Assembly (NCBI GenBank): GCA_015233655.1
Contig: JADFXI010000006.1
Coordinates: 1-56,989, forward strand
Source: Nitrospirota bacterium
GTDB lineage: Bacteria > Nitrospirota > Thermodesulfovibrionia > Thermodesulfovibrionales > Dissulfurispiraceae
Direction of reading: 5' to 3'
DNA: 56,989 nt
Shown in pieces: positions 1-56,989 of this stretch. The translations under genes were made by a program, and so were the position numbers. The number at the start of each line of letters is the position of its first letter. Positions within the stretch are counted from its first letter, which is position 1. The notes below the pieces were generated by a model. That model was not told the origin of the DNA. It did not search any database and saw only the letters and a program-made list of their open reading frames with translations.

Positions 1-201
1 CATGCAGTACTGTTTTTCTGCAAAACAACCCCTGCTTGCAGACAGGCCTGAGTATCATGACTTTGCCTTGCGCTCAACTCTCCACTTTCTATTCGGGCAT
101 CTCGCCGCCGTGTGCTTAATATATACACGAAGTTGACTATAATTTGCATAGAAATATGATATCTGTTAAATTATCTCAATTATAATTCCAAGGAGGATAG
201 A
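1..201. other. Upstream region of pal; no confident gene
   Basis: No gene can be supported here. A plus-strand frame is open from the window edge to about 145 and could be the tail of an upstream gene, but it has no recognisable motif. The last 70 bases are A+T-rich and hold the likely pal promoter, followed by a good Shine-Dalgarno (aaggagg) just before the pal start. Confidence 0.4.
133..160 (+). promoter_or_regulatory. Putative sigma-70 promoter of pal
   Basis: A TTGACT hexamer (133-138) and a TATGAT hexamer (155-160) are separated by 16 bases in an A+T-rich stretch about 40 bases before the pal start. Both are close to the sigma-70 consensus. This is pattern matching only. Confidence 0.4.
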
Positions 202-741
202 ATGAAGCGTTTATTTCTTGCAGTCTTAATTGGTCTGTGTATGATGGCTTTAATCAGTTGCGCGCATAGGCAGGCCGTACAGTCTGAGCAGCCTCAGACT
301 ACTCCGGCAGCTAAATCAGAGACTCCCGGGTCTTCCACTGGTGAAGGCGCCGGCACTCCCATGAAGCAAGCCGAGACTAAAGCGGCTGAAAAAGAATTAG
401 GGACAAAAGTCGAAGACATACATTTTGATTTTGACAAATCGGACGTAAGGGAGGATGCAAAGCCTATAATGAAGAGCCTTGCCGGAATGCTCTCCTCAAG
501 CACCGCAACTCATGTGGTTATTGAGGGGAACTGCGATGAAAGAGGCACCAGCGAGTATAACCTTGCACTGGGAGACCGCCGCGCCAATGCCGCAAAGACC
601 TACCTGATTTCGCTCGGCATACCGTCAGCCAGATTGAAGACGATAAGTTACGGAAAAGAGAAGCCGCTCTGCACTGAAGGCACCGAGGAGTGCTGGGCAA
701 AAAACAGAAGAGACCATTTTGTTTTGACTGAAGGGAAATAA
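202..741 (+). CDS. pal: Peptidoglycan-associated lipoprotein Pal (OmpA family)
   Basis: 179 aa outer-membrane lipoprotein that anchors the envelope to peptidoglycan as part of the Tol-Pal system. The N-terminus has a basic start, a hydrophobic segment and a lipobox (LISC, Cys at about residue 20). A low-complexity linker rich in Pro, Thr, Ser and Glu follows, then an OmpA_C domain from about residue 68. That domain has the FDFDKSDVR strand, the EGNCDERGTSEYN loop (usually GHTDERGTxEYN) and a second part with GDRRANAAKTYL. Length and order match Pal. The start is set by a strong Shine-Dalgarno (aaggagg). The stop overlaps the start of the next gene (TAATG), so the two are probably translationally coupled. 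No tolB, tolA, tolQ or tolR lies in the visible upstream sequence. Confidence 0.93.
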   Translation: MKRLFLAVLIGLCMMALISCAHRQAVQSEQPQTTPAAKSETPGSSTGEGAGTPMKQAETKAAEKELGTKVEDIHFDFDKSDVREDAKPIMKSLAGMLSSSTATHVVIEGNCDERGTSEYNLALGDRRANAAKTYLISLGIPSARLKTISYGKEKPLCTEGTEECWAKNRRDHFVLTEGK

Positions 742-1745
742 TGTCTATGACCACAGAGTTCACAGAGTATAGTATGGGAGCAGTGAAAGAAACAGGAAGT
801 TTTAAGAATAATAGAAGATTCCGCGCACTCATTATTATAAAACTCTGTGCACTCTGTGGTTTATTGATGCTCATCGCTTTGGCGATGACGGGCTGCGCAA
901 GCAGCGGGGATATCGAATCATTAAAAAAGAATGTCGACGTTGCCAGGATCGACGAAAAACAGGAGATTGCACAGTTAAAGGCTTCTGTTGATGAGTTGAA
1001 AAGTGACCTTGCCTCTCTGAAAGACCAGGGGGTCAGTGCTTTACGGGAAAGCCAGTCTTCGCTCCTCACGCGGGTGGGAGACCTGTCCAGAGAAATCCAG
1101 GTGCTTCAGGGCCGTTTTGACGAGAACAAGTATTTCATCGACAAGACAGTGAAGGACCTGCTTGCCGAAAAAGACCTGCAGCAGGCACGCATAGCCGGCC
1201 TCGAAAACGAAATAAAAGATCTAAAAAATAAAAATCAGCAACCGGCACCTCCTGCTGCAGTTTCCGAAGGACCTGTCGCGCCTGCTGCTGTTCAGGCAGG
1301 GGACCAAAAAGCAGCTACGCCAACCGATTATACTGTCCCGCAGAAGCTGTACGACGATGCGCAGATAGATTTCAAAGGCAAACATTATGATGAGGCAAAA
1401 AAGAAATTTGAAAAGTTCACCAATGACTTTCCGAAACTCACACTGACACCTAACGCCTACTTCTGGATAGGTGAAACCTGTTATGCAGAGAAGAAATACG
1501 AGGACGCAATTCTTGCATATGAAAGCTTCCTGAAGAAATATCCCTCAAACGAAAAGGCCAAAGGGGCCATGCTCAAGCAGGCCTATTCCTTCATAGAGAT
1601 GGGCGACAAGAAGACCGGCAAAGTGATACTTGAGCGGATCATAGAAAAATACCCCCAGTCCGCTGAGGCCGAGCTCGCCGAGAAGAAGATCGCCGAAATC
1701 CTCCACAGCAGCGACGGCAGCAAGAACAAGAAGAAGAAAAAATAA
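741..1745 (+). CDS. cpoB: Tol-Pal system protein CpoB/YbgF-like TPR lipoprotein
   Basis: 334 aa. After a lipobox-like MTGCA (Cys at about residue 52) come a helical coiled-coil region (about 60-165), a Pro/Ala linker, and a C-terminal block of TPR repeats (about 200-320) of the CpoB/YbgF type. It ends in a Lys-rich tail. The family coordinates Tol-Pal with cell-wall synthesis at division in the periplasm. The start overlaps the pal stop. The first 40 or so residues are odd: they are encoded by a 109-bp inverted-repeat element (751-859) that reads through in frame and supplies much of the hydrophobic signal segment (ALIIIKLCALCGLLMLIALA). An alternative start at 867 would leave almost no n-region before the lipobox, so the element-derived leader is probably used. 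Confidence 0.85.
   Translation: MSMTTEFTEYSMGAVKETGSFKNNRRFRALIIIKLCALCGLLMLIALAMTGCASSGDIESLKKNVDVARIDEKQEIAQLKASVDELKSDLASLKDQGVSALRESQSSLLTRVGDLSREIQVLQGRFDENKYFIDKTVKDLLAEKDLQQARIAGLENEIKDLKNKNQQPAPPAAVSEGPVAPAAVQAGDQKAATPTDYTVPQKLYDDAQIDFKGKHYDEAKKKFEKFTNDFPKLTLTPNAYFWIGETCYAEKKYEDAILAYESFLKKYPSNEKAKGAMLKQAYSFIEMGDKKTGKVILERIIEKYPQSAEAELAEKKIAEILHSSDGSKNKKKKK
751..859. repeat. Small inverted-repeat (MITE/REP-like) element inside the cpoB leader
   Basis: An 18-bp terminal arm (ccacagagttcacagagt, 751-768) is repeated in inverted orientation at 842-859 with one mismatch. The whole unit is about 109 bp. It sits exactly between the pal-cpoB overlap and the conserved part of cpoB, and is open in the cpoB frame. 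No second copy was noticed in this window. There is no transposase, so it would be a non-autonomous or palindromic repeat. Confidence 0.65.
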
Positions 1746-1776
1746 GCACTTCAGTCCGTGTGTGAATTGAAGTGCT
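1745..1776. repeat. Perfect 9-bp inverted repeat between cpoB and moaA
   Basis: agcacttca (1745-1753) and tgaagtgct (1768-1776) form a perfect stem with a 14-base loop directly after the cpoB stop. No T-run follows on either strand, so it is more likely an RNA 3'-end stabiliser or weak terminator than a classical one. Confidence 0.4.
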
Positions 1777-1796
1777 AAGCGTCGCCGGGGCATAAT

Positions 1797-2789
1797 ATGT
1801 CAATGCAGCGAATTCAAGACCAGTTCGAGAGAACAATCGATTACATGCGCATTTCCGTAACGGACCGCTGCAATCTGCGCTGTATTTATTGCATGCCGTC
1901 TGAAGGCGTAACACCCACGAATCATGATAACATCCTGCGGTACGAAGAAGTTGTGCGCATTGTTTCCGTGGCTGCGAGGCTTGGCGTAAAAAAAATTCGC
2001 ATCACAGGCGGCGAGCCGCTCATAAGGAAAAAGCTTTCTTTCCTGATTGCATCTATCCGTAGTATAGACGGGATCGATGATATCAGTCTTACCACCAACG
2101 GCATTCTGCTTAAGAAGCAAATTCATCAGCTCGCCGCTGCCGGCCTAAACAGAATAAACGTCAGCCTCGACTCCCTGAACGCAGAAAAATACAGTGAGAT
2201 AACCAGAGGGGGAGATATCAATACCGTTCTCGAAGGGATACAACTTGCTCAACAGGAGGGAGTGTCGCCCATAAAGCTGAATATGGTGCCCATCAGGGGG
2301 TTCAATGATAATGAAATTGAGGCTTTTGCGGAATTGACTGTCAAGACCCCATTCCATGTACGCTTTATAGAGTTTATGCCGATTGGAGCAGGCGCGGCGT
2401 GGAGCGAGGGCAAATATATTTCTTCCGAGGAAATCAGGCAACGTGTTTCTGCTATGGCCCCGCTAATCCCGGTCAAGCTGAGAAGGTCGGGACCTGCCAG
2501 GTATTACAGGTTTGAGAATGCACCCGGAGTAATAGGTTTTATCAGCCCGATCACTCATCATTTCTGCGGTTCATGCAATCGTTTGAGGCTCACGTCGGAT
2601 GGCAAGCTCAGGCCCTGCCTGTTTTCCGAAACAGAAATTGATCTGAAGTCAGCCCTTCGGTCCGGCGCCCAGGATGAGGAAATCGAGAGACTTATCAGGC
2701 TTTCCGTGGAGGTGAAGCCGCAGGGCCACACGATAGGCCATGAGAGGAGCTTCACTCATTTGAAACCGATGTCGAAGATAGGCGGCTGA
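1797..2789 (+). CDS. moaA: GTP 3',8-cyclase MoaA (radical SAM, molybdenum cofactor)
   Basis: 330 aa cytoplasmic radical SAM enzyme that starts molybdopterin synthesis by converting GTP to 3',8-cyclo-7,8-dihydro-GTP. The N-terminal SAM cluster motif CNLRCIYC is at residues 25-32 and is followed by the ITGGEPLIRK motif. The C-terminal second cluster has FCGSCNRLRL and a further Cys in LRPCLF. The protein ends in the Gly-Gly tail that MoaA needs for activity. Length is typical. The start may be 1797 or 1803; neither has a strong Shine-Dalgarno. No other molybdenum cofactor gene is in the window, so moaA stands apart from its pathway partners here. Confidence 0.95.
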   Translation: MSMQRIQDQFERTIDYMRISVTDRCNLRCIYCMPSEGVTPTNHDNILRYEEVVRIVSVAARLGVKKIRITGGEPLIRKKLSFLIASIRSIDGIDDISLTTNGILLKKQIHQLAAAGLNRINVSLDSLNAEKYSEITRGGDINTVLEGIQLAQQEGVSPIKLNMVPIRGFNDNEIEAFAELTVKTPFHVRFIEFMPIGAGAAWSEGKYISSEEIRQRVSAMAPLIPVKLRRSGPARYYRFENAPGVIGFISPITHHFCGSCNRLRLTSDGKLRPCLFSETEIDLKSALRSGAQDEEIERLIRLSVEVKPQGHTIGHERSFTHLKPMSKIGG

Positions 2790-2821
2790 CATCAGGCGAT
2801 CTCGATGCCCGCGTATGCGGG

Positions 2822-3928
2822 TCATTTGTTTGTAGCTTCAGTCCAGATCTTATTAAATTCGGATTCAACGTTTTTCAAGGCGGTGATACACTCAGGATCA
2901 AACTGGGTGCCGCTGCCTTCCACAATAATCTGAACAGACTTTTCATGGGACATGCCGTCCTTATAAGGGCGCTTGGACCTGAGCGCATCGTAGACGTCGG
3001 CGACAGCCATAATGCGTGCGGAAAAAGGGATGTCTTCTCCAACAAGTCCGTCAGGATACCCGCCGCCATCCCATCGTTCATGGTGTGACCTGGCAATGGC
3101 AATCCCCATATTGAGAAAAGAATTTATGGGATATTTCTCCCTGGCCGCCTGAAGTGTGGAGGCCCCATGGACCGTATGTTTCTTCATTTCGGTCATCTCC
3201 TCAACAGTCAGCTTGCCCGGCTTGAGAAGTATAGCGTCGGCTATTGCGACCTTGCCGATGTCATGCAGCGCACTCGCAAAAAAAATGCATTCGAAGAAAG
3301 AATCATTGACTGTGTGCTTATGGTGTGAAGACGCACCGAGCTGTTGGGCCAGTGTTTTACACATGGACTGAATACGCTTTATATGACCTCCGGTACACTC
3401 ATCACGGGATTCCGTAAGTTGTGCCAGCGCCTCGATTGTCGCCATCTGCGAACGGGAGATCTCGAGCACCTTCTCCTGAACGAGATTTTCGAGGCCGCTG
3501 GAATATTGCTGCAGCTCAAGCTGGAGACCACGCAGCCGCAGGTGCGTCTCAACCCGCGCCTGCACTTCCTCGAACTGAAACGGCTTGGTGATGTAATCCA
3601 GACCGCCGGCGGCGAACGCCTTGATTTTGTCATCCAGTTCCGTCAGGGCGCTGATGAAGATGACCGGGATGTGCCGGGTGGCCTGCGCCGCCTTAAGGCT
3701 GCGGCAGACTTCATAGCCGTTCATCTCAGGCATGGTGATGTCGAGCAGTATGAGGTCAGGCGGTTCTGTTTCAACAGCCCTGAGTGCCAGCTTGCCGCTC
3801 GGAATAGGTCTGGCGCGGTATCCCTGCTGTTTCAGCATGCCGCAAAGTACGCGGAGATTTTCCGGAGTATCGTCGACGACAAGGATGTCACCGCTTATCT
3901 TTTCAGTCTGTTCGTCTGTCTTTATCAA
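2822..3928 (-). CDS. Response regulator with HD-GYP c-di-GMP phosphodiesterase domain
   Basis: 368 aa, RpfG-like. An N-terminal receiver (about 14-130) has the DD acid pair (residues 19-20), the phospho-acceptor Asp in LLDITMP (D63) and the KPF lysine. A helical linker (about 131-175) leads to an HD-GYP domain. That domain carries the metal-binding HD pair (LHDIGK, 222-223), HH in SHHERWDGGGYP and an intact GYP, so it should hydrolyse c-di-GMP. The start is TTG, set by an AAGGAGG Shine-Dalgarno five bases upstream. It is the last gene of the minus-strand operon, 17 bases after the 927-aa kinase, and is the obvious output of the phosphorelay encoded with the [NiFe] hydrogenase. Confidence 0.92.
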   Translation of the reverse strand: MIKTDEQTEKISGDILVVDDTPENLRVLCGMLKQQGYRARPIPSGKLALRAVETEPPDLILLDITMPEMNGYEVCRSLKAAQATRHIPVIFISALTELDDKIKAFAAGGLDYITKPFQFEEVQARVETHLRLRGLQLELQQYSSGLENLVQEKVLEISRSQMATIEALAQLTESRDECTGGHIKRIQSMCKTLAQQLGASSHHKHTVNDSFFECIFFASALHDIGKVAIADAILLKPGKLTVEEMTEMKKHTVHGASTLQAAREKYPINSFLNMGIAIARSHHERWDGGGYPDGLVGEDIPFSARIMAVADVYDALRSKRPYKDGMSHEKSVQIIVEGSGTQFDPECITALKNVESEFNKIWTEATNK

Positions 3929-3945
3929 GTGTGCCTCCTTATGTG

Positions 3946-6729
3946 TTACTCTTCGGCAAAGCCGGGCGCCTGCTGAAGCAAGGTGGCGAGGGCCTCGTAT
4001 CTGAAGTCATTGGCGAACTTGCGCAGTGTGGAAGCGACTTCGACATCATGGCTGTCGACCTGTTTAATCAGAAGGTCAAGCTGGTCCATGTCGCCCGAAA
4101 GCGTAGCGCGGTGCATTTGTCGCACAAGCTCAACCGGCAGCCCCTCAAGGGAGAGCTGTTTCTGTCCTCCAAACTGCCCCTGCCCTGCGGATTGCTCCGC
4201 ATCTTCCTCGTATATATATTCGACGTTGAGAAACTGGCGCATCTTCTCCAGCACCTCGTCAATCCGAAAAGGTTTGATTATGAAATCCTCGACACCGGAG
4301 GCCATGACGTTATGACGCATTTCGTCAAATGCACTGGCCGTGATCGCTATTATGGCGGTCTTCTTATCAGGGTCGGCAAGCCGTATTTGACGGATCGCTT
4401 CGAAGCCGTCCATTACAGGCATATGCATATCCATTAGAATCAGGTCGGGGCCCCATTCTTTAAAGACATTTACCGCCTCCAGCCCGTCACAAGCCTCGCG
4501 TGCGACGAACCCGACAGAACTGAGCAACGATACCAGGACCTTACGGTTCTCGGCCTTGTCATCCACTACAAGAATCCGGTTCGGCTCCTCTTGCGGTTTC
4601 AGCGCAATAACGTGTCTTAAGGAGCCTTCTTCGTCATCTGTGAGGACGCCTACCGGCTCGACATAGAATTCGACCCTGAAGATGCTGCCCTTCCCGACCA
4701 CGCTGCTCACAGTAATATCGCCGCCCATGAGACGCGCGAATTCACGACTGATGGCCAGTCCCAGCCCGGTGCCTCCACCTGAGGATATGCCGCTCGACGT
4801 CTGTACGAACTGCTTGAAAAGACCGCCCAACTCTTCAGCTGCAATGCCGGGGCCGGTGTCTTCGACTTCTATCGCAATATGAAGCCGGCTTTTGTCTGCC
4901 GGCAGCGCCGCTACGCGCAGGCTTATACCGCCCGTCTCCGTAAATTTCACAGCGTTCCCGATTATGTTGATTAGAATTTGGCGCAGTTTGCCCTGGTCGG
5001 CCACAACGCGACGCGCCATGCTGGTCGCCCTCTGAATTACGAACTGGAGTTGTTTGGCATCAGTCCTTACCCTGAACATGGCCTCGACATCTTCCAGAAG
5101 GGCTTGCAGATCGAAGGCGACCGGATTGAGCGTGATGCGGCCGGCTTCGATTTTGGACATTTCAAGGACATCGTTTATCAGGGCCAGCAGGTGTTCCCCG
5201 CTCCGGCTGATGGTATTCAGGTGTTCGCGCTGGGTCGGCGTGAGCTGTGGGTCGCGCATCATCAGCTGGGCAAACCCGAGGATGGCGTTCATCGGGGTGC
5301 GGATCTCATGGCTCATGGTGGCAAGAAATACGCTCTTGGCCCGATTGGCCGACTCGGCGGATTCCTTGGCTTTCTGCAATTCCTGCTGTGTCCTCTTGTA
5401 TGAGGTCATGTCGCGGATCGTTTCTATGGCACCGACTTTGTTGCCCTGGGAATCATTCAAAACAGTGGCGATCCCCTCGAACCACAACTCTCTGTCTCGC
5501 AGTCCTGTCACAAAGCCCACGCCGCTAAGAGCGTCACCGACCTGTCTGATGTCGGTGTAATTAGCATCGAGTTCTTCGCGCGGCATGTTGACGAGATCTA
5601 TCATAACCGGTCTTCTTTCTCCATAAAACGGGATTGCGTATTCGTAATCCCCCTTGCCGATAATGTCGTCGGCCTTGATGCCGGTCATCTCCTCTATGGC
5701 ACGGTTCCACTCAACGACTTTCCCTTCGCGGTCTATGACGAAGGTGGCGTCAGGCAGAAAATTGATGATGTCATTGAGACGACGTTTTGATTCTTTCAGG
5801 GCTTCTTCCGATTGCTTCCGCTTCAGGCATGAGCCTATGCGGGCGCGCAGCAACGCAGGCTCAAACGGTCTCGGCAAATAATCCTCAGCTCCTGCTTCAA
5901 GGCAGCGCACCACACTCTCGATTTCATCGAGGGCGGACAGCATAATCACCGGAATGTCACGATATTTTGTATCACTCTTAAGTATCTGAAGCACCTCGTA
6001 ACCGTTTATCTCAGGCATCATCATGTCGAGCAGGACCAGGTCAAAATGCCTGGTCTTGATGATATCAAGGGCCTTCCGGCCGTTTTCAACAAGCGTCGCC
6101 AAATAGCCCTGCTTCTTCAGATGGCGTGAAAGAAGGTCCCGGTTCATTTCGTTATCGTCTACGACAAGGATGGCGCCCTGCATTTGCTCCGGCACTCCAG
6201 GCTCATCAGGCAGTGCAGGCATGGCAGACACCATTTCGCGGAGAGCGGGAGACAACGAGTCTGTCTCAGGCTGCTCAAATCCGGTCTTTTCAGCTTCCAT
6301 ATTGCCGAATTTAACGAAATCTTCAATCAGAGAGAACAGTTGTTTGCTGGCGGACTGGATCCTCATGAGATCACTCATAAAAGTTTCGCCGCTGCTGTCC
6401 TGCGCATCTTCGAGAAGCATTTCGGTATAGCCGACGACGGTATTGATCATTGTCCGAATGGCATGCCTGAAACTGTGACCGAAGTTCTCGAGGTCAATCT
6501 CGAGTTTGCTGTCATTGACGATGGCGAGCATCTCATGCCCGGCAGAATGGATGTTTTCGAGGTCGGCGCGGAGGTGTTTTGCAGCATCGCCGCGCTCTGC
6601 AGTTTCCTCAAGCAGCATCTCGCTGTAACCGATAATGGCGTTGATGGGCGTGCGCAACTCATGCCGCATAAACGGCAATATCGAGCGTTTGTCCGGGTTT
6701 TTGCCTCCGGCGTCTCCGTCCTGGCTCAT
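3946..6729 (-). CDS. Hybrid sensor histidine kinase (two extra HisKA-like segments, REC-PAS-HisKA-HATPase-REC)
   Basis: 927 aa soluble kinase with no membrane segment. Order: two short HisKA-like segments, each with a His (MRHELRTP, H23; FRHAIRTM, H89) and no ATPase domain after them; a receiver (about 187-300, acceptor D235); a PAS domain (about 315-445); a full HisKA (SHEIRTPMN, H474) with HATPase (GTGLGLA motif); a second receiver (about 732-852); and a helical C-terminal tail of about 60 residues. The first receiver has Arg (PRPF) where a Lys-Pro is expected. The start codon overlaps the stop of the receiver gene upstream (ATGA), so the two are coupled. It lies in the hydrogenase operon and probably passes phosphate on to the HD-GYP regulator. 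Confidence 0.9.
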   Translation of the reverse strand: MSQDGDAGGKNPDKRSILPFMRHELRTPINAIIGYSEMLLEETAERGDAAKHLRADLENIHSAGHEMLAIVNDSKLEIDLENFGHSFRHAIRTMINTVVGYTEMLLEDAQDSSGETFMSDLMRIQSASKQLFSLIEDFVKFGNMEAEKTGFEQPETDSLSPALREMVSAMPALPDEPGVPEQMQGAILVVDDNEMNRDLLSRHLKKQGYLATLVENGRKALDIIKTRHFDLVLLDMMMPEINGYEVLQILKSDTKYRDIPVIMLSALDEIESVVRCLEAGAEDYLPRPFEPALLRARIGSCLKRKQSEEALKESKRRLNDIINFLPDATFVIDREGKVVEWNRAIEEMTGIKADDIIGKGDYEYAIPFYGERRPVMIDLVNMPREELDANYTDIRQVGDALSGVGFVTGLRDRELWFEGIATVLNDSQGNKVGAIETIRDMTSYKRTQQELQKAKESAESANRAKSVFLATMSHEIRTPMNAILGFAQLMMRDPQLTPTQREHLNTISRSGEHLLALINDVLEMSKIEAGRITLNPVAFDLQALLEDVEAMFRVRTDAKQLQFVIQRATSMARRVVADQGKLRQILINIIGNAVKFTETGGISLRVAALPADKSRLHIAIEVEDTGPGIAAEELGGLFKQFVQTSSGISSGGGTGLGLAISREFARLMGGDITVSSVVGKGSIFRVEFYVEPVGVLTDDEEGSLRHVIALKPQEEPNRILVVDDKAENRKVLVSLLSSVGFVAREACDGLEAVNVFKEWGPDLILMDMHMPVMDGFEAIRQIRLADPDKKTAIIAITASAFDEMRHNVMASGVEDFIIKPFRIDEVLEKMRQFLNVEYIYEEDAEQSAGQGQFGGQKQLSLEGLPVELVRQMHRATLSGDMDQLDLLIKQVDSHDVEVASTLRKFANDFRYEALATLLQQAPGFAEE

Positions 6730-7103
6730 GTCGCGGGTTTCCTGTTCAGCAATTCTTCGATCTTGCCCAGGAGCCTCGGAAATTCTATCGGTTTGCTGTC
6801 ATAATCATCGCACCCTGCCTCGATAGCTTTCTCCTTGTCGCCTGACATGGCGTGGGCGGTCAAAGCAATGACCGGTATTGACCGGGTTTCAGGCTCAGCC
6901 TTCAGACGGCGGGTGGCCTCCCATCCATCCAGCACCGGCAGGCTCAGGTCCATAAGAATAAGGTCAGGGGACTCCGACTTCGCAATGTTCACACCCTGTT
7001 CTCCATCAACAGCCATGGTAACATCATAGCCCTTGCGCTGCAGACGACGGGAGAGCATGTCGCGATTCATTTCGTTGTCTTCCACTAATAATATTCTGGC
7101 CAC
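6726..7103 (-). CDS. Stand-alone receiver-domain response regulator (CheY/DivK-like)
   Basis: 125 aa, a single receiver domain with no output domain. It has the acidic pair in LLVEDNEMN, the acceptor Asp in LILMDLSLP, the Thr in IALTAHA and the Lys in SKPIEF. The frame stays open further upstream, but the conserved protein starts at MARILLVEDN. A GTG at 7103 with a GGGAGGAA Shine-Dalgarno fits this, so the shorter start is preferred. It sits between the two hybrid kinases of the hydrogenase operon and overlaps the downstream kinase by 4 bases. A phosphate shuttle between them is its likely role. Confidence 0.9.
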   Translation of the reverse strand: MARILLVEDNEMNRDMLSRRLQRKGYDVTMAVDGEQGVNIAKSESPDLILMDLSLPVLDGWEATRRLKAEPETRSIPVIALTAHAMSGDKEKAIEAGCDDYDSKPIEFPRLLGKIEELLNRKPAT

Positions 7104-7125
7104 TATGATTCCTCCCTTGTTTTGT

Positions 7126-10100
7126 TTATGAAGATACAGGAGGAAAGGCCTTGCCGCCGTCCTCATAAGTCATAATGATGCGGTGCACCTCGGTAAGGAG
7201 GTCATCGCGGCTGTAGGAGCCTTTCTGGAGAATTCGCGTTACGCAGCCGTCAAGCTGTTTGCGCTCACCGGCATTGAGGTCCTTCGCTGTTACCACCACC
7301 ACAGGGATAGAACGCAGAAACTCATCTTTTCGCAGTTCTCCCAGGAATTCAAAACCATCCATAACAGGCATCATAAGGTCCAGAAGTATCAGCGAAGGCG
7401 GCACGGCAGCTATACGCTCAAGTGCCACACGCCCGTTTTCAGCCTCCTCAACCGTCCTTCCGTCCTTTTCAATTATATGTCGCAGAATCCGGCGGATCTC
7501 GGCGTCATCTTCCACAATCAGAATGGGTCCGGCCATTGCTCCATGCCTGTATTTACCTAGGACCGACAGCAGGCGTTTCCTGTCAATCGGCTTGTTCAGA
7601 TATTCGCTGGCCCCAAGGGTAAAGCCGAGGTTCTTGTCATCCATTACCGTAAGCATTATTACAGGGATGTCCGCCAAATCCGGATCGGCCTTTAGAGAAG
7701 ACAACACTGTCCAGCCGTCCATTTCGGGCATGAGGACATCAAGCGTGATCGCGAGCGGTCGTAATTTGCGCGCGAGTTGAAGCCCCTCGGTGCCACTGGA
7801 AGCAGTGATTACTTCGAACCCGTCCCTGGTCAGGTAGCGGGTCATGAGGTCGTGTATTTTAGGATCATCATCAATGACGAGGATCTTTGACGTATTAGCT
7901 GCGGAGTGCGGCTGCTTTGCCGTATCAGCATGGCGCTTCAATCCGGTATGCGCGGTAACCAGCTTGTGCAACTCGCACAGGAGGTCCTCACGGTTGTAAG
8001 CTCCCTTTTGGACAATGAGTTTCACATAACCTTCAAGGCGCTCGCGGTCCTCCTGGGTAAGGTCCTTTGCCGTGACTACAACAACCGGAATAGACCTCAG
8101 GTCTGCTCTGGAGCGCAGTTCCTCGACGAACTGGAACCCGTCCATCTCCGGCATCATAAGGTCCAGCAGGATAAGGGCAGGCTGTACGGCAGCGGCCTGT
8201 TCAAGGCCGACCCGGCCATTCTGAGCCGTCGAAACCGACCATCCCTCTTTTTCGAGCATTCGGGTCATCATGTCCCGTGTTATAACATCATCCTCGACAA
8301 CGAGAATTGATCCTGCTTTGTCGCCGTGCATGTATTTTTTAAGTACCGTCAGCATGCGGTCCCTGTCAATGGGTTTGGTGAGGTAATCAGAGGCGCCGAG
8401 TGCGAAGCCCATGTTTTCCTCATCCAATACCGAGATCATAATGACAGGGATGTCGGCAATATCCGGGTCCGCCTTGATCGCGCTCAAAACGGTCCATCCG
8501 TCCATCATCGGCATCAGCACATCGAGGACAATAACATCAGGATGTAACTGGCGGGCGAGTTTCAGCCCCTCTTCACCGCCTGACGCGCATGCCACCGAGT
8601 ATTTTTCCCTGGTCAGAGAGCGGGTCAGAAGGTCTCTTGCCTTCGGGTCGTCATCAATGATAAGGATTGAGTTCGTGCCCTTACCCCAGGGGATAACACC
8701 TTCCTGTTCAACAACCTTTTCCAGCTCTTTGCCGGTTTCGAGAGATACCTCCGCAGGGATCTTGATTGTGAAGGAAGAACCTTTGCCGGGCTCGCTCTCT
8801 ACAGTGATGTCGCCGCCCATCAACTGGCAGAAATGGCGGCTGATGCAAAGACCGAGGCCTGTGCCGCCGAATTGTCGCGTCGTTGATGCATCGCCCTGAG
8901 TAAAAGCCTGAAACAGCTTCATCTTCTGCTCCTGCGTCATCCCGATGCCTGTATCGCGCACGGTGAATTCGATCAGGTCGGCGCTGTCATCCTGACCAGG
9001 CAGACGGCTGACCTCAAGCGTAACGCTTCCATGCTTTGTGAACTTGCAGGCATTACTCAAAAGATTGAACAAGGCCTGTCTGATCTTGGTCAGGTCCGCA
9101 TGTATAGAGCCGATATCGGCGGGGCAAATCACATGCAGCTTGTTTTCGTTTTTATCCACAAGCGGGCTGATTGTGTTAGTAACATCATGAATCATCGGCG
9201 ACACTTCAAAGGTCTCCAGATATAGTTCGATCTTGCCGGCCTCGATCTTTGAAAAATCGAGGATATCGTTTATAAGCGCCAGCAGGTGCTTTCCCGCCGC
9301 GTTGATCTTGTTGAGGTCCGAGATAAACCCATGTTGCCCGAGGTCTTCCGCCTCTTCCACAAGCATCTCGCTATAACCGATAATTGCATTCATTGGGGTG
9401 CGGAGTTCGTGGCTCATGTTGGCTAGAAAAGTGCTTTTGGCACGGTTAGCTGCATCAGCCGCGATTCGGGCATCGCGCAGTTTCTCTATGCCGCTTGTAC
9501 GTTCTATGATACCTGCCAGGATATCGGAAGACGCGCATAAGAAAGTTTCCTCGGTGCTGTTACGCTGGTGCCCCTCATCGACATATACGCATAGGACACC
9601 CAACAGGTTGTCTGCCGACATCAGGGGAATGCAATAATGGCCGTGACCGGCCATGCCTTCATAGTGGTTATCATGGTTTGCATCAACGGCGCTCGAAAAC
9701 TGGACCTGCCGGAGCGCTGCGGCCCTCCCGCAGAGGCAATGTCCGAAGGGGACGCGACCGCACGATTCGAGCAAAGGCCCGCCAATGTCTTTTTGTGCTT
9801 TCAGGACGAGGACATTGGTATTGTCATCAACCGTAAATACTGCGCCGCGCTTTTGCAGCGACAAACATGGCACGGAAAGTACCAGTTCAAGGGACTGCTC
9901 AATAAGTTCATCCTGGGGCATGTCCTGCAATGACAACCGCAGCATCGCGTTCAACACGCCCTGGATCTCGTAATTACTTTTGACTTCTTCCTGGGCGAGT
10001 TTGCGCTCGCGAAGTTCTCCGGCAAGCGTCACATGCAGTTCCCGCTCAGACGCGACTTTCTCTTCAAGAAGCATCTGCACATCTTCCATCTTCTTGAATT

Positions 10101-10227
10101 GCTCTACCACAAGTTTAGCGGTAATCTCGGAGGCCCTGCGGGCAATGCTGACTTCATTCAGAAGCATCACATTTTCGGCCTGCAGAGTTTCGGGGGACTT
10201 ATTACTATTGCCGTTTTTGTCGCTCAA
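7126..10227 (-). CDS. Hybrid sensor histidine kinase: coiled coil-GAF-HisKA-HATPase-four receivers
   Basis: 1033 aa soluble kinase. Order: coiled coil (about 15-90); GAF-type domain (about 100-245, with the GHCLCGRAA motif seen in such GAF domains); HisKA with SHELRTPMN (H273); HATPase with GTGLGLC; then four receivers. Receivers 1-2 and 3-4 are near copies of each other (WTVLSAIKADPDIADIPV versus WTVLSSLKADPDLADIPV; PVVVVTAKDL in both second units), so a two-receiver block was duplicated. All four retain the acceptor Asp. The TTG start directly follows the stop of the hydrogenase protease gene, with a GGGAGG Shine-Dalgarno, so kinase and hydrogenase are in one operon. It is the best candidate to read the state of the hydrogenase. 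Confidence 0.9.
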   Translation of the reverse strand: MSDKNGNSNKSPETLQAENVMLLNEVSIARRASEITAKLVVEQFKKMEDVQMLLEEKVASERELHVTLAGELRERKLAQEEVKSNYEIQGVLNAMLRLSLQDMPQDELIEQSLELVLSVPCLSLQKRGAVFTVDDNTNVLVLKAQKDIGGPLLESCGRVPFGHCLCGRAAALRQVQFSSAVDANHDNHYEGMAGHGHYCIPLMSADNLLGVLCVYVDEGHQRNSTEETFLCASSDILAGIIERTSGIEKLRDARIAADAANRAKSTFLANMSHELRTPMNAIIGYSEMLVEEAEDLGQHGFISDLNKINAAGKHLLALINDILDFSKIEAGKIELYLETFEVSPMIHDVTNTISPLVDKNENKLHVICPADIGSIHADLTKIRQALFNLLSNACKFTKHGSVTLEVSRLPGQDDSADLIEFTVRDTGIGMTQEQKMKLFQAFTQGDASTTRQFGGTGLGLCISRHFCQLMGGDITVESEPGKGSSFTIKIPAEVSLETGKELEKVVEQEGVIPWGKGTNSILIIDDDPKARDLLTRSLTREKYSVACASGGEEGLKLARQLHPDVIVLDVLMPMMDGWTVLSAIKADPDIADIPVIMISVLDEENMGFALGASDYLTKPIDRDRMLTVLKKYMHGDKAGSILVVEDDVITRDMMTRMLEKEGWSVSTAQNGRVGLEQAAAVQPALILLDLMMPEMDGFQFVEELRSRADLRSIPVVVVTAKDLTQEDRERLEGYVKLIVQKGAYNREDLLCELHKLVTAHTGLKRHADTAKQPHSAANTSKILVIDDDPKIHDLMTRYLTRDGFEVITASSGTEGLQLARKLRPLAITLDVLMPEMDGWTVLSSLKADPDLADIPVIMLTVMDDKNLGFTLGASEYLNKPIDRKRLLSVLGKYRHGAMAGPILIVEDDAEIRRILRHIIEKDGRTVEEAENGRVALERIAAVPPSLILLDLMMPVMDGFEFLGELRKDEFLRSIPVVVVTAKDLNAGERKQLDGCVTRILQKGSYSRDDLLTEVHRIIMTYEDGGKAFPPVSS

Positions 10228-10689
10228 TCACGCACCTCCCGGCGTACCATCAACAACCAAGCGGCCGCGGCCAAGGTCTGCCGCCGTTTTCAAGGCAAGC
10301 CGCGCAGCGTCCGCAATTACAGACTCATCATAGTCTCCCTCTACGCCTACCACAACGATGCGTGGCGCATTGCCTTCAATTACTTCAGGCAGTGCGCGCA
10401 GAAGATAGGGAAGTCCCGACGCATGGTCATAAATGTTCTTGGCCAGCGGAACTATGTCCTCAGGTTCAAGGACCACAGTTCCGTTATGGCTGCTGAACCC
10501 GGACACATTGTCAACAAGCACGACCAATTCGGCATCGTCGAAAAAGCCGAGGAGATTCAAACCGGCCAGACCGCCGTCAACCAGCTCGACATCCGCCGGG
10601 AGTTCCTCTTGGCTCAGAAGGTCATAGACGGCGGGTCCGGCAGAATCCTGCCTGACATACCGGTTGCCTATACAGATAATGCGCTTCAC
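10228..10689 (-). CDS. [NiFe] hydrogenase maturation protease (HyaD/HycI/HupD family)
   Basis: 153 aa endopeptidase that removes the short C-terminal peptide of the hydrogenase large subunit after Ni insertion. It shows the N-terminal GN...D pattern (CIGNRYVRQDSAG; family GNxxxxDDGxG), the acidic ELVDGG strand and a His in the DHASGLP segment, which together form the Ni-binding site. The start is GTG (10689), 15 bases after the large-subunit gene, and the stop abuts the kinase start. The presence of this protease agrees with the 10-residue tail left on the large subunit beyond its last His. From memory, some sensor hydrogenases lack such a tail. Confidence 0.85.
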   Translation of the reverse strand: MKRIICIGNRYVRQDSAGPAVYDLLSQEELPADVELVDGGLAGLNLLGFFDDAELVVLVDNVSGFSSHNGTVVLEPEDIVPLAKNIYDHASGLPYLLRALPEVIEGNAPRIVVVGVEGDYDESVIADAARLALKTAADLGRGRLVVDGTPGGA

Positions 10690-10704
10690 TTTGCAGCCCC
10701 TGCC

Positions 10705-12222
10705 TCAATAGCGATGCCCCTCATCCCGTCTGGCCGTGTGAACAGTGCAGACGAGGCAGGCATCAAACGATCTTACTATGTGCCCCAGTTCAACAGGGTT
10801 CGCCATGTCTTTAATCCGCGTACCTGAAAGAGCTTCTTCCACCGGCCCCCTTCTCTTGCCTGAATCGCGAGGCGAGAAGTTCCATGCTGAAGGCGTGATA
10901 ATCTGGTAGTGCCGGATTACATCGTTTTCGATTTTAACCCAGTGCCCAAGTGCCCCGCGGGAAGCCTGAGTAAGCCCGAAGCCTTCCCCTGTCCTCACCT
11001 CGCCGGGGAGCGTATAATACTTGCTGTTGAAATTAATTTCCGTAAGCCAGGTTTCCATGGCAGGCATCAGTTCCGTCGGCCGGACAAGACGGGCCAGTTC
11101 TCTCAGATATGTGCTTGGCCCTTCCTTGTCGATCAGACTGACAATGAGCGGGTTGCCGGCAATTACCATCTCGGCCAGAGGTCCGGTCTCCGCAGGATGA
11201 TTATCATAGCGCGGCGCTTTGGCCCATGAGTACTTTTCATTTTCCTTGCCCGTGGCATAAGGATTCGTTTCTCCTTCAAACGGATGCTTGCCTCCTTCGT
11301 AGTCCACGTACCAGGAACTGGCCACATGCTCTGCGATCTTCGCCTGGTCAAAACCGCTGACCCGGCCCGCATGCGCAAATCCCGCAGGGACGAGACTGCT
11401 CGCGCCAGCTGCGCCTACAGTCGTACCTTCCGGGAGTTCGAGTGCACCAAAACTTAGAAAGGCCCCAACCCCTTTGCCGGTCTTATCCAGGCCAATGGAG
11501 CGGGCAAAACGCAGATAGAACCCGAGATCACTCTCTCGGTGCTCAGGTCTTTCTTCGAGCCATGCGTCGAGGTCAGCGGCAGACCTTATCTCTCTCCAGC
11601 GCTCAATACTGCATCCGAGGATACGTTGTTCATACCACGCCTTATACTGCCGCAGCAGCAAGCTGCACTGCAGCAGATCGCTTTTGCTCGGAATGGAAGC
11701 AATGCCTCCCGGCACCATAAAAGACGAATGGGGCCACTGGCCCCCGATGATAGCGATTATTTCAAGGACTTTTTTCGTTTCGCGGATAGTCTCTACTATA
11801 GATTTCCCCTTAAAGGGTTCGTACCGTTGCACTGCCTCGTCAAACATCGGGTGGTCCTTATAGGCAGGATTGACGAAGTCGACTGCAAACATCAGCATGC
11901 CGTGGCGCACATCGCTCTGGATATGCTCGCTCATTTGAGCTATATTGCGGATCCTGACGGCATCAGGCGGGACTTTCACACCTGTTATCATATCGAGGGC
12001 CCGCGAAGCAGCGACCAGGTGGCTTGTACTGCATATTCCACATATCCGGGGGGTGATGACCAGGCCGTCATACGATCCCCGGCCTTTCAGTATCTTTTCG
12101 AATCCCCTGTACATCGTTCCGGAACACCTGGCATCTGTTACCACTCCGCCGTCAACATCGACGCTGACTTCAAGGTCTCCCTCTACACGATTCATCGAAA
12201 CATTTATTCTCTCCGGTGCCAT
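10705..12222 (-). CDS. [NiFe] hydrogenase large (catalytic) subunit, group-2-like
   Basis: 505 aa cytoplasmic subunit that binds the NiFe(CN)2CO centre. The N-terminal Ni ligand motif RICGICSTSH (about residues 59-68) and the C-terminal motif DACLVCTVH, eleven residues from the end, are both present, so all four Ni-binding cysteines remain. The second motif has Ala where DPCxxCxxH is usual. The tail TARRDEGHRY after the His is the likely protease substrate. The MAPERINV start has a good Shine-Dalgarno (aaaggagcg). It follows the small subunit by 13 bases. The gene order small-large-protease-kinase and the lack of a membrane anchor or cytochrome gene point to sensing or a soluble role rather than a respiratory uptake complex. 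Confidence 0.93.
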   Translation of the reverse strand: MAPERINVSMNRVEGDLEVSVDVDGGVVTDARCSGTMYRGFEKILKGRGSYDGLVITPRICGICSTSHLVAASRALDMITGVKVPPDAVRIRNIAQMSEHIQSDVRHGMLMFAVDFVNPAYKDHPMFDEAVQRYEPFKGKSIVETIRETKKVLEIIAIIGGQWPHSSFMVPGGIASIPSKSDLLQCSLLLRQYKAWYEQRILGCSIERWREIRSAADLDAWLEERPEHRESDLGFYLRFARSIGLDKTGKGVGAFLSFGALELPEGTTVGAAGASSLVPAGFAHAGRVSGFDQAKIAEHVASSWYVDYEGGKHPFEGETNPYATGKENEKYSWAKAPRYDNHPAETGPLAEMVIAGNPLIVSLIDKEGPSTYLRELARLVRPTELMPAMETWLTEINFNSKYYTLPGEVRTGEGFGLTQASRGALGHWVKIENDVIRHYQIITPSAWNFSPRDSGKRRGPVEEALSGTRIKDMANPVELGHIVRSFDACLVCTVHTARRDEGHRY

Positions 12223-12235
12223 CTCGCTCCTTTCT

Positions 12236-13174
12236 TTATACTTCCGTCTCTCTTTTCTTCAGCCTTTCCGGTGCCGCTGCCGCCGCCATCGCCTTGTATG
12301 CCATATAATGGGCCCGATCAACGCCATCAGGCAATTCGAGAGGAATACCGGCAATGTTCCGGGTACGGAAGAAGGGGTGGGACTGTGGAAAATCGGGACT
12401 GGTGCATCCGACGCAGGGCACTCCTACTCTGGTCTTGGAACTGCGTCGGTTCCAGAGCAGTTTGTTGCAGGGCCCGTAAGTGATGGGTCCCCGGCAGCCG
12501 AGATGAAAGAATAGGCATCCCTTCTCGCCGAAATGCTCTTCCTCGATAAGGTATTCATGATATTCGTTCCTGACGCATCCCTGGTGCACCAGAAGTCCGT
12601 ACCATTGAAGTGGCACGTTGTACTCATCAAGGGTCAACGGGGTGCCGGTGCAGAGAGCTGTCAAAGCACCGCTGATGACATCGCCGTGACATGGGCAACC
12701 CGGCAGATTAATAACAGGGGTGCCGCTTGCTGCCACAAAATTTTCTCCCAGGAAGCCGCCCTTTTTTGTCTTGGTGAACATAGCTCCTGTAGCTTCTATC
12801 TCGCCGTCAGCGCCGATGCCGCCGAAACAGGCACAGGTGCCGATAGCAACTACGAATTGCGCCTTCCCTGCTAGAGCGGCTATAAGGTCTTTCTTGGATT
12901 CTTTCTCACGGGTATCATACATGCCGGTACCTCCGGGGCCGCGGATTACCGACCCTTCAAGGCAGAGGACATCAAGAGGTTGAGTGCCATTAACTATTGC
13001 GTCTATTATGCTCTTATGATGAGATGAAGTCCCATTTGAAAGAGACGGGTGCCAAAGCACCTCGACATCAAGGTATCCTAAGAGATCGACGACATTGGGA
13101 GATTCTATATTGAGTAAGGACATGCTGTCGCCGCCGCATGCGCCACCCTGTAACCAGTAAAGAGTTCTCGACAT
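12236..13174 (-). CDS. [NiFe] hydrogenase small (Fe-S) subunit, cytoplasmic, group-2-like
   Basis: 312 aa electron-transfer subunit. There is no Tat signal: the protein starts MSRTLYWLQGGACGGD, directly at the first Fe-S motif, so it is cytoplasmic like HupUV or cyanobacterial HupS. The proximal cluster motif, usually CxxC, reads CGGD, with Asp in place of the second Cys. Later ligands are present (GTCACFGG, LPGCPCHG, VHQGCVRN, GCRGP, PCVGCTSPDFP). The distance and order fit group 2. It is the first gene of the operon that ends with the HD-GYP regulator. A GGAGG Shine-Dalgarno precedes the ATG. Confidence 0.93.
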   Translation of the reverse strand: MSRTLYWLQGGACGGDSMSLLNIESPNVVDLLGYLDVEVLWHPSLSNGTSSHHKSIIDAIVNGTQPLDVLCLEGSVIRGPGGTGMYDTREKESKKDLIAALAGKAQFVVAIGTCACFGGIGADGEIEATGAMFTKTKKGGFLGENFVAASGTPVINLPGCPCHGDVISGALTALCTGTPLTLDEYNVPLQWYGLLVHQGCVRNEYHEYLIEEEHFGEKGCLFFHLGCRGPITYGPCNKLLWNRRSSKTRVGVPCVGCTSPDFPQSHPFFRTRNIAGIPLELPDGVDRAHYMAYKAMAAAAAPERLKKRETEV

Positions 13175-13274
13175 TATTGCCTCCTGTGTCCGCAGATTAG
13201 AGACTTCTGTCGTATCAAGCTGAAGTCACTTTGTTTTTTTGAGTATTAGGCAATATCTCTGACAGCGTATTACT

Positions 13275-13303
13275 ATAGCACAAAATAATTGATAAAATGT
13301 CAA
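13275..13303 (-). promoter_or_regulatory. Putative promoter of the hydrogenase-phosphorelay operon
   Basis: On the minus strand TTGACA (13303-13298) is followed after 17 bases by TGCTAT (13280-13275), which runs into TATAGT. It lies about 100 bases before the small-subunit start in an A+T-rich leader. The leader also holds a 6-bp hairpin (arms at 13202-13207 and 13222-13227). No other promoter-like sequence was noticed within the operon. Confidence 0.35.
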
Positions 13304-13340
13304 GTGTTTTCCCATTGATGTATATCTGATATCCTGATGT

Positions 13341-13406
13341 AAAAAAAGGCGGGCCGCGCAGACCTTCTGCAATGAATGACATTGTCGTAAATTGCAGAAG
13401 GTCTGC
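13341..13406 (-). terminator. Hairpin terminator after the glycine-zipper lipoprotein gene
   Basis: A perfect 16-bp inverted repeat (13358-13373 and 13391-13406) with a 17-base loop. On the minus strand it is followed, after a short G+C-rich spacer, by seven Ts (complement of 13341-13347). It lies just past the 13464 stop codon and before the hydrogenase promoter, so it should insulate the two units. Confidence 0.6.
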
Positions 13407-13463
13407 CCTCAACCCTGTCTAAAAGGCTACCCGGAATCTCTCTCTCCGGCGCACAGAACTCGG

Positions 13464-14009
13464 CTATTGCGGAGGCGGCGGAGGAGCCTGGTAAACCGGT
13501 GGTTCAGTGCCGAGATCCGGAGGAGGAGGCGGTGGTGGCGGCATCCTTCTCACGCGGTGCGCCGGCGCTGCTACTCCGGGAATCTGGTTCCCTTTTGCAT
13601 ACATGCACTGCTGATAAGCATTGTCATAACGGCGCTGCGCTTCCCAGCCATAATATCTGCCTGTGTTAGCACCTGATGCCGCTCCGACTAAAAGTCCGCT
13701 TCCTGCACCGATAGCCGCTCCTGTGCCGGCATGACCTGATGCAGAGCCTATCGCAGCACCGAGACCGGCGCCGATAATCGTGCCGACTGCTGCGCCGGTC
13801 GCGGTGTTCTGATTTGCCGTATCCTGGGGCGATTGCCCAATCTGCTGCGAAGCCCACTGCCTGCATGCGGCATCATCAGCCTGGAATTGTTCAAAAGACT
13901 TTCCACTGCCCGGCAGCGACATTACGCTTGGGCCGGCAGGAAGCGTCGCACATCCTACAAGAGATATCAGCAATATCAATACGCATAATATTCTTGAGCT
14001 TTTTTTCAT
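13464..14009 (-). CDS. Glycine-zipper lipoprotein with proline-rich tail
   Basis: 181 aa. A Lys-rich start, hydrophobic stretch and lipobox (LVGCA, Cys at about residue 20) predict an exported lipoprotein. The middle (about 65-120) is a glycine-zipper repeat (GAAVGTIIGAGLGAAIGSAS type), which in other proteins forms membrane-inserting helices. A YGWEAQRRYDNAYQQCMYAKG motif and a Pro-rich tail follow. The ATG at 14009 with a GAGGAGGTGAT Shine-Dalgarno is preferred over a longer open frame. The next exported protein gene lies immediately upstream, so the two form a small operon. Function is not known; outer-membrane stress lipoproteins have similar designs. Confidence 0.78.
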   Translation of the reverse strand: MKKSSRILCVLILLISLVGCATLPAGPSVMSLPGSGKSFEQFQADDAACRQWASQQIGQSPQDTANQNTATGAAVGTIIGAGLGAAIGSASGHAGTGAAIGAGSGLLVGAASGANTGRYYGWEAQRRYDNAYQQCMYAKGNQIPGVAAPAHRVRRMPPPPPPPPDLGTEPPVYQAPPPPPQ

Positions 14010-14013
14010 CGTA

Positions 14014-14400
14014 TCACCTCCTCGGTTGGTCAGATGGCGGCGCAGGAACAACCTTCAGCCAGCCGCTGGGGCATTGTTTTACATACGGATAATATCCTTG
14101 AGGGTTCGTGCAGAAATACCAGTAATAACTATCCTCTTCTTGTCTCGGCTCCGGCTGAACATATACAGGAGGCTGCTGCTGTATCACGACAGGCGGTTCA
14201 GCATAATAATTTGGATAATAGTAAGGATAAGGATACCCCCACCAGGGGCCCCATCCTCCCCATCCCGGCCCGATCCATATACCGCCCCTGAATGACCCAT
14301 GCCCGCCATGATGGTATCCGTCAGCAAGTGCAACTACCGGAATAGCGACTATCAGAATCAGCACCAGAATGGAAATTAAAAGATAAAGTTTCTTTTTCAT
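14014..14400 (-). CDS. Small exported Gly/Tyr/Pro-rich protein
   Basis: 128 aa of unknown function. A clear Sec signal peptide (MKKKLYLLIS start, hydrophobic core, ALA-type cleavage site near residue 28) leads to a His/Gly stretch, a Gly/Trp/Pro/Tyr-rich low-complexity region (YPYPYYYPNYYAEPP), Gln/Pro repeats and a short C-terminal segment around YYWYFCTNPQGYYPYV. That last segment is a recurring motif of small secreted bacterial proteins. The ATG at 14400 has a GGAGGTGG Shine-Dalgarno, so the longer upstream frame is rejected. The stop is 4 bases before the start of the glycine-zipper gene, implying co-expression. Confidence 0.75.
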   Translation of the reverse strand: MKKKLYLLISILVLILIVAIPVVALADGYHHGGHGSFRGGIWIGPGWGGWGPWWGYPYPYYYPNYYAEPPVVIQQQPPVYVQPEPRQEEDSYYWYFCTNPQGYYPYVKQCPSGWLKVVPAPPSDQPRR

Positions 14401-14550
14401 ATATATCCACCTCCTCTTGCGCAGAGACTTTTGTAAGTCTTCTCTACTCATATTATATGTGACGTTGAAGAAGACTTAAAGGTTACAGGGGAAATGAATT
14501 GTTAAGGGTGAAATCAAATGGTCAAAAAGAGAGACCATGCGGCAATAAGG

Positions 14551-15861
14551 CTAGAGCCTCCAGTAACGGCTGAATCCTGCAGCGGCTGCTGAGCCGGCCT
14601 CAAAGACTCCTTTTACATCAATTAAGACAGGGCTCGCATTACAAATAGCCCTTAAATCCTTTATCGAGAATTTACTGAATTTTTCATGCCTTACGGCAAG
14701 AATAATTCCGTCATAAGGAGAGAAGTCTTTGGGAGTGCCGATAAGGTCAATGCCATACTCTTCCTTTACCTCGGCTTTGTCGGCTTCCGTATCAAAAATA
14801 AAGCATTGCACCCCGTATTCATTAAGCTCTCTATAAATGTCGACCACTCTCGTATTCCGCACATCCTTCACATTTTCTTTGAATGTGAACCCCATAATCA
14901 AAATCCTGCTCTTATTGACAGTGCTGCCGGTCTTTATCAGTTCTTTTATTGCTTGCCCTGCGATATATTTACCCATATAATCATTTATCCTTCTACCGGC
15001 AAGAATTACCTCAGGGTTATAGCCGACCTCCTGTGCCTTGAAAGTAAGATAATAAGGGTCTACTCCTATGCAGTGGCCGCCGACAAGCCCGGGCTTGAAA
15101 GGCAGGAAATTCCACTTTGTTCCAGCCGCTTCCAGTACTTTAGAGGTGTCCAGGCCAAGATGATGAAAAATAATCGACAGCTCATTGACCAGTGCTATGT
15201 TCAGGTCACGCTGAATGTTTTCTATCACTTTTGCAGCTTCTGCAGTGCGTATGTCAGCTGCCCGGTGCACTCCTGCCTTCACCACTTTGCCATATATTCC
15301 GGCGAGAAGGTCTGTGGTCTCATTGTCCTGCCCTGCAACTACCTTTACGATTGATTCGAGGCTGTGCTGCTTGTCACCCGGGTTTATCCTCTCAGGTGAA
15401 TAGCCAAGTCTGAATCCACGGCCTGACATCAGCCCCGAATGCCGCTCAAGTATGGGCCCGCATACCTCTTCGGTTACGCCGGGGTAAACCGTAGATTCAT
15501 AGACAACAACAGCGCCCTCCGCAAGATGCTTTCCCACTGTTTCGGATGCCGACTCAAGCGGCTTCAGGTCCGGCATGTTGTGCGAACTGACCGGCGTAGG
15601 GACGGCAATAATGACAACAGCAGCCTCCCTTAACCTTTCGGGCCGGGAAGTAAACTCGACCGAGGCCTCGCGCATGTCTACAGCAGATACTTCCTCTGTC
15701 CGATCTGTCCCTGACTTCAAGTCTTTTATCCGGCTGTCGCTGATGTCAAAACCTATGACCCCTTTAAACGCCTTGCCTAATCCTATGCAAAGCGGCAGGC
15801 CGACATATCCCATGCCTACTACCGCAATTTTCTTTTTTCCGGAAATAAATTCGTCCAGCAT
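14551..15861 (-). CDS. tviB: Nucleotide sugar dehydrogenase (UDP-HexNAc 6-dehydrogenase, TviB/WbpO-like)
   Basis: 436 aa cytoplasmic NAD-dependent enzyme that makes a UDP-N-acetyl-hexosaminuronic acid for surface polysaccharide. The N-terminal Rossmann fold has GMGYVGLPL. The central region carries the YSPERINPGD motif and the catalytic Cys in GGHCIGVDPYY. The C-terminal UDP-binding domain has GFTFKENVKDVRNTR. Length and motifs fit the TviB/WbpO/VipA branch better than UDP-glucose dehydrogenase, though the exact sugar cannot be told from sequence. It is divergent from the two glycosyltransferase genes, with which it may share a polysaccharide pathway. Confidence 0.88.
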   Translation of the reverse strand: MLDEFISGKKKIAVVGMGYVGLPLCIGLGKAFKGVIGFDISDSRIKDLKSGTDRTEEVSAVDMREASVEFTSRPERLREAAVVIIAVPTPVSSHNMPDLKPLESASETVGKHLAEGAVVVYESTVYPGVTEEVCGPILERHSGLMSGRGFRLGYSPERINPGDKQHSLESIVKVVAGQDNETTDLLAGIYGKVVKAGVHRAADIRTAEAAKVIENIQRDLNIALVNELSIIFHHLGLDTSKVLEAAGTKWNFLPFKPGLVGGHCIGVDPYYLTFKAQEVGYNPEVILAGRRINDYMGKYIAGQAIKELIKTGSTVNKSRILIMGFTFKENVKDVRNTRVVDIYRELNEYGVQCFIFDTEADKAEVKEEYGIDLIGTPKDFSPYDGIILAVRHEKFSKFSIKDLRAICNASPVLIDVKGVFEAGSAAAAGFSRYWRL

Positions 15862-15990
15862 CCCATCCCCTTATTGTCTCGTGACTTTTCCAACAAGCCT
15901 TAATGATATAATAAACAGGTGCAAAAATAAAATATTCGGCCGCTGCCTGACCCTTCAAGGGAGGGTGCAAGGCCGGTTTATTTCAGAGGC

Positions 15991-17018
15991 ATGCGATAAA
16001 AATACTGTTCATTCGCCGTGACAATATCGGCGACCTTATCTGCACGACACCGGCAATCCATTCGGCAAGAGAGAAATATCCTGATGCTGCAATAGACGTG
16101 CTGGTGAACTCCTACAATGCTGACGTGATTTCAGGCAACCCTGACTTAAATGATGTTTATGTCTATGAAAAAGCCAAGCATGCGGTCGGCAAAAGCAAAT
16201 TTTCTGTTTGGCTCGACAATCTGAAAGTATTTTGTCGGATAAGAAAGGAAAGATATGACGTTGCCATCGCATGCGGCTCATATTCCCCGACTCTTGCAAA
16301 ATATGCATTTATGACAGGCGCCAGGCTGAAAATAGGTTATGCCAATAAAGACGCGCCGGGTCTTTTTTTAAACAACCCTGTGAGTCCCTTGTCAGGCACT
16401 GCACATGAAGTAATGAGCGTATTTAATCTCCTCGGCCCTCTGGGAATACATGACGGGCCTGGAAAATTGATTCTTGTGCCTGATGGACAAGAGCTGCGCA
16501 AGTTTCAGGAATATAGGATAAACACGCTGAAGGATTCCGGCAAACCTGTTATAGCAATCGCGATCAGTGCAAGGCTCAGGGCAAACAAATGGCCGGTCGA
16601 AAAGTTTATGGCACTTATTGATCAAATCCTGAGTCAAAACTCTGCTTATGTATTGCTTTTATGGGCGCCGGGGTCAGAGTCGAACCTTACCTTTCCTGGT
16701 GATGATGAATCAGCTGAACGCATATGCAGCCATTTTGGAGGTCGTATCGCAGCATATCCGACCCATTCGCTGAAAGCGTTGATTGCAGCCATAGCCGGTT
16801 CCGACATAGTTGTTACCCTCGATACGGGATCTCTCCATATGGCAGCGGCTATGGGTAAAGTTACAATTGCCCTTATGACAAAGGGAAAGTCATTGACCTG
16901 GTATCCGTGGAAGACTGAGAGTATAGTGCTTACAGCCGACAATAACGTGGAAGACATACAGGTAAACGATGTATTAGGGGCAGTCAATAAATACATTGGG
17001 AGTTGCCGAGAAAAATGA
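15991..17018 (+). CDS. Glycosyltransferase family 9 (heptosyltransferase-like), frame broken at the start codon
   Basis: About 340 aa if complete. The conserved N-terminus (KILFIRRDNIGDLICTTPAI) is encoded from about 15999 in the frame that ends at 17018, but that frame has no ATG, GTG or TTG before 16098. Starting at 16098 would delete the first beta-alpha unit of the fold. An ATG at 15991 is one base out of frame: adding a single base after atgcg would give MRIKILFIRRDN, a normal family start. So either a one-base deletion or sequencing error is present, or a rare ATA start (15996 or 16002) is used. The C-terminal half has the ADP-heptose-binding pattern (SDIVVTLDTGSLHMAAAMG). The stop overlaps the next gene (ATGA). 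Confidence 0.8.
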
Positions 17019-18136
17019 AAATAGCGCTTGTGCGAAAGAAGTATACTTTCCACGGTGGGGCTGAAAGCCATATGCAGAAGCTCGCGGAAGCGCTTGCATC
17101 AAGAGCACACGAAGTGCATATTTTTGCCGCCCAGTGGGACGCTTCACTCAATGACAATAATATATTTGTCCATAAAGTGCCTTCACTAGGATTTAATTCC
17201 ATAGTACGCGACCTGTCATTCGCTTTTAGCTCCTATCACATACTGAAAAAAAATCGGGCTGAGTTCGACATTATTCAGAGCCACGACAAGACCCTCTACC
17301 AGGACGTATATTTTGCCGGAGACGGCTGCCATATCGAATGGCTGAAGAAGAGACGCCGGCATTCGGGGCTTCAAACAAGGCTTTCCATTTTTTTTAATCC
17401 TTATCACAGACTGGTCCTGGCCCTGGAGAGGGCCATATTCAAGGGACACAGATTTAAGAAAGTCGTTGCCATATCAGAGATGGTCAAGAATGAAATTATG
17501 GCCAACTACGAAGTAGAACCCGGAGATATAGAGGTTTTGTATCATGGCATAGACACCGAGAATTTCCATCCAAGAAACAGGGAACGCTTCAGAGATGATG
17601 TCAGAAAAAAATATTCTGTCAGCAACGAGGAAAGGGTTGTGCTTTTTGTGGGATCGGGCTTCGAGAGGAAGGGGCTTGCTTACCTCTTGAGTGCTGTCGA
17701 GGTCTGCCCCCAGCCGCTGACAGTATTGATTGCGGGGAAAGGGCCGTTCAGCAAGTACAAGCATTTGGTAAAACGGCAGAGGGTGATTCATTGCGGCCCG
17801 CAGCCTGAGATACACAAGTACTACGCTGCCTCTGACTTGTGCGTGGTCCCCTCTATATACGAACCTTTCGGGTTAGTGCACCTCGAAGCCCTGGCAAGCG
17901 GGATTCCCGTTATTACGACGCGCAGGAGCGGCGGCGCTGAACTGATTGTTGACGGTGCAAATGGTTTTGTAGTGGATGCCCCCGAAGATGTCGAATCGAT
18001 AGCTGACAGAATAGGGGCGGTCCTGGACAAGCAGAGATATGCTGCAATGTGTGAAAGCGCGAGGTCCTCATCCGAGAAGTTTACATTCGACAGGCACGTC
18101 GAGCGATTGACAGATATTTACCTGTCGCTGAAGTAG
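17015..18136 (+). CDS. Glycosyltransferase family 4
   Basis: 373 aa GT-B enzyme. The N-terminal acceptor domain starts MKIALVRKKYTFHGGAE, with the Gly-Gly loop typical of GT4. The C-terminal Glycos_transf_1 domain has FVGSGFERKGL, the IAGKGP strand and the E-x7-E nucleotide-sugar site (EPFGLVHLEALASGIPV). The ATG at 17015 overlaps the GT9 stop by 4 bases; an in-frame start 12 bases earlier exists but adds nothing conserved. Coupled with the heptosyltransferase-like gene, it probably acts in lipopolysaccharide core or surface glycan assembly at the inner face of the membrane. The sugar donor and acceptor are unknown. Confidence 0.87.
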   Translation: MKIALVRKKYTFHGGAESHMQKLAEALASRAHEVHIFAAQWDASLNDNNIFVHKVPSLGFNSIVRDLSFAFSSYHILKKNRAEFDIIQSHDKTLYQDVYFAGDGCHIEWLKKRRRHSGLQTRLSIFFNPYHRLVLALERAIFKGHRFKKVVAISEMVKNEIMANYEVEPGDIEVLYHGIDTENFHPRNRERFRDDVRKKYSVSNEERVVLFVGSGFERKGLAYLLSAVEVCPQPLTVLIAGKGPFSKYKHLVKRQRVIHCGPQPEIHKYYAASDLCVVPSIYEPFGLVHLEALASGIPVITTRRSGGAELIVDGANGFVVDAPEDVESIADRIGAVLDKQRYAAMCESARSSSEKFTFDRHVERLTDIYLSLK

Positions 18137-18139
18137 GAG

Positions 18140-19243
18140 TTATTCAGGTATTTGATTGTAGAGGTAAACGGAAATAAGGGCGAATGCGAGCGGCATAATC
18201 CACGGGGCGAGAAGGGGATATACAGCCCCGGTGTATCCGAGGGACAAAAAGACGGAGTATCCAAGCCAGTAAATTAGGCTTATCAGAAGGCCCAGCCCTG
18301 CTGCAATAACGCCGCTTTGTGAAGACGACTTGGAGCTGAGTATTTTTTGCAGCGCCTTGTGGTCGCCTCCCACAGAGAGCGATATTCCCAGGAGCAGCAT
18401 GAAAAAATTTATGAGCGGATAGGACATGCGCGAACTTATATCGACACTGAGCTTGATGTTCTTAAACCCTGCTTCAGCGAGCCTGCGCTGGTATTTTATG
18501 AGTTCGATCATGCTCATTTCCTCCACGGACCAGAGGTCTTCCTTGAATATATTCGGGGATTCGATATTCGGGTACAGCATTTCACTCAGTCCTGATATTT
18601 TACCGTTAGATAAATCGTATTGCCTGACGTTTCTGAGTTTCCATGCCGTGCCGGCCCATTCGGCGGTGTCAGCATCAATCCTTTCTTTCAGGGACCCAGC
18701 GTCAAATTTGAAAATGCTGACGCCCTTAGACAAGTTCCTGTCAGGCAGATAAAGCGAGATGCGAACAATGGAGCCGTCTTTGCCCCTCATGTAGAGCGTG
18801 CCCTCTTTGAAAGTCACGTCCTTCCTTTTTTCCGTTATCTGGTTTCTTATGGACCTGATTTTCTTTGATGTCGCCGGAATCACAATTTCCTCCAGCATGA
18901 AGCCGACGAGCGTGAGCGCCAGGCCGATCCCAAGAAAGGGCAGAAGGATATGTTTCATTCTTCCGGAGGCTGCTTTTATTATGACGATTTCCCGTCTCTT
19001 GATCGCCTGCGAGAATATGAAAAGTGCGGCAAGCAGGGTAGACATTGCCATAATATAATGAAAATATTTAGGAATCGAGAGCAGGATAAATTCAAAAAGC
19101 AGTTTCAAAGAAGGCTTATGCGGCAAAAACTCTTCAATTCTGTCGATGAGTCCTATAATGCTGAAAATGAGCGCTATGCCCAGTCCAAGCACAACGAGCG
19201 CCTTCAAAAAGTCCTTAATATAAAGTTTCTGTACTATTAGCAT
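18140..19243 (-). CDS. lptG: LPS export permease LptG (YjgP/YjgQ family)
   Basis: 367 aa inner-membrane permease with three N-terminal membrane helices, a periplasmic beta-jellyroll domain (about 120-260) and three C-terminal helices, the YjgP/YjgQ layout. With LptB and LptF it extracts LPS from the inner membrane. The coupling-helix region (AASGRMKHILLP) follows the second helix. The ATG at 19243 (MLIVQKLYIKDF) is the family-like start; an upstream extension is ignored. It is the second gene of the lptF-lptG pair and converges on the GT4 gene with only three bases between the stops. Which of the two is F and which is G rests on order and is less certain than the family. Confidence 0.85.
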   Translation of the reverse strand: MLIVQKLYIKDFLKALVVLGLGIALIFSIIGLIDRIEEFLPHKPSLKLLFEFILLSIPKYFHYIMAMSTLLAALFIFSQAIKRREIVIIKAASGRMKHILLPFLGIGLALTLVGFMLEEIVIPATSKKIRSIRNQITEKRKDVTFKEGTLYMRGKDGSIVRISLYLPDRNLSKGVSIFKFDAGSLKERIDADTAEWAGTAWKLRNVRQYDLSNGKISGLSEMLYPNIESPNIFKEDLWSVEEMSMIELIKYQRRLAEAGFKNIKLSVDISSRMSYPLINFFMLLLGISLSVGGDHKALQKILSSKSSSQSGVIAAGLGLLISLIYWLGYSVFLSLGYTGAVYPLLAPWIMPLAFALISVYLYNQIPE

Positions 19244-19286
19244 AGTAATCCTTATATGTGAGACACGCAAGACGCAGGTGTCTTGT

Positions 19287-20348
19287 TCATCTCCTGTTCA
19301 CCTTTTCGAACACAATTAACGCAAATGCCGACAGGACCGTGAATGAGAGCCAGGCGCCGGCAGCAAGGGGCAATTTGCCTGACCGCGCCAGGTTTTCTCC
19401 ATAAATCAGCAATGTGTAATATACGGCAAATACGGAAAGTCCCACTGTCAGCCCTCCGAGTTTCCCTGATTTGCCGGCCATAAGCGAAAGCGATGGACCA
19501 AGAAATATTATGATGAGGCATATGGCCGGCATGGAGAGTCTTCGGTAGAATTCGAGAGTATACGGGACTTTTTTGTCACCCATCGTTCTGGCCCCTGTAA
19601 GAAGTTCGCCGGGCGTCATTTCACTATTTTTGCGTTCCCCCGGGTCAATCGACGGAGTTAATTTGAAATGATATTTTTCAAACTGAATTTCGGTTATCAT
19701 CGCCTTGTTGGTAATATAAATGTGGCCGGCGGACAATGAAAAACTCAAAGTATCTTCTTCCTTGACTATCTGGCCGTCTCTTGCAACGATTATTTTCTGT
19801 TCATCCTTTTTGCGCTCATCGACGATAAAAATGCCCGAAAGGCTGGTGGGCGAGGGTTTTTCTTTGACGAGTATCATAATATTCTTGAATGCAGTATTGA
19901 AAATGCCCTCTTCAATGGTCATTGGGGCCCGCTTTGCAAGGATGTCGGTCAAGCCTTTCCTGAGAAAAGTGCTTCCCTTGGGGCTCAGATAGAAACTCAT
20001 GCCAAGACCGATGATAAAGCATACCAGCCCCAAATAAATGACCGGCACCGCTATCTTCTTAAAAGGCATTCCGCTGGTCTTAAGTATCGTTATCTCATTG
20101 TCGGTCCCCATCCTTCCGAAAGCGAGAAGAACGGACAACAGCAATGCCATGGGAATGGACAATATAAGAATTTGCGGCTGCAGGTAGAATACGATTTTCA
20201 ACATGTCGTAAGCCGAGGCCCCGACCCCTGCAAGCAGTCTGCTCAGTCTCAGCAGCTTTTCCATCATGAGTGTGAAATTCAGGAAGAGGATAGACAGTAA
20301 AAAAGATGAGAGCAGTTCTTTTAATATAGCCCTGTGGATTAATAGCAT
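19287..20348 (-). CDS. lptF: LPS export permease LptF (YjgP/YjgQ family)
   Basis: About 353 aa, same layout as LptG: N-terminal helices, periplasmic domain with the conserved RAPMTIEEGIFN segment, and C-terminal helices. The EITILKTSGMPFKKIAVP coupling segment is a hallmark of the family. The start could be 20348 (MLLIHRAIL, matching LptF starts), 20369 or 20387; 20348 is chosen on family resemblance since none has a strong Shine-Dalgarno. It is the first gene of the pair, 43 bases before lptG, and divergent from the IscA-like gene. Its presence supports an LPS-bearing outer membrane, consistent with the nearby heptosyltransferase-like gene. Confidence 0.85.
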   Translation of the reverse strand: MLLIHRAILKELLSSFLLSILFLNFTLMMEKLLRLSRLLAGVGASAYDMLKIVFYLQPQILILSIPMALLLSVLLAFGRMGTDNEITILKTSGMPFKKIAVPVIYLGLVCFIIGLGMSFYLSPKGSTFLRKGLTDILAKRAPMTIEEGIFNTAFKNIMILVKEKPSPTSLSGIFIVDERKKDEQKIIVARDGQIVKEEDTLSFSLSAGHIYITNKAMITEIQFEKYHFKLTPSIDPGERKNSEMTPGELLTGARTMGDKKVPYTLEFYRRLSMPAICLIIIFLGPSLSLMAGKSGKLGGLTVGLSVFAVYYTLLIYGENLARSGKLPLAAGAWLSFTVLSAFALIVFEKVNRR

Positions 20349-20463
20349 GCCACGTATAAAATATCTCATATGCAGCAAAAAGGTCAAAAAAGGGGGCGTG
20401 TCTATTTGCCTTTTTAGCCGTATTTCTTTTATTCTAAACTATCAACTATTTGGAGGTACGATC

Positions 20464-20784
20464 ATGGTTACCATTACTGAAAAAGCTGTAGAAAAAGCCA
20501 AGGCCATATTGGCCGCGGAGGGCAAAGATAGCTGGGGACTCAGAATCTATAATGCCGGCGGAGGTTGCTGTGGGCCGTCTTACGGCCTTGATATAGATGA
20601 AAAGCCTCTTGCTGATGACGATGTAATCGAAAAAGACGGATTGAAGGTTTTTGTGGACAAGAGCACTGTGCAGACGCTTGCAGGCATGCAGCTTGATTAT
20701 TTTGATGATGGAGAGAAGGAAGGCTTTACTCTGTCAGGAGGCGCTGCTCCTTCGTGCGGTTCCGGCTGCAGCAGCTGCGGATAA
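20464..20784 (+). CDS. IscA/ErpA-like iron-sulfur cluster protein
   Basis: 106 aa HesB/IscA-type protein that carries or delivers Fe-S clusters. It begins MVTITEKAVEKAK, has a Cys pair in GGGCCGPSYGL and a C-terminal Cys cluster (PSCGSGCSSCG), which is more Cys-rich than the plain CGCGxSF end of IscA. The longer upstream frame is rejected because the ATG at 20464 has a TGGAGG Shine-Dalgarno and starts at the conserved domain. hemB follows 12 bases after the stop, so the two are co-transcribed. A role in feeding Fe-S enzymes of this sulfur-respiring cell is likely but not shown. Confidence 0.8.
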   Translation: MVTITEKAVEKAKAILAAEGKDSWGLRIYNAGGGCCGPSYGLDIDEKPLADDDVIEKDGLKVFVDKSTVQTLAGMQLDYFDDGEKEGFTLSGGAAPSCGSGCSSCG

Positions 20785-20796
20785 TAAAAGGCTTAG

Positions 20797-21768
20797 ATGT
20801 TCCCTGTCCACCGTTTCAGACGATTAAGAAAAAATGATGCAATCAGGAGAATGATTAGGGAAACCTGCCTTTCTCCTGATTGCTTTGTCTATCCGCTGTT
20901 TGTTACCTCCGGCAAGGGTGTCAAAAAGGAGATCTCATCGATGCCCGGCTGTTACCAGGAATCCGTTGATGTTATAGTCGGCAGCGCAAAAGAAGTCTAT
21001 TCTCTGGGCATTCCGGCTATCCTGCTTTTCGGCATACCCGAGACTAAAGACGAACTCGGCACGTCTGCTTATGACGAAAAAGGCGTGGTGCAGGACGCAA
21101 TCAGGGCCATTAAGGACGCCGTTCCGGAACTGTACGTGATAACCGATGTCTGTATGTGTGAATATACGAGCCATGGGCATTGCGGGTTTATAGAGAATGG
21201 AGATGTCGATAACGATAAAACTCTTGCCCTCCTTTCCCTGGAAGCGGTATCACATGCAAGGGCCGGGGCCGACATGGTGGCCCCTTCGGACATGATGGAT
21301 GGCAGGGTCGCGGCCATAAGGAGCGCTCTCGGCAGGGAAGGATTCAGTTCTATCCCCATAATGTCTTATGCAGCCAAATATGCCTCTGCTTTTTATGGAC
21401 CATTCAGGGAGGCTGCAGAGTCCACCCCCCAGTTTGGAGACAGGCGCACTTACCAGATGGACCCGGCAAATAAGCGGGAGGCGCTGAAAGAAGTCGCGCT
21501 CGACATAGAAGAAGGCGCAGATATCATTATGGTAAAACCGGCGCTGGCATACCTTGATGTAATCTCGCTCGTGAAATCCTCATTCGCCCTTCCGCTTGCA
21601 GCTTATAACGTCAGCGGCGAATACTCTATGATAAAGGCTGCGGGACAAATGGGCTGGATTGATGAAAAAAGGGCGATGATGGAAATGCTGCTGTCTATAA
21701 AACGAGCAGGCGCCGATATTATTATCACTTATTTCGCAAAAGACGCGGCAAGAGTTTTAAACAGTTAA
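20797..21768 (+). CDS. hemB: Delta-aminolevulinic acid dehydratase (porphobilinogen synthase)
   Basis: 323 aa. It condenses two 5-aminolevulinates into porphobilinogen in tetrapyrrole synthesis, the route to heme, siroheme and cobalamin. The metal site [14 protein letters not shown] keeps the Cys ligands of the zinc-dependent type. The active-site lysines lie in [14 protein letters not shown] and MVKPALAY. Length is typical. It sits 12 bases after the IscA-like gene. The product feeds siroheme for the dsr genes and heme for dsrJ, a metabolic rather than genetic link in this window. Confidence 0.95.
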
Positions 21769-21870
21769 TTTTCGGTCCGCAAACCCAGCGTGCCTTAACA
21801 TCCGCGATGTACTCACAGCAATTCTCACCGCCACCGATAATTATTATTGTGCTGGCTCAATATTATATTC

Positions 21871-22725
21871 TTATTCATCGTATTCATCTTCAATTAATTC
21901 TGCAATACGCCTAGTTTCTCTCATGTTTCTCCCAGTAGTTTGGATCACCATTCCAAGGCCTCTGTCGTCCCAATGCAAAACAATTTCAATTTTACCATCA
22001 GGGTTAACTTTTTTAATAAGTCGAGATACTTCTCGATTGAAGGGCAACGAATTAATTATAGCTAATACATGTCGAGAATTTACTAACCTGTTGGCAAATG
22101 CCCTTAATACATCTGTCCCATGGTCGTCTCTGAAATGAATATTCTTTACGCGTGGTAACAATTCAGTTTCTACTAATTCAACTTCACCAATGTTTTCAAT
22201 GTAGACTTGAATTTCTTGCCTGTCCAAACACTCTGGCGAGAATACATTGACTACCGCAACAACTTCTATCGCAAGAGTACCATCATTCGCTTTTGTTATG
22301 GAAAGTAAATTATTTTCCCAGACAGTGCTGCCTGAAAGGCTAATTGAGAGTGTCTCGTAAATGTGTGCAGCAGCTAGTCCAAGGCATTCTGTTCTTTCAA
22401 TTCCGTTTCTAGAATCTTCAAAAAAATATCTATGACTGAGATATTGTTCTATCTCCTCCTCATCATTGTCATCAATAAACGGATAAGTACGGGCAGCCAA
22501 CAATAAATCTTTTAAATTACGGCGGTTTGTTCCAGATAACCATTGTTGCATGGTGTAGCCATCGGCAAGGGCAATCTCGTGCAAATTGTACTCAAAGCGT
22601 ATCCGCAGGAATCCTTTGTCTCTTCCTTTTTTGTAAGTCTGAATAAACCGAGCCATTTTTTGATCGGCAATGGATCTGTTGACACTTAAAGGAGAAGCGC
22701 TGAGTTCGTTGTATACCATCTCCAT
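21871..22725 (-). CDS. Unknown third protein of a DUF262/ATPase defence-like operon
   Basis: 284 aa with no family I recognise. It is soluble, with no signal or membrane helix. An acidic C-terminus (IAELIEDEYDE) and a mixed alpha/beta composition are seen. A segment around KIEIVLHWDDRGLGMVIQTT resembles a compact beta-rich unit, and no catalytic motif stands out. The start is one base after the stop of the ATPase gene, so the three genes are tightly coupled. Base composition is clearly more A+T-rich than hemB next door, which suggests the operon was acquired. It may be the partner or effector-regulator of the ATPase. Confidence 0.75.
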   Translation of the reverse strand: MEMVYNELSASPLSVNRSIADQKMARFIQTYKKGRDKGFLRIRFEYNLHEIALADGYTMQQWLSGTNRRNLKDLLLAARTYPFIDDNDEEEIEQYLSHRYFFEDSRNGIERTECLGLAAAHIYETLSISLSGSTVWENNLLSITKANDGTLAIEVVAVVNVFSPECLDRQEIQVYIENIGEVELVETELLPRVKNIHFRDDHGTDVLRAFANRLVNSRHVLAIINSLPFNREVSRLIKKVNPDGKIEIVLHWDDRGLGMVIQTTGRNMRETRRIAELIEDEYDE

Positions 22726-22726
22726 T

Positions 22727-23830
22727 TTACACGAGTTTCATAAGTTGATTACTCCATTCATCAAGGAGATTTGCAGGATACGTGCTCAGCTCTCCATTCC
22801 TGTCAACTTCAATATCTGTAATTTTTGAATATTGTTCTTCCGCCTCTAATTTCTTTTCGAAATAGAAAAGAATCTCTTTATCGTTCGTTATGTTTTTTTC
22901 TTTAGTAGCTACTCTAATCCCATTCAGCACATGGTCACTATGTGTTTCAATAATGACTTGCACATCATTCATTGCCGTTAAAGCAATGAGTTTTCCTAAC
23001 TCTGCTTGACCACGAGGATGAACATGTGATTCAGGATTTTCAATAATTATCAGATCGCCCGGTTGCGCAGCCAACAAAACAGTTACGACAGGTAATGAGT
23101 ACGAAATCCCAAATCCGACATTTGCAGGTTTAAATTTATTCGTGAACCCTAAGCTGGGTTGTTCAAACTGCATATCAAGTAAAATATATTCAGAGTTAGG
23201 AATGTCAGTCACATTGAACTTTACGCCAGGTGATATTTCTCCCATCCACTTGTTTACCTGCTCAAGTAACTGTAAAGAATTTGACTTGGCATGTTTAAGA
23301 TTAACGAATTTTATGTCATTGTCTCCATAGACATTCAGAAAGTGACCAGTGAATTGCCCCTTATCACCTATATTTCGGTGATTAATAACAGAGGTGTAAG
23401 ACTTATCATGAATTGTTTTAGGGTCAGTACGACTGGCGGAAAGATATTGAAAGCTATTGCTGAAGAGCGCTTGATTAAAAAAAGATGATCCAATCGGTTC
23501 ACTTTTCTCAGTCTTGAAATAATCAGCCTCAGAGTTATACACAAAATTGAATCGCTTACTCACATTATTTGTAAAAACAATTTCAAAAATCAGTTTGTCC
23601 TCTTTGCTATATTGATAGAAGGCATCCTTTCCTTTACCTATATCAACATGAGTGCCGTTCAGCTTTAACTCACCCTGATTCAAATTATCTGATTGCCGAA
23701 GTAATAAAAGACCTTGAATAAACGTGGATTTCCCCATCCCGTTTAAACCCAGTGCCACATTCAGATTTCGCAAATGGAACCTATGCGTCTTAATAGATTT
23801 AAAATTTATTAATTCCAATAATTTGATCAT
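22727..23830 (-). CDS. AAA/ABC-type ATPase with DUF3696-like C-terminus
   Basis: 367 aa, SMC/RecF-like ATPase. Walker A is GLNGMGKST (about residues 29-37). The Walker B region is LIIIENPESHVHPRGQ, with the ENPE-HP-GQ pattern of the AAA_15/DUF3696 families, and an H-loop (IIETHSDHVLNG) follows. The C-terminal end (IEVDRNGELSTYP to the final Leu-Val) matches the DUF3696 style. It is flanked by the DUF262 gene (1 base) and the unknown gene (1 base). Such ATPases serve as sensors or motors in several anti-phage systems (established for related families); the role here is inferred. Confidence 0.82.
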   Translation of the reverse strand: MIKLLELINFKSIKTHRFHLRNLNVALGLNGMGKSTFIQGLLLLRQSDNLNQGELKLNGTHVDIGKGKDAFYQYSKEDKLIFEIVFTNNVSKRFNFVYNSEADYFKTEKSEPIGSSFFNQALFSNSFQYLSASRTDPKTIHDKSYTSVINHRNIGDKGQFTGHFLNVYGDNDIKFVNLKHAKSNSLQLLEQVNKWMGEISPGVKFNVTDIPNSEYILLDMQFEQPSLGFTNKFKPANVGFGISYSLPVVTVLLAAQPGDLIIIENPESHVHPRGQAELGKLIALTAMNDVQVIIETHSDHVLNGIRVATKEKNITNDKEILFYFEKKLEAEEQYSKITDIEVDRNGELSTYPANLLDEWSNQLMKLV

Positions 23831-23831
23831 T

Positions 23832-24992
23832 TCATTTGTTCAATATATCGTTGAGCAATTCTTCAATTTTCCTGAAACGATAAAGAATACGGTTTTTATC
23901 GCTTGTGGATGTAGATACTGCCGACAAAAATGATTCATCATTATTTAATAATTCAATTAACCCATTCATAACTTCTTTTTTCTTTTTCGCCAAAGCCTTT
24001 CTTTCAGCGTCACTAAGCCTAGCGAATATGACAGAAAAAATATCAAATAATGCTTTATTCAATGGCTTTCTTCTGTCTCCCACTTGAAACAATTTCCTAA
24101 AAGCATTTCTTCCAAAAATCTCATAATTTAAATTCATAGAGTTGATGAAATCTTCTTTGCATTTTTTCCTGTCAGCTTCGGTCATCGTTTTAACATGCGC
24201 CATTGCTTTGCTCATAAAGTTATCTAAATCAGGAGTGTACTTTTCATATCCGAAAAGATAAAAACTCAAAAAGCGGTTGGCAAAATCTCTATCTAACATT
24301 CGCTGTGGGCTAATGGCATAAGATGTGGCCTTCTTAAATTCTTCTAGGCTAGCCAACTCAGCAATAAACTTTGCGGGCGTACCTTGATTCAGCGCATGCC
24401 GGATTTCCTGAGGTTCCAGGACTAAGCCACCGGTATTGATGCGTTTGAAAATATTAAATTTGACATCTTCGGGCGTTCCAGGATTAATGATGTAGGCTAC
24501 CACTTGCGTTTCTTCGATTATTCGCTGCAAGTCGCGGTTAAGATCGTCATAACCTTTTCCGTTTAACTGAGTGAGGAACTCTAGGTTGTTCAATTTTAAT
24601 GTTTTCTTGACTACAAAATTTCTAATACTGCTTAAACGTTGCAGACCATCAACCACTAGCCATTTATTCTTTTCTGTACCATCAAAATAAAAGGCCGGCA
24701 ATGGGAACCGAATGAGAATTGATTCGATCAGCCTGCTTTGTTGGTCCTCATCCCACAAATCATCTTTTCGCTGGAAATAACTTTCGGTATTCAACTCGAT
24801 TTCCGGCTCTTTCTGTTTGATGCGTTTTATTAATAAATCAATATTGAGTAGCTTATTTTCAATATTTATTAGCGCGGGATTAAAAGGTTTATCCATCAAT
24901 TTAACTGTCGGGTCAATATTCTCCTGTTCGACAGTTTCTTCCGGCTGATCGCTAATATCTATCACTTTTTCGGTAGCTCCTGAATTGCTCAT
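23832..24992 (-). CDS. DUF262 (ParB-like nuclease fold) protein
   Basis: 386 aa. The DUF262 core (about 55-230) has Q-R-K-D-D-x-W then QQSRLIESILIRFPLPAFYF and WLVVDGLQRLSSI, the place of the usual DGQQRLT motif. The C-terminal 150 residues are helical and contain no HNH motif of the DUF1524 type, so this is not a full GmrSD enzyme. The N-terminal 45 residues are acidic and probably disordered. It is the first gene of a three-gene A+T-rich operon. DUF262 proteins take part in restriction of modified phage DNA (GmrSD), hence the defence assignment by analogy. Confidence 0.82.
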   Translation of the reverse strand: MSNSGATEKVIDISDQPEETVEQENIDPTVKLMDKPFNPALINIENKLLNIDLLIKRIKQKEPEIELNTESYFQRKDDLWDEDQQSRLIESILIRFPLPAFYFDGTEKNKWLVVDGLQRLSSIRNFVVKKTLKLNNLEFLTQLNGKGYDDLNRDLQRIIEETQVVAYIINPGTPEDVKFNIFKRINTGGLVLEPQEIRHALNQGTPAKFIAELASLEEFKKATSYAISPQRMLDRDFANRFLSFYLFGYEKYTPDLDNFMSKAMAHVKTMTEADRKKCKEDFINSMNLNYEIFGRNAFRKLFQVGDRRKPLNKALFDIFSVIFARLSDAERKALAKKKKEVMNGLIELLNNDESFLSAVSTSTSDKNRILYRFRKIEELLNDILNK

Positions 24993-25216
24993 CAGACAAA
25001 TTATATATCAAACTGCCAATCAAAATCCTGCTCTTCTAGAAAGAGGGCATACAGTCAGGGTCGGCTGTCAATAGCGGATACCTCATAGAAAGAAACATCC
25101 CATGCTCTTCCCATTGTGCCGCGGTGTACGATTGGAAATAAGTATGGTGCCCCCAGAATATTCATTTAGCTGTTCATCCAGGCTCAAAATTATGCAGTTT
25201 TCTTAGTTCCTTGAGT
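24993..25216. other. Leader region of the DUF262 operon; no confident gene
   Basis: This A+T-moderate stretch lies between the small Cys-motif gene and the DUF262 gene. The minus strand has a 36-codon open frame (about 25165-25055) encoding HRGTMGRAWDVSFYEVSA-like residues, which I cannot assign and do not call. No clear repeat or attachment site was seen at this island edge. Confidence 0.35.
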
Positions 25217-25372
25217 TTAACCAGCCCTTAACGCGTACACTATCTCTTTAATGTCTGCTTTCATTTTGCCGAACTCTTTGTCCTTCCACCTGAGAGCCCC
25301 ACCGGTCTTATTAGGTTTGCACAGCGGACAACTCCTTTTCTTTTTCTTTAGACGCTTTCTATTGAGTCCCAT
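25217..25372 (-). CDS. Small Cys-motif protein (51 aa)
   Basis: 51 aa, very basic at the start (MGLNRKRLKKKKR), then SCPLCKPNKTGG with a CxxC pair, RWKDKEF and a helical C-terminus ending IVYALRAG. The compact CPLCKP...RWK pattern resembles short conserved bacterial proteins I have seen annotated as hypothetical, but I cannot name a family. No clear Shine-Dalgarno precedes the ATG. It lies upstream of the DUF262 operon on the same strand. If real it could bind zinc or nucleic acid. It is too short for most gene finders to call. Confidence 0.5.
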   Translation of the reverse strand: MGLNRKRLKKKKRSCPLCKPNKTGGALRWKDKEFGKMKADIKEIVYALRAG

Positions 25373-25429
25373 AAATTGTTTTGTTTGACAAGCCTATTTT
25401 CACATTTTTCCGACGTTATTACAAGGCTT

Positions 25430-26785
25430 TTACCCGAAGATCTTCCCCGGATTCATCAGCCCTCGCGGGTCGAATACGGCTTTTATCCCTTTCATGAGTT
25501 CTATTTCGCGTTGTTTTATTTCCATGCCCAAATATGGGGCCTTTGTGAGGCCTATGCCGTGTTCGCCTGACAGGGAGCCTCCCAGCTTGAGCGTGATTTC
25601 GAATATTCTTGTCACAAGCTCCATGCCGCGAGCGAATTCTTCCTTGTTACTGCGGTCAACCATTATATTAACGTGCAGGTTCCCATCTCCCGCATGACCG
25701 AAGCTTATTATCTTTATCCCGCTGCTTTCGGACAACCTTCTGAGTTCCATAAGCATGATAGGGACTTTGTCTCTGGGTACCACGACGTCCTCATTAATTT
25801 TTGTCGGTTTGATGTGGTAAAGCGCCGGCGACAGGGACCGTCTCGCTTCCCAGAGTCTCTCCGAGGCCATGGCGTCCTCCGCAACAATCGCCTCTCCCCC
25901 GAAGCTTTTGCAGATATCGACTATGCGCTCGGCTTCTTTCTTAATAGTTGCAGGATAACCGTCGAGTTCGATAAGAAGGAATGCATCAACATCGGTAGGG
26001 AGGCCGATCGGTCTGTAGTTTTCGATTGCTTCAATGGCTGATTTGTCTAAAAGTTCAAGGGTCCTGGGGATGATTTTTGAGGTGATGATCTTCGAAATAG
26101 CGGTGCCTGAAGACTCAAGGCTGTTAAAAAATACCATAAGCGTCATCATGTCTTCGGGGAGGGGCAATATCTTGAGCCGTATCTTTGATGCCAATGCCAG
26201 TGTGCCCTCAGAGCCTATTAGCAGGTCCTTGAGGTCGTATCCGACAGCTCTTTTATGTGTCTTGCCTCCCGTGCTAATCAGACTGCCATCCGGCATTACG
26301 GCTTCAATCCCCATTACATAATCGCGGGTAACGCCGTACTTGAGGGCCCTTGGCCCCCCTGCATTGGTAGCCACGTTGCCGCCGATAGTGCAGTTATTAA
26401 GACTGGCTGGATCAGGGGGATAAAAAAATCCGAGATACTCCAGTTCCTTCTGAAGCTTTCCATTTATAATGCCGGGCTCGACGGTCACAGTCATGTTCTT
26501 GGTATCTACATCGAGCAATTTTCGCATTTTTTCAAAGCTGATAACAATGGTGTTTGATTGGGGAACTGAGGCGCCCGTCATACCTGTGCCAGCTCCTCGG
26601 GCCACGATAGAGTAATTGTTGGATGCGGCGAAGTTTACTATTTTTACAATCTGATCAGCATTTTTAGGCCAGGCAACGGCCAACGGAAGCATTGCTTCCG
26701 TATTTGACGCGTCATAACTGTAACAAATGCGGTCTTCTTTTTCTGTAGAGATTTCTATGCCGGGGATAAGGGAAGAGACTCTCAT
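25430..26785 (-). CDS. glcD: FAD-linked 2-hydroxyacid oxidase (GlcD / D-lactate dehydrogenase type)
   Basis: 451 aa flavoprotein of the VAO family oxidising glycolate, D-lactate or a similar 2-hydroxyacid. The FAD_binding_4 domain shows ARGAGTGMTGASVP and GGNVATNAGGPRALKYG. The C-terminal FAD-oxidase domain shows FGHAGDGNLHVNIMV with its conserved His and Asn, and SGEHGIGLTKAPYL near the end. No signal peptide is present. No glcE or glcF (Fe-S) partner is adjacent, so the electron acceptor is unknown. It is downstream of rpsU on the same strand, 43 bases away. The substrate cannot be decided from sequence. Confidence 0.88.
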   Translation of the reverse strand: MRVSSLIPGIEISTEKEDRICYSYDASNTEAMLPLAVAWPKNADQIVKIVNFAASNNYSIVARGAGTGMTGASVPQSNTIVISFEKMRKLLDVDTKNMTVTVEPGIINGKLQKELEYLGFFYPPDPASLNNCTIGGNVATNAGGPRALKYGVTRDYVMGIEAVMPDGSLISTGGKTHKRAVGYDLKDLLIGSEGTLALASKIRLKILPLPEDMMTLMVFFNSLESSGTAISKIITSKIIPRTLELLDKSAIEAIENYRPIGLPTDVDAFLLIELDGYPATIKKEAERIVDICKSFGGEAIVAEDAMASERLWEARRSLSPALYHIKPTKINEDVVVPRDKVPIMLMELRRLSESSGIKIISFGHAGDGNLHVNIMVDRSNKEEFARGMELVTRIFEITLKLGGSLSGEHGIGLTKAPYLGMEIKQREIELMKGIKAVFDPRGLMNPGKIFG

Positions 26786-26828
26786 ATCTGAAAATTATAC
26801 TAATTATCAGCTATTAAGTAAATTCAGT

Positions 26829-27056
26829 TCACCGGCTTCCAGTGCCAACTCCTGGTTTCGATTTTTGTGGGGATTTGAATCTCTGTGCTTTGAGGCGCTT
26901 TCTTTTTGCCTCTCTTTGCTTCTGTTTCATTCTTTCTGAAGGTTTCAGGTAAAAACTTCTTTTCTTTATCTCTCTGAAAAGGCCGTCTCTCTGCAGCCTG
27001 CGCTTCAGGTCTTTGAGTGCTTTTTCAACATCATTACCACTTACATTTACCTGCAA
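26829..27056 (-). CDS. rpsU: 30S ribosomal protein S21 (TTG start)
   Basis: 75 aa. It matches S21 throughout: QVNVSGNDVEKALKDLKRRL, then FREIKKRSFYLKPSERM and a Lys/Arg-rich helix, with a Gly/Ser/Lys tail longer than in E. coli. A longer open frame exists upstream, but it overlaps the RRM gene and encodes nothing conserved. The TTG at 27056 has a GGAGG Shine-Dalgarno and gives exactly the expected N-terminus. It begins one base after the RRM gene stop, so the two are coupled. S21 helps mRNA binding on the small subunit. Confidence 0.88.
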   Translation of the reverse strand: MQVNVSGNDVEKALKDLKRRLQRDGLFREIKKRSFYLKPSERMKQKQREAKRKRLKAQRFKSPQKSKPGVGTGSR

Positions 27057-27057
27057 A

Positions 27058-27405
27058 TTACCTCCTTCCCCTTCCAGCCGGTCCTCTACCCCCGCCGCTG
27101 CCGCTGCCGCCAAATCCGCTCCTTCTGGCACCGAAACCGCTCTTATCACCTTTGGGTTGTTGAGGTTTTGCCTCGGCAACAGAAAGAGTTTTTTCCATAA
27201 ATACAGTGTTATTTATTGTCTCGATAGCTTTTTTTGCATCCTCTTCGGTAGCCATTTCTACAAACCCGAATCCTTTGGACCGGCCTGTGTGAAAATCAGT
27301 TATAATTGTGGCTGTCTCTACTTCTCCAGCCTTCTCGAAGAGTTCTTTGAGTTCGTCCTGCTTGGTCTTGAAAGAAATGTTTCCAACATATAGTTTCTTT
27401 CCCAT
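27058..27405 (-). CDS. RRM-type RNA-binding protein
   Basis: 115 aa, a single RNA-recognition motif with RNP2 (LYVGNI) and RNP1 (KGFGFVEM) followed by a Gly/Arg-rich tail (GFGGSGSGGGRG). Proteins of this design in cyanobacteria are cold-induced RNA chaperones and are often encoded directly before rpsU, as here. The ATG at 27405 has an AGGAGG Shine-Dalgarno. A terminator after smc separates it from that gene, so it must have its own promoter, although the space (about 15 bases past the terminator) is very short and read-through may contribute. Confidence 0.9.
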   Translation of the reverse strand: MGKKLYVGNISFKTKQDELKELFEKAGEVETATIITDFHTGRSKGFGFVEMATEEDAKKAIETINNTVFMEKTLSVAEAKPQQPKGDKSGFGARRSGFGGSGSGGGRGPAGRGRR

Positions 27406-27420
27406 TGCAACCTCCTAGCT

Positions 27421-27475
27421 CAAAAAATAAAAAACCCCGAGACTTCCTTTTAAAGTCTCCGGGACTTTCTTAACT
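27421..27475 (-). terminator. Rho-independent terminator after smc
   Basis: On the minus strand a G+C-rich hairpin (arms about 27463-27453 and 27445-27435, one bulge) is followed by a T-rich tract (complement of aaaaaataaaaaa, 27422-27434). It lies about 80 bases after the smc stop and just before the RRM gene. Confidence 0.7.
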
Positions 27476-27551
27476 TTAAAAGCACTTTTAAGTATAGCTT
27501 ATAGCCGGGGTATTGTAAACATTTATTTAAAAAGGCTTTTTGTTGTGTGAA

Positions 27552-30500
27552 TTATTCCGTATCGCTGACTTCAGCAAATTGCATGGAAATTGCTTTTGAC
27601 ACCCCGGCCTCTTCCATGGTGATGCCGTACAAGTAGTCTGCAACCTCCATGGTAGACCGGTTGTGGGTGATAATAATGAACTGGGTCTCGTTTGAAAGCC
27701 CCTTGATCATCTGCGCAAACCGGACGGTATTTGACTCGTCAAGAGGGGCATCAACTTCATCAAGTATGCAAAGCGGGCTCGGTTTGATCAGAAAACCCGC
27801 AAAAAGCAGCGAAAGCGACGTCAGGGCTTTTTCTCCGCCGGAAAGCAGGTTCAGATTCTGGAGTTTCTTGCCGGGCGGCTGGGCAATTATTTCGAGGCCG
27901 GACTCAAGTATGTTCTCCTCGTCGCCAAGGATGATGTCAGCCTTGCCCCCGCCGAAGAGGGACATGAATACTTCGGAAAACTTGGCCCTGAGGGCATCAT
28001 ATGCCTCGCGAAGCTTTCTCCTCGTGGAAGCATTAATTCTGCTTATGGCCTCTTCCAGTTCTGCAATGGAGAGGGTCAGGTCCTGCTGCTGCTGCGTCAG
28101 GAACTCGTAGCGTTTTTTCAGATCTTCATATTCCTCAATGGTGCCGAGGTTTACCGGGCCAAGGTCACGTATTTTCTCACTGAGCTGATTTACCTGCTCC
28201 TCGTCCTGTACAGGATCTGACCCCTCTGTAACTATTTCTTCGCTTTTTATTTCGACTCCATACTTGTACCTTATTGAACTCTCAATATGCTCAGCCTTAA
28301 GCCTGTTCTCCACAGACTGAGCATTTGCTTCAGCCAGCTTCGCAGATAATTCGTCAATTTCAAGACGGAATGTTTTCAGGGAGTTGCTTTCGGCAACGAC
28401 GGCATTATTTTCGGTCTCAATCGCTTCCTTTTGAATGTTTTTCTCCCTGCGCATAATATCGGCATCGACGACCATCGCTTTGATGGCTTCTTCATGGCGC
28501 TGTAACTCGAGAGTCGACTCGGCAAGTTTCTCTTCTGCCTCAGCGGCCTCCCGGACAGCCTTGGAACGGGCCGCATCAAGGTCTTTCAGATCGCCTGCAA
28601 CACCTGATTTCTCGCGTTGCAGGGCCTCCAGCTTCTCCCTGTAGGATGTAATGGAAAGCTGCAGCTCGGTGACCTCGGACCTTGCTGCCTCAATTTGTGT
28701 CCTTACCGACCCTATCGAGTCCTGAAGCTCAGTTATGCCCTTGTTAATAGAATCCACCTGCTCTTCCAGGAGTCTGATTTCTTCGGATTTGGCTGTGATC
28801 AGGGCATTCAGTGATTCTTTTTCTCCGGCTATAGTCGTGATCTCGGAATTAAGAAAGCCGAGCTTCCGCTGCATTCTTTCCGCCTCTTCATGGAGGCTGT
28901 TCATTGAATGATCTGCTACAGACAGTTCTTTGCCGAGGCCGACAAGAGAGTTTTCTATAGCTATCAGCGACTCTTTCTTGCCGGACAACGCGTCAGTTGA
29001 GGCAGATAAATCCTTTTCATGACCATTGATCAGCGACTGCTGCTCAACTATTGTCGCATGGAGTTCTTTTATCTCTCTTTTTCTTTTCAGGATGTCCTTT
29101 ACCTGACCCGCGAGGATTACGCTATCCCGGTCAATGACCTCGCCATCAAGAGTAACCAGAGTATAGTTATTGGCTATTTTCTTTTGTCTCAACGCAATGG
29201 CAGCCTGAAGGTCCCTTACTATAAGCGTATTATCAAGTATAAGGCCCGCAGGTCCCTGGCCTCCATTGTTTTCAAGGTTGATAAAGTCAGAGGCCCTGCC
29301 GATAATAGTGTCAGCCGACGTGCTGTCGGCATCGAGTTCTCCCATGATGTCGCCAGGCACATGCAGCCTGTCGTTGAATCCGGTGTAGATGAGGGCGGTT
29401 CTGCCGAGGCTCCTGTCTTTGATTATAGTTGCTGCAGCCAGTATGTCTTCAACACTTTTCAGTATAAGAGAGTTTATTCTTTCTGAGAGGGCCGCCTCGA
29501 TCGCCCTTTCGTATTGCCTTTCGGTGCTTATTACATCGGAAAGCACAAGGCAGTCAGACGATAATATAGGTGACGCTTCAGGGGAGCCTGGGGCGGCATG
29601 CACTGCCTCTGACAGGACATCCATAAGCGATTTGTCAAAGACAAGCTCTTTAAGTGATTCAAGACGCGCCATGTTTGAGGCCAGCGTCTCGCGTTCAGTT
29701 GCGAGCAGATTTTTCCTGCTTTCAATATCATTGTTCAGCTTCTCTATCTCGGCCTTTAGGTCGTCTTTCTCAGACTGCATTGCCGCCAGCCTGTCCTTTA
29801 GCCCTGTGACATTCTCGATGGCAGTTCTAATCGATTCTTCGACAGCGGCAATCCCGCTTGACACAGTCTCCAGGTCCCTTGCCGATGCTGATTCGCGGTA
29901 TTGTAAAGTCTCAAAAGACGACTGAAGCTTATGCAGCTCATTCCTTTTCTGACCGGCAATCTCCGAAACCCTGAAAAGCTCCTTTCTCTTTGCATCCATC
30001 TCTGACTCTTTTTCAGCAATTGATGATTCTATTGCAGCGAGGACTTCCCGTTTGTCGCGCAGTTCGTCCGCCAATCCGGACATCCCGGATGAAAAGGCGT
30101 TTGAATTTGCTTCAATTGCTTCGAGCTTTTTTTCAAGTTCCTCATTTTTTCTGTCGAACTCGCCCTGTTGAACGGAGAGCCTGATAATATCGGCCCTTAT
30201 ATTATCTGTTGTCGTTTTCAGTATGGCGATACGCTTCTCTGATTCTGAAATGTCCTTCTCTTTGTTGTATAGGGAATTTTCGAGGTCAGCAAGGGCCCTT
30301 TCTTTTGCGGCCAACTCAAGCCTCTTTGACTCGACCTGGTTTTCTAATGTGGAAAGAGCGCTTCTCTTTAAGGAGTCCGCTTCTCTTAATTGTTCGGTGC
30401 CGGCCGAAAGCTCCTCAAGGATGCCGCATAAACGGAGGAATTCCTTTTTTGCGATCCTTAGCTCTATGTTTTTCAGTTCTCCGTTGAGCCGCTTATAGCG

Positions 30501-31172
30501 CTCGGCCTTTTTGACCTGCCGATCCAGGCTGTTTATCTGGCGCTTGACTTCGAACACTATATCATTGATGCGCTGGAGGTTCTGCTTGGATGATTCGAGC
30601 TTTGAGAGAGCCTCGGCTTTCCGCACCTTGTATTTCATTACCCCTGCGACCTCTTCTATCAGAAATCTTCTGTCCTGGGGTTTTGCGTTTATGATTTCAG
30701 AGACCTTTCCCTGGTCCATTATTGAGTAACTTTTAACATCAAGCCCCGTATCGAGGAAAAGGTCCTTAATGTCTCTGAGCCTGCACTGGCTCTTATTATG
30801 AAGGTACTCGCTCTCTCCAGACCTGTAGAGCCTGCGCGAAACAGAGGACTCATCCTGGGGCGTGTTGTTTTCAGAAGTGCTGCCGTTGCCATTCTCTTCA
30901 CCCTGTTTGGCGGAAAAAGCGATCTGAAGTGTGACCTCAGCCATACCTCGCTGCTTTACAGTGGAGGAACCCTGAAAAATGACCTCTTCCATTTTGTCGC
31001 CGCGCAGGCTCTTGACGCTTTGCTCCCCCAGCACCCACTTGAAGGCATCGACCACATTGCTTTTCCCGCAGCCGTTCGGCCCTACAATACAGGTAACGCC
31101 ATGATGGAGTTTGATCACTGTTTTGTCCGAAAAGGATTTAAAGCCTGCAAGCTCTATCTGTTTAATCCTCAT
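27552..31172 (-). CDS. smc: Chromosome segregation protein SMC
   Basis: 1206 aa cytoplasmic ATPase of the bacterial condensin. The N-terminal head has Walker A GPNGCGKSN (about 32-40) and the Q-loop region. Two long coiled coils flank a hinge (about 520-660). The C-terminal head has LLSGGEKALTSLSLLFAG and Walker B LCILDEVDAPLDE. Length is typical. It is divergent from dsrA, so the 219-base gap between them carries promoters for both. No scpA or scpB is in the window. Its start (MRIKQIELAGFKSF) matches the family exactly. Confidence 0.96.
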   Translation of the reverse strand: MRIKQIELAGFKSFSDKTVIKLHHGVTCIVGPNGCGKSNVVDAFKWVLGEQSVKSLRGDKMEEVIFQGSSTVKQRGMAEVTLQIAFSAKQGEENGNGSTSENNTPQDESSVSRRLYRSGESEYLHNKSQCRLRDIKDLFLDTGLDVKSYSIMDQGKVSEIINAKPQDRRFLIEEVAGVMKYKVRKAEALSKLESSKQNLQRINDIVFEVKRQINSLDRQVKKAERYKRLNGELKNIELRIAKKEFLRLCGILEELSAGTEQLREADSLKRSALSTLENQVESKRLELAAKERALADLENSLYNKEKDISESEKRIAILKTTTDNIRADIIRLSVQQGEFDRKNEELEKKLEAIEANSNAFSSGMSGLADELRDKREVLAAIESSIAEKESEMDAKRKELFRVSEIAGQKRNELHKLQSSFETLQYRESASARDLETVSSGIAAVEESIRTAIENVTGLKDRLAAMQSEKDDLKAEIEKLNNDIESRKNLLATERETLASNMARLESLKELVFDKSLMDVLSEAVHAAPGSPEASPILSSDCLVLSDVISTERQYERAIEAALSERINSLILKSVEDILAAATIIKDRSLGRTALIYTGFNDRLHVPGDIMGELDADSTSADTIIGRASDFINLENNGGQGPAGLILDNTLIVRDLQAAIALRQKKIANNYTLVTLDGEVIDRDSVILAGQVKDILKRKREIKELHATIVEQQSLINGHEKDLSASTDALSGKKESLIAIENSLVGLGKELSVADHSMNSLHEEAERMQRKLGFLNSEITTIAGEKESLNALITAKSEEIRLLEEQVDSINKGITELQDSIGSVRTQIEAARSEVTELQLSITSYREKLEALQREKSGVAGDLKDLDAARSKAVREAAEAEEKLAESTLELQRHEEAIKAMVVDADIMRREKNIQKEAIETENNAVVAESNSLKTFRLEIDELSAKLAEANAQSVENRLKAEHIESSIRYKYGVEIKSEEIVTEGSDPVQDEEQVNQLSEKIRDLGPVNLGTIEEYEDLKKRYEFLTQQQQDLTLSIAELEEAISRINASTRRKLREAYDALRAKFSEVFMSLFGGGKADIILGDEENILESGLEIIAQPPGKKLQNLNLLSGGEKALTSLSLLFAGFLIKPSPLCILDEVDAPLDESNTVRFAQMIKGLSNETQFIIITHNRSTMEVADYLYGITMEEAGVSKAISMQFAEVSDTE

Positions 31173-31391
31173 AACCTACAATTGTACGGTGCTTTTAACA
31201 AAAGGGTCAAGTTAAATATCCTCTATAAAAGATACTTAATATTTGAATTAATTTTTTTTATTTGACGGTTGACCCTTTGGTATATTAGCCTTCTATGTTA
31301 GTCTTATATTTTTTGCTGACGCTAAAGATAACGACTATATTTCTTAAACCAAAAATAATGTTGCGCAAAACTGAGACAAGAGGAGGTCTTT
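31173..31391. promoter_or_regulatory. Divergent smc/dsrA promoter region with a split inverted repeat
   Basis: A 219-base A+T-rich spacer. aaagggtcaa (31201-31210) recurs as its exact reverse complement at 31269-31278, 58 bases apart; the second arm contains TTGACC. A TTGCGCAA palindrome lies at 31362-31369. A strong AGAGGAGG Shine-Dalgarno precedes dsrA. No single clean -35/-10 pair stands out. The repeat could be a two-site operator controlling dsr transcription. Confidence 0.4.
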
Positions 31392-32576
31392 ATGCCAAAG
31401 AAGTACCAGACACCACTGTTGGACGAGCTTGAGAAAGGTCCGTTTCCAAGCTTCGTGACAGAGATCAAGAAGGCGGCCGAGAAAAGCGATATGGCTGCTG
31501 ATGAGCTGGGACAGCTCGAAAAATCTTACAGGGACAGGCGAGGCTACGGGAAGCACGGCGGCATCGTCGGTGTCCGCGGATACGGAAGCGGCGTTATCGG
31601 CAGATATTCTTCACTCCCCGAAGAATTCCCTAATGTGGCCAATTTCCATACCGTCAGAATCAATTCCACATCAGCTTTCTTCTACACATCGAAGTTCCTG
31701 AATGAAATGTGCGACATCTGGGACAAATATGGAAGCGGTCTCACCAACATGCACGGCTCAACCGGCGACCTGGTGCTGTTAGGCACAAACACGGAGAACC
31801 TCGAGACTATTTTTGCTGAATTTTCTTCACGCGGCTGGGATTTGGGCGGCTCCGGTTCAGCCTTAAGGACCCCTAGCTGCTGCGTAGGGCCGGCAAGGTG
31901 CGAATGGGCGAACATAGATACACTCGCCATTAACTATGCCATCACCCAGGAATGGCAGGACGAAATGCACAGGCCTGCATTCCCTTATAAATTCAAATTT
32001 AAGACAGCCGGTTGTGCAGTAGACTGTATAGCCTCTATCGCCCGCGCCGACTGTTCCATAATCGGGACCTGGAAGGGCAATATTGCTGTTGACCAGAAGG
32101 AAGTTGCCAATTATGAAAAGGGCGGCATGAACATACAGGAAGAAATCGTCAATATGTGCCCCAGCAAATGCATGAGCTATAACGGCAAAGAGTTGTCTAT
32201 AAAAGATGCTGATTGCGTGCGCTGCATGCACTGCATCGCAAAGATGACAAAGGCCTTGAAGGCGACAGGCGAAAAGGGAGCCACCATCCTCATAGGCGCC
32301 AAGGCCCCATTTGTTATAGGCGCTACCCTTTCATGGGTAATAGTTCCGTTCATCAAGATGGAACCCCCATACGACGAGTTCAAGGACCTCATCAGGAAGA
32401 TGTGGGAATTCTGGGATGAGTTCGGCAAGAACAGGGAGAGAATAGGAGAACTCATTATCAGGAAAGGGATGAGGGAATTCCTCGAATATTTAGGCCTGGA
32501 TCCTGTTCCTCAGCACGTAAAAGAGCCCAGAAGGGACCCGTTCTTCTTCTGGAGTGAAGCTGATTTAGCGAAATAA
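31392..32576 (+). CDS. dsrA: Dissimilatory sulfite reductase subunit alpha
   Basis: 394 aa cytoplasmic subunit. With DsrB it reduces sulfite, passing a DsrC trisulfide on. Two sulfite-reductase half domains surround a ferredoxin-type insertion. The Fe-S/siroheme ligands are in PSCCVGPARC and TAGCAVDC, and the ferredoxin domain has MCPSKC and CVRCMHC. The GGIVGVRGYGSGVIGRY region that shapes the siroheme pocket is intact. Length is slightly short of the Desulfovibrio protein but normal for Nitrospirota-type DsrA. A strong Shine-Dalgarno sets the start. First gene of the dsr locus, 38 bases before dsrB. Confidence 0.97.
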   Translation: MPKKYQTPLLDELEKGPFPSFVTEIKKAAEKSDMAADELGQLEKSYRDRRGYGKHGGIVGVRGYGSGVIGRYSSLPEEFPNVANFHTVRINSTSAFFYTSKFLNEMCDIWDKYGSGLTNMHGSTGDLVLLGTNTENLETIFAEFSSRGWDLGGSGSALRTPSCCVGPARCEWANIDTLAINYAITQEWQDEMHRPAFPYKFKFKTAGCAVDCIASIARADCSIIGTWKGNIAVDQKEVANYEKGGMNIQEEIVNMCPSKCMSYNGKELSIKDADCVRCMHCIAKMTKALKATGEKGATILIGAKAPFVIGATLSWVIVPFIKMEPPYDEFKDLIRKMWEFWDEFGKNRERIGELIIRKGMREFLEYLGLDPVPQHVKEPRRDPFFFWSEADLAK

Positions 32577-32614
32577 AACAAACAATTATATATTAATATA
32601 AGGAGGAATATGTT

Positions 32615-33685
32615 ATGGCATTACCACAGAGAAAAACTGATATAGGACCGCCTCATTATAAGGATTTTTTACCGCCTGTTATCCAGAAAAACTATGGCAA
32701 CTGGAAATACCATGAGGAACTGAGTGGGGGATTGATGGTGCATGTGTCCAACACCGGTGAAAAGATCTGGACAGTCAGGGTTGCATCCCCAAGGCTTCTC
32801 AGCACCGTAACCATCAGGGATTATGCAGCTATGGCAGACAAATACTGCGGCGGCTATGTAAGGTTTACGACCCGCAACAATGTCGAGTTCCTTGTTTCTG
32901 ATGAAAAGAACATTGAACCGCTTCAGAAGGAATTGACGAGTAAAAAATACATGATGGGCGGCATTGGCGACAGGATCAGCAACATCGTCCACACACAGGG
33001 ATGGGTGCATTGCCACTCAGCTGCGTCCGATGCATCGGGTCTGGTTAAAGCCCTTATGGATGAGTTTGCCGATTATTTCACGACCAAGACAACACCGGCA
33101 AAGGTCAGAATGGCGGTTGCCTGTTGCGTTAACATGTGCGGTGCTGTCCACTGCTCCGATATCGCAGTCGTTGCCATTCACAGGAAAGTTCCGAAAATTG
33201 ACGACGACAAGGTCAAGAACATGTGTGAAATACCTTCGACAATAGCCGCATGCCCTACAGGCGCAATCAGCCCTGATCCCGCAAAAAAGAGCGTAAAGAT
33301 CAAGGAAGACAAGTGCATGTACTGCGGTAACTGCTTTACCGTTTGCCCCCCAATGGAAATCCATGACCCCGAGTACGATGGGGTCGCCATTGTTGTCGGC
33401 GGCAAGGTCGGAAACCTGAGGAGCAATCCCAAGTTCTCGAAGCTGGCCATTCCATATATCAAGAACAATCCGCCCAGATGGCCCGAGGTGACGAAGGCAG
33501 TTAAGGGTATTCTTGATGCATATATCGCAGATGCAAAGAAACACGAGAGAGTCGGCGAGTGGATTGAAAGAATAGGATGGGAAAAATTCTTCAAGGTCAC
33601 CGGATTGCCGTTCACCTTCCAGCATATCGATGACTTTACAATTGCAAGGGAGACATTCAGAACAGCAGCGACTTTTAAATGGTAG
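32615..33685 (+). CDS. dsrB: Dissimilatory sulfite reductase subunit beta
   Basis: 356 aa partner of DsrA, carrying the catalytically active siroheme site. The cluster-binding motif is in VACCVNMCGAVHC. The ferredoxin domain has the CMYCGNCFTVCPP motif. The region HTQGWVHCHS near residue 130 is typical of DsrB. An AAGGAGG Shine-Dalgarno sits before the ATG. A hairpin follows 30 bases after the stop, before dsrD. Confidence 0.97.
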   Translation: MALPQRKTDIGPPHYKDFLPPVIQKNYGNWKYHEELSGGLMVHVSNTGEKIWTVRVASPRLLSTVTIRDYAAMADKYCGGYVRFTTRNNVEFLVSDEKNIEPLQKELTSKKYMMGGIGDRISNIVHTQGWVHCHSAASDASGLVKALMDEFADYFTTKTTPAKVRMAVACCVNMCGAVHCSDIAVVAIHRKVPKIDDDKVKNMCEIPSTIAACPTGAISPDPAKKSVKIKEDKCMYCGNCFTVCPPMEIHDPEYDGVAIVVGGKVGNLRSNPKFSKLAIPYIKNNPPRWPEVTKAVKGILDAYIADAKKHERVGEWIERIGWEKFFKVTGLPFTFQHIDDFTIARETFRTAATFKW

Positions 33686-33715
33686 TTCTGTATAATAGCT
33701 GATAAAGGATAAGCG

Positions 33716-33770
33716 CCCGTCGTCACCTAGGCACGCAGCCGTGACTCTGTGACGACGGGTTGCCTTTTAA
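33716..33770 (+). terminator. Hairpin with short T-run between dsrB and dsrD
   Basis: A perfect 11-bp stem (cccgtcgtcac at 33716-33726, gtgacgacggg at 33749-33759) with a 22-base loop is followed by ttgcctttt. The T-run is short, so it may act as a partial terminator or as a 3'-end protecting the dsrAB message while letting some polymerase reach dsrD. Confidence 0.55.
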
Positions 33771-33803
33771 TGCGACCACTTTAACGAAAGGGAGAGGTGA
33801 CCT

Positions 33804-34022
33804 ATGGAGAAAGCGGAAGTTGCGAAGAAGATTTATGAATTGGTCGAGAAGTCGACTGGAAAAAAGAAGCTGAAGTCCAGCGATATTCAGAAGACAGTCT
33901 CTGCCGAAGCAGGCGTTACCAGGGATGAGGTGAAGGACGCGCTGAGAGATCTTGTCGATGAAGGAAAGCTTATTTACACTTATTTCGGCGGAAGCTTCGT
34001 AGAGATACCCCCTAAACAATAA
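33804..34022 (+). CDS. dsrD: DsrD, activator of dissimilatory sulfite reductase
   Basis: 72 aa winged-helix-like protein. It matches DsrD: an N-terminal helix (KAEVAKKIYELVEKS), the helix-turn-helix-like middle (KSSDIQKTVSAEAGVTRDEVKDAL) and the C-terminal wing ending FVEIPPK. In sulfate reducers DsrD raises DsrAB activity, and it is a marker used for the reductive direction (established). A good Shine-Dalgarno (gggagaggtgacc) is present. It lies 118 bases after dsrB, past a hairpin, and is followed by a strong terminator. Confidence 0.92.
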   Translation: MEKAEVAKKIYELVEKSTGKKKLKSSDIQKTVSAEAGVTRDEVKDALRDLVDEGKLIYTYFGGSFVEIPPKQ

Positions 34023-34048
34023 TTAGTACAATTGGCCATCATGCATTG

Positions 34049-34091
34049 AAAGGCAGCTCCACGCTCAGTCGCGCGGGGGTTGCCTTTTTTT
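34049..34091 (+). terminator. Strong Rho-independent terminator after dsrD
   Basis: A 12-bp stem with two G-T pairs (34049-34060 with 34076-34087) is followed by a run of seven Ts (34085-34091). It should end the dsrABD transcript. The next gene begins only seven bases past the T-run. Confidence 0.75.
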
Positions 34092-34097
34092 AATTAC

Positions 34098-34427
34098 ATG
34101 TCATTCAAATACATCATATACTTTGTAATCGGTGGATCGGTCATAAGTGCCGTAACTTATTTCGCCAGTCATGCGAAGGGCCTCTTTGCGGCCTTTCTCG
34201 CCACTATGCCGATTATGACGCTTATTACGTTTCTTACCATTTATAATGAGGTTGGGCAGGCGGCAGTTGTTCCGTACGCAAAGGGCCTGATCATAATGCT
34301 TGTCCCATGGCTGACTTATATCGCTTCTGTTATTTTATTGATGCCGCGACTCGGTTTTTTCCCTTCACTCTTAACAGGGTTTGCGCTATACATGACTATC
34401 GCGCTTGTCATCATAAAAGAATTGTGA
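34098..34427 (+). CDS. Small integral membrane protein of unknown function (DUF3147-like)
   Basis: 109 aa, four hydrophobic segments with short polar loops (start MSFKYIIYFVIGGSVIS, end ALVIIKEL), resembling DUF3147-type four-helix membrane proteins. The frame opens 18 bases earlier inside the dsrD terminator, so the ATG at 34098 is taken. It has no Shine-Dalgarno, which is unusual for this window. It lies within the dsr locus between dsrD and the siroheme amidase gene. No catalytic or cofactor motif is visible. Confidence 0.7.
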   Translation: MSFKYIIYFVIGGSVISAVTYFASHAKGLFAAFLATMPIMTLITFLTIYNEVGQAAVVPYAKGLIIMLVPWLTYIASVILLMPRLGFFPSLLTGFALYMTIALVIIKEL

Positions 34428-34482
34428 GGCGGTCATCTCCGGCGTAGCCCCTGAGAGATTAAGTGCGTTATAATGATTGACT

Positions 34483-35910
34483 ATGCATTCATATCCTCGA
34501 TTGGTCATTGCAGGCGTTAGAGGAGGGAGCGGCAAAACGATGCTCTCGCTTGCCGTCATATCCGGACTGAGGGACCAAAAGGGACAGAAGGTCGTCCCAT
34601 TCAAGAAGGGCCCTGATTACATCGATGCAGGATGGCTTTCTGTTGCCGCACAAAGCCCGTGCTATAACCTGGACCCTTTTTTTCTTTCCAAAGAGATAAT
34701 ACTGCGCTCATTTGTCTCGCATGCGAGAGGCGATGTCTCTGTCATAGAAGGCAACCGGGGACTGCATGACGGAATGGATGCCGAAGGGGCTTTCAGCACT
34801 GCTGAATTAGCTAAGATGCTTGGTGCTCCGGTGGTCCTCGTTGTTGACTGTACAAAGATGACAAGAACTGCAGCGGCAGTTGTGCTTGGCTGCATGCATT
34901 TGGACAGAGAGGTGGTTATAAGAGGAGTCGTGCTCAACCAGGTGGCAGGCAGCAGGCATGAATCAGTGGTACGGGCCGCGATTGAAAAGTATTGCGATGT
35001 TGCGGTGCTTGGGGCTGTCCCTAAGCTGCCTGCGGACGAACTCCCTGAGCGTCACATGGGCCTTACTCCCCACCAGGAACATCCAAGCACAGCCAAGGTA
35101 ACCAAGCTTGCGGGAGAAATAGCCGCCAAATACCTGAATATGGATGCGCTGACAGAAATCGCAATGGCTGTTGGACCTATTGAAACGGCAGATATCAGCC
35201 ACGAGCCCACGGCCGTTAATATGCCCTTTGGGCAAGCCGACAGGGGGATTGTAAAGGTCGGAGTAATCCGTGACGCGGCATTCCAGTTTTACTACCCTGA
35301 AAACCTTGAGGAACTCGAAAAGTCAGGCGCTGAAATTGTCGATATAAATGCCCTCTCGGATTCATCCCTCCCTGACATAGATGCGCTCTATATAGGCGGC
35401 GGCTTTCCCGAGACAAATGCCCTGCAACTGGCCGCCAATACTCCTTTCAGGGAGTCTGTCAGGCATATGGCTGAAGAGGGGCTGCCTATTTATGCGGAGT
35501 GCGGGGGGCTCATGTTTTTGGGAGACAGCATTATTGTCGAGGGGAAAAAGTATCCGATGGCAGGAGTATTTCCCATTGTCTTTCAGATGAAGAGCAAACC
35601 CGAGGCCCATGGCTATACAATTGCGGAAATCGATAGGGAAAACCATTTCTATCCGAAGGGAACAGTGCTGCATGGTCATGAATTCCATTATTCCGAGGTC
35701 GTCGAGCTTGGAGAAGGGCTCTTGCAAGATTCCGCTTTTTCTATGCGCCGCGGCAAAGGGATAAAAGATAAGAGGGACGGCATTTGCTATAAAAACGTGC
35801 TCGCCGCTTATACGCACATACATGCCCTGGGATCCCCTGCGTGGACAGCCGGGCTTATTGACTGTGCAGTTAAGTACAAAAAAACGCGGAACATGAAGGG
35901 TACAGCCTGA
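34483..35910 (+). CDS. dsrN: Siroheme amidase / cobyrinate a,c-diamide synthase family (DsrN-like)
   Basis: 475 aa glutamine-dependent amidase of the CobB/CbiA family. The N-terminal ATPase domain starts with a P-loop (GVRGGSGKT) and has the DYIDAGW segment. The C-terminal glutamine amidotransferase domain has the nucleophile Cys in YAECGGLMFLG and a His in the HGHEFHYSE segment. CbiA amidates cobyrinate, but DsrN, the dsr-linked member, makes siroheme amide, the prosthetic group of Dsr (established). Its place between dsrD and dsrC and the lack of other cobalamin genes favour DsrN. The start is 34483 (ATG) or 34477 (TTG). Confidence 0.85.
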   Translation: MHSYPRLVIAGVRGGSGKTMLSLAVISGLRDQKGQKVVPFKKGPDYIDAGWLSVAAQSPCYNLDPFFLSKEIILRSFVSHARGDVSVIEGNRGLHDGMDAEGAFSTAELAKMLGAPVVLVVDCTKMTRTAAAVVLGCMHLDREVVIRGVVLNQVAGSRHESVVRAAIEKYCDVAVLGAVPKLPADELPERHMGLTPHQEHPSTAKVTKLAGEIAAKYLNMDALTEIAMAVGPIETADISHEPTAVNMPFGQADRGIVKVGVIRDAAFQFYYPENLEELEKSGAEIVDINALSDSSLPDIDALYIGGGFPETNALQLAANTPFRESVRHMAEEGLPIYAECGGLMFLGDSIIVEGKKYPMAGVFPIVFQMKSKPEAHGYTIAEIDRENHFYPKGTVLHGHEFHYSEVVELGEGLLQDSAFSMRRGKGIKDKRDGICYKNVLAAYTHIHALGSPAWTAGLIDCAVKYKKTRNMKGTA

Positions 35911-35950
35911 AGCTTTGCCCTGTACTAACTAATTATTTCAGAGGTGATTC

Positions 35951-36997
35951 ATGATTAGGAATACCCCGGAGTGCCCTTTTTGCCGGCGCTATATCAATCG
36001 AATGGCTGATATAAAGGCCGAGTTCGGCAGCGTACTCGGAGGCAGATGTGAATGCGGCGCCGTATATGTATGCGACCCGACCGGCCATAACACTGGTGAG
36101 GCCTACATGGAGGCCCTTGCGCTATCAAAAGGGAATTGGCAGCTTAATGGGATAGAGGAAAATGTGGACTATGAAACAGAAACAATTGACTATGACGAGA
36201 AAAGCCATCAGACAGTCTACTCAAAAGGCAACAGCAGCCTGTCCGGAAGGCTTGTCTTTGTGAAAGTGAAAAGCGGGACTGAAAGTTCGCTTCCTGAGCA
36301 GAGAGCACAGGCTGATTCCCCAAGCCAAAGCAGGATCTCGACCCCGGGGGGCAAGACAGATATGAAGGGCAAAGTAAGAAAGTTGCTTGAGTCGCGTGAT
36401 TACGAAGATGTGGCACAGATGGCGCGGCAGGACAGAGGCGTCATAAGGTGGCTTATATCGCTGGCATACGATAAGGAAGAGGAGATAACCTGGCGGGCCA
36501 TCGAAGCGGTTGGTGTCATTTCGAAGAAATATTCTAAGGAAATCATGGATGTCCTGCGTGACACAGTGCGTCGGCTTCTGTGGTCCATGGGCGAAGAATC
36601 AGGCGGGATAGGCTGGAGCGCCGCCGAGATGCTTGGTGAAATAATCGCAGGCGATCCCGATGCCTTTAATGACATTGTTCCTATCCTCTGGTCGTTCAAG
36701 GAGGAGGACATGTTCCGGTCAGGCATTTTGTGGGCGATGGGGCGCATTTCTCTGGTCCGGCCTGACATGACCGCCTTTATAGCTGACGATCTGCCTGGGA
36801 TGATGCGGGACCCAAATCCCAATGTCAGGGGGTATGCGGCCTGGGTGGCCGGCATATCAGGCGCGGGCAACCTCGTGGAACATATTTCGCGACTCCTTGA
36901 CGACGCCAGCCCGGTCGCCTTTTATAGAGATGGAAACCTGACGTCAAGGACTCTCTCTGAGATCGCGCGTGACGCCATGCATAAAATGCCCAAATAA
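35951..36997 (+). CDS. HEAT-repeat protein with N-terminal zinc-ribbon-like motif
   Basis: 348 aa. The first 45 residues hold two Cys pairs (CPFC at residues 8-11 and CECG near 35) spaced like a zinc ribbon. A linker rich in Ser/Glu (about 100-135) leads to helical repeats of the HEAT/PBS-lyase type (about 140-345), with recurring units such as WRAIEAVGVISK, WSAAEMLGEII and GYAAWVAGISG. Such repeats usually serve as protein-binding scaffolds. It has a Shine-Dalgarno (gaggtga) and sits between the siroheme amidase gene and dsrC, so an accessory role for Dsr maturation is possible but unproven. Confidence 0.75.
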   Translation: MIRNTPECPFCRRYINRMADIKAEFGSVLGGRCECGAVYVCDPTGHNTGEAYMEALALSKGNWQLNGIEENVDYETETIDYDEKSHQTVYSKGNSSLSGRLVFVKVKSGTESSLPEQRAQADSPSQSRISTPGGKTDMKGKVRKLLESRDYEDVAQMARQDRGVIRWLISLAYDKEEEITWRAIEAVGVISKKYSKEIMDVLRDTVRRLLWSMGEESGGIGWSAAEMLGEIIAGDPDAFNDIVPILWSFKEEDMFRSGILWAMGRISLVRPDMTAFIADDLPGMMRDPNPNVRGYAAWVAGISGAGNLVEHISRLLDDASPVAFYRDGNLTSRTLSEIARDAMHKMPK

Positions 36998-37138
36998 AAT
37001 TATAATTTAATTTTATTTGACCGGGCCATATCTTCTATATTATTTTAACAAGTCATAGTATACTTAATTTTCTGTTATAGAATAATATATAATACGCCGT
37101 AAGAAATACAGCATTAAGAAAGGAAGGAGGAAAGCATT
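36998..37138 (+). promoter_or_regulatory. Leader and likely promoter of dsrC
   Basis: This 141-base stretch is very A+T-rich and contains a TATAAT at 37088-37093, with a poor -35 at the right distance, and a TTGACC at 37017. A strong AAGGAGG Shine-Dalgarno precedes dsrC. An own promoter for dsrC would fit the high DsrC demand known in sulfate reducers. Confidence 0.35.
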
Positions 37139-37474
37139 ATGCCGAATATTGAAGTGAATGGAAAGCAGTATGAGGTGGACGAGGATGGCTACATGGTTGA
37201 TCTGGAAGCATGGGTCAAGGATATAGCGACCTTCATGTCCAAGGGTGATGGTATGGAGCTTACAGATGCCCATTGGGAAATCATAAACTTCCTGAGAGAC
37301 TATTATCAGAAATATCAGATAGCTCCGATGATAAAGATCCTTGTCAAGGAAGTGGGCAAGGTAATGGGGCCTGAAAAGGGCAATACGAAATATCTCTATG
37401 AGTTGTTCCCGGACGGTCCCGCGAAACAGGCTTGTAGATATGCAGGGTTGCCGAAGCCTACAGGCTGCGTATAA
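37139..37474 (+). CDS. dsrC: DsrC sulfur carrier (TusE family)
   Basis: 111 aa cytoplasmic protein. It carries sulfite-derived sulfur as a trisulfide between its two C-terminal cysteines, which link DsrAB to the DsrMKJOP complex. The C-terminal arm ends ACRYAGLPKPTGCV: both cysteines are present, ten residues apart, with the last Cys next to last in the chain. This identifies true DsrC rather than TusE-like relatives with one Cys. The helix-turn-helix core (DAHWEIINFLRDYYQKYQ) is typical. Strong Shine-Dalgarno. Confidence 0.96.
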   Translation: MPNIEVNGKQYEVDEDGYMVDLEAWVKDIATFMSKGDGMELTDAHWEIINFLRDYYQKYQIAPMIKILVKEVGKVMGPEKGNTKYLYELFPDGPAKQACRYAGLPKPTGCV

Positions 37475-37516
37475 ACCTGTTTATACACGCACAAGCACTT
37501 TGAAATATTAGTTGCG

Positions 37517-37542
37517 GTAGGAGGCAGAAGTTTGCCTCCTAC
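37517..37542 (+). promoter_or_regulatory. Perfect hairpin that pairs a Shine-Dalgarno-like sequence, between dsrC and the RsbRD-like gene
   Basis: gtaggaggca (37517-37526) pairs perfectly with tgcctcctac (37533-37542) around a 6-base loop. No T-run follows, so it is not a standard terminator. It could protect the dsrC message 3' end or slow ribosome entry downstream. Confidence 0.45.
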
Positions 37543-37571
37543 TTACATTTTGAATGCTGAATGAGGAGGAA

Positions 37572-38144
37572 ATGAGTCTTAAAGATCTCCTGTTGGAAAA
37601 GAGAGCCGCTATCCTGAAAAGGTGGCTTGATGCTATATACCAGACCTATCCAGCCGAAACTTCTATCTTTCTTCAAAAACAAAAAGACCAGTTTGCAAAT
37701 CCAGTAGGTTACACGCTTGCCCAGGGAACAGAAGCTATTTTAGACGGGCTGCTTTCAGGGGCGGATACTGAAAGCGCCACCCCTTTTATCGACAGCATTA
37801 TGCGGATCAGGGCTGTCCAGGAGGGGGCTCCGTCGCGGGCCCTGGTTTTTATCTTTCTTTTGAAAGGCATCATAAGAGAATTGTTAGGTCAGTCCCTGCT
37901 GGAGCGCCACCTTGCCGAGGAAATGGCGTTGCTTGAGTCAGCGATAGATGCCCTCGCGCTCCGCGCCTTTGACAGCTTCGTGAAATACCGTGAAAAGATT
38001 TATGATCTGAAAGCGAATGAGACTAAGAACATGACTTACAGGCTCCTTCAACAGGCCCGTCTGCTGGTCGAAATACCAGGGGAATATCAGGACGACGAAG
38101 AAAACACCAGTGATAAATCAAAACCAAAAGAGGTAGCAAAATGA
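37572..38144 (+). CDS. RsbRD N-terminal-domain-like protein upstream of dsrM
   Basis: 190 aa helical cytoplasmic protein. It starts SLKDLLLEKRAAILKRWLDAIYQTYP and has an FLLKGIIRELLG-type helix, the look of the RsbRD N-terminal (globin-like sensor) domain. It has no STAS domain and ends in an acidic/Lys tail. Genes of this type are seen before dsrM in other sulfate reducers (from memory). The start may be 37572 or 37554; the AGGAGG is unusually close to the former. The stop overlaps dsrM (ATGA), so it is co-translated with the membrane complex and may regulate or assemble it. Confidence 0.72.
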   Translation: MSLKDLLLEKRAAILKRWLDAIYQTYPAETSIFLQKQKDQFANPVGYTLAQGTEAILDGLLSGADTESATPFIDSIMRIRAVQEGAPSRALVFIFLLKGIIRELLGQSLLERHLAEEMALLESAIDALALRAFDSFVKYREKIYDLKANETKNMTYRLLQQARLLVEIPGEYQDDEENTSDKSKPKEVAK

Positions 38145-39133
38145 AAATTTTATTCCCTTTCGTGGCAGTCATGACATTGATTATAGTTGTCGTGGCCGGC
38201 GTACAGTTTGCAAATTTACAGTTCCTTTTTGGGGTCATTATTCCGTATGCTGCACTGGTAACCTTTACAGCAGGGATTATTTATCGCGTTATAAAATGGG
38301 CAGGTTCTCCGGTCCCATTTTGTATACCGACAACCTGCGGACAACAGAAATCCATGCCGTGGATTAAGCAAAGCAAGCTCGAAAATCCTTCAAGTTCGCT
38401 CTGGGTAATAGGAAGAATGGCGCTTGAAGTGTTTTTCTTCCGCTCTCTTTTCAGGAACATAAAGACTGAAATGAGGGAGGGGCCGAAGGTTGTTTACGGC
38501 TCCGACAAATGGCTCTGGATGTCGGGACTGGCCTTCCACTGGTCATTCCTGATAATTCTCCTGAGGCATTTCAGGTTTTTCTCGGTGAAAGTGCCCTACC
38601 TCATTCATGTCATAGAAAGCCTGGACAGTTTCCTCCAGATAGGGGCTCCCCTGTTCTATATGACGGATGCGGTGATCCTTGCTGCGGTCACATATCTTTT
38701 CATCAGGAGGATTGCTCTCCCCCAGATAAAATATATATCGCTCGCAGCAGACTATTTCCCTCTTTTGCTTATTTTGGGCATAGCCTGCACAGGTGTAATG
38801 ATGCGTTACTTTACAAAGGTTGACGTTGTCGGCGTCAAACAATTAGCCATGGGGCTCATGACCTTCAATCCTGTAATTCCCAACGGGATCGGCGTCTTGT
38901 TATACATACACCTTTTTCTCATCAGTGTCCTTTTTGCATATTTCCCCTTCAGCAAGCTGGTCCATATGGCAGGGGTCTTTCTCAGCCCCACAAGGAACAT
39001 GGCCAACAACAGCCGAATGGTCAGGCATATAAATCCATGGAACTACCCCGTGCATGTCCATACTTATGAGGAATATGAGAATGACTTCAGGGAGAAGATG
39101 AAAATGGTTGAAATTCCGGTTGACAAGGAGTAG
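38141..39133 (+). CDS. dsrM: DsrM, membrane cytochrome b (NarI-like) subunit
   Basis: 330 aa inner-membrane protein of the DsrMKJOP complex, with about six hydrophobic helices and His residues in the central helices (FHWSFLIILLRHFRFF) suited to bind heme b. It passes electrons from the menaquinol pool to DsrK. The start overlaps the RsbRD-like gene and the stop is 2 bases before dsrK. The C-terminal soluble part (RHINPWNYPVHVHTYEEYE) is typical of DsrM. Confidence 0.94.
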   Translation: MKILFPFVAVMTLIIVVVAGVQFANLQFLFGVIIPYAALVTFTAGIIYRVIKWAGSPVPFCIPTTCGQQKSMPWIKQSKLENPSSSLWVIGRMALEVFFFRSLFRNIKTEMREGPKVVYGSDKWLWMSGLAFHWSFLIILLRHFRFFSVKVPYLIHVIESLDSFLQIGAPLFYMTDAVILAAVTYLFIRRIALPQIKYISLAADYFPLLLILGIACTGVMMRYFTKVDVVGVKQLAMGLMTFNPVIPNGIGVLLYIHLFLISVLFAYFPFSKLVHMAGVFLSPTRNMANNSRMVRHINPWNYPVHVHTYEEYENDFREKMKMVEIPVDKE

Positions 39134-39135
39134 AC

Positions 39136-40758
39136 ATGGCAAAATTTACAACTAAACCAAATGAACTGTCGAAAATAAACCTGATTCCGCCACAGACGGA
39201 ATGGATGGATACCCCTGTAGAGATCAAGGAGCATATGTTTTGCCATCCGGCAAAGATCAAGGACCTTGAGACCGTAGGTTTCCCTAATGCAAGAGAGTGG
39301 AAGCCTACAGAAGAGGACTGGAAGCTGCCAGACAACTGGGAGCGCACGATCCTCGAAGGCATGCAGTCGCTGTTGAAGAAGTACCGCTCCTTCTCTCTTT
39401 TCATGGACATTTGTGTGCGTTGCGGAGCGTGTGCCGACAAGTGCCACTTCTTCATAGGTTCGGGAGACCCTAAGAATATGCCTGTGCTCAGGGCTGAATT
39501 GATGAGGTCGGTATACAGGGGCAACTTTACACTTGCCGGAAAGATACTCAAAAAAATATCCGGTGCCCGCGATCTCACAGTGAATGTACTAAAAGAATGG
39601 TGGTATTACTTCTACCAGTGCACCGAATGCCGCCGGTGTTCAGTCTTTTGCCCCTATGGGATTGACCAGGCCGAAATCACGATGATGGGCAGGGAACTTC
39701 TCAACCTGTTGGGGCTTAATATCGGCTGGATAGCCGGTCCGGTGGCAGCCTGCTACATGAAAGGCAACCATCTCGGCCTTGAGCCCCACACAATCAAATC
39801 GAGCATCGATCTCTTCGTCGATGATATAGAGACAATTACGGGAATAAAGATAACGCCGAGCTTTAACCGGAAAGGGGCTGAAATCCTTTTTGTCACACCT
39901 TCCGGCGACCTCTTTGCCAATCCGGGCACATATACGGCCATGGGTTATCTGATGCTGTTTCATGAACTGGGGCTCGACTATACCTGGAGCACGTATGCAT
40001 CGGAAGGAGGGAACTTCGGTTTCTTTACTACGAACGAAATGGCGAAGAGACTTAATTCCAAAATCTACGCCGAAGCAAAGCGTCTCGGCGTAAAGTGGAT
40101 ACTCGGCGGGGAGTGCGGGCATATGTGGAGAGTGCTGAGTCAATACATGGACACATGGAATGGACCGGCGGATTTTCTCGAGGTGCCGGTTTCTCCTATC
40201 ACGGGCACAAAGTTTGAGAACACAAGGGCGACAAAAATGGTGCATATTTCCGAATTTACCGCTGACCTCATCAAGAACGGCAAGCTCAAGCTGGACAAGA
40301 GCAGGAATGACCACCTGAAGGTTACTTTCCACGACTCGTGCAACACCTCTCGCGGTATGGGGCTTCTTGAGGAGCCGAGGTATGTTCTAAAGAATGTATG
40401 CAACCATTTTTACGAGATGCCCGAGAACACCATCAGGGAGAAAACTTTCTGCTGTGGAAGCGGCACAGGCCTGAACGCTTCCGAGAACATGGAACTGCGT
40501 ATGAGGGGCGGGTTCCCGCGCGCCAACGCAGTTAAGCACGTGCATGACAAACATGGCGTGAATATGCTCGCCAATATTTGCGCAATTGACAGGGCGACCC
40601 TTTCCGCCTCCATGGATTACTGGGTGCCCGGGGTTGCGGTTGCCGGCACTACCGAATTGGTGGCCAATGCCCTCGTTATGAAGGGGGAAATAGAGAGGAC
40701 GCTTGATATAAGGCTGGAGCCCCTTCCGGGAAAAGAAGCAAGCGAGGAGGTAAACTGA
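39136..40758 (+). CDS. dsrK: DsrK, HdrD-like iron-sulfur subunit
   Basis: 540 aa cytoplasmic subunit that reduces the DsrC trisulfide. Two [4Fe-4S] motifs (CVRCGACADKC and CTECRRCSVFC) are followed by CCG-type cysteine-rich motifs (FHDSCNTSRGMG and FCCGSGTGLN) that bind the catalytic cluster, as in heterodisulfide reductase HdrD. Length is typical. The gene follows dsrM by 2 bases and precedes dsrJ by 1 base with a GAGGAGG Shine-Dalgarno near its end. Confidence 0.95.
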   Translation: MAKFTTKPNELSKINLIPPQTEWMDTPVEIKEHMFCHPAKIKDLETVGFPNAREWKPTEEDWKLPDNWERTILEGMQSLLKKYRSFSLFMDICVRCGACADKCHFFIGSGDPKNMPVLRAELMRSVYRGNFTLAGKILKKISGARDLTVNVLKEWWYYFYQCTECRRCSVFCPYGIDQAEITMMGRELLNLLGLNIGWIAGPVAACYMKGNHLGLEPHTIKSSIDLFVDDIETITGIKITPSFNRKGAEILFVTPSGDLFANPGTYTAMGYLMLFHELGLDYTWSTYASEGGNFGFFTTNEMAKRLNSKIYAEAKRLGVKWILGGECGHMWRVLSQYMDTWNGPADFLEVPVSPITGTKFENTRATKMVHISEFTADLIKNGKLKLDKSRNDHLKVTFHDSCNTSRGMGLLEEPRYVLKNVCNHFYEMPENTIREKTFCCGSGTGLNASENMELRMRGGFPRANAVKHVHDKHGVNMLANICAIDRATLSASMDYWVPGVAVAGTTELVANALVMKGEIERTLDIRLEPLPGKEASEEVN

Positions 40759-40759
40759 A

Positions 40760-41158
40760 ATGTATGATAGCGGGAAAATAATAGCAGGACTTCTTGTGTT
40801 TGTATCAATAATCGCCTTCCCCTTTGTTTACAACATAGGGGCGGACATCGTGAAGCCCGAACCGAAGATTGACACCCCTGTTATTCAGCAAATGGCGGTC
40901 AAGCAATGCGTGGAACCCAAGGAGTTCATGAGGGCCGAGCATATGCAGCTGCTGAACAAGTGGAGGGATTCGGCTGTCCGCGACGGCAACAGGGTATATG
41001 TGGGGTCGAGGGGCGACCACTACAACATAAGCCTCCAGAATACCTGCATGCACTGCCATTCCAACAAAAAAGAGTTTTGCGACTCCTGCCATAATTATAT
41101 GGCTGTGAAGCCTTACTGCTGGGACTGTCATATCGCACCGAAGGAGAACAGCTTATGA
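40760..41158 (+). CDS. dsrJ: DsrJ, periplasmic triheme cytochrome c
   Basis: 132 aa. An N-terminal hydrophobic anchor (IIAGLLVFVSIIAFPFVY) is followed by three heme c motifs near the C-terminus (CMHCH, CDSCH, CWDCH). The unusual heme ligand Cys known from DsrJ could be the one in VKQCVEP. It sits on the periplasmic side of the DsrMKJOP complex. The stop overlaps the dsrO start by 4 bases. Confidence 0.95.
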   Translation: MYDSGKIIAGLLVFVSIIAFPFVYNIGADIVKPEPKIDTPVIQQMAVKQCVEPKEFMRAEHMQLLNKWRDSAVRDGNRVYVGSRGDHYNISLQNTCMHCHSNKKEFCDSCHNYMAVKPYCWDCHIAPKENSL

Positions 41159-41973
41159 GCATAGACAGAAGACAATTTCTAAAAATAGCGGGTGTTTCGA
41201 CGCTGCTGGGACTAGGCACTGCAGCTGCTGTCAATGGTATCAGGCGTGATGATGTTGAGGCCTCTCAGATGGAACCCGGCCCAGACGCGCTGAAAGCAAA
41301 GCGCTGGGGTTTTGTGGTTGACATGAGCAAATTCAAGACCGAAGAAGATTACGCGAGGGTCGTACACGCCTGCCACAGCATCCATAACGTCCCTGATTAC
41401 GGCAACCCCAAAGACGAGATCAAATGGATTTGGAAGGATGACTTTGAGCACACCTTCCCTGGGCAGGAAGATACATATATGGCTGCGGAGATGAAGGAGA
41501 AGCCCTTCATGGTATTCTGCAACCACTGTGCCCAGCCGCCGTGCGTGAGAGTATGTCCGACCAAGGCCACGTTCAAGAGAACAGACGGCATAGTTATGAT
41601 GGATATGCACCGCTGCATAGGCTGCAGGTTTTGCATGGCAGCCTGTCCTTACGGCTCCAGGAGTTTCAATTTCAGAGACCCCCGCGGCAAGGACGAAAGC
41701 GGACGGCCTTTTATCAAAGAGCTTAATCCCGAATTCCCGACCCGCACAAAGGGTGTTGTTGAGAAGTGTACGTTCTGTTACGAACGGCTGGCCAAAGGCC
41801 TTAAACCGGCGTGTGTGGAAGCGTCGGGGGGCGGCATTGTGTTCGGTGACCTGGAAGACCCGAATTCCGAAGTTAGACAGCTTATCAGCAAACACTATAC
41901 GATCCGGAGAAAGCCTGAACTCGGGACTCAGCCCAGCATATACTACATCGTAGGAGGAAATGAAAATGCTTGA
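41155..41973 (+). CDS. dsrO: DsrO, periplasmic iron-sulfur protein (Tat substrate)
   Basis: 272 aa. The N-terminus carries a Tat motif (DRRQFLK) and hydrophobic stretch, so it is exported folded. Several ferredoxin-type motifs follow: CNHCAQPPCVRVCP, CIGCRFCMAACP and CTFC, with further Cys residues at CHS and KPACVEA. It connects DsrJ and DsrP in the periplasmic arm of the complex. It overlaps dsrJ (4 bases) and dsrP (8 bases). Confidence 0.95.
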   Translation: MSIDRRQFLKIAGVSTLLGLGTAAAVNGIRRDDVEASQMEPGPDALKAKRWGFVVDMSKFKTEEDYARVVHACHSIHNVPDYGNPKDEIKWIWKDDFEHTFPGQEDTYMAAEMKEKPFMVFCNHCAQPPCVRVCPTKATFKRTDGIVMMDMHRCIGCRFCMAACPYGSRSFNFRDPRGKDESGRPFIKELNPEFPTRTKGVVEKCTFCYERLAKGLKPACVEASGGGIVFGDLEDPNSEVRQLISKHYTIRRKPELGTQPSIYYIVGGNENA

Positions 41974-43150
41974 GAAGGCGCTGGACGGCGGTAAAGGGTA
42001 CTGGGCCTGGATATTTTTGTTGCTTGCCATAATTGGCGCCGGCTTTATAGCCTATCTTTTCCAGTTTAACTATGGTTTGGGCATAACAGGTTTGAGCAGA
42101 GACGTCAGTTGGGGATTTTATATTGCGCAGTTTACCTTCCTGGTCGGCGTAGCGGCATCAGCCGTGATGCTGGTAATACCTTATTATCTTCACAATTACA
42201 AGAAATTCGGGCGGATAGTCATCCTAGGGGAGTTTCTGGCAATCTCTTCGGTCATAATGTGCATCCTGTTCATTTTTGTAGACCTGGGGCAGCCGATGAG
42301 AGTTATGAACGTAATGCTTCACCCTACGCCGAATTCAGTCATGTTCTGGGACATGATAGTCCTGGTCGGCTACCTCACGCTGAATGTGGTCATAGGATGG
42401 ACTACGCTTGGCGCTGAGCGCAAGGAAGTAGCGCCTCCGTCCTGGGTAAAGCCGCTGATCTATCTTTCAGTCCCATGGGCAGCCAGTATTCACACTGTAA
42501 CAGCGTTTCTTTATGCAGGATTGCCAGGCAGGCATTTGTGGCTTACCGCTATAATGGCTGCAAGGTTTCTTTCCTCGGCATTTGCGGCTGGTCCGGCCCT
42601 GCTTATTCTGCTCGCTTTTATCGTCAGAAGGGTCAGTAAGTTCGATCCTGGTAAAGAAGCTATTCAATCGCTCGCGAAAATAGTGACCTATGCGATGTCG
42701 ATCAATGTGTTCTTCTTCCTGCTGGAGGTGTTCACAGCATTCTACAGCAACATACCGGGACACATGGCCCCTATTAAATATCTCTTTGTCGGACTCGAAG
42801 GTCATACAAGACTCGTCCCATTTATGTGGACCGCTACAGCGCTGGCGTTTATCGGCCTTACGTTGCTGCTGATCCCCAATACCCGCAAGAACGAGGGGAT
42901 ACTCCCATTTGCCCTGATTGCCGTATTCGTTGCGGCATGGATCGATAAGGGCATGGGCCTTGTTGTCGGCGGATTCGTCCCCAATCCTTTTGAGAGGGTT
43001 GTTGAGTATTCTCCGACAGCTCCTGAGCTGCTTATCACTGTGGGAGTATACGGCATAGGCGCACTTGTGCTGACCGTCCTTTACAAGGTCGCCGTTTCCG
43101 TAAAAGAAGAGGTTGAGGCGGGTGGAGCAGGTGAGGCGTCTCATCATTAA
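41966..43150 (+). CDS. dsrP: DsrP, NrfD-like membrane subunit
   Basis: 394 aa quinone-interacting membrane protein with about ten hydrophobic helices, NrfD/PsrC family. The start at 41966 is chosen over 41960 because it has the better distance to the AGGAGG. It overlaps the dsrO stop by 8 bases. Together with DsrO it may exchange electrons between the quinone pool and the periplasm. Last gene of the dsrMKJOP run; a ferredoxin gene follows after 68 bases. Confidence 0.94.
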   Translation: MLEKALDGGKGYWAWIFLLLAIIGAGFIAYLFQFNYGLGITGLSRDVSWGFYIAQFTFLVGVAASAVMLVIPYYLHNYKKFGRIVILGEFLAISSVIMCILFIFVDLGQPMRVMNVMLHPTPNSVMFWDMIVLVGYLTLNVVIGWTTLGAERKEVAPPSWVKPLIYLSVPWAASIHTVTAFLYAGLPGRHLWLTAIMAARFLSSAFAAGPALLILLAFIVRRVSKFDPGKEAIQSLAKIVTYAMSINVFFFLLEVFTAFYSNIPGHMAPIKYLFVGLEGHTRLVPFMWTATALAFIGLTLLLIPNTRKNEGILPFALIAVFVAAWIDKGMGLVVGGFVPNPFERVVEYSPTAPELLITVGVYGIGALVLTVLYKVAVSVKEEVEAGGAGEASHH

Positions 43151-43218
43151 AAGCCACATTTGATTTTTGTTACGGGGACATTTTAAAATATTTAGAAAAT
43201 CCGGGAGGTGTGGCTTCA

Positions 43219-43404
43219 ATGTATATGGTTTCTGTTAATGCGGAGAAATGCGAGGGCTGTGAGGAGTGCGTAAATGTTTGCCCGCAGGGAGTGTTTAGAA
43301 TGGTCGACAGCAAGTCTGATCCCTACCAGACGGGCGAATGTGTATTTTGTGAGAGCTGCCTCGGCGTCTGCCCGACAACTGCAATCACCATAACCGAGAT
43401 GTAA
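43219..43404 (+). CDS. 2[4Fe-4S] ferredoxin-like protein
   Basis: 61 aa. Two cluster motifs are visible: CEGCEECVNVCP and, in the second half, CVFCESCLGVCP. The spacing is typical of a small dicluster ferredoxin. The ATG at 43219 (MYMVSVNAEK) is preferred; a GTG nine bases upstream is inside the Shine-Dalgarno region (gggaggtgtgg). It follows dsrP by 68 bases and is closed by a bidirectional terminator. It could donate electrons to DsrAB, but the genes show only position. Confidence 0.85.
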   Translation: MYMVSVNAEKCEGCEECVNVCPQGVFRMVDSKSDPYQTGECVFCESCLGVCPTTAITITEM

Positions 43405-43430
43405 GGGCCTTTCAGGTCCTCGGACAACAT

Positions 43431-43465
43431 AAAAAAAGGAGCACAAGTTCTGTGCTCCTTTTTTT
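43431..43465. terminator. Bidirectional terminator between the dsr locus and tusA
   Basis: aaaaaaaggagcaca (43431-43445), a 5-base loop and tgtgctccttttttt (43451-43465) form a 15-bp perfect hairpin with A and T tracts on both sides. It ends both the plus-strand dsr/ferredoxin transcript and the minus-strand dsrHEF-tusA transcript. Confidence 0.85.
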
Positions 43466-43498
43466 ATGTCCTGACAGCCTGGTGGAACAGAGGCCGTT

Positions 43499-43750
43499 TT
43501 ATTTCTTCTGGATAAAGATCTCCCAGTATCCTTTGTCTTCGAGCTTAACGACTTCGATGCTGAATCCCTGCTTCTCGGCGTATCTCGGCAGAGAATCTTC
43601 CGCAGAAGCCGGAGCGTCGCACAGGATTTTGAGCAGAGTGCCCGGACCCATTTTTTCGAGTTGTTTTTTCGTCAATACCAACGGATAGGGGCAGACCCTC
43701 CCTAAAACATCGAGTGTCTCCGTGGGTGTTTGTGATTTTAAGTCAGCCAT
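43499..43750 (-). CDS. tusA: TusA/SirA-like sulfurtransferase
   Basis: 83 aa sulfur carrier. The conserved CPYP motif (residues 20-23, in VLGRVCPYPLVLTKK) holds the active Cys. It is the last gene of the dsrH-dsrE-dsrF-tusA operon. TusA proteins hand persulfide sulfur to DsrE-type partners (established for sulfur oxidisers and tRNA thiolation). The operon layout supports that partnership here. Good Shine-Dalgarno (aggagg). Confidence 0.9.
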   Translation of the reverse strand: MADLKSQTPTETLDVLGRVCPYPLVLTKKQLEKMGPGTLLKILCDAPASAEDSLPRYAEKQGFSIEVVKLEDKGYWEIFIQKK

Positions 43751-43773
43751 TTTAATCCTCCTGTCTTAATTAT

Positions 43774-44187
43774 TTAGCAGAAGAGAAGATGGTCTACCGA
43801 TTCCATCGCCTTCTGGATTTCGCTGTAGGGAACAAGCTTTGCGTTCGTCTCTCCCCCGATATCTTCCGCATCCATTATCAGAGCATCTTCTTTAATGCCG
43901 AGCCTATCTACATCTTCTTTGCATATAAGCACATTGAGGTCCAGCAAAAGAGAGTTCTTAACATGTTGCTCCAGGCTGGTGATTCCGTAATGCTTCATTG
44001 CCAGCTGGCTCTTGAGGCAATTGAGAACGCCGTCGCCGATAAAGCAAACCACCGGCTCGACCAGATCCCCGTCCTCCAGATATATTTCGACGGTCTGGCT
44101 GGAGATCGCGTGTGTCATTGCAAGCCTGGAACCTTCAATCTTATAAGGGAGAGTTCTGATAACAAATCCCAGTTTCTTAGTCGCCAT
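43774..44187 (-). CDS. dsrF: DsrF-like protein (DsrE/F/H family)
   Basis: 137 aa, the expected length for DsrF/TusC. The DsrE-fold pattern is visible (CFIGDGVLNCL, then a helix to NSLLLDLNVLICKEDVDRLGI with a Cys). A C-terminal Cys ends the protein (HLLFC). It follows dsrE by 1 base. Assignment as F rather than another DsrE paralogue rests on order and length, so it is less sure than the family. Confidence 0.75.
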   Translation of the reverse strand: MATKKLGFVIRTLPYKIEGSRLAMTHAISSQTVEIYLEDGDLVEPVVCFIGDGVLNCLKSQLAMKHYGITSLEQHVKNSLLLDLNVLICKEDVDRLGIKEDALIMDAEDIGGETNAKLVPYSEIQKAMESVDHLLFC

Positions 44188-44188
44188 A

Positions 44189-44551
44189 TTAATCTCCTCC
44201 TATATGAAGGACCCTGTCGGCGCTGAAGGTGCTTGCCAGATACCAATCCATACTAAACCTTTTGACGCCTTCCATAGTGTCCTCTTTTTTATAACCTCTT
44301 GCTTCGGCACATGCTTCGCATGCGGTTACCTGCATATTACCGGTAGCAACCAGTTCCTGCACTTTCTTTGCAAGGGCAGAATAATCCTTGAATGCTTTCT
44401 GTCCGCTCTTGGAAAGCATTGTGCCGTTTCCTGATACCCAAAGATCTACTTTATGGCCTTTCTGCACGGCGGCTTCGGAAAGCTTTACGGCAAAATCGAG
44501 CGACATTGAGCCGACCAGCGAAGAAAAGCAGCCGATAGTTAATTTTCCCAT
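44189..44551 (-). CDS. dsrE: DsrE-like sulfurtransferase (TusD family)
   Basis: 120 aa DsrE-fold protein. The segment MQVTACEACAEARG matches the active-site region of DsrE/TusD, with its sulfur-accepting Cys. The N-terminus (KLTIGCFSSLVGSMSLDFAVKL) has the beta-alpha-beta start of the family. It has an AAAGGAG Shine-Dalgarno. With DsrF and DsrH it would form the heterohexameric sulfur-transfer complex that passes sulfur between TusA and DsrC. Confidence 0.82.
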   Translation of the reverse strand: MGKLTIGCFSSLVGSMSLDFAVKLSEAAVQKGHKVDLWVSGNGTMLSKSGQKAFKDYSALAKKVQELVATGNMQVTACEACAEARGYKKEDTMEGVKRFSMDWYLASTFSADRVLHIGGD

Positions 44552-44570
44552 GCTCGTCTCCTTTTGAGAA

Positions 44571-44867
44571 TTATATCCATATGGTTTTTTCGTAATCGTT
44601 AAAAATAAGGTCGACCAAATCGCCGTAGTTTACGACCTTCACACGGCTGTCTACATTTGCGGCACTGAATCCCCTGCTCTCAAGGTCCTCAACCAGAACA
44701 TAGAATGTTGCGGGTTTTTCGAGAACGGAAGACGATTTGCCGTTTTCCTTAACAGTTGCATTGTAAACGCCATTGCCGACAAGAATAATGCCGAGCTTCT
44801 CGGCGGTCAGCCTGTCAAGCACATCAGCTCCTGTCCTGTAATCACTTACAAAAACGCCCAGTTTCAC
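44571..44867 (-). CDS. dsrH: DsrH-like protein (TusB family)
   Basis: 98 aa, first gene of the operon. It has the DsrH/TusB length and ends in Trp-Ile (YEKTIWI), as that family usually ends near a Trp. No Cys is present, whereas Allochromatium DsrH has one. GTG start at 44867 with AGGAGGTG Shine-Dalgarno. The operon order H-E-F-tusA differs from the dsrE-F-H order of purple sulfur bacteria. Confidence 0.75.
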   Translation of the reverse strand: MKLGVFVSDYRTGADVLDRLTAEKLGIILVGNGVYNATVKENGKSSSVLEKPATFYVLVEDLESRGFSAANVDSRVKVVNYGDLVDLIFNDYEKTIWI

Positions 44868-44951
44868 GCTAACACCTCCTCTAACTTTTTTTGTCTGTTA
44901 TGCAATCCCGTTAATAAAAAGAATAACGGTTTATTATAAATGGTAAGTTTT

Positions 44952-45004
44952 TTTATAACAGTAAGACCATGAAATTGTCAATAGAAATTGTTAGGAATAA
45001 CAAT
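44952..45004 (-). promoter_or_regulatory. Promoter with palindromic operator before dsrH
   Basis: Reading the minus strand: a palindrome ATTGTTA-4-TAACAAT (45004-44987), then TTGACA (44981-44976), 18 bases, and TATAAA (44957-44952). The -35 is a perfect sigma-70 consensus and the palindrome sits directly upstream of it. Size and arms resemble CRP/FNR-type or Rex-type sites, but neither consensus is matched exactly. Confidence 0.55.
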
Positions 45005-45062
45005 ATCTTATATCCGTATACCTATAATTTATAGCTCATGGGCAAAACCTTTCGCTTTTGCT

Positions 45063-46286
45063 TTAAAGCAGTGAATACAAAAGCTCATCAACCGCGTCTA
45101 TCAGTTCCTTGAACAACCCGCCGTGGCTTTTTGAATTGCCAAAAAGCCAGGTCCTCATTTTCTGTATTTCCGGGTTGTTGCACATTTCATAAGTTATAGG
45201 TCCGCTTAGCATCGCTTGTCTTTCCAGAATGAGCAGGCGCTTTGCCTGATCTGAGAACGGCAGGAGCAAGTTTTTTATGCGCGAAGAGTGACTGGTGATT
45301 AAAGATGAATTACAGCCGCTTCGTATAAGTGCGGCAATTTCCTTTATCATGGTAAACAAGGTGCAATATTCGAGACCTCTGACACCGCGCCGCCACTGCA
45401 AGAGCATTGGGTTTCTCCAAAACCAGAGAAAATTGCGCAGCCCAAGTGAAATCAGCTCATCCGCCGCCGATTCGAGTTCGTCCATTAGACTTTGTTCAAC
45501 ACGGTCCTTTACAAGGCCCACGGGTCCCTCTGTATCAGCGTGTACGTCAATGTTTCCCATGCCTTGAAGGTAGTTCCATATATTCTTCAGTACAAGAGTA
45601 CCATTGGAATCTTCCGGAGTATCGAAATGGACCAACGAGAGCAGCACCTTTCCGTCTCCAAACGCACCTTCGACAACAGCCGGATCATCGAGCAGACGTT
45701 CCGGGTTAAGGTTGATGCCGTAATTTTTTTCGCTGTCAGCCCAGTCGCCATAGCGCACAGTGTCACCTACATTAAGATCTGAACTGAAAGAATCCGGCAG
45801 GGCAGCGCCATAAGCGGCAAGCAGATGGTTAGTATCTCTGTCAGGCAGAAACTGGGACGGCCACCAGGCATGGAATACCGGGTCGGTGATGTCCTGCCAT
45901 ATGGGATGCTCAGACAAGTTCAGACGTATCCTGCCGCTAAAGCTCGGAACGCGATCTTTCGTCGGTTTTCTCCTGATGTTCAGAAGACCGATCCCGTCAG
46001 CAGTAGCAAGTCCGGCGCCGCCGCAAAAGCCGAGATAGTTGCCGCCTCTGCCGACAAATTCCTTTATCTGAAGAATACCATCGGCGCCGAGTGTCTTGAT
46101 CTTGTTTGAGGCCCACCCGCCAGGGACAAACAGTAGTTTGTAACCGAAAAGGGCACCCTTTTTAATATCTTCAGAGCGAACCAACTCAAATGGAAGGTGC
46201 GCGGCTTTAAGTGCTTTGTAAGCCATCAACCCCCATAAAAATGATTCATCCCAGAGGAGAGCAGTCTTGCCGTCGGTACGTGTCAA
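45063..46286 (-). CDS. BPL_N / GATase1-like domain protein
   Basis: 407 aa. The N-terminal 240 residues resemble the biotin-protein-ligase N-terminal (class I glutamine amidotransferase-like) fold, with LLFVPGGWASN, the nucleophile-elbow YLGFCGGAGLA (Cys) and an ALLWDESFLWG start. The C-terminal half is helical with no known motif. The TTG start (46286) has no Shine-Dalgarno. The open frame continues back to the TAG stop of the chemoreceptor gene, which is in the same frame 45 bases upstream. The function is unknown; BPL_N-like proteins have no biotin ligase part here. Confidence 0.65.
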   Translation of the reverse strand: MTRTDGKTALLWDESFLWGLMAYKALKAAHLPFELVRSEDIKKGALFGYKLLFVPGGWASNKIKTLGADGILQIKEFVGRGGNYLGFCGGAGLATADGIGLLNIRRKPTKDRVPSFSGRIRLNLSEHPIWQDITDPVFHAWWPSQFLPDRDTNHLLAAYGAALPDSFSSDLNVGDTVRYGDWADSEKNYGINLNPERLLDDPAVVEGAFGDGKVLLSLVHFDTPEDSNGTLVLKNIWNYLQGMGNIDVHADTEGPVGLVKDRVEQSLMDELESAADELISLGLRNFLWFWRNPMLLQWRRGVRGLEYCTLFTMIKEIAALIRSGCNSSLITSHSSRIKNLLLPFSDQAKRLLILERQAMLSGPITYEMCNNPEIQKMRTWLFGNSKSHGGLFKELIDAVDELLYSLL

Positions 46287-46331
46287 TTTATTGGTGTCAC
46301 GGAGTACCCCAAATATGCCGTCATTGCAGCC

Positions 46332-48227
46332 CTATTTGCATTCCCTTTTTACTCCGTCAAGAAGGCTTACAATCTGTTCTGACAGGTCTTCCATTTCATT
46401 ATACAGACCTGTCGCTTTTTCCTTGTTGCCTGAATTGAATGCAGCGATAGCCTCTTTTGCGAGTGCATGTATCCTGTCATGCGGAGTGAGTATGGCCTTG
46501 AAGGACGGCAAATTGCCGCACTTTTCCCGGCCTTCAGTGTCGTACCACTTGCCGAACCTGCATGTATGATGGTCAGGCAGCTTGGCAGGGTCAAGCGTTG
46601 TATCACCCTTAAGACAGGACCCGACCTTCCCCACAAACACTCTGTGGTCTGTCTTTGCTATGTCGAGTATCATTAACTCGCTGCCTTTTGTCTTAAAGCC
46701 TGAGGTAGTGTTCCTCAGCTCTTCCGCTATTTTAATCAATCCATTCACTTCATGCATTACTTCGTCAGACATTTTTTCCATGTCCCTGGCTATGTTAGAG
46801 GTCTTCTCAATATTGCTTGCGACTTCTTCCGACACTGCAGACTGCTCATCAACCGCTGTTGCAATCTGGGTTATCTGGTCACGCACTTTCTGGACCGCGT
46901 CCACTATATGGTTCAGCGAATCTCCGACCTGCCTTATATAATCCGTGGCCTTAGTCACCTCTCCTGAAGCATCTTCCATAGACTTTGATGTCTGCTCTGA
47001 TTCGGTCTGCACAGCATTGATCTTCTCCGTGATCTCTCCCGTGGCCTTTATGGTCCTCTCTGCCAGTTTTCTCACTTCGTCCGCTACTACGGCAAAACCC
47101 CTGCCCTGCTCTCCGGCCCTTGCCGCCTCGATAGCTGCATTAAGCGCCAGCAGGTTTGTCTGGTCCGCAATGTCTTTAATAACTGTAACAATGCCGCCGA
47201 TTTCCGACGCCCTTTTGTTCAGCTTCTCAACCATGGTCGAAAGCTCTATAGTCGACGTGTAGACCTTGGCAACAGTATCAACCGCTCCGTCAGCCACAAC
47301 TTTGCCGTCATTGGCTGTTTTCATCGCATCTTCGGACGATTGCGAGGCCTCGGCGGCATTTCTAGAAATGTCGGTAATGGTCTGGCTCATCTCTTCTGCA
47401 GCTGTTGCTATCTGGTTAGCCTGCCCTGACTGGTTCCGCGCTCCTTCCGTTGTTTTTTCGGACCTCACTCTTAATACATCAACAGTATGGACCACATTTC
47501 CGGCAGAGCCCATAATGCCGCTGATCATCTCGCTGATTATACCGATCATTTTGTTCATATCTCGCGAAAGTGCGCCGATTTCATCCTTGCTGTCATAGTC
47601 TATCACCACTCTGAGGTCGCCATTGGCAATGATGTTGACTTTGTCTTTGAAAACAGACAACGGACGAATTACTTTTTTCTGGCTTACAAATAAAATGGCA
47701 ACGAGAATAAGAAAATTGAGCACAAAGAGGACAATCTGTATGGTCTTGAGCGCCCTGACTTTTCCTTCCGATAACTCAGCAGCTAGCGTTGTGGACTCAT
47801 CGGCCAATTTCAATAATTTCTCGCTTTCAATATAAAGAGCATTAAGCGCTTCAGGACTCGTTTCGGCTTTGCTCATTGCGTCTTTGTATTTCTGCCATTC
47901 GGTATTGATTTCATTCATTTTGGCAATAAGCTTCTCGTCCCCGGCTTTCGGCAATCTCAATTCTGCGTCGCCGTTGAGCAGTCCGGCAACGATCTTGTCC
48001 ATTTTCCCGGTCAGCTGCACGATGTTGTCCCCGACATCCGAACCATGCTGTTTTGCATACACCATTTTTGTCAGTCTCTGAGATATGGCCCGCTGTCTTC
48101 CCGAATTATTAACTATGTTGCCGTCATCTGACATCTTGCCGAGCCAGAAAAACACAGAAAGCCCGCTCAAAAGAGCAAATACCAGAAGAATCAACACAGC
48201 AAGCTTTACCTCAGTAGAAATTTTCAT
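46332..48227 (-). CDS. Methyl-accepting chemotaxis protein with PilJ-type sensor and CZB domain
   Basis: 631 aa. A membrane helix (about 8-30) is followed by a periplasmic PilJ-type sensor domain with [15 protein letters not shown], a second helix (about 160-185), HAMP, and a long cytoplasmic signalling domain whose hairpin tip reads [28 protein letters not shown]-terminal CZB (chemoreceptor zinc-binding) domain has the CRFGKWY motif plus the conserved His residues (DHRVF, PHDRIH). Such PilJ-type sensors are often found in nitrate or nitrite receptors. A GTGGAGG Shine-Dalgarno precedes the ATG. The gene is controlled by a c-di-GMP riboswitch in its leader. Confidence 0.92.
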
Positions 48228-48287
48228 TCGGCCTCCACTTAGAAACTATTATTTTCGTTATCATCATATTCTGAAAAAAATTTCAAT

Positions 48288-48324
48288 AAAAAACCGGGCT
48301 ACCTTAGTTTAGCAGGCAACCCGG
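48288..48324 (-). terminator. Riboswitch-controlled terminator before the chemoreceptor gene
   Basis: On the minus strand CCGGGTTGCC (48324-48315) pairs with GGTAGCCCGG (48303-48294), ten pairs including two G-U, followed by a T-run (48293-48288). The first arm is part of the riboswitch 3' half, so folding of the aptamer and of the terminator exclude each other. Confidence 0.72.
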
Positions 48325-48398
48325 CTGTCTAATAAGATATAGACCCGCAGCTTTCCGTCATCTCCTCGCGGAGACTTTGGCTTTATCCAGTTTTAAAC
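48307..48398 (-). promoter_or_regulatory. Cyclic di-GMP-I (GEMM-I) riboswitch
   Basis: The minus strand folds like class-I c-di-GMP aptamers. It has a P1 stem (GTTTA at 48398-48394 with TAAAC at 48311-48307), GCCAAAG, a first hairpin TCTCC-GCGA-GGAGA with a GNRA tetraloop, the linker TGACGGAAAGC (consensus GACGCAAAGC), a second stem starting CTGCGGGTCTA, and the 3' receptor strand GACAGCCGGGTTGCC (consensus GCCGGGUUACC). The 3' strand doubles as the first arm of a terminator. Ligand binding would keep that arm in the aptamer, so c-di-GMP probably turns the gene on. Confidence 0.82.
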
Positions 48399-48495
48399 CC
48401 CCTAATATTACACTAATAATACAATCTTGCTCAAGTGGACGCGATGCTGATATGATAAAAACATTAACATAGGTCTTGAAAATGGGGGTGAGAGA

Positions 48496-48717
48496 ATGCC
48501 AAAAGTAGTTGCTATGGAGAAAATAGAAAAGGAGATAGGGAAACTTACGCCCCAGCAGCAGTTAAAGCTGGTGGAAAAGCTTGCTCACGATCTTAGGAAG
48601 ACCGGGCTTGCAGTGAAGAAAGAACTCGACTGGAAAGGGCTTTACGGCCTCGGAAAGGGGCTGTGGAAAGAAGACGCACAGACCTATATAAATAAACTCC
48701 GTGAAGACAGGACATGA
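48496..48717 (+). CDS. Antitoxin-like protein, partner of the PIN toxin
   Basis: 73 aa, basic and helical, starting MPKVVAMEKIEKEIGKLTPQQQLKLVEKLAHDLRK. It has the size, position and translational overlap (ATGA) of a type II antitoxin before a VapC-type toxin. No AbrB, MetJ or HTH motif is clear, so the family is not named. A GGGGGTGAG Shine-Dalgarno-like sequence precedes the ATG. Its promoter region is divergent from the riboswitch-controlled gene. Confidence 0.7.
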   Translation: MPKVVAMEKIEKEIGKLTPQQQLKLVEKLAHDLRKTGLAVKKELDWKGLYGLGKGLWKEDAQTYINKLREDRT

Positions 48718-49160
48718 CCATATCTGCTGCACTTTCTGACCTCACTTCGATTTTCATTGATACCGCACCCGTCATTTATTACATAGAGGCCCATCCCGAA
48801 TTCGGCCCTGTTACCAAAGAAGTTGTCACCGCCTTTCAGTCTGGAAGGCTGACTGCTTTTTCTTCTGTCATTACTCTTACAGAGGTTCTTCCTAAACCCA
48901 TCGAAAATGGTGATGAAAAGCTCGCTAAGAAATTCTCGGAATTTCTCAAACATGGGAAAAATCTTGTTGTGCTTGAAATCTCTGAAAAGATAGCGGAGAA
49001 GGCTGGCAAATTGAGAGGGCATTATACGTATCTCAGAACTATCGATGCCATTCAGATCGCATCAGCCATTGAAGCTGGAGCAGATGCCTTTCTGACGAAT
49101 GACAAAAAACTTAAACAAGTTAAAGAAATAAAAACTTTGGTTTTGGCAGATTATTTGTAA
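48714..49160 (+). CDS. PIN-domain toxin (VapC-like)
   Basis: 148 aa ribonuclease-fold protein. PIN active-site acids are visible: Asp in FIDTAPVIYY, Glu in TLTEVL, Asp in RTIDAIQIASA, and the FLTNDKKL motif. VapC toxins cut tRNA or rRNA. It overlaps the antitoxin-like gene by 4 bases, supporting a toxin-antitoxin pair. The next gene is on the other strand. Confidence 0.85.
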   Translation: MTISAALSDLTSIFIDTAPVIYYIEAHPEFGPVTKEVVTAFQSGRLTAFSSVITLTEVLPKPIENGDEKLAKKFSEFLKHGKNLVVLEISEKIAEKAGKLRGHYTYLRTIDAIQIASAIEAGADAFLTNDKKLKQVKEIKTLVLADYL

Positions 49161-49201
49161 CATAAAAAATGGTCGCTGTCCCTATTTGTAAAACAAAATC
49201 C

Positions 49202-50104
49202 TCAGGGTGTTACGTCAGGTTGTGATGGCTGGAAATCAAATGACAATCCTGGGTTGCGAAATACTATAATTAAGAAATAGTTGTCAGCAAGTCCAGTATT
49301 GGTGGCCATTACTAGACCATGGCGCATGGCTTCCTGTTGCATTAAAGCTTCTCTTAGTGCGCAAATTGCACTGTTCTCGCCTGTCCCAACCCGGCATAAC
49401 CTTTTGCCTAGAACAGCTAAGCCTGTTGTATGATTTTTTACATAGAAAAGTATATTCTGATCCTTGATTTCGGCGTAGGGAATCGTTTTAGGAAACGTGA
49501 CGTTCCATTCAGCTCGTGAAAGCGCAGATTGTATCTTGTCTGCAAAAAAATTTGATTCCATATCATCTTCCGGGTACCAAATTTCTGCGGTTCCTTTGGG
49601 TTTTCCCTTCAATATATTTGCAGTTTGTTTTATATCAAGTGAACGAGCTCTAAGTTTTAAAGTCACATAATTCAAAAGTTCCTTAAGCGCTAAAAGCGAC
49701 TTCGTATCTTCTGATAGTGAGTGTGCAGTTTTTTCATCCTCCTTTGTCAGGCGGTTTAGTTTATCGCTCTGAACTTGTAGCTTCTTTTGAGTATCTTCCG
49801 AACGTGAAATCAAATCTCCTATTGATTTTTTTTGAATACCGATTTGAATTTCGATCTGTTTTTTAAAATCATCGAGAGTAGAATTTTTAATATTTGTTAC
49901 GTCACGTTGGAAATTTTCTATCTCGAAACCACTCCATTTCAATTTCGCGATAGAATTGATATTTGTCATCAGGGCAAGGGCAAAAAGTGAGAATATTAGG
50001 AAAATAATAGTCAACGTGTTGGATATCTTCTTCGCTATAGCTAATGCCATTGCCCCAAAAGCAACGACTACAAAGAAGATATAAGTAGCAACTTCTCTCA
50101 TCAT
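49202..50104 (-). CDS. Membrane-anchored coiled-coil protein of unknown function
   Basis: 300 aa. Two N-terminal hydrophobic helices (about 5-25 and 29-50) are followed by a coiled coil (about 65-150) and a C-terminal globular part beginning near EIWYPEDDMESNFFADKIQSAL, which contains the pattern LSRAEWNVTFP and a hydrophobic end NYFLIIVFRNPG. No catalytic motif is recognised. The gene is clearly more A+T-rich than its neighbours and lies next to tRNA-Lys, a usual place for acquired DNA. It converges on the VapC-like gene. I do not recognise the family. Confidence 0.7.
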   Translation of the reverse strand: MMREVATYIFFVVVAFGAMALAIAKKISNTLTIIFLIFSLFALALMTNINSIAKLKWSGFEIENFQRDVTNIKNSTLDDFKKQIEIQIGIQKKSIGDLISRSEDTQKKLQVQSDKLNRLTKEDEKTAHSLSEDTKSLLALKELLNYVTLKLRARSLDIKQTANILKGKPKGTAEIWYPEDDMESNFFADKIQSALSRAEWNVTFPKTIPYAEIKDQNILFYVKNHTTGLAVLGKRLCRVGTGENSAICALREALMQQEAMRHGLVMATNTGLADNYFLIIVFRNPGLSFDFQPSQPDVTP

Positions 50105-50313
50105 CTCACTAAGTAAATCTACAGTTTCGGTGCATTTAATGTCAATGAGGGCTAAGAGGGAATCAGGAACGGCTTTGGCGTAGTAAGCTTAACGCATTTC
50201 AACTAATGCTTTTTTAAAAAGGCGACTGATGGCATTTTAAAACTGTTCTATTATTTTTCGATTATGATGTCAGCTGCTCTAATTGCGATAACACTTTGAA
50301 GGCAAGAAAAAAA

Positions 50314-50389
<76 letters not shown>

Positions 50390-50502
50390 ACGATAATGAT
50401 GAATATTTAAAATACAGCATGTTAGTTGAAGTCGTCAAGTTCCCACCTCTGTTTCAGTTCGAAAATTATTCAAATTCATTTAAATATAGAGTAAAATTTC
50501 AT

Positions 50503-50880
50503 ATGGCCTCAACAAAGAAACAGTATCGCAACCTTTGGCTCGTTGAATCCATAATGGAAGAACCGAGCTATTTGGAGAAATCCATGTTCGGGTGCCTTGC
50601 CGTTTATCTTCACGGGCGGATGATGCTGCTGTTGTCTGAAGGGGACGAACCTTGGAATGGTTTGCTTATTCCTACGGATTATCAATTCCACGATTCTATC
50701 AGGGACGAGTTTAAAGATGTAGTTCAGCATCCTGTCTTGAAGAAATGGCTATACCTGCCGGAGAATACAGAGGATTTTGAAACGGCAGCGGAGAATATTG
50801 TTCATGCCATTCATTTGGATGAAGCGCGATTTGGGGTAGAGCCGAAGGAGCGGAAGCCGAGGAAGAAAAAGAAGCAGTAA
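50503..50880 (+). CDS. Small hypothetical protein, TfoX N-terminal-like
   Basis: 125 aa soluble protein. The segment SMFGCLAVYLHGRMMLLLSEG resembles the MFGG-type start of TfoX N-terminal proteins, followed by LIPTDYQFHDSIRDEF and a basic C-terminus (RKPRKKKKQ). The frame is open further upstream, but the start MASTKKQYRNLW is taken because the upstream part is A+T-rich noise. No Shine-Dalgarno is clear at either start. It is followed by the CDF-like gene 15 bases later, possibly in one operon. Function is not known. Confidence 0.6.
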   Translation: MASTKKQYRNLWLVESIMEEPSYLEKSMFGCLAVYLHGRMMLLLSEGDEPWNGLLIPTDYQFHDSIRDEFKDVVQHPVLKKWLYLPENTEDFETAAENIVHAIHLDEARFGVEPKERKPRKKKKQ

Positions 50881-50895
50881 TTGGAGTGTTGCAAG

Positions 50896-51561
50896 ATGGA
50901 ACTCGCATTCAGGCAGCCGGGCCAGAACTGGGCCTTTTTTTACAGGTGGGCATCTGCCCTTGCTCTTATTACCATTTTCTACAATAGCATTGAAGGGGGC
51001 GTTTCTGTTTTCTTCGGTCTTCAGGATGAAACCATAGCCCTGTTCGGTTTTGGTCTTGATTCCTTTGTTGAGGTTGTTTCAGGAATCGGGATATGGCATA
51101 TGGTTAGACGAATGAAACAAAGTGACCCTGTTAACCATGATAGCTTTGAGAAAAGAGCCTTACAGATAACAGGGGGCGCTTTTTACGTTCTTGCTGTTGG
51201 ATTAGTTGCGACATCTGCATTAAACATTTATAGGGGAACAAGACCCGAAACTACGCTCTGGGGAATTGTAGTCTCTGTTATTTCTATCCTGGCAATGTGG
51301 CTGCTCATCCACTATAAGATGAAAATCGGGAAGCAGTTTAATTCTCAGGCTTTAATTGCGGATGCCAACTGTTCAAAGGCATGTATGTATCTCTCAATAA
51401 TCCTCCTTGTTTCCAGTGTCGGCTATGAGGTTACGAAAATAGGGGCAATTGACTCTATAGGAGCTATTGGAATAGCTCTCTTTTCATTTAGAGAGGGGAG
51501 AGAGGCTTTAGAGAAATCCAAGGGCAATCTGACATGCAGTTGTCAGGGAAAATGTCATTAG
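50896..51561 (+). CDS. CDF-like membrane protein with Cys-rich tail
   Basis: 221 aa with about six hydrophobic segments. The DSFVEVVSG segment in the second helix resembles the metal-site region of cation diffusion facilitators (DxxxE). A second acidic pair near ALIADANCSKACM matches the second CDF motif position. The soluble CDF C-terminal domain is missing; instead the protein ends LTCSCQGKCH, a metal-binding-like tail. The ATG at 50896 is preferred over a TTG at 50881. It may export or sense a soft metal; substrate unknown. Confidence 0.65.
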   Translation: MELAFRQPGQNWAFFYRWASALALITIFYNSIEGGVSVFFGLQDETIALFGFGLDSFVEVVSGIGIWHMVRRMKQSDPVNHDSFEKRALQITGGAFYVLAVGLVATSALNIYRGTRPETTLWGIVVSVISILAMWLLIHYKMKIGKQFNSQALIADANCSKACMYLSIILLVSSVGYEVTKIGAIDSIGAIGIALFSFREGREALEKSKGNLTCSCQGKCH

Positions 51562-51667
51562 GTTGAGTCGTCAGTTGCTCAAAGATACGCTCTTAAATTA
51601 TCATAAGAGATTGATGTTTCTCCGCAAGCGTTTGAACGACCGTTGATATGAGAGGCTTGGACAGACT

Positions 51668-53023
51668 ATGATCGATACACATTGTCATCTTGATATGGAC
51701 CCTTTTGAGGCTGACAGGGATGATGTTATCAAGAGGGCCCGGGAAGCCGGAATCGAAGCATTTCTCTGTATCGGTTCTGATTTTGAAGGCAACAAGGGCG
51801 CTGTAGCGCTGGCGGAAAAGCACGACGACATCTATGCTGTGGTGGGCATGCATCCCCACGATGCCAAAGACTTTACGAAAGCGGTTTTTGATCAGATAAA
51901 AATATGGGCTGCTCATAAAAAAGTGGTTGCTGTCGGAGAGATTGGGCTGGACTATCATTACGACCATTCCCCTAGAGAAGTCCAGCGCGATGTCTTCAGG
52001 CAGCAGCTTGATTACGCGAAGGAGTCAGGTCTTCCTGTGGTTGTTCACAGTAGAGACGCAAGTGAGGACACGCTTTCTATTCTTAAGGATTCAGGTGTCG
52101 GGCAAGGGGTCATGCATTGTTTCTCAGGAGACAGTGACATGGCTGACCGGGTGCTCGCGATGGGCTTTCATATTTCGTTTGCCGGGCAGGTGACTTTCAA
52201 GAAGGCGACTCAGCTCCGCGAGATAGCCAAGACTATCCCTGATGAACGCCTGCTTGTTGAGACGGATGCCCCTTTTCTTGCGCCGGAGCCTCTCAGAGGC
52301 AAACGTAACGAGCCGGCATTTATATTACATACCGCCCGTTTTCTCGCTCAATTAAGGGGTGTCTCGCTTGAGGACATTGACAGGATGACGACGCTCAATG
52401 CCAGGAGGCTTTTCGGGGTCGGCGAACTGCCTGCAGGCCAGATAGCATACAGGATCAGAGACAGCCTCTATTTGAACATCACCAACAGATGCACCAGCAA
52501 ATGCATTTTTTGCATCCGATCCTCTACAGACTTTGTGAAAGGGCACAATCTGCGCCTGGCCCATGAGCCTTCTGTTGAGGATTTGGCAGGTGCTATCGGC
52601 GATCCGACCCGGTACAGGGAAATCGTATTTTGCGGTTATGGCGAACCTCTTCTCAGGCTCGATGCCGTCAAGGCAGTTGCTGCTCTGGTAAAACAGCAAG
52701 GGGGCAGGGTGAGGATAAATACAAACGGCCACGGCAATCTTATTTACAAGAGAAACATCCTGCCTGAGCTGCGTGGACTTGTCGACAGCATATCCATAAG
52801 TCTCGATGCCCAGGACGAGGATACCTATCGGCGCCTCTGTAAGCCCTCTTTCGATAATGCATTTCAGGAAGTAATTAACTTTATCAGGGAGGCAAAGCTC
52901 TGCATCCCCGAGGTCAGCGCAACAGTAGTCGCTGCCGATGGAGTGGACATTGATAAGTGCAGGGCGATTACAGATGAGTTGGGGGTAACCCTAAGGGTGA
53001 GGGGACTGGATAACGTCGGTTAG
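51668..53023 (+). CDS. TatD-type hydrolase fused to a radical SAM domain
   Basis: 451 aa. The first 260 residues are a TatD-family metal-dependent DNase fold (IDTHCHLD at 2-9, GEIGLDYHY, VVHSRDA, LVETDAPFL). The remainder is a radical SAM domain with NRCTSKCIFCIRSS (CxxxCxxC) and the GYGEPLLR motif. This matches the tatD-linked radical SAM family (known as TatD-associated rSAM); here the two parts are one polypeptide. The target of the radical SAM part is unknown. Its 3' end overlaps hisS, convergent, by 33 bases. Confidence 0.88.
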   Translation: MIDTHCHLDMDPFEADRDDVIKRAREAGIEAFLCIGSDFEGNKGAVALAEKHDDIYAVVGMHPHDAKDFTKAVFDQIKIWAAHKKVVAVGEIGLDYHYDHSPREVQRDVFRQQLDYAKESGLPVVVHSRDASEDTLSILKDSGVGQGVMHCFSGDSDMADRVLAMGFHISFAGQVTFKKATQLREIAKTIPDERLLVETDAPFLAPEPLRGKRNEPAFILHTARFLAQLRGVSLEDIDRMTTLNARRLFGVGELPAGQIAYRIRDSLYLNITNRCTSKCIFCIRSSTDFVKGHNLRLAHEPSVEDLAGAIGDPTRYREIVFCGYGEPLLRLDAVKAVAALVKQQGGRVRINTNGHGNLIYKRNILPELRGLVDSISISLDAQDEDTYRRLCKPSFDNAFQEVINFIREAKLCIPEVSATVVAADGVDIDKCRAITDELGVTLRVRGLDNVG

Positions 53024-54259
53024 CACTGACTCTACGTTATTGATTTCGATCATGCCCTGCTCTTTGGTCTTCAGGTTTTTCCATTGGACCTTTCCTTCCT
53101 GAAGTTCATTCTCTCCGATAATCAATGCGATGTCGGCATTAATCCTGTCAGCCTTGCGCAATTGGCTTTTCAGCGTTGCATCTCCATAATTTTGTTCTAT
53201 CCAGTGACCTTTTGCGCGGAGCGTCTCTGCAATCTTGAAACCCTCCTTTTCAGCCTCCTTGCCGAGGGTCGCAATGAAGGCCTTTGGTGCCGGCGTCTGC
53301 TCCGGGGAAATTTCTTTAAGCAATGCAGCCAGTCTCTCCATGCCGATGGCAAAACCTATTGCGGGCGTGTCCGGACCTCCGAACTCTTTTACGAGACGAT
53401 CATATCTGCCGCCAGCAGCAACGGCTTTTTGCGCTCCGAGATGTTCACTGGTGACTTCAAAGGTAGTCCTCGTATAGTAGTCGAGTCCGCGCACCAGGTT
53501 GGGGTTTAAGGCGTAGCGGACGCCCATCAGAGTCAGGATGCCGAGGAGTTCGTCGAAATGAGTTCTGCAATCGACACATAAAAAATCTGTTACCGCAGGC
53601 GCTCCTTGCCGCAGCTGTATGCAGCGTTCCACTTTGCAGTCAAGTATTCTCAACGGATTTACGGAGTAGCGACGGACGCAATCAGGGCAGAACTCTCCAA
53701 GCTTGTCTCCAAAGAATGCGAGCAAGGCGTTCTTGTAGTCAGGCCTGCATGCTTCACACCCGATAGAATTGATTTCAAAGCTCAGCTCTCTGAGACCTAT
53801 TTGTTCGAGAAGGTTTTTCAGCATGATAATAAGTTCAGCGTCCTGCGACGGTGCTGCCGAGCCGAAGGCCTCGACGCCGATCTGGTAGAACTGTCTGAAC
53901 CTTCCCTTCTGCGGGCGCTCGTATCTGAACATCGGGCCTGCGTAGAAGAACTTTTGCGGAGACTGCAAAGTATTCAGGTTGTGCTCGACATAACAACGCA
54001 CAGCAGACGCCGTGCCCTCGGGGCGCAGAGTGATACTGCGGTTCGCCTTGTCAGGGAACGTGTACATCTCCTTATCGACAATGTCCGAGGTTTCCCCTAT
54101 GCTCCTGATGAAAAGTTCGGTAGACTCGATTATGGGAAGTCTGATTTCCCTAAAGCCGTAGTTGTAAAGAATTGCCCTTGCTGAAGACTCTATGCGCTGC
54201 CAAATGAAAATATCGGGCGGCATGATGTCCTGAACGCCCTTCAGCGCGCTATATATCAC
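52991..54259 (-). CDS. hisS: Histidyl-tRNA synthetase
   Basis: 422 aa class II aminoacyl-tRNA synthetase. Motif 2 region LRPEGTASAVR, the histidine A and B motifs VRGLDYYTRT and GGRYDRLVKEF, and motif 3 GFAIGMERL are present; an anticodon-binding domain ends the protein. Length is typical. It overlaps the divIVA start region by 11 bases at its 5' end and the TatD-rSAM gene by 33 bases at its 3' end. Last gene of the yggS-proC-yggT-divIVA-hisS string. Confidence 0.96.
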   Translation of the reverse strand: MIYSALKGVQDIMPPDIFIWQRIESSARAILYNYGFREIRLPIIESTELFIRSIGETSDIVDKEMYTFPDKANRSITLRPEGTASAVRCYVEHNLNTLQSPQKFFYAGPMFRYERPQKGRFRQFYQIGVEAFGSAAPSQDAELIIMLKNLLEQIGLRELSFEINSIGCEACRPDYKNALLAFFGDKLGEFCPDCVRRYSVNPLRILDCKVERCIQLRQGAPAVTDFLCVDCRTHFDELLGILTLMGVRYALNPNLVRGLDYYTRTTFEVTSEHLGAQKAVAAGGRYDRLVKEFGGPDTPAIGFAIGMERLAALLKEISPEQTPAPKAFIATLGKEAEKEGFKIAETLRAKGHWIEQNYGDATLKSQLRKADRINADIALIIGENELQEGKVQWKNLKTKEQGMIEINNVESVLTDVIQSPHP

Positions 54260-54722
54260 CCGACTCCTCTCCTTCTCTCTCCTTGTCGAACTCGAGCATC
54301 TTCATGTGGCTATCGATAAGCCGCTTGATTTCCTCTTTGAAGTGGCGTCTGATGCCTTTGAGGTCCACGATGTCCTCGTGTATCTTTACGACCTTTTCCT
54401 GCGCTACTTTGGTCATGCTGTCGGCCTTGAGTTCAGCCTCCTTGAGAATGAGTTCAGCCTCCTTGCGGGCATTCGTTTTGTAGTCTTCAACCATTTGCTG
54501 GGCGGTCATCAGGGTCTCTCTGAGCGTTGATTCCATGTGCCTGAATTCCTGCAGTTGCTCGTCCGCCCTGGCGAGTTGCTCTTTCAGCGAAGCGTTTTCT
54601 CTCATGAGTTCCTCGAGTTCCTCCCTCACCAGTTCGAGAAAGGAATATACTTCATCAACATCGAAGCCTCTGAAGCGCATCGGAAACTGTTTTTGCTGAA
54701 TGTCGAGCGGAGTAAGTCTCAT
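54249..54722 (-). CDS. divIVA: DivIVA-domain coiled-coil protein
   Basis: 157 aa. It begins MRLTPLDIQQKQFPMRFRGFD, the DivIVA membrane-binding segment, then a long coiled coil to the end with an acidic tail. DivIVA proteins mark the pole or septum and recruit division or wall-synthesis proteins. The ATG at 54722 has a well-placed AGGAGG; the GTG nine bases earlier lies inside it. It abuts yggT by one base and overlaps hisS. Confidence 0.88.
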   Translation of the reverse strand: MRLTPLDIQQKQFPMRFRGFDVDEVYSFLELVREELEELMRENASLKEQLARADEQLQEFRHMESTLRETLMTAQQMVEDYKTNARKEAELILKEAELKADSMTKVAQEKVVKIHEDIVDLKGIRRHFKEEIKRLIDSHMKMLEFDKEREGEESGDI

Positions 54723-54723
54723 C

Positions 54724-55029
54724 TTAGCCACCTCCTAATTGATAGCCTAATTTTATCAAGGTCCTGATCAAAAAACTCTGCATAAACATAATAATTAAAA
54801 AGACAATGATCGGGGATATGTCAATAGGGCCGAATGGGAACCCTATCACTCTCCTTATCGGTCTGAGTACCGGTTCCGTTACAGCATGGAGAAACCGGAC
54901 TATGGGGTTATAAGGGTCTGGATTGACCCAGCTCAAGAGGACAGTAATTATGAGTATCCATCTATAAATATCCAGTATGTAGTCGAGGATCTTGGCTATC
55001 GTAAAAACAAAGTCGCCCAAAACAAACAT
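54724..55029 (-). CDS. YggT family membrane protein
   Basis: 101 aa with two hydrophobic helices around the conserved WVNPDPYNPIVRFLHAVTEPVLRPIRR motif of YggT. It is generally found in the yggS-proC-yggT-divIVA cluster, as here, and is linked to division or osmotic stress in some bacteria. GAGGAG Shine-Dalgarno. Function is not defined. Confidence 0.9.
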   Translation of the reverse strand: MFVLGDFVFTIAKILDYILDIYRWILIITVLLSWVNPDPYNPIVRFLHAVTEPVLRPIRRVIGFPFGPIDISPIIVFLIIMFMQSFLIRTLIKLGYQLGGG

Positions 55030-55075
55030 GTCTCCTCCTTCTTGGTGACAGCGGTAATCAGTGTATCTATTCTAA

Positions 55076-55864
55076 CTAATTTCTGCTGCCTAATTCTTCT
55101 GCTCTCTTAAGCGCCGCCCGCAGGCCATCTGCAACGATTGCCTTCAAGCCCTTTTCTTCAAACACCTTAAGTCCCGCAGCAGTAGTCCCGCCTGGCGAAG
55201 TTACCATTACGCGGAGTTCTCCGGGCGGCATGCCGGTGTCAAGAAGCCGTGCCGTGCCGCTTAGTGTCTGGAGCGCGAGTTCGCCCGCATCCGAGGTCGA
55301 CAGCCCCATTTGCTCGCCTGCGGCTATCAGGGCTTCCACGAACAATGCAATAAAGGCAGGCCCGCTGCCTGAAAGCGCAGTCACGGCATTCATATATTTT
55401 TCAGGCAGGGTGAGCACTCTGCCTACAGACATGAAAATATCCCGAACAACCGCTATGTCGCTCTCAGGCATGCATTCGCAAAGGGAAATAACGGACATGC
55501 CTTCCTGAACGATGGCTGGTGTGTTCGGCATGACCCTTACAAGTCTGCCTGATTTCAGTTTTTCCTGCAGATAAGCGAGAGTTATGCCTGCGGCTATAGA
55601 GACCACGGTCTTGTTTTCCGTTATGTATAAAGCAATCTCGTCAAGGACCGAAGCCATGTTTTGAGGCTTTACCGCAAGTATAACAATATTGCAGTACTCA
55701 GCCGCTTCTTTGTTGGAAGCAGTTGTCTTTATCCCGTAAGATATTTCAAGGTAGCGTCTCCTCTCTTCCAGCGGTTCAGCTACGAGTATGCTCTTGTTCC
55801 CCTTGCCCGTAATGCCTTTTATCAACGCCTCCGCCATTTTACCGCCGCCAATGAAGCCGATCAT
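55076..55864 (-). CDS. proC: Pyrroline-5-carboxylate reductase
   Basis: 262 aa cytoplasmic enzyme for the last step of proline synthesis (NAD(P)H-dependent). The N-terminal Rossmann motif is MIGFIGGGKMAEALIKG. The conserved ALSGSGPAF segment and the MVTSPGGTTAAGL motif near the C-terminus are present. The start overlaps the yggS stop (ATGA), so the two are coupled, as in many genomes. Confidence 0.95.
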   Translation of the reverse strand: MIGFIGGGKMAEALIKGITGKGNKSILVAEPLEERRRYLEISYGIKTTASNKEAAEYCNIVILAVKPQNMASVLDEIALYITENKTVVSIAAGITLAYLQEKLKSGRLVRVMPNTPAIVQEGMSVISLCECMPESDIAVVRDIFMSVGRVLTLPEKYMNAVTALSGSGPAFIALFVEALIAAGEQMGLSTSDAGELALQTLSGTARLLDTGMPPGELRVMVTSPGGTTAAGLKVFEEKGLKAIVADGLRAALKRAEELGSRN

Positions 55865-56580
55865 TGCTTGCTCCTTTCGCCAAAAAGCGCAGTTCCTATC
55901 CTCACCATAGTGGCACCCTCCTGTATTGCGACCTCAAAATCATGCGACATGCCCATCGATAGCTCCGGCAAAAGAAGACCGGCTTTTTCCGCTTCGTCCC
56001 TGAGTTCGCGGAGCCTTCTGAAATAGGGCCTTGTCTGCTCTGGGTCATCGAAAAATGGAGGCATTGTCATTAGTCCTTCGAGTTGAATGTTGCTCATGCC
56101 GCTTATCTCTTTTAGGAGAGACATCATTTTCTCCTCTGATACCCCGTGCCTGGTCTCGTCGCCGGCTAATTTTACCTGAACAAGCACCCTCTGTGTCTTA
56201 TTAATTTTTAAGGCCTGTCTGTCTATCTCTTCAGCGAGCCCGGCAGAATCCATGGTATGTATGAGATCAAACAGATGCACCGCATATTTTGCCTTATTCT
56301 TCTGAAGATTTCCTATTAAATGCCACTGGACACCGCTGAGGGCTTTTTCCGTAAAATCTTTGCCGGGGCCTCTAAAGTGCTCAATCTTGGCCTTCGCCTC
56401 TTGCACCCTGTTCTCTCCGAAGACCCTGATGCCGATGTCCAGGGCTTCTTCAATTGCTTCGATTTCCACCTTTTTTGTGACGGCAACAAGTTTTACGGTA
56501 TCAGGACTTCTATCTGCGAGCACTGCCGCGCGCATCATCCTGTTTAGTATGTCTGTGACGTTATCTATAAGCATTTGCAA
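55861..56580 (-). CDS. PLP homeostasis protein (YggS/PLPBP family)
   Basis: 239 aa. The PLP-binding Lys is in VKLVAVTKKV. GENRVQEA, WHLIGNLQKNK and LSMGMSHDFEVAI are all present. YggS controls pyridoxal phosphate balance and has no known catalytic reaction. The start may be 56580 or 56574 (MLIDN). First gene of the cluster, divergent from the sensor gene that runs off the window. Confidence 0.93.
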   Translation of the reverse strand: MQMLIDNVTDILNRMMRAAVLADRSPDTVKLVAVTKKVEIEAIEEALDIGIRVFGENRVQEAKAKIEHFRGPGKDFTEKALSGVQWHLIGNLQKNKAKYAVHLFDLIHTMDSAGLAEEIDRQALKINKTQRVLVQVKLAGDETRHGVSEEKMMSLLKEISGMSNIQLEGLMTMPPFFDDPEQTRPYFRRLRELRDEAEKAGLLLPELSMGMSHDFEVAIQEGATMVRIGTALFGERSKQ

Positions 56581-56646
56581 CTTATAGTAAAATCAATTTC
56601 AAATTAATTCAAGCCTCAGGTTGTTTTTTTAGCGGTATTAGAGGAT

Positions 56647-56989
56647 ATGTTATTATTAAGAATGTTTCAGGGCAATTCGTTTAAGTTCTCACTGAACAAG
56701 AAGCTTATCCTGATGATGATCTTCCTGAGTTGTATCCTGATCGGCATGCTTCTGTTTTTTTATTCTCAGTCCGAAAAAGACCTCTCCCGCGCCATGGAGC
56801 GTCAAACCACCGAACTTACAAAAGCCATACAAATCGGCGTTGAGGAAGTTACCGGGTCCGGCACAACGGATGAGGCGCGACTGTCAAAATATCTTACGAG
56901 TCTGAATACCAGGGGGGTCAAGGAAATATCTATTATCAGCAACGAGCACGAAGTCGTTGCCAGTACTAATCCGTTAAAAATAGGGCAGC
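56647..56989 (+). CDS. N-terminal part of a membrane sensor protein, cut by the window edge
   Basis: The reading frame runs from an ATG at 56647 to the window end with no stop (114 codons). After a short basic start (KFSLNKKL) comes one strong membrane helix (ILMMIFLSCILIGMLLFFY) and then a periplasmic-looking helical region (SEKDLSRAMERQTTELTKAIQ). This is the usual start of a sensor histidine kinase or chemoreceptor. No kinase motif is visible yet, so the class is inferred. A weak GAGGAT precedes the ATG. Confidence 0.65.
   Translation, partial: MLLLRMFQGNSFKFSLNKKLILMMIFLSCILIGMLLFFYSQSEKDLSRAMERQTTELTKAIQIGVEEVTGSGTTDEARLSKYLTSLNTRGVKEISIISNEHEVVASTNPLKIGQ

Follow-up and report, generated by a model that had tools for sequence, protein, structure and literature searches.

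The minus strand of a 56,989-nucleotide stretch of DNA from an uncultured Nitrospirota bacterium (contig JADFXI010000006.1; the whole stretch is referred to here as the window) carries at positions 48391 to 48312 a genuine c-di-GMP-I (GEMM-I) riboswitch of a known kind, predicted to act as an ON switch. On the basis of its sequence, of fold modelling and of its likeness to studied systems, we consider it probable that this element is a class-I c-di-GMP riboswitch that turns on transcription of a chemoreceptor gene. Taken by itself, the element is ordinary; one of its base pairs, C21-G46, is reversed relative to the type example, and this reversed pair marks a large GEMM-I sub-lineage.

Aptamer structure and ligand pocket

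When the whole window was searched against all 4227 Rfam families using cmscan, the element matched RF01051 (c-di-GMP-I/GEMM-I) along the full model (positions 1 to 87 of 87), with a score of 59.8 bits and an E value of 3.1e-9; the gathering score of the family is 35 bits. A sequence-only reading had proposed a class-I c-di-GMP aptamer at this site, with an Infernal search against RF01051 as one way to check it, and the match confirms the proposal. All of the motifs on which that reading relied were found, namely, the GNRA loop (GCGA), GACGGAAAGC, GACAGCCGGGTTGCC and a short P1, which is weak. The RNA fold was also more stable than each of 200 dinucleotide shuffles (200/200; z = -3.76).

Mapping through the cmscan alignment, with Vc2 numbering (PMC3764141, PMC7288161), placed the P2 hairpin with its GCGA loop at 48355 to 48380 (minus strand), and covariation in 76 aptamers agreed. 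The end of P2 that adjoins the ligand site consists of the reversed pair C21-G46 (48380-48355) and then C22-G45 (48379-48356). The equivalent of C92, whose partner in the bound RNA is the ligand guanine (PMC3764141, PMC9262584), lies at 48316, and the pocket residues listed in PMC3764141 (G20, A47, A48 and C92, together with the pair C22-G45) are all kept. The element thus shares with Vc2, the type example of GEMM-I, the consensus fold, the GNRA loop on P2, G20, A47 and C92; it differs from Vc2 in having C-G in place of G-C at positions 21 and 46, a weak P1 and a terminator that shares the 3' strand. P1 reads GG/CCU against a subtype consensus of CG/CCG and is weaker than the P1 of relatives: it comprises G14-C93 and two possible wobbles, with a possible A+U-rich extension, and ligand affinity could be low as a result.

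Terminator overlap and predicted switching

The minimum-energy fold predicts an intrinsic terminator at 48326 to 48288 (minus strand), with a stem of 13 pairs (48326-48314 with 48304-48292) and an overlapping run of six T residues (48293-48288). The sequence-only reading was right about the terminator and its T-run; the 10 pairs that it gave to the stem are the G+C-rich core of the longer helix. A generic terminator scan missed the stem because its loop limit was 8 nt. As that reading had also said, terminator and aptamer share a strand: the 5' arm of the terminator is the 3' strand of P3/J3-1, made up of the P3 strand plus positions 91 to 93 and so including the C92 equivalent at 48316, so that the terminator and the ligand-binding fold are mutually exclusive.

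Fold energies from a secondary-structure model, which takes in neither ligand nor tertiary contacts, put the aptamer fold ~4 kcal/mol above the best fold until the polymerase reaches ~48298 and ~10 to 12 kcal/mol above it once the terminator is complete. Binding must therefore precede completion of the terminator arm. In the mechanism that we propose, the polymerase would make the aptamer before the terminator, and c-di-GMP bound ahead of the emergence of the terminator 3' arm would keep C92 and the P3 3' strand within the aptamer; the chemoreceptor gene would then be transcribed, since no terminator could form. In the unliganded RNA, the 3' strand of P3 would instead pair with the downstream arm, and transcription would stop at the U-run, ~60 nt ahead of the start codon. 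The ON direction that had been predicted from the overlap is supported by this exclusion, as in the studied ON switch of Geobacter pilM (PMC9262584). It is very improbable that ligand favors termination here: some GEMM-I riboswitches are OFF switches, Cd1 being an example (PMC9262584), but aptamer and terminator exist together in Cd1, whereas those of the window use one strand, C92 included.

Target gene and paralogous switch

GEMM-I riboswitches are well known from positions ahead of motility and surface genes. The next gene on the minus strand (46332 to 48227) encodes a protein of 631 amino acids in which a Pfam scan found a PilJ-type N-terminal domain, HAMP, MCPsignal and a C-terminal CZB zinc-binding domain, which bears out its earlier description as a CZB chemoreceptor; a ribosome-binding site, GGAGG (48232 to 48236), stands 4 nt ahead of its start codon. 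Among named homologs of the receptor, the best come from records labelled "Nitrospirae bacterium" and "Thermodesulfovibrionales bacterium." CZB domains, which occur in chemoreceptors and diguanylate cyclases, respond to oxidants via a zinc-binding cysteine (PMC8262984).

Several neighboring genes were also noted. On the same strand, 45 nt past the receptor stop codon, lies a gene for a BPL_N-domain protein (45063 to 46286), which is possibly cotranscribed with the receptor gene and thus also under riboswitch control; DsrE/DsrE/DsrH-like sulfur-relay genes (43774 to 44867) lie farther downstream on that strand. The plus strand carries a divergent two-gene cassette (48496 to 49160), in which a small open reading frame overlaps a gene for a PIN-domain protein (48714 to 49160) and which resembles a toxin-antitoxin pair of the VapBC type, and a single open reading frame (51668 to 53023) that fuses a TatD-type DNase to a radical SAM domain.

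The window's genome (G000) contains five RF01051 aptamers. One of them, at positions 1247 to 1324 of contig C112 (L073), is a paralogous switch that has C21-G46, G20 and the overlapping terminator, and it stands ahead of cheW and of a PilJ-HAMP-MCPsignal-CZB receptor that is 60% identical to the window's receptor over residues 1 to 295. The terminator arms of the two copies differ yet stay complementary (CCGAGCTGCC/GGCAGTTCGG versus CCGGGTTGCC/GGTAGCCCGG). Whereas both copies precede receptors of the same architecture, the C112 copy differs from that of the window in having cheW as its first gene and a standard P1. A third close receptor paralog in this genome, on contig C185, has no RF01051 aptamer; 40 loci with receptor homologs were examined in other genomes, and none had an RF01051 match (0/40). 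The link between riboswitch and receptor is therefore local to this lineage and is present twice here; conservation of the pair in relatives is not supported, and long-term conservation of the pairing cannot serve as evidence.

The paralog also bears on whether the switch has decayed, such that the terminator forms at any ligand level or an internal promoter past the terminator drives the gene. The weakness of P1 and the great stability of the terminator are consistent with decay, as are two weak sigma-70-like matches between the terminator and the gene (48277 to 48248, minus strand); in a promoter scan upstream of the aptamer on that strand, no candidate passed. We nevertheless regard decay as improbable, since neither end of the reversed pair nor any tested pocket residue has been lost and the C112 copy retains the complete arrangement. 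A working ON switch remains the favored reading.

The reversed pair and its sub-lineage

The sequence GGAAAGC had been called a small deviation in the sequence-only reading. The base change is real (C to G at position 46), but it is not isolated: the partner at position 21 has changed from G to C, and C48380 pairs with G48355. We therefore rejected the idea of a damaging deviation; the pair is reversed yet intact. Among 76 RF01051 aptamers from the window's genome and from 25 relatives within its order, position 21 is C in 26 and G in 50, and position 46 matches it (C21-G46 or G21-C46) in every alignable aptamer, with no clear mismatch and one aptamer left ambiguous by a deletion. When 176 genomes of the order (85 genera) were searched for the pattern C21-G46 with G20, matches turned up in 30 genomes from 24 genera (a few matches lacking a P2 helix are probably due to chance), compared with 4 matches for a reversed control pattern. 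Elsewhere in the order, C21-G46 aptamers precede genes for CBS proteins, a cytochrome, a sigma factor, an Fe-alcohol dehydrogenase and secreted proteins.

The orientation of this pair goes with the layout of the terminator. In a fold-based test, a terminator sharing the aptamer strand was found for 20 of the 26 C21-G46 aptamers and for 1 of the 50 G21-C46 aptamers (Fisher P = 4e-12, a value that is indicative only, since the test was devised after a stricter one had failed and the sequences are related); shuffled downstream sequence gave 2.9%. The stricter test, which called for an ungapped overlap of 10 nt, did not separate the subtypes (11/26 versus 14/50; P = 0.3) because many of the stems carry mismatches or bulges. 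In the host's order, one reversed pair thus tells which aptamers bear the ON-type, shared-strand terminator.

Other arrangements were seen among the G21-C46 aptamers. Those of the GGU/AC type (e.g., L015, L035, L036, L037 and L039) are in most cases followed by a separate hairpin (GCCTGTTTCC...GGAAACAGGC plus a T-run), and a short GAAACAG directly 3' of the aptamer could pair with the 5' arm of that hairpin; these aptamers possibly follow the opposite switching logic. One locus of the window's genome (L003, 1501 to 1764; G000:C95:3807-4070) holds a tandem pair of complete GEMM-I aptamers separated by 106 nt; each has U22-A45 (GGU/AC type), and the sequence downstream of each can form a hairpin of its own. 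Five further aptamers (L017, L018, L029, L030 and L040) combine A20 with the standard G21-C46 and stand ahead of unlike genes; their ligand preference is uncertain.

Ligand preference

Nucleotide 20 separates preference for c-di-GMP from preference for 3',3'-cGAMP (PMC6456294, PMC9262584). It is G in the window's aptamer (48381; alignment position 11), and not the A20 of GEMM-Ib (cGAMP) riboswitches. With G20 and C92 both kept, c-di-GMP is the predicted ligand; G20 makes it the likelier one and does not prove it. The genome's own cyclases favor the same ligand, again short of proof: G000 has 21 GGDEF matches, and all of the ~15 readable domains have Asp at the position where a cGAMP synthase has Ser (~6 of the 21 matches were unreadable, and the assembly is 84% complete).

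The C21-G46 lineage contains GEMM-Ib riboswitches, which raises the possibility that this aptamer senses cGAMP or both dinucleotides. About five sites in the host's order combine A20 with C21. One of these, in the congeneric genome G001 (G001:C22:128548-128625; L066/L214), has A20 with C21-G46 ahead of a gene for another chemoreceptor (4HB-HAMP-MCP) and is predicted from its sequence to be a cGAMP riboswitch.

The C21-G46 pair was found in 104 of 117 sampled genomes of the order to which the deltaproteobacterial genome G176 belongs, which we take to be Geobacterales from its Gmet_0970-like aptamers. Among the sites listed there, most have A20 (the Gmet_0970 type) and a minority have G20; G20 and A20 members alike mostly show the same overlapping-terminator layout. 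The core of GGAAAG and GCGA loop also occurs in relatives of G176 and presumably in Gmet_0970 itself. The pilM (Gmet_0970) GEMM-Ib riboswitch of Geobacter metallireducens has, like the window's, a C at the equivalent of position 21 (C15 of 4YAZ; PMC7288161), and its terminator sequesters the ligand-pairing C in an ON logic that was studied experimentally there (PMC9262584). Riboswitches of the Gmet_0970 type differ from the window's in having A rather than G at position 20, U rather than C at position 22 and other target genes. The window's aptamer is thus a scaffold common to GEMM-Ib with, at position 20, the residue of the c-di-GMP type.

Besides the dominance of A20 members in the order of G176 and the A20 chemoreceptor switch of G001, it speaks for a response to cGAMP that G20 is a selectivity factor and not a hard filter (PMC9262584) and that one Geobacter riboswitch responds to both dinucleotides (PMC6456294). 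However, an A20G change switches a GEMM-Ib aptamer to c-di-GMP (PMC6456294), and no cGAMP-type (Ser) GGDEF domain was found among the readable domains of G000 or G001. We judge cGAMP sensing unlikely and prefer c-di-GMP.

Implications

A tentative proposal, about which our doubts outweigh our confidence, is that C21-G46 with an overlapping terminator may be an old ON-type GEMM-I sub-lineage present in Nitrospirota and Desulfobacterota, that its G20 members, the window's included, may be c-di-GMP sensors, and that the cGAMP riboswitches of Geobacter may have arisen inside it by a change from G20 to A20. If so, the Nitrospirota RNAs would preserve the state that preceded the ligand change. The presence of G20 and A20 versions ahead of chemoreceptor genes in one genus may offer natural material for the study of how riboswitches change ligand. 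For the bacterium itself, the prediction is that at high levels of c-di-GMP it would make particular chemoreceptors of the zinc/redox type.
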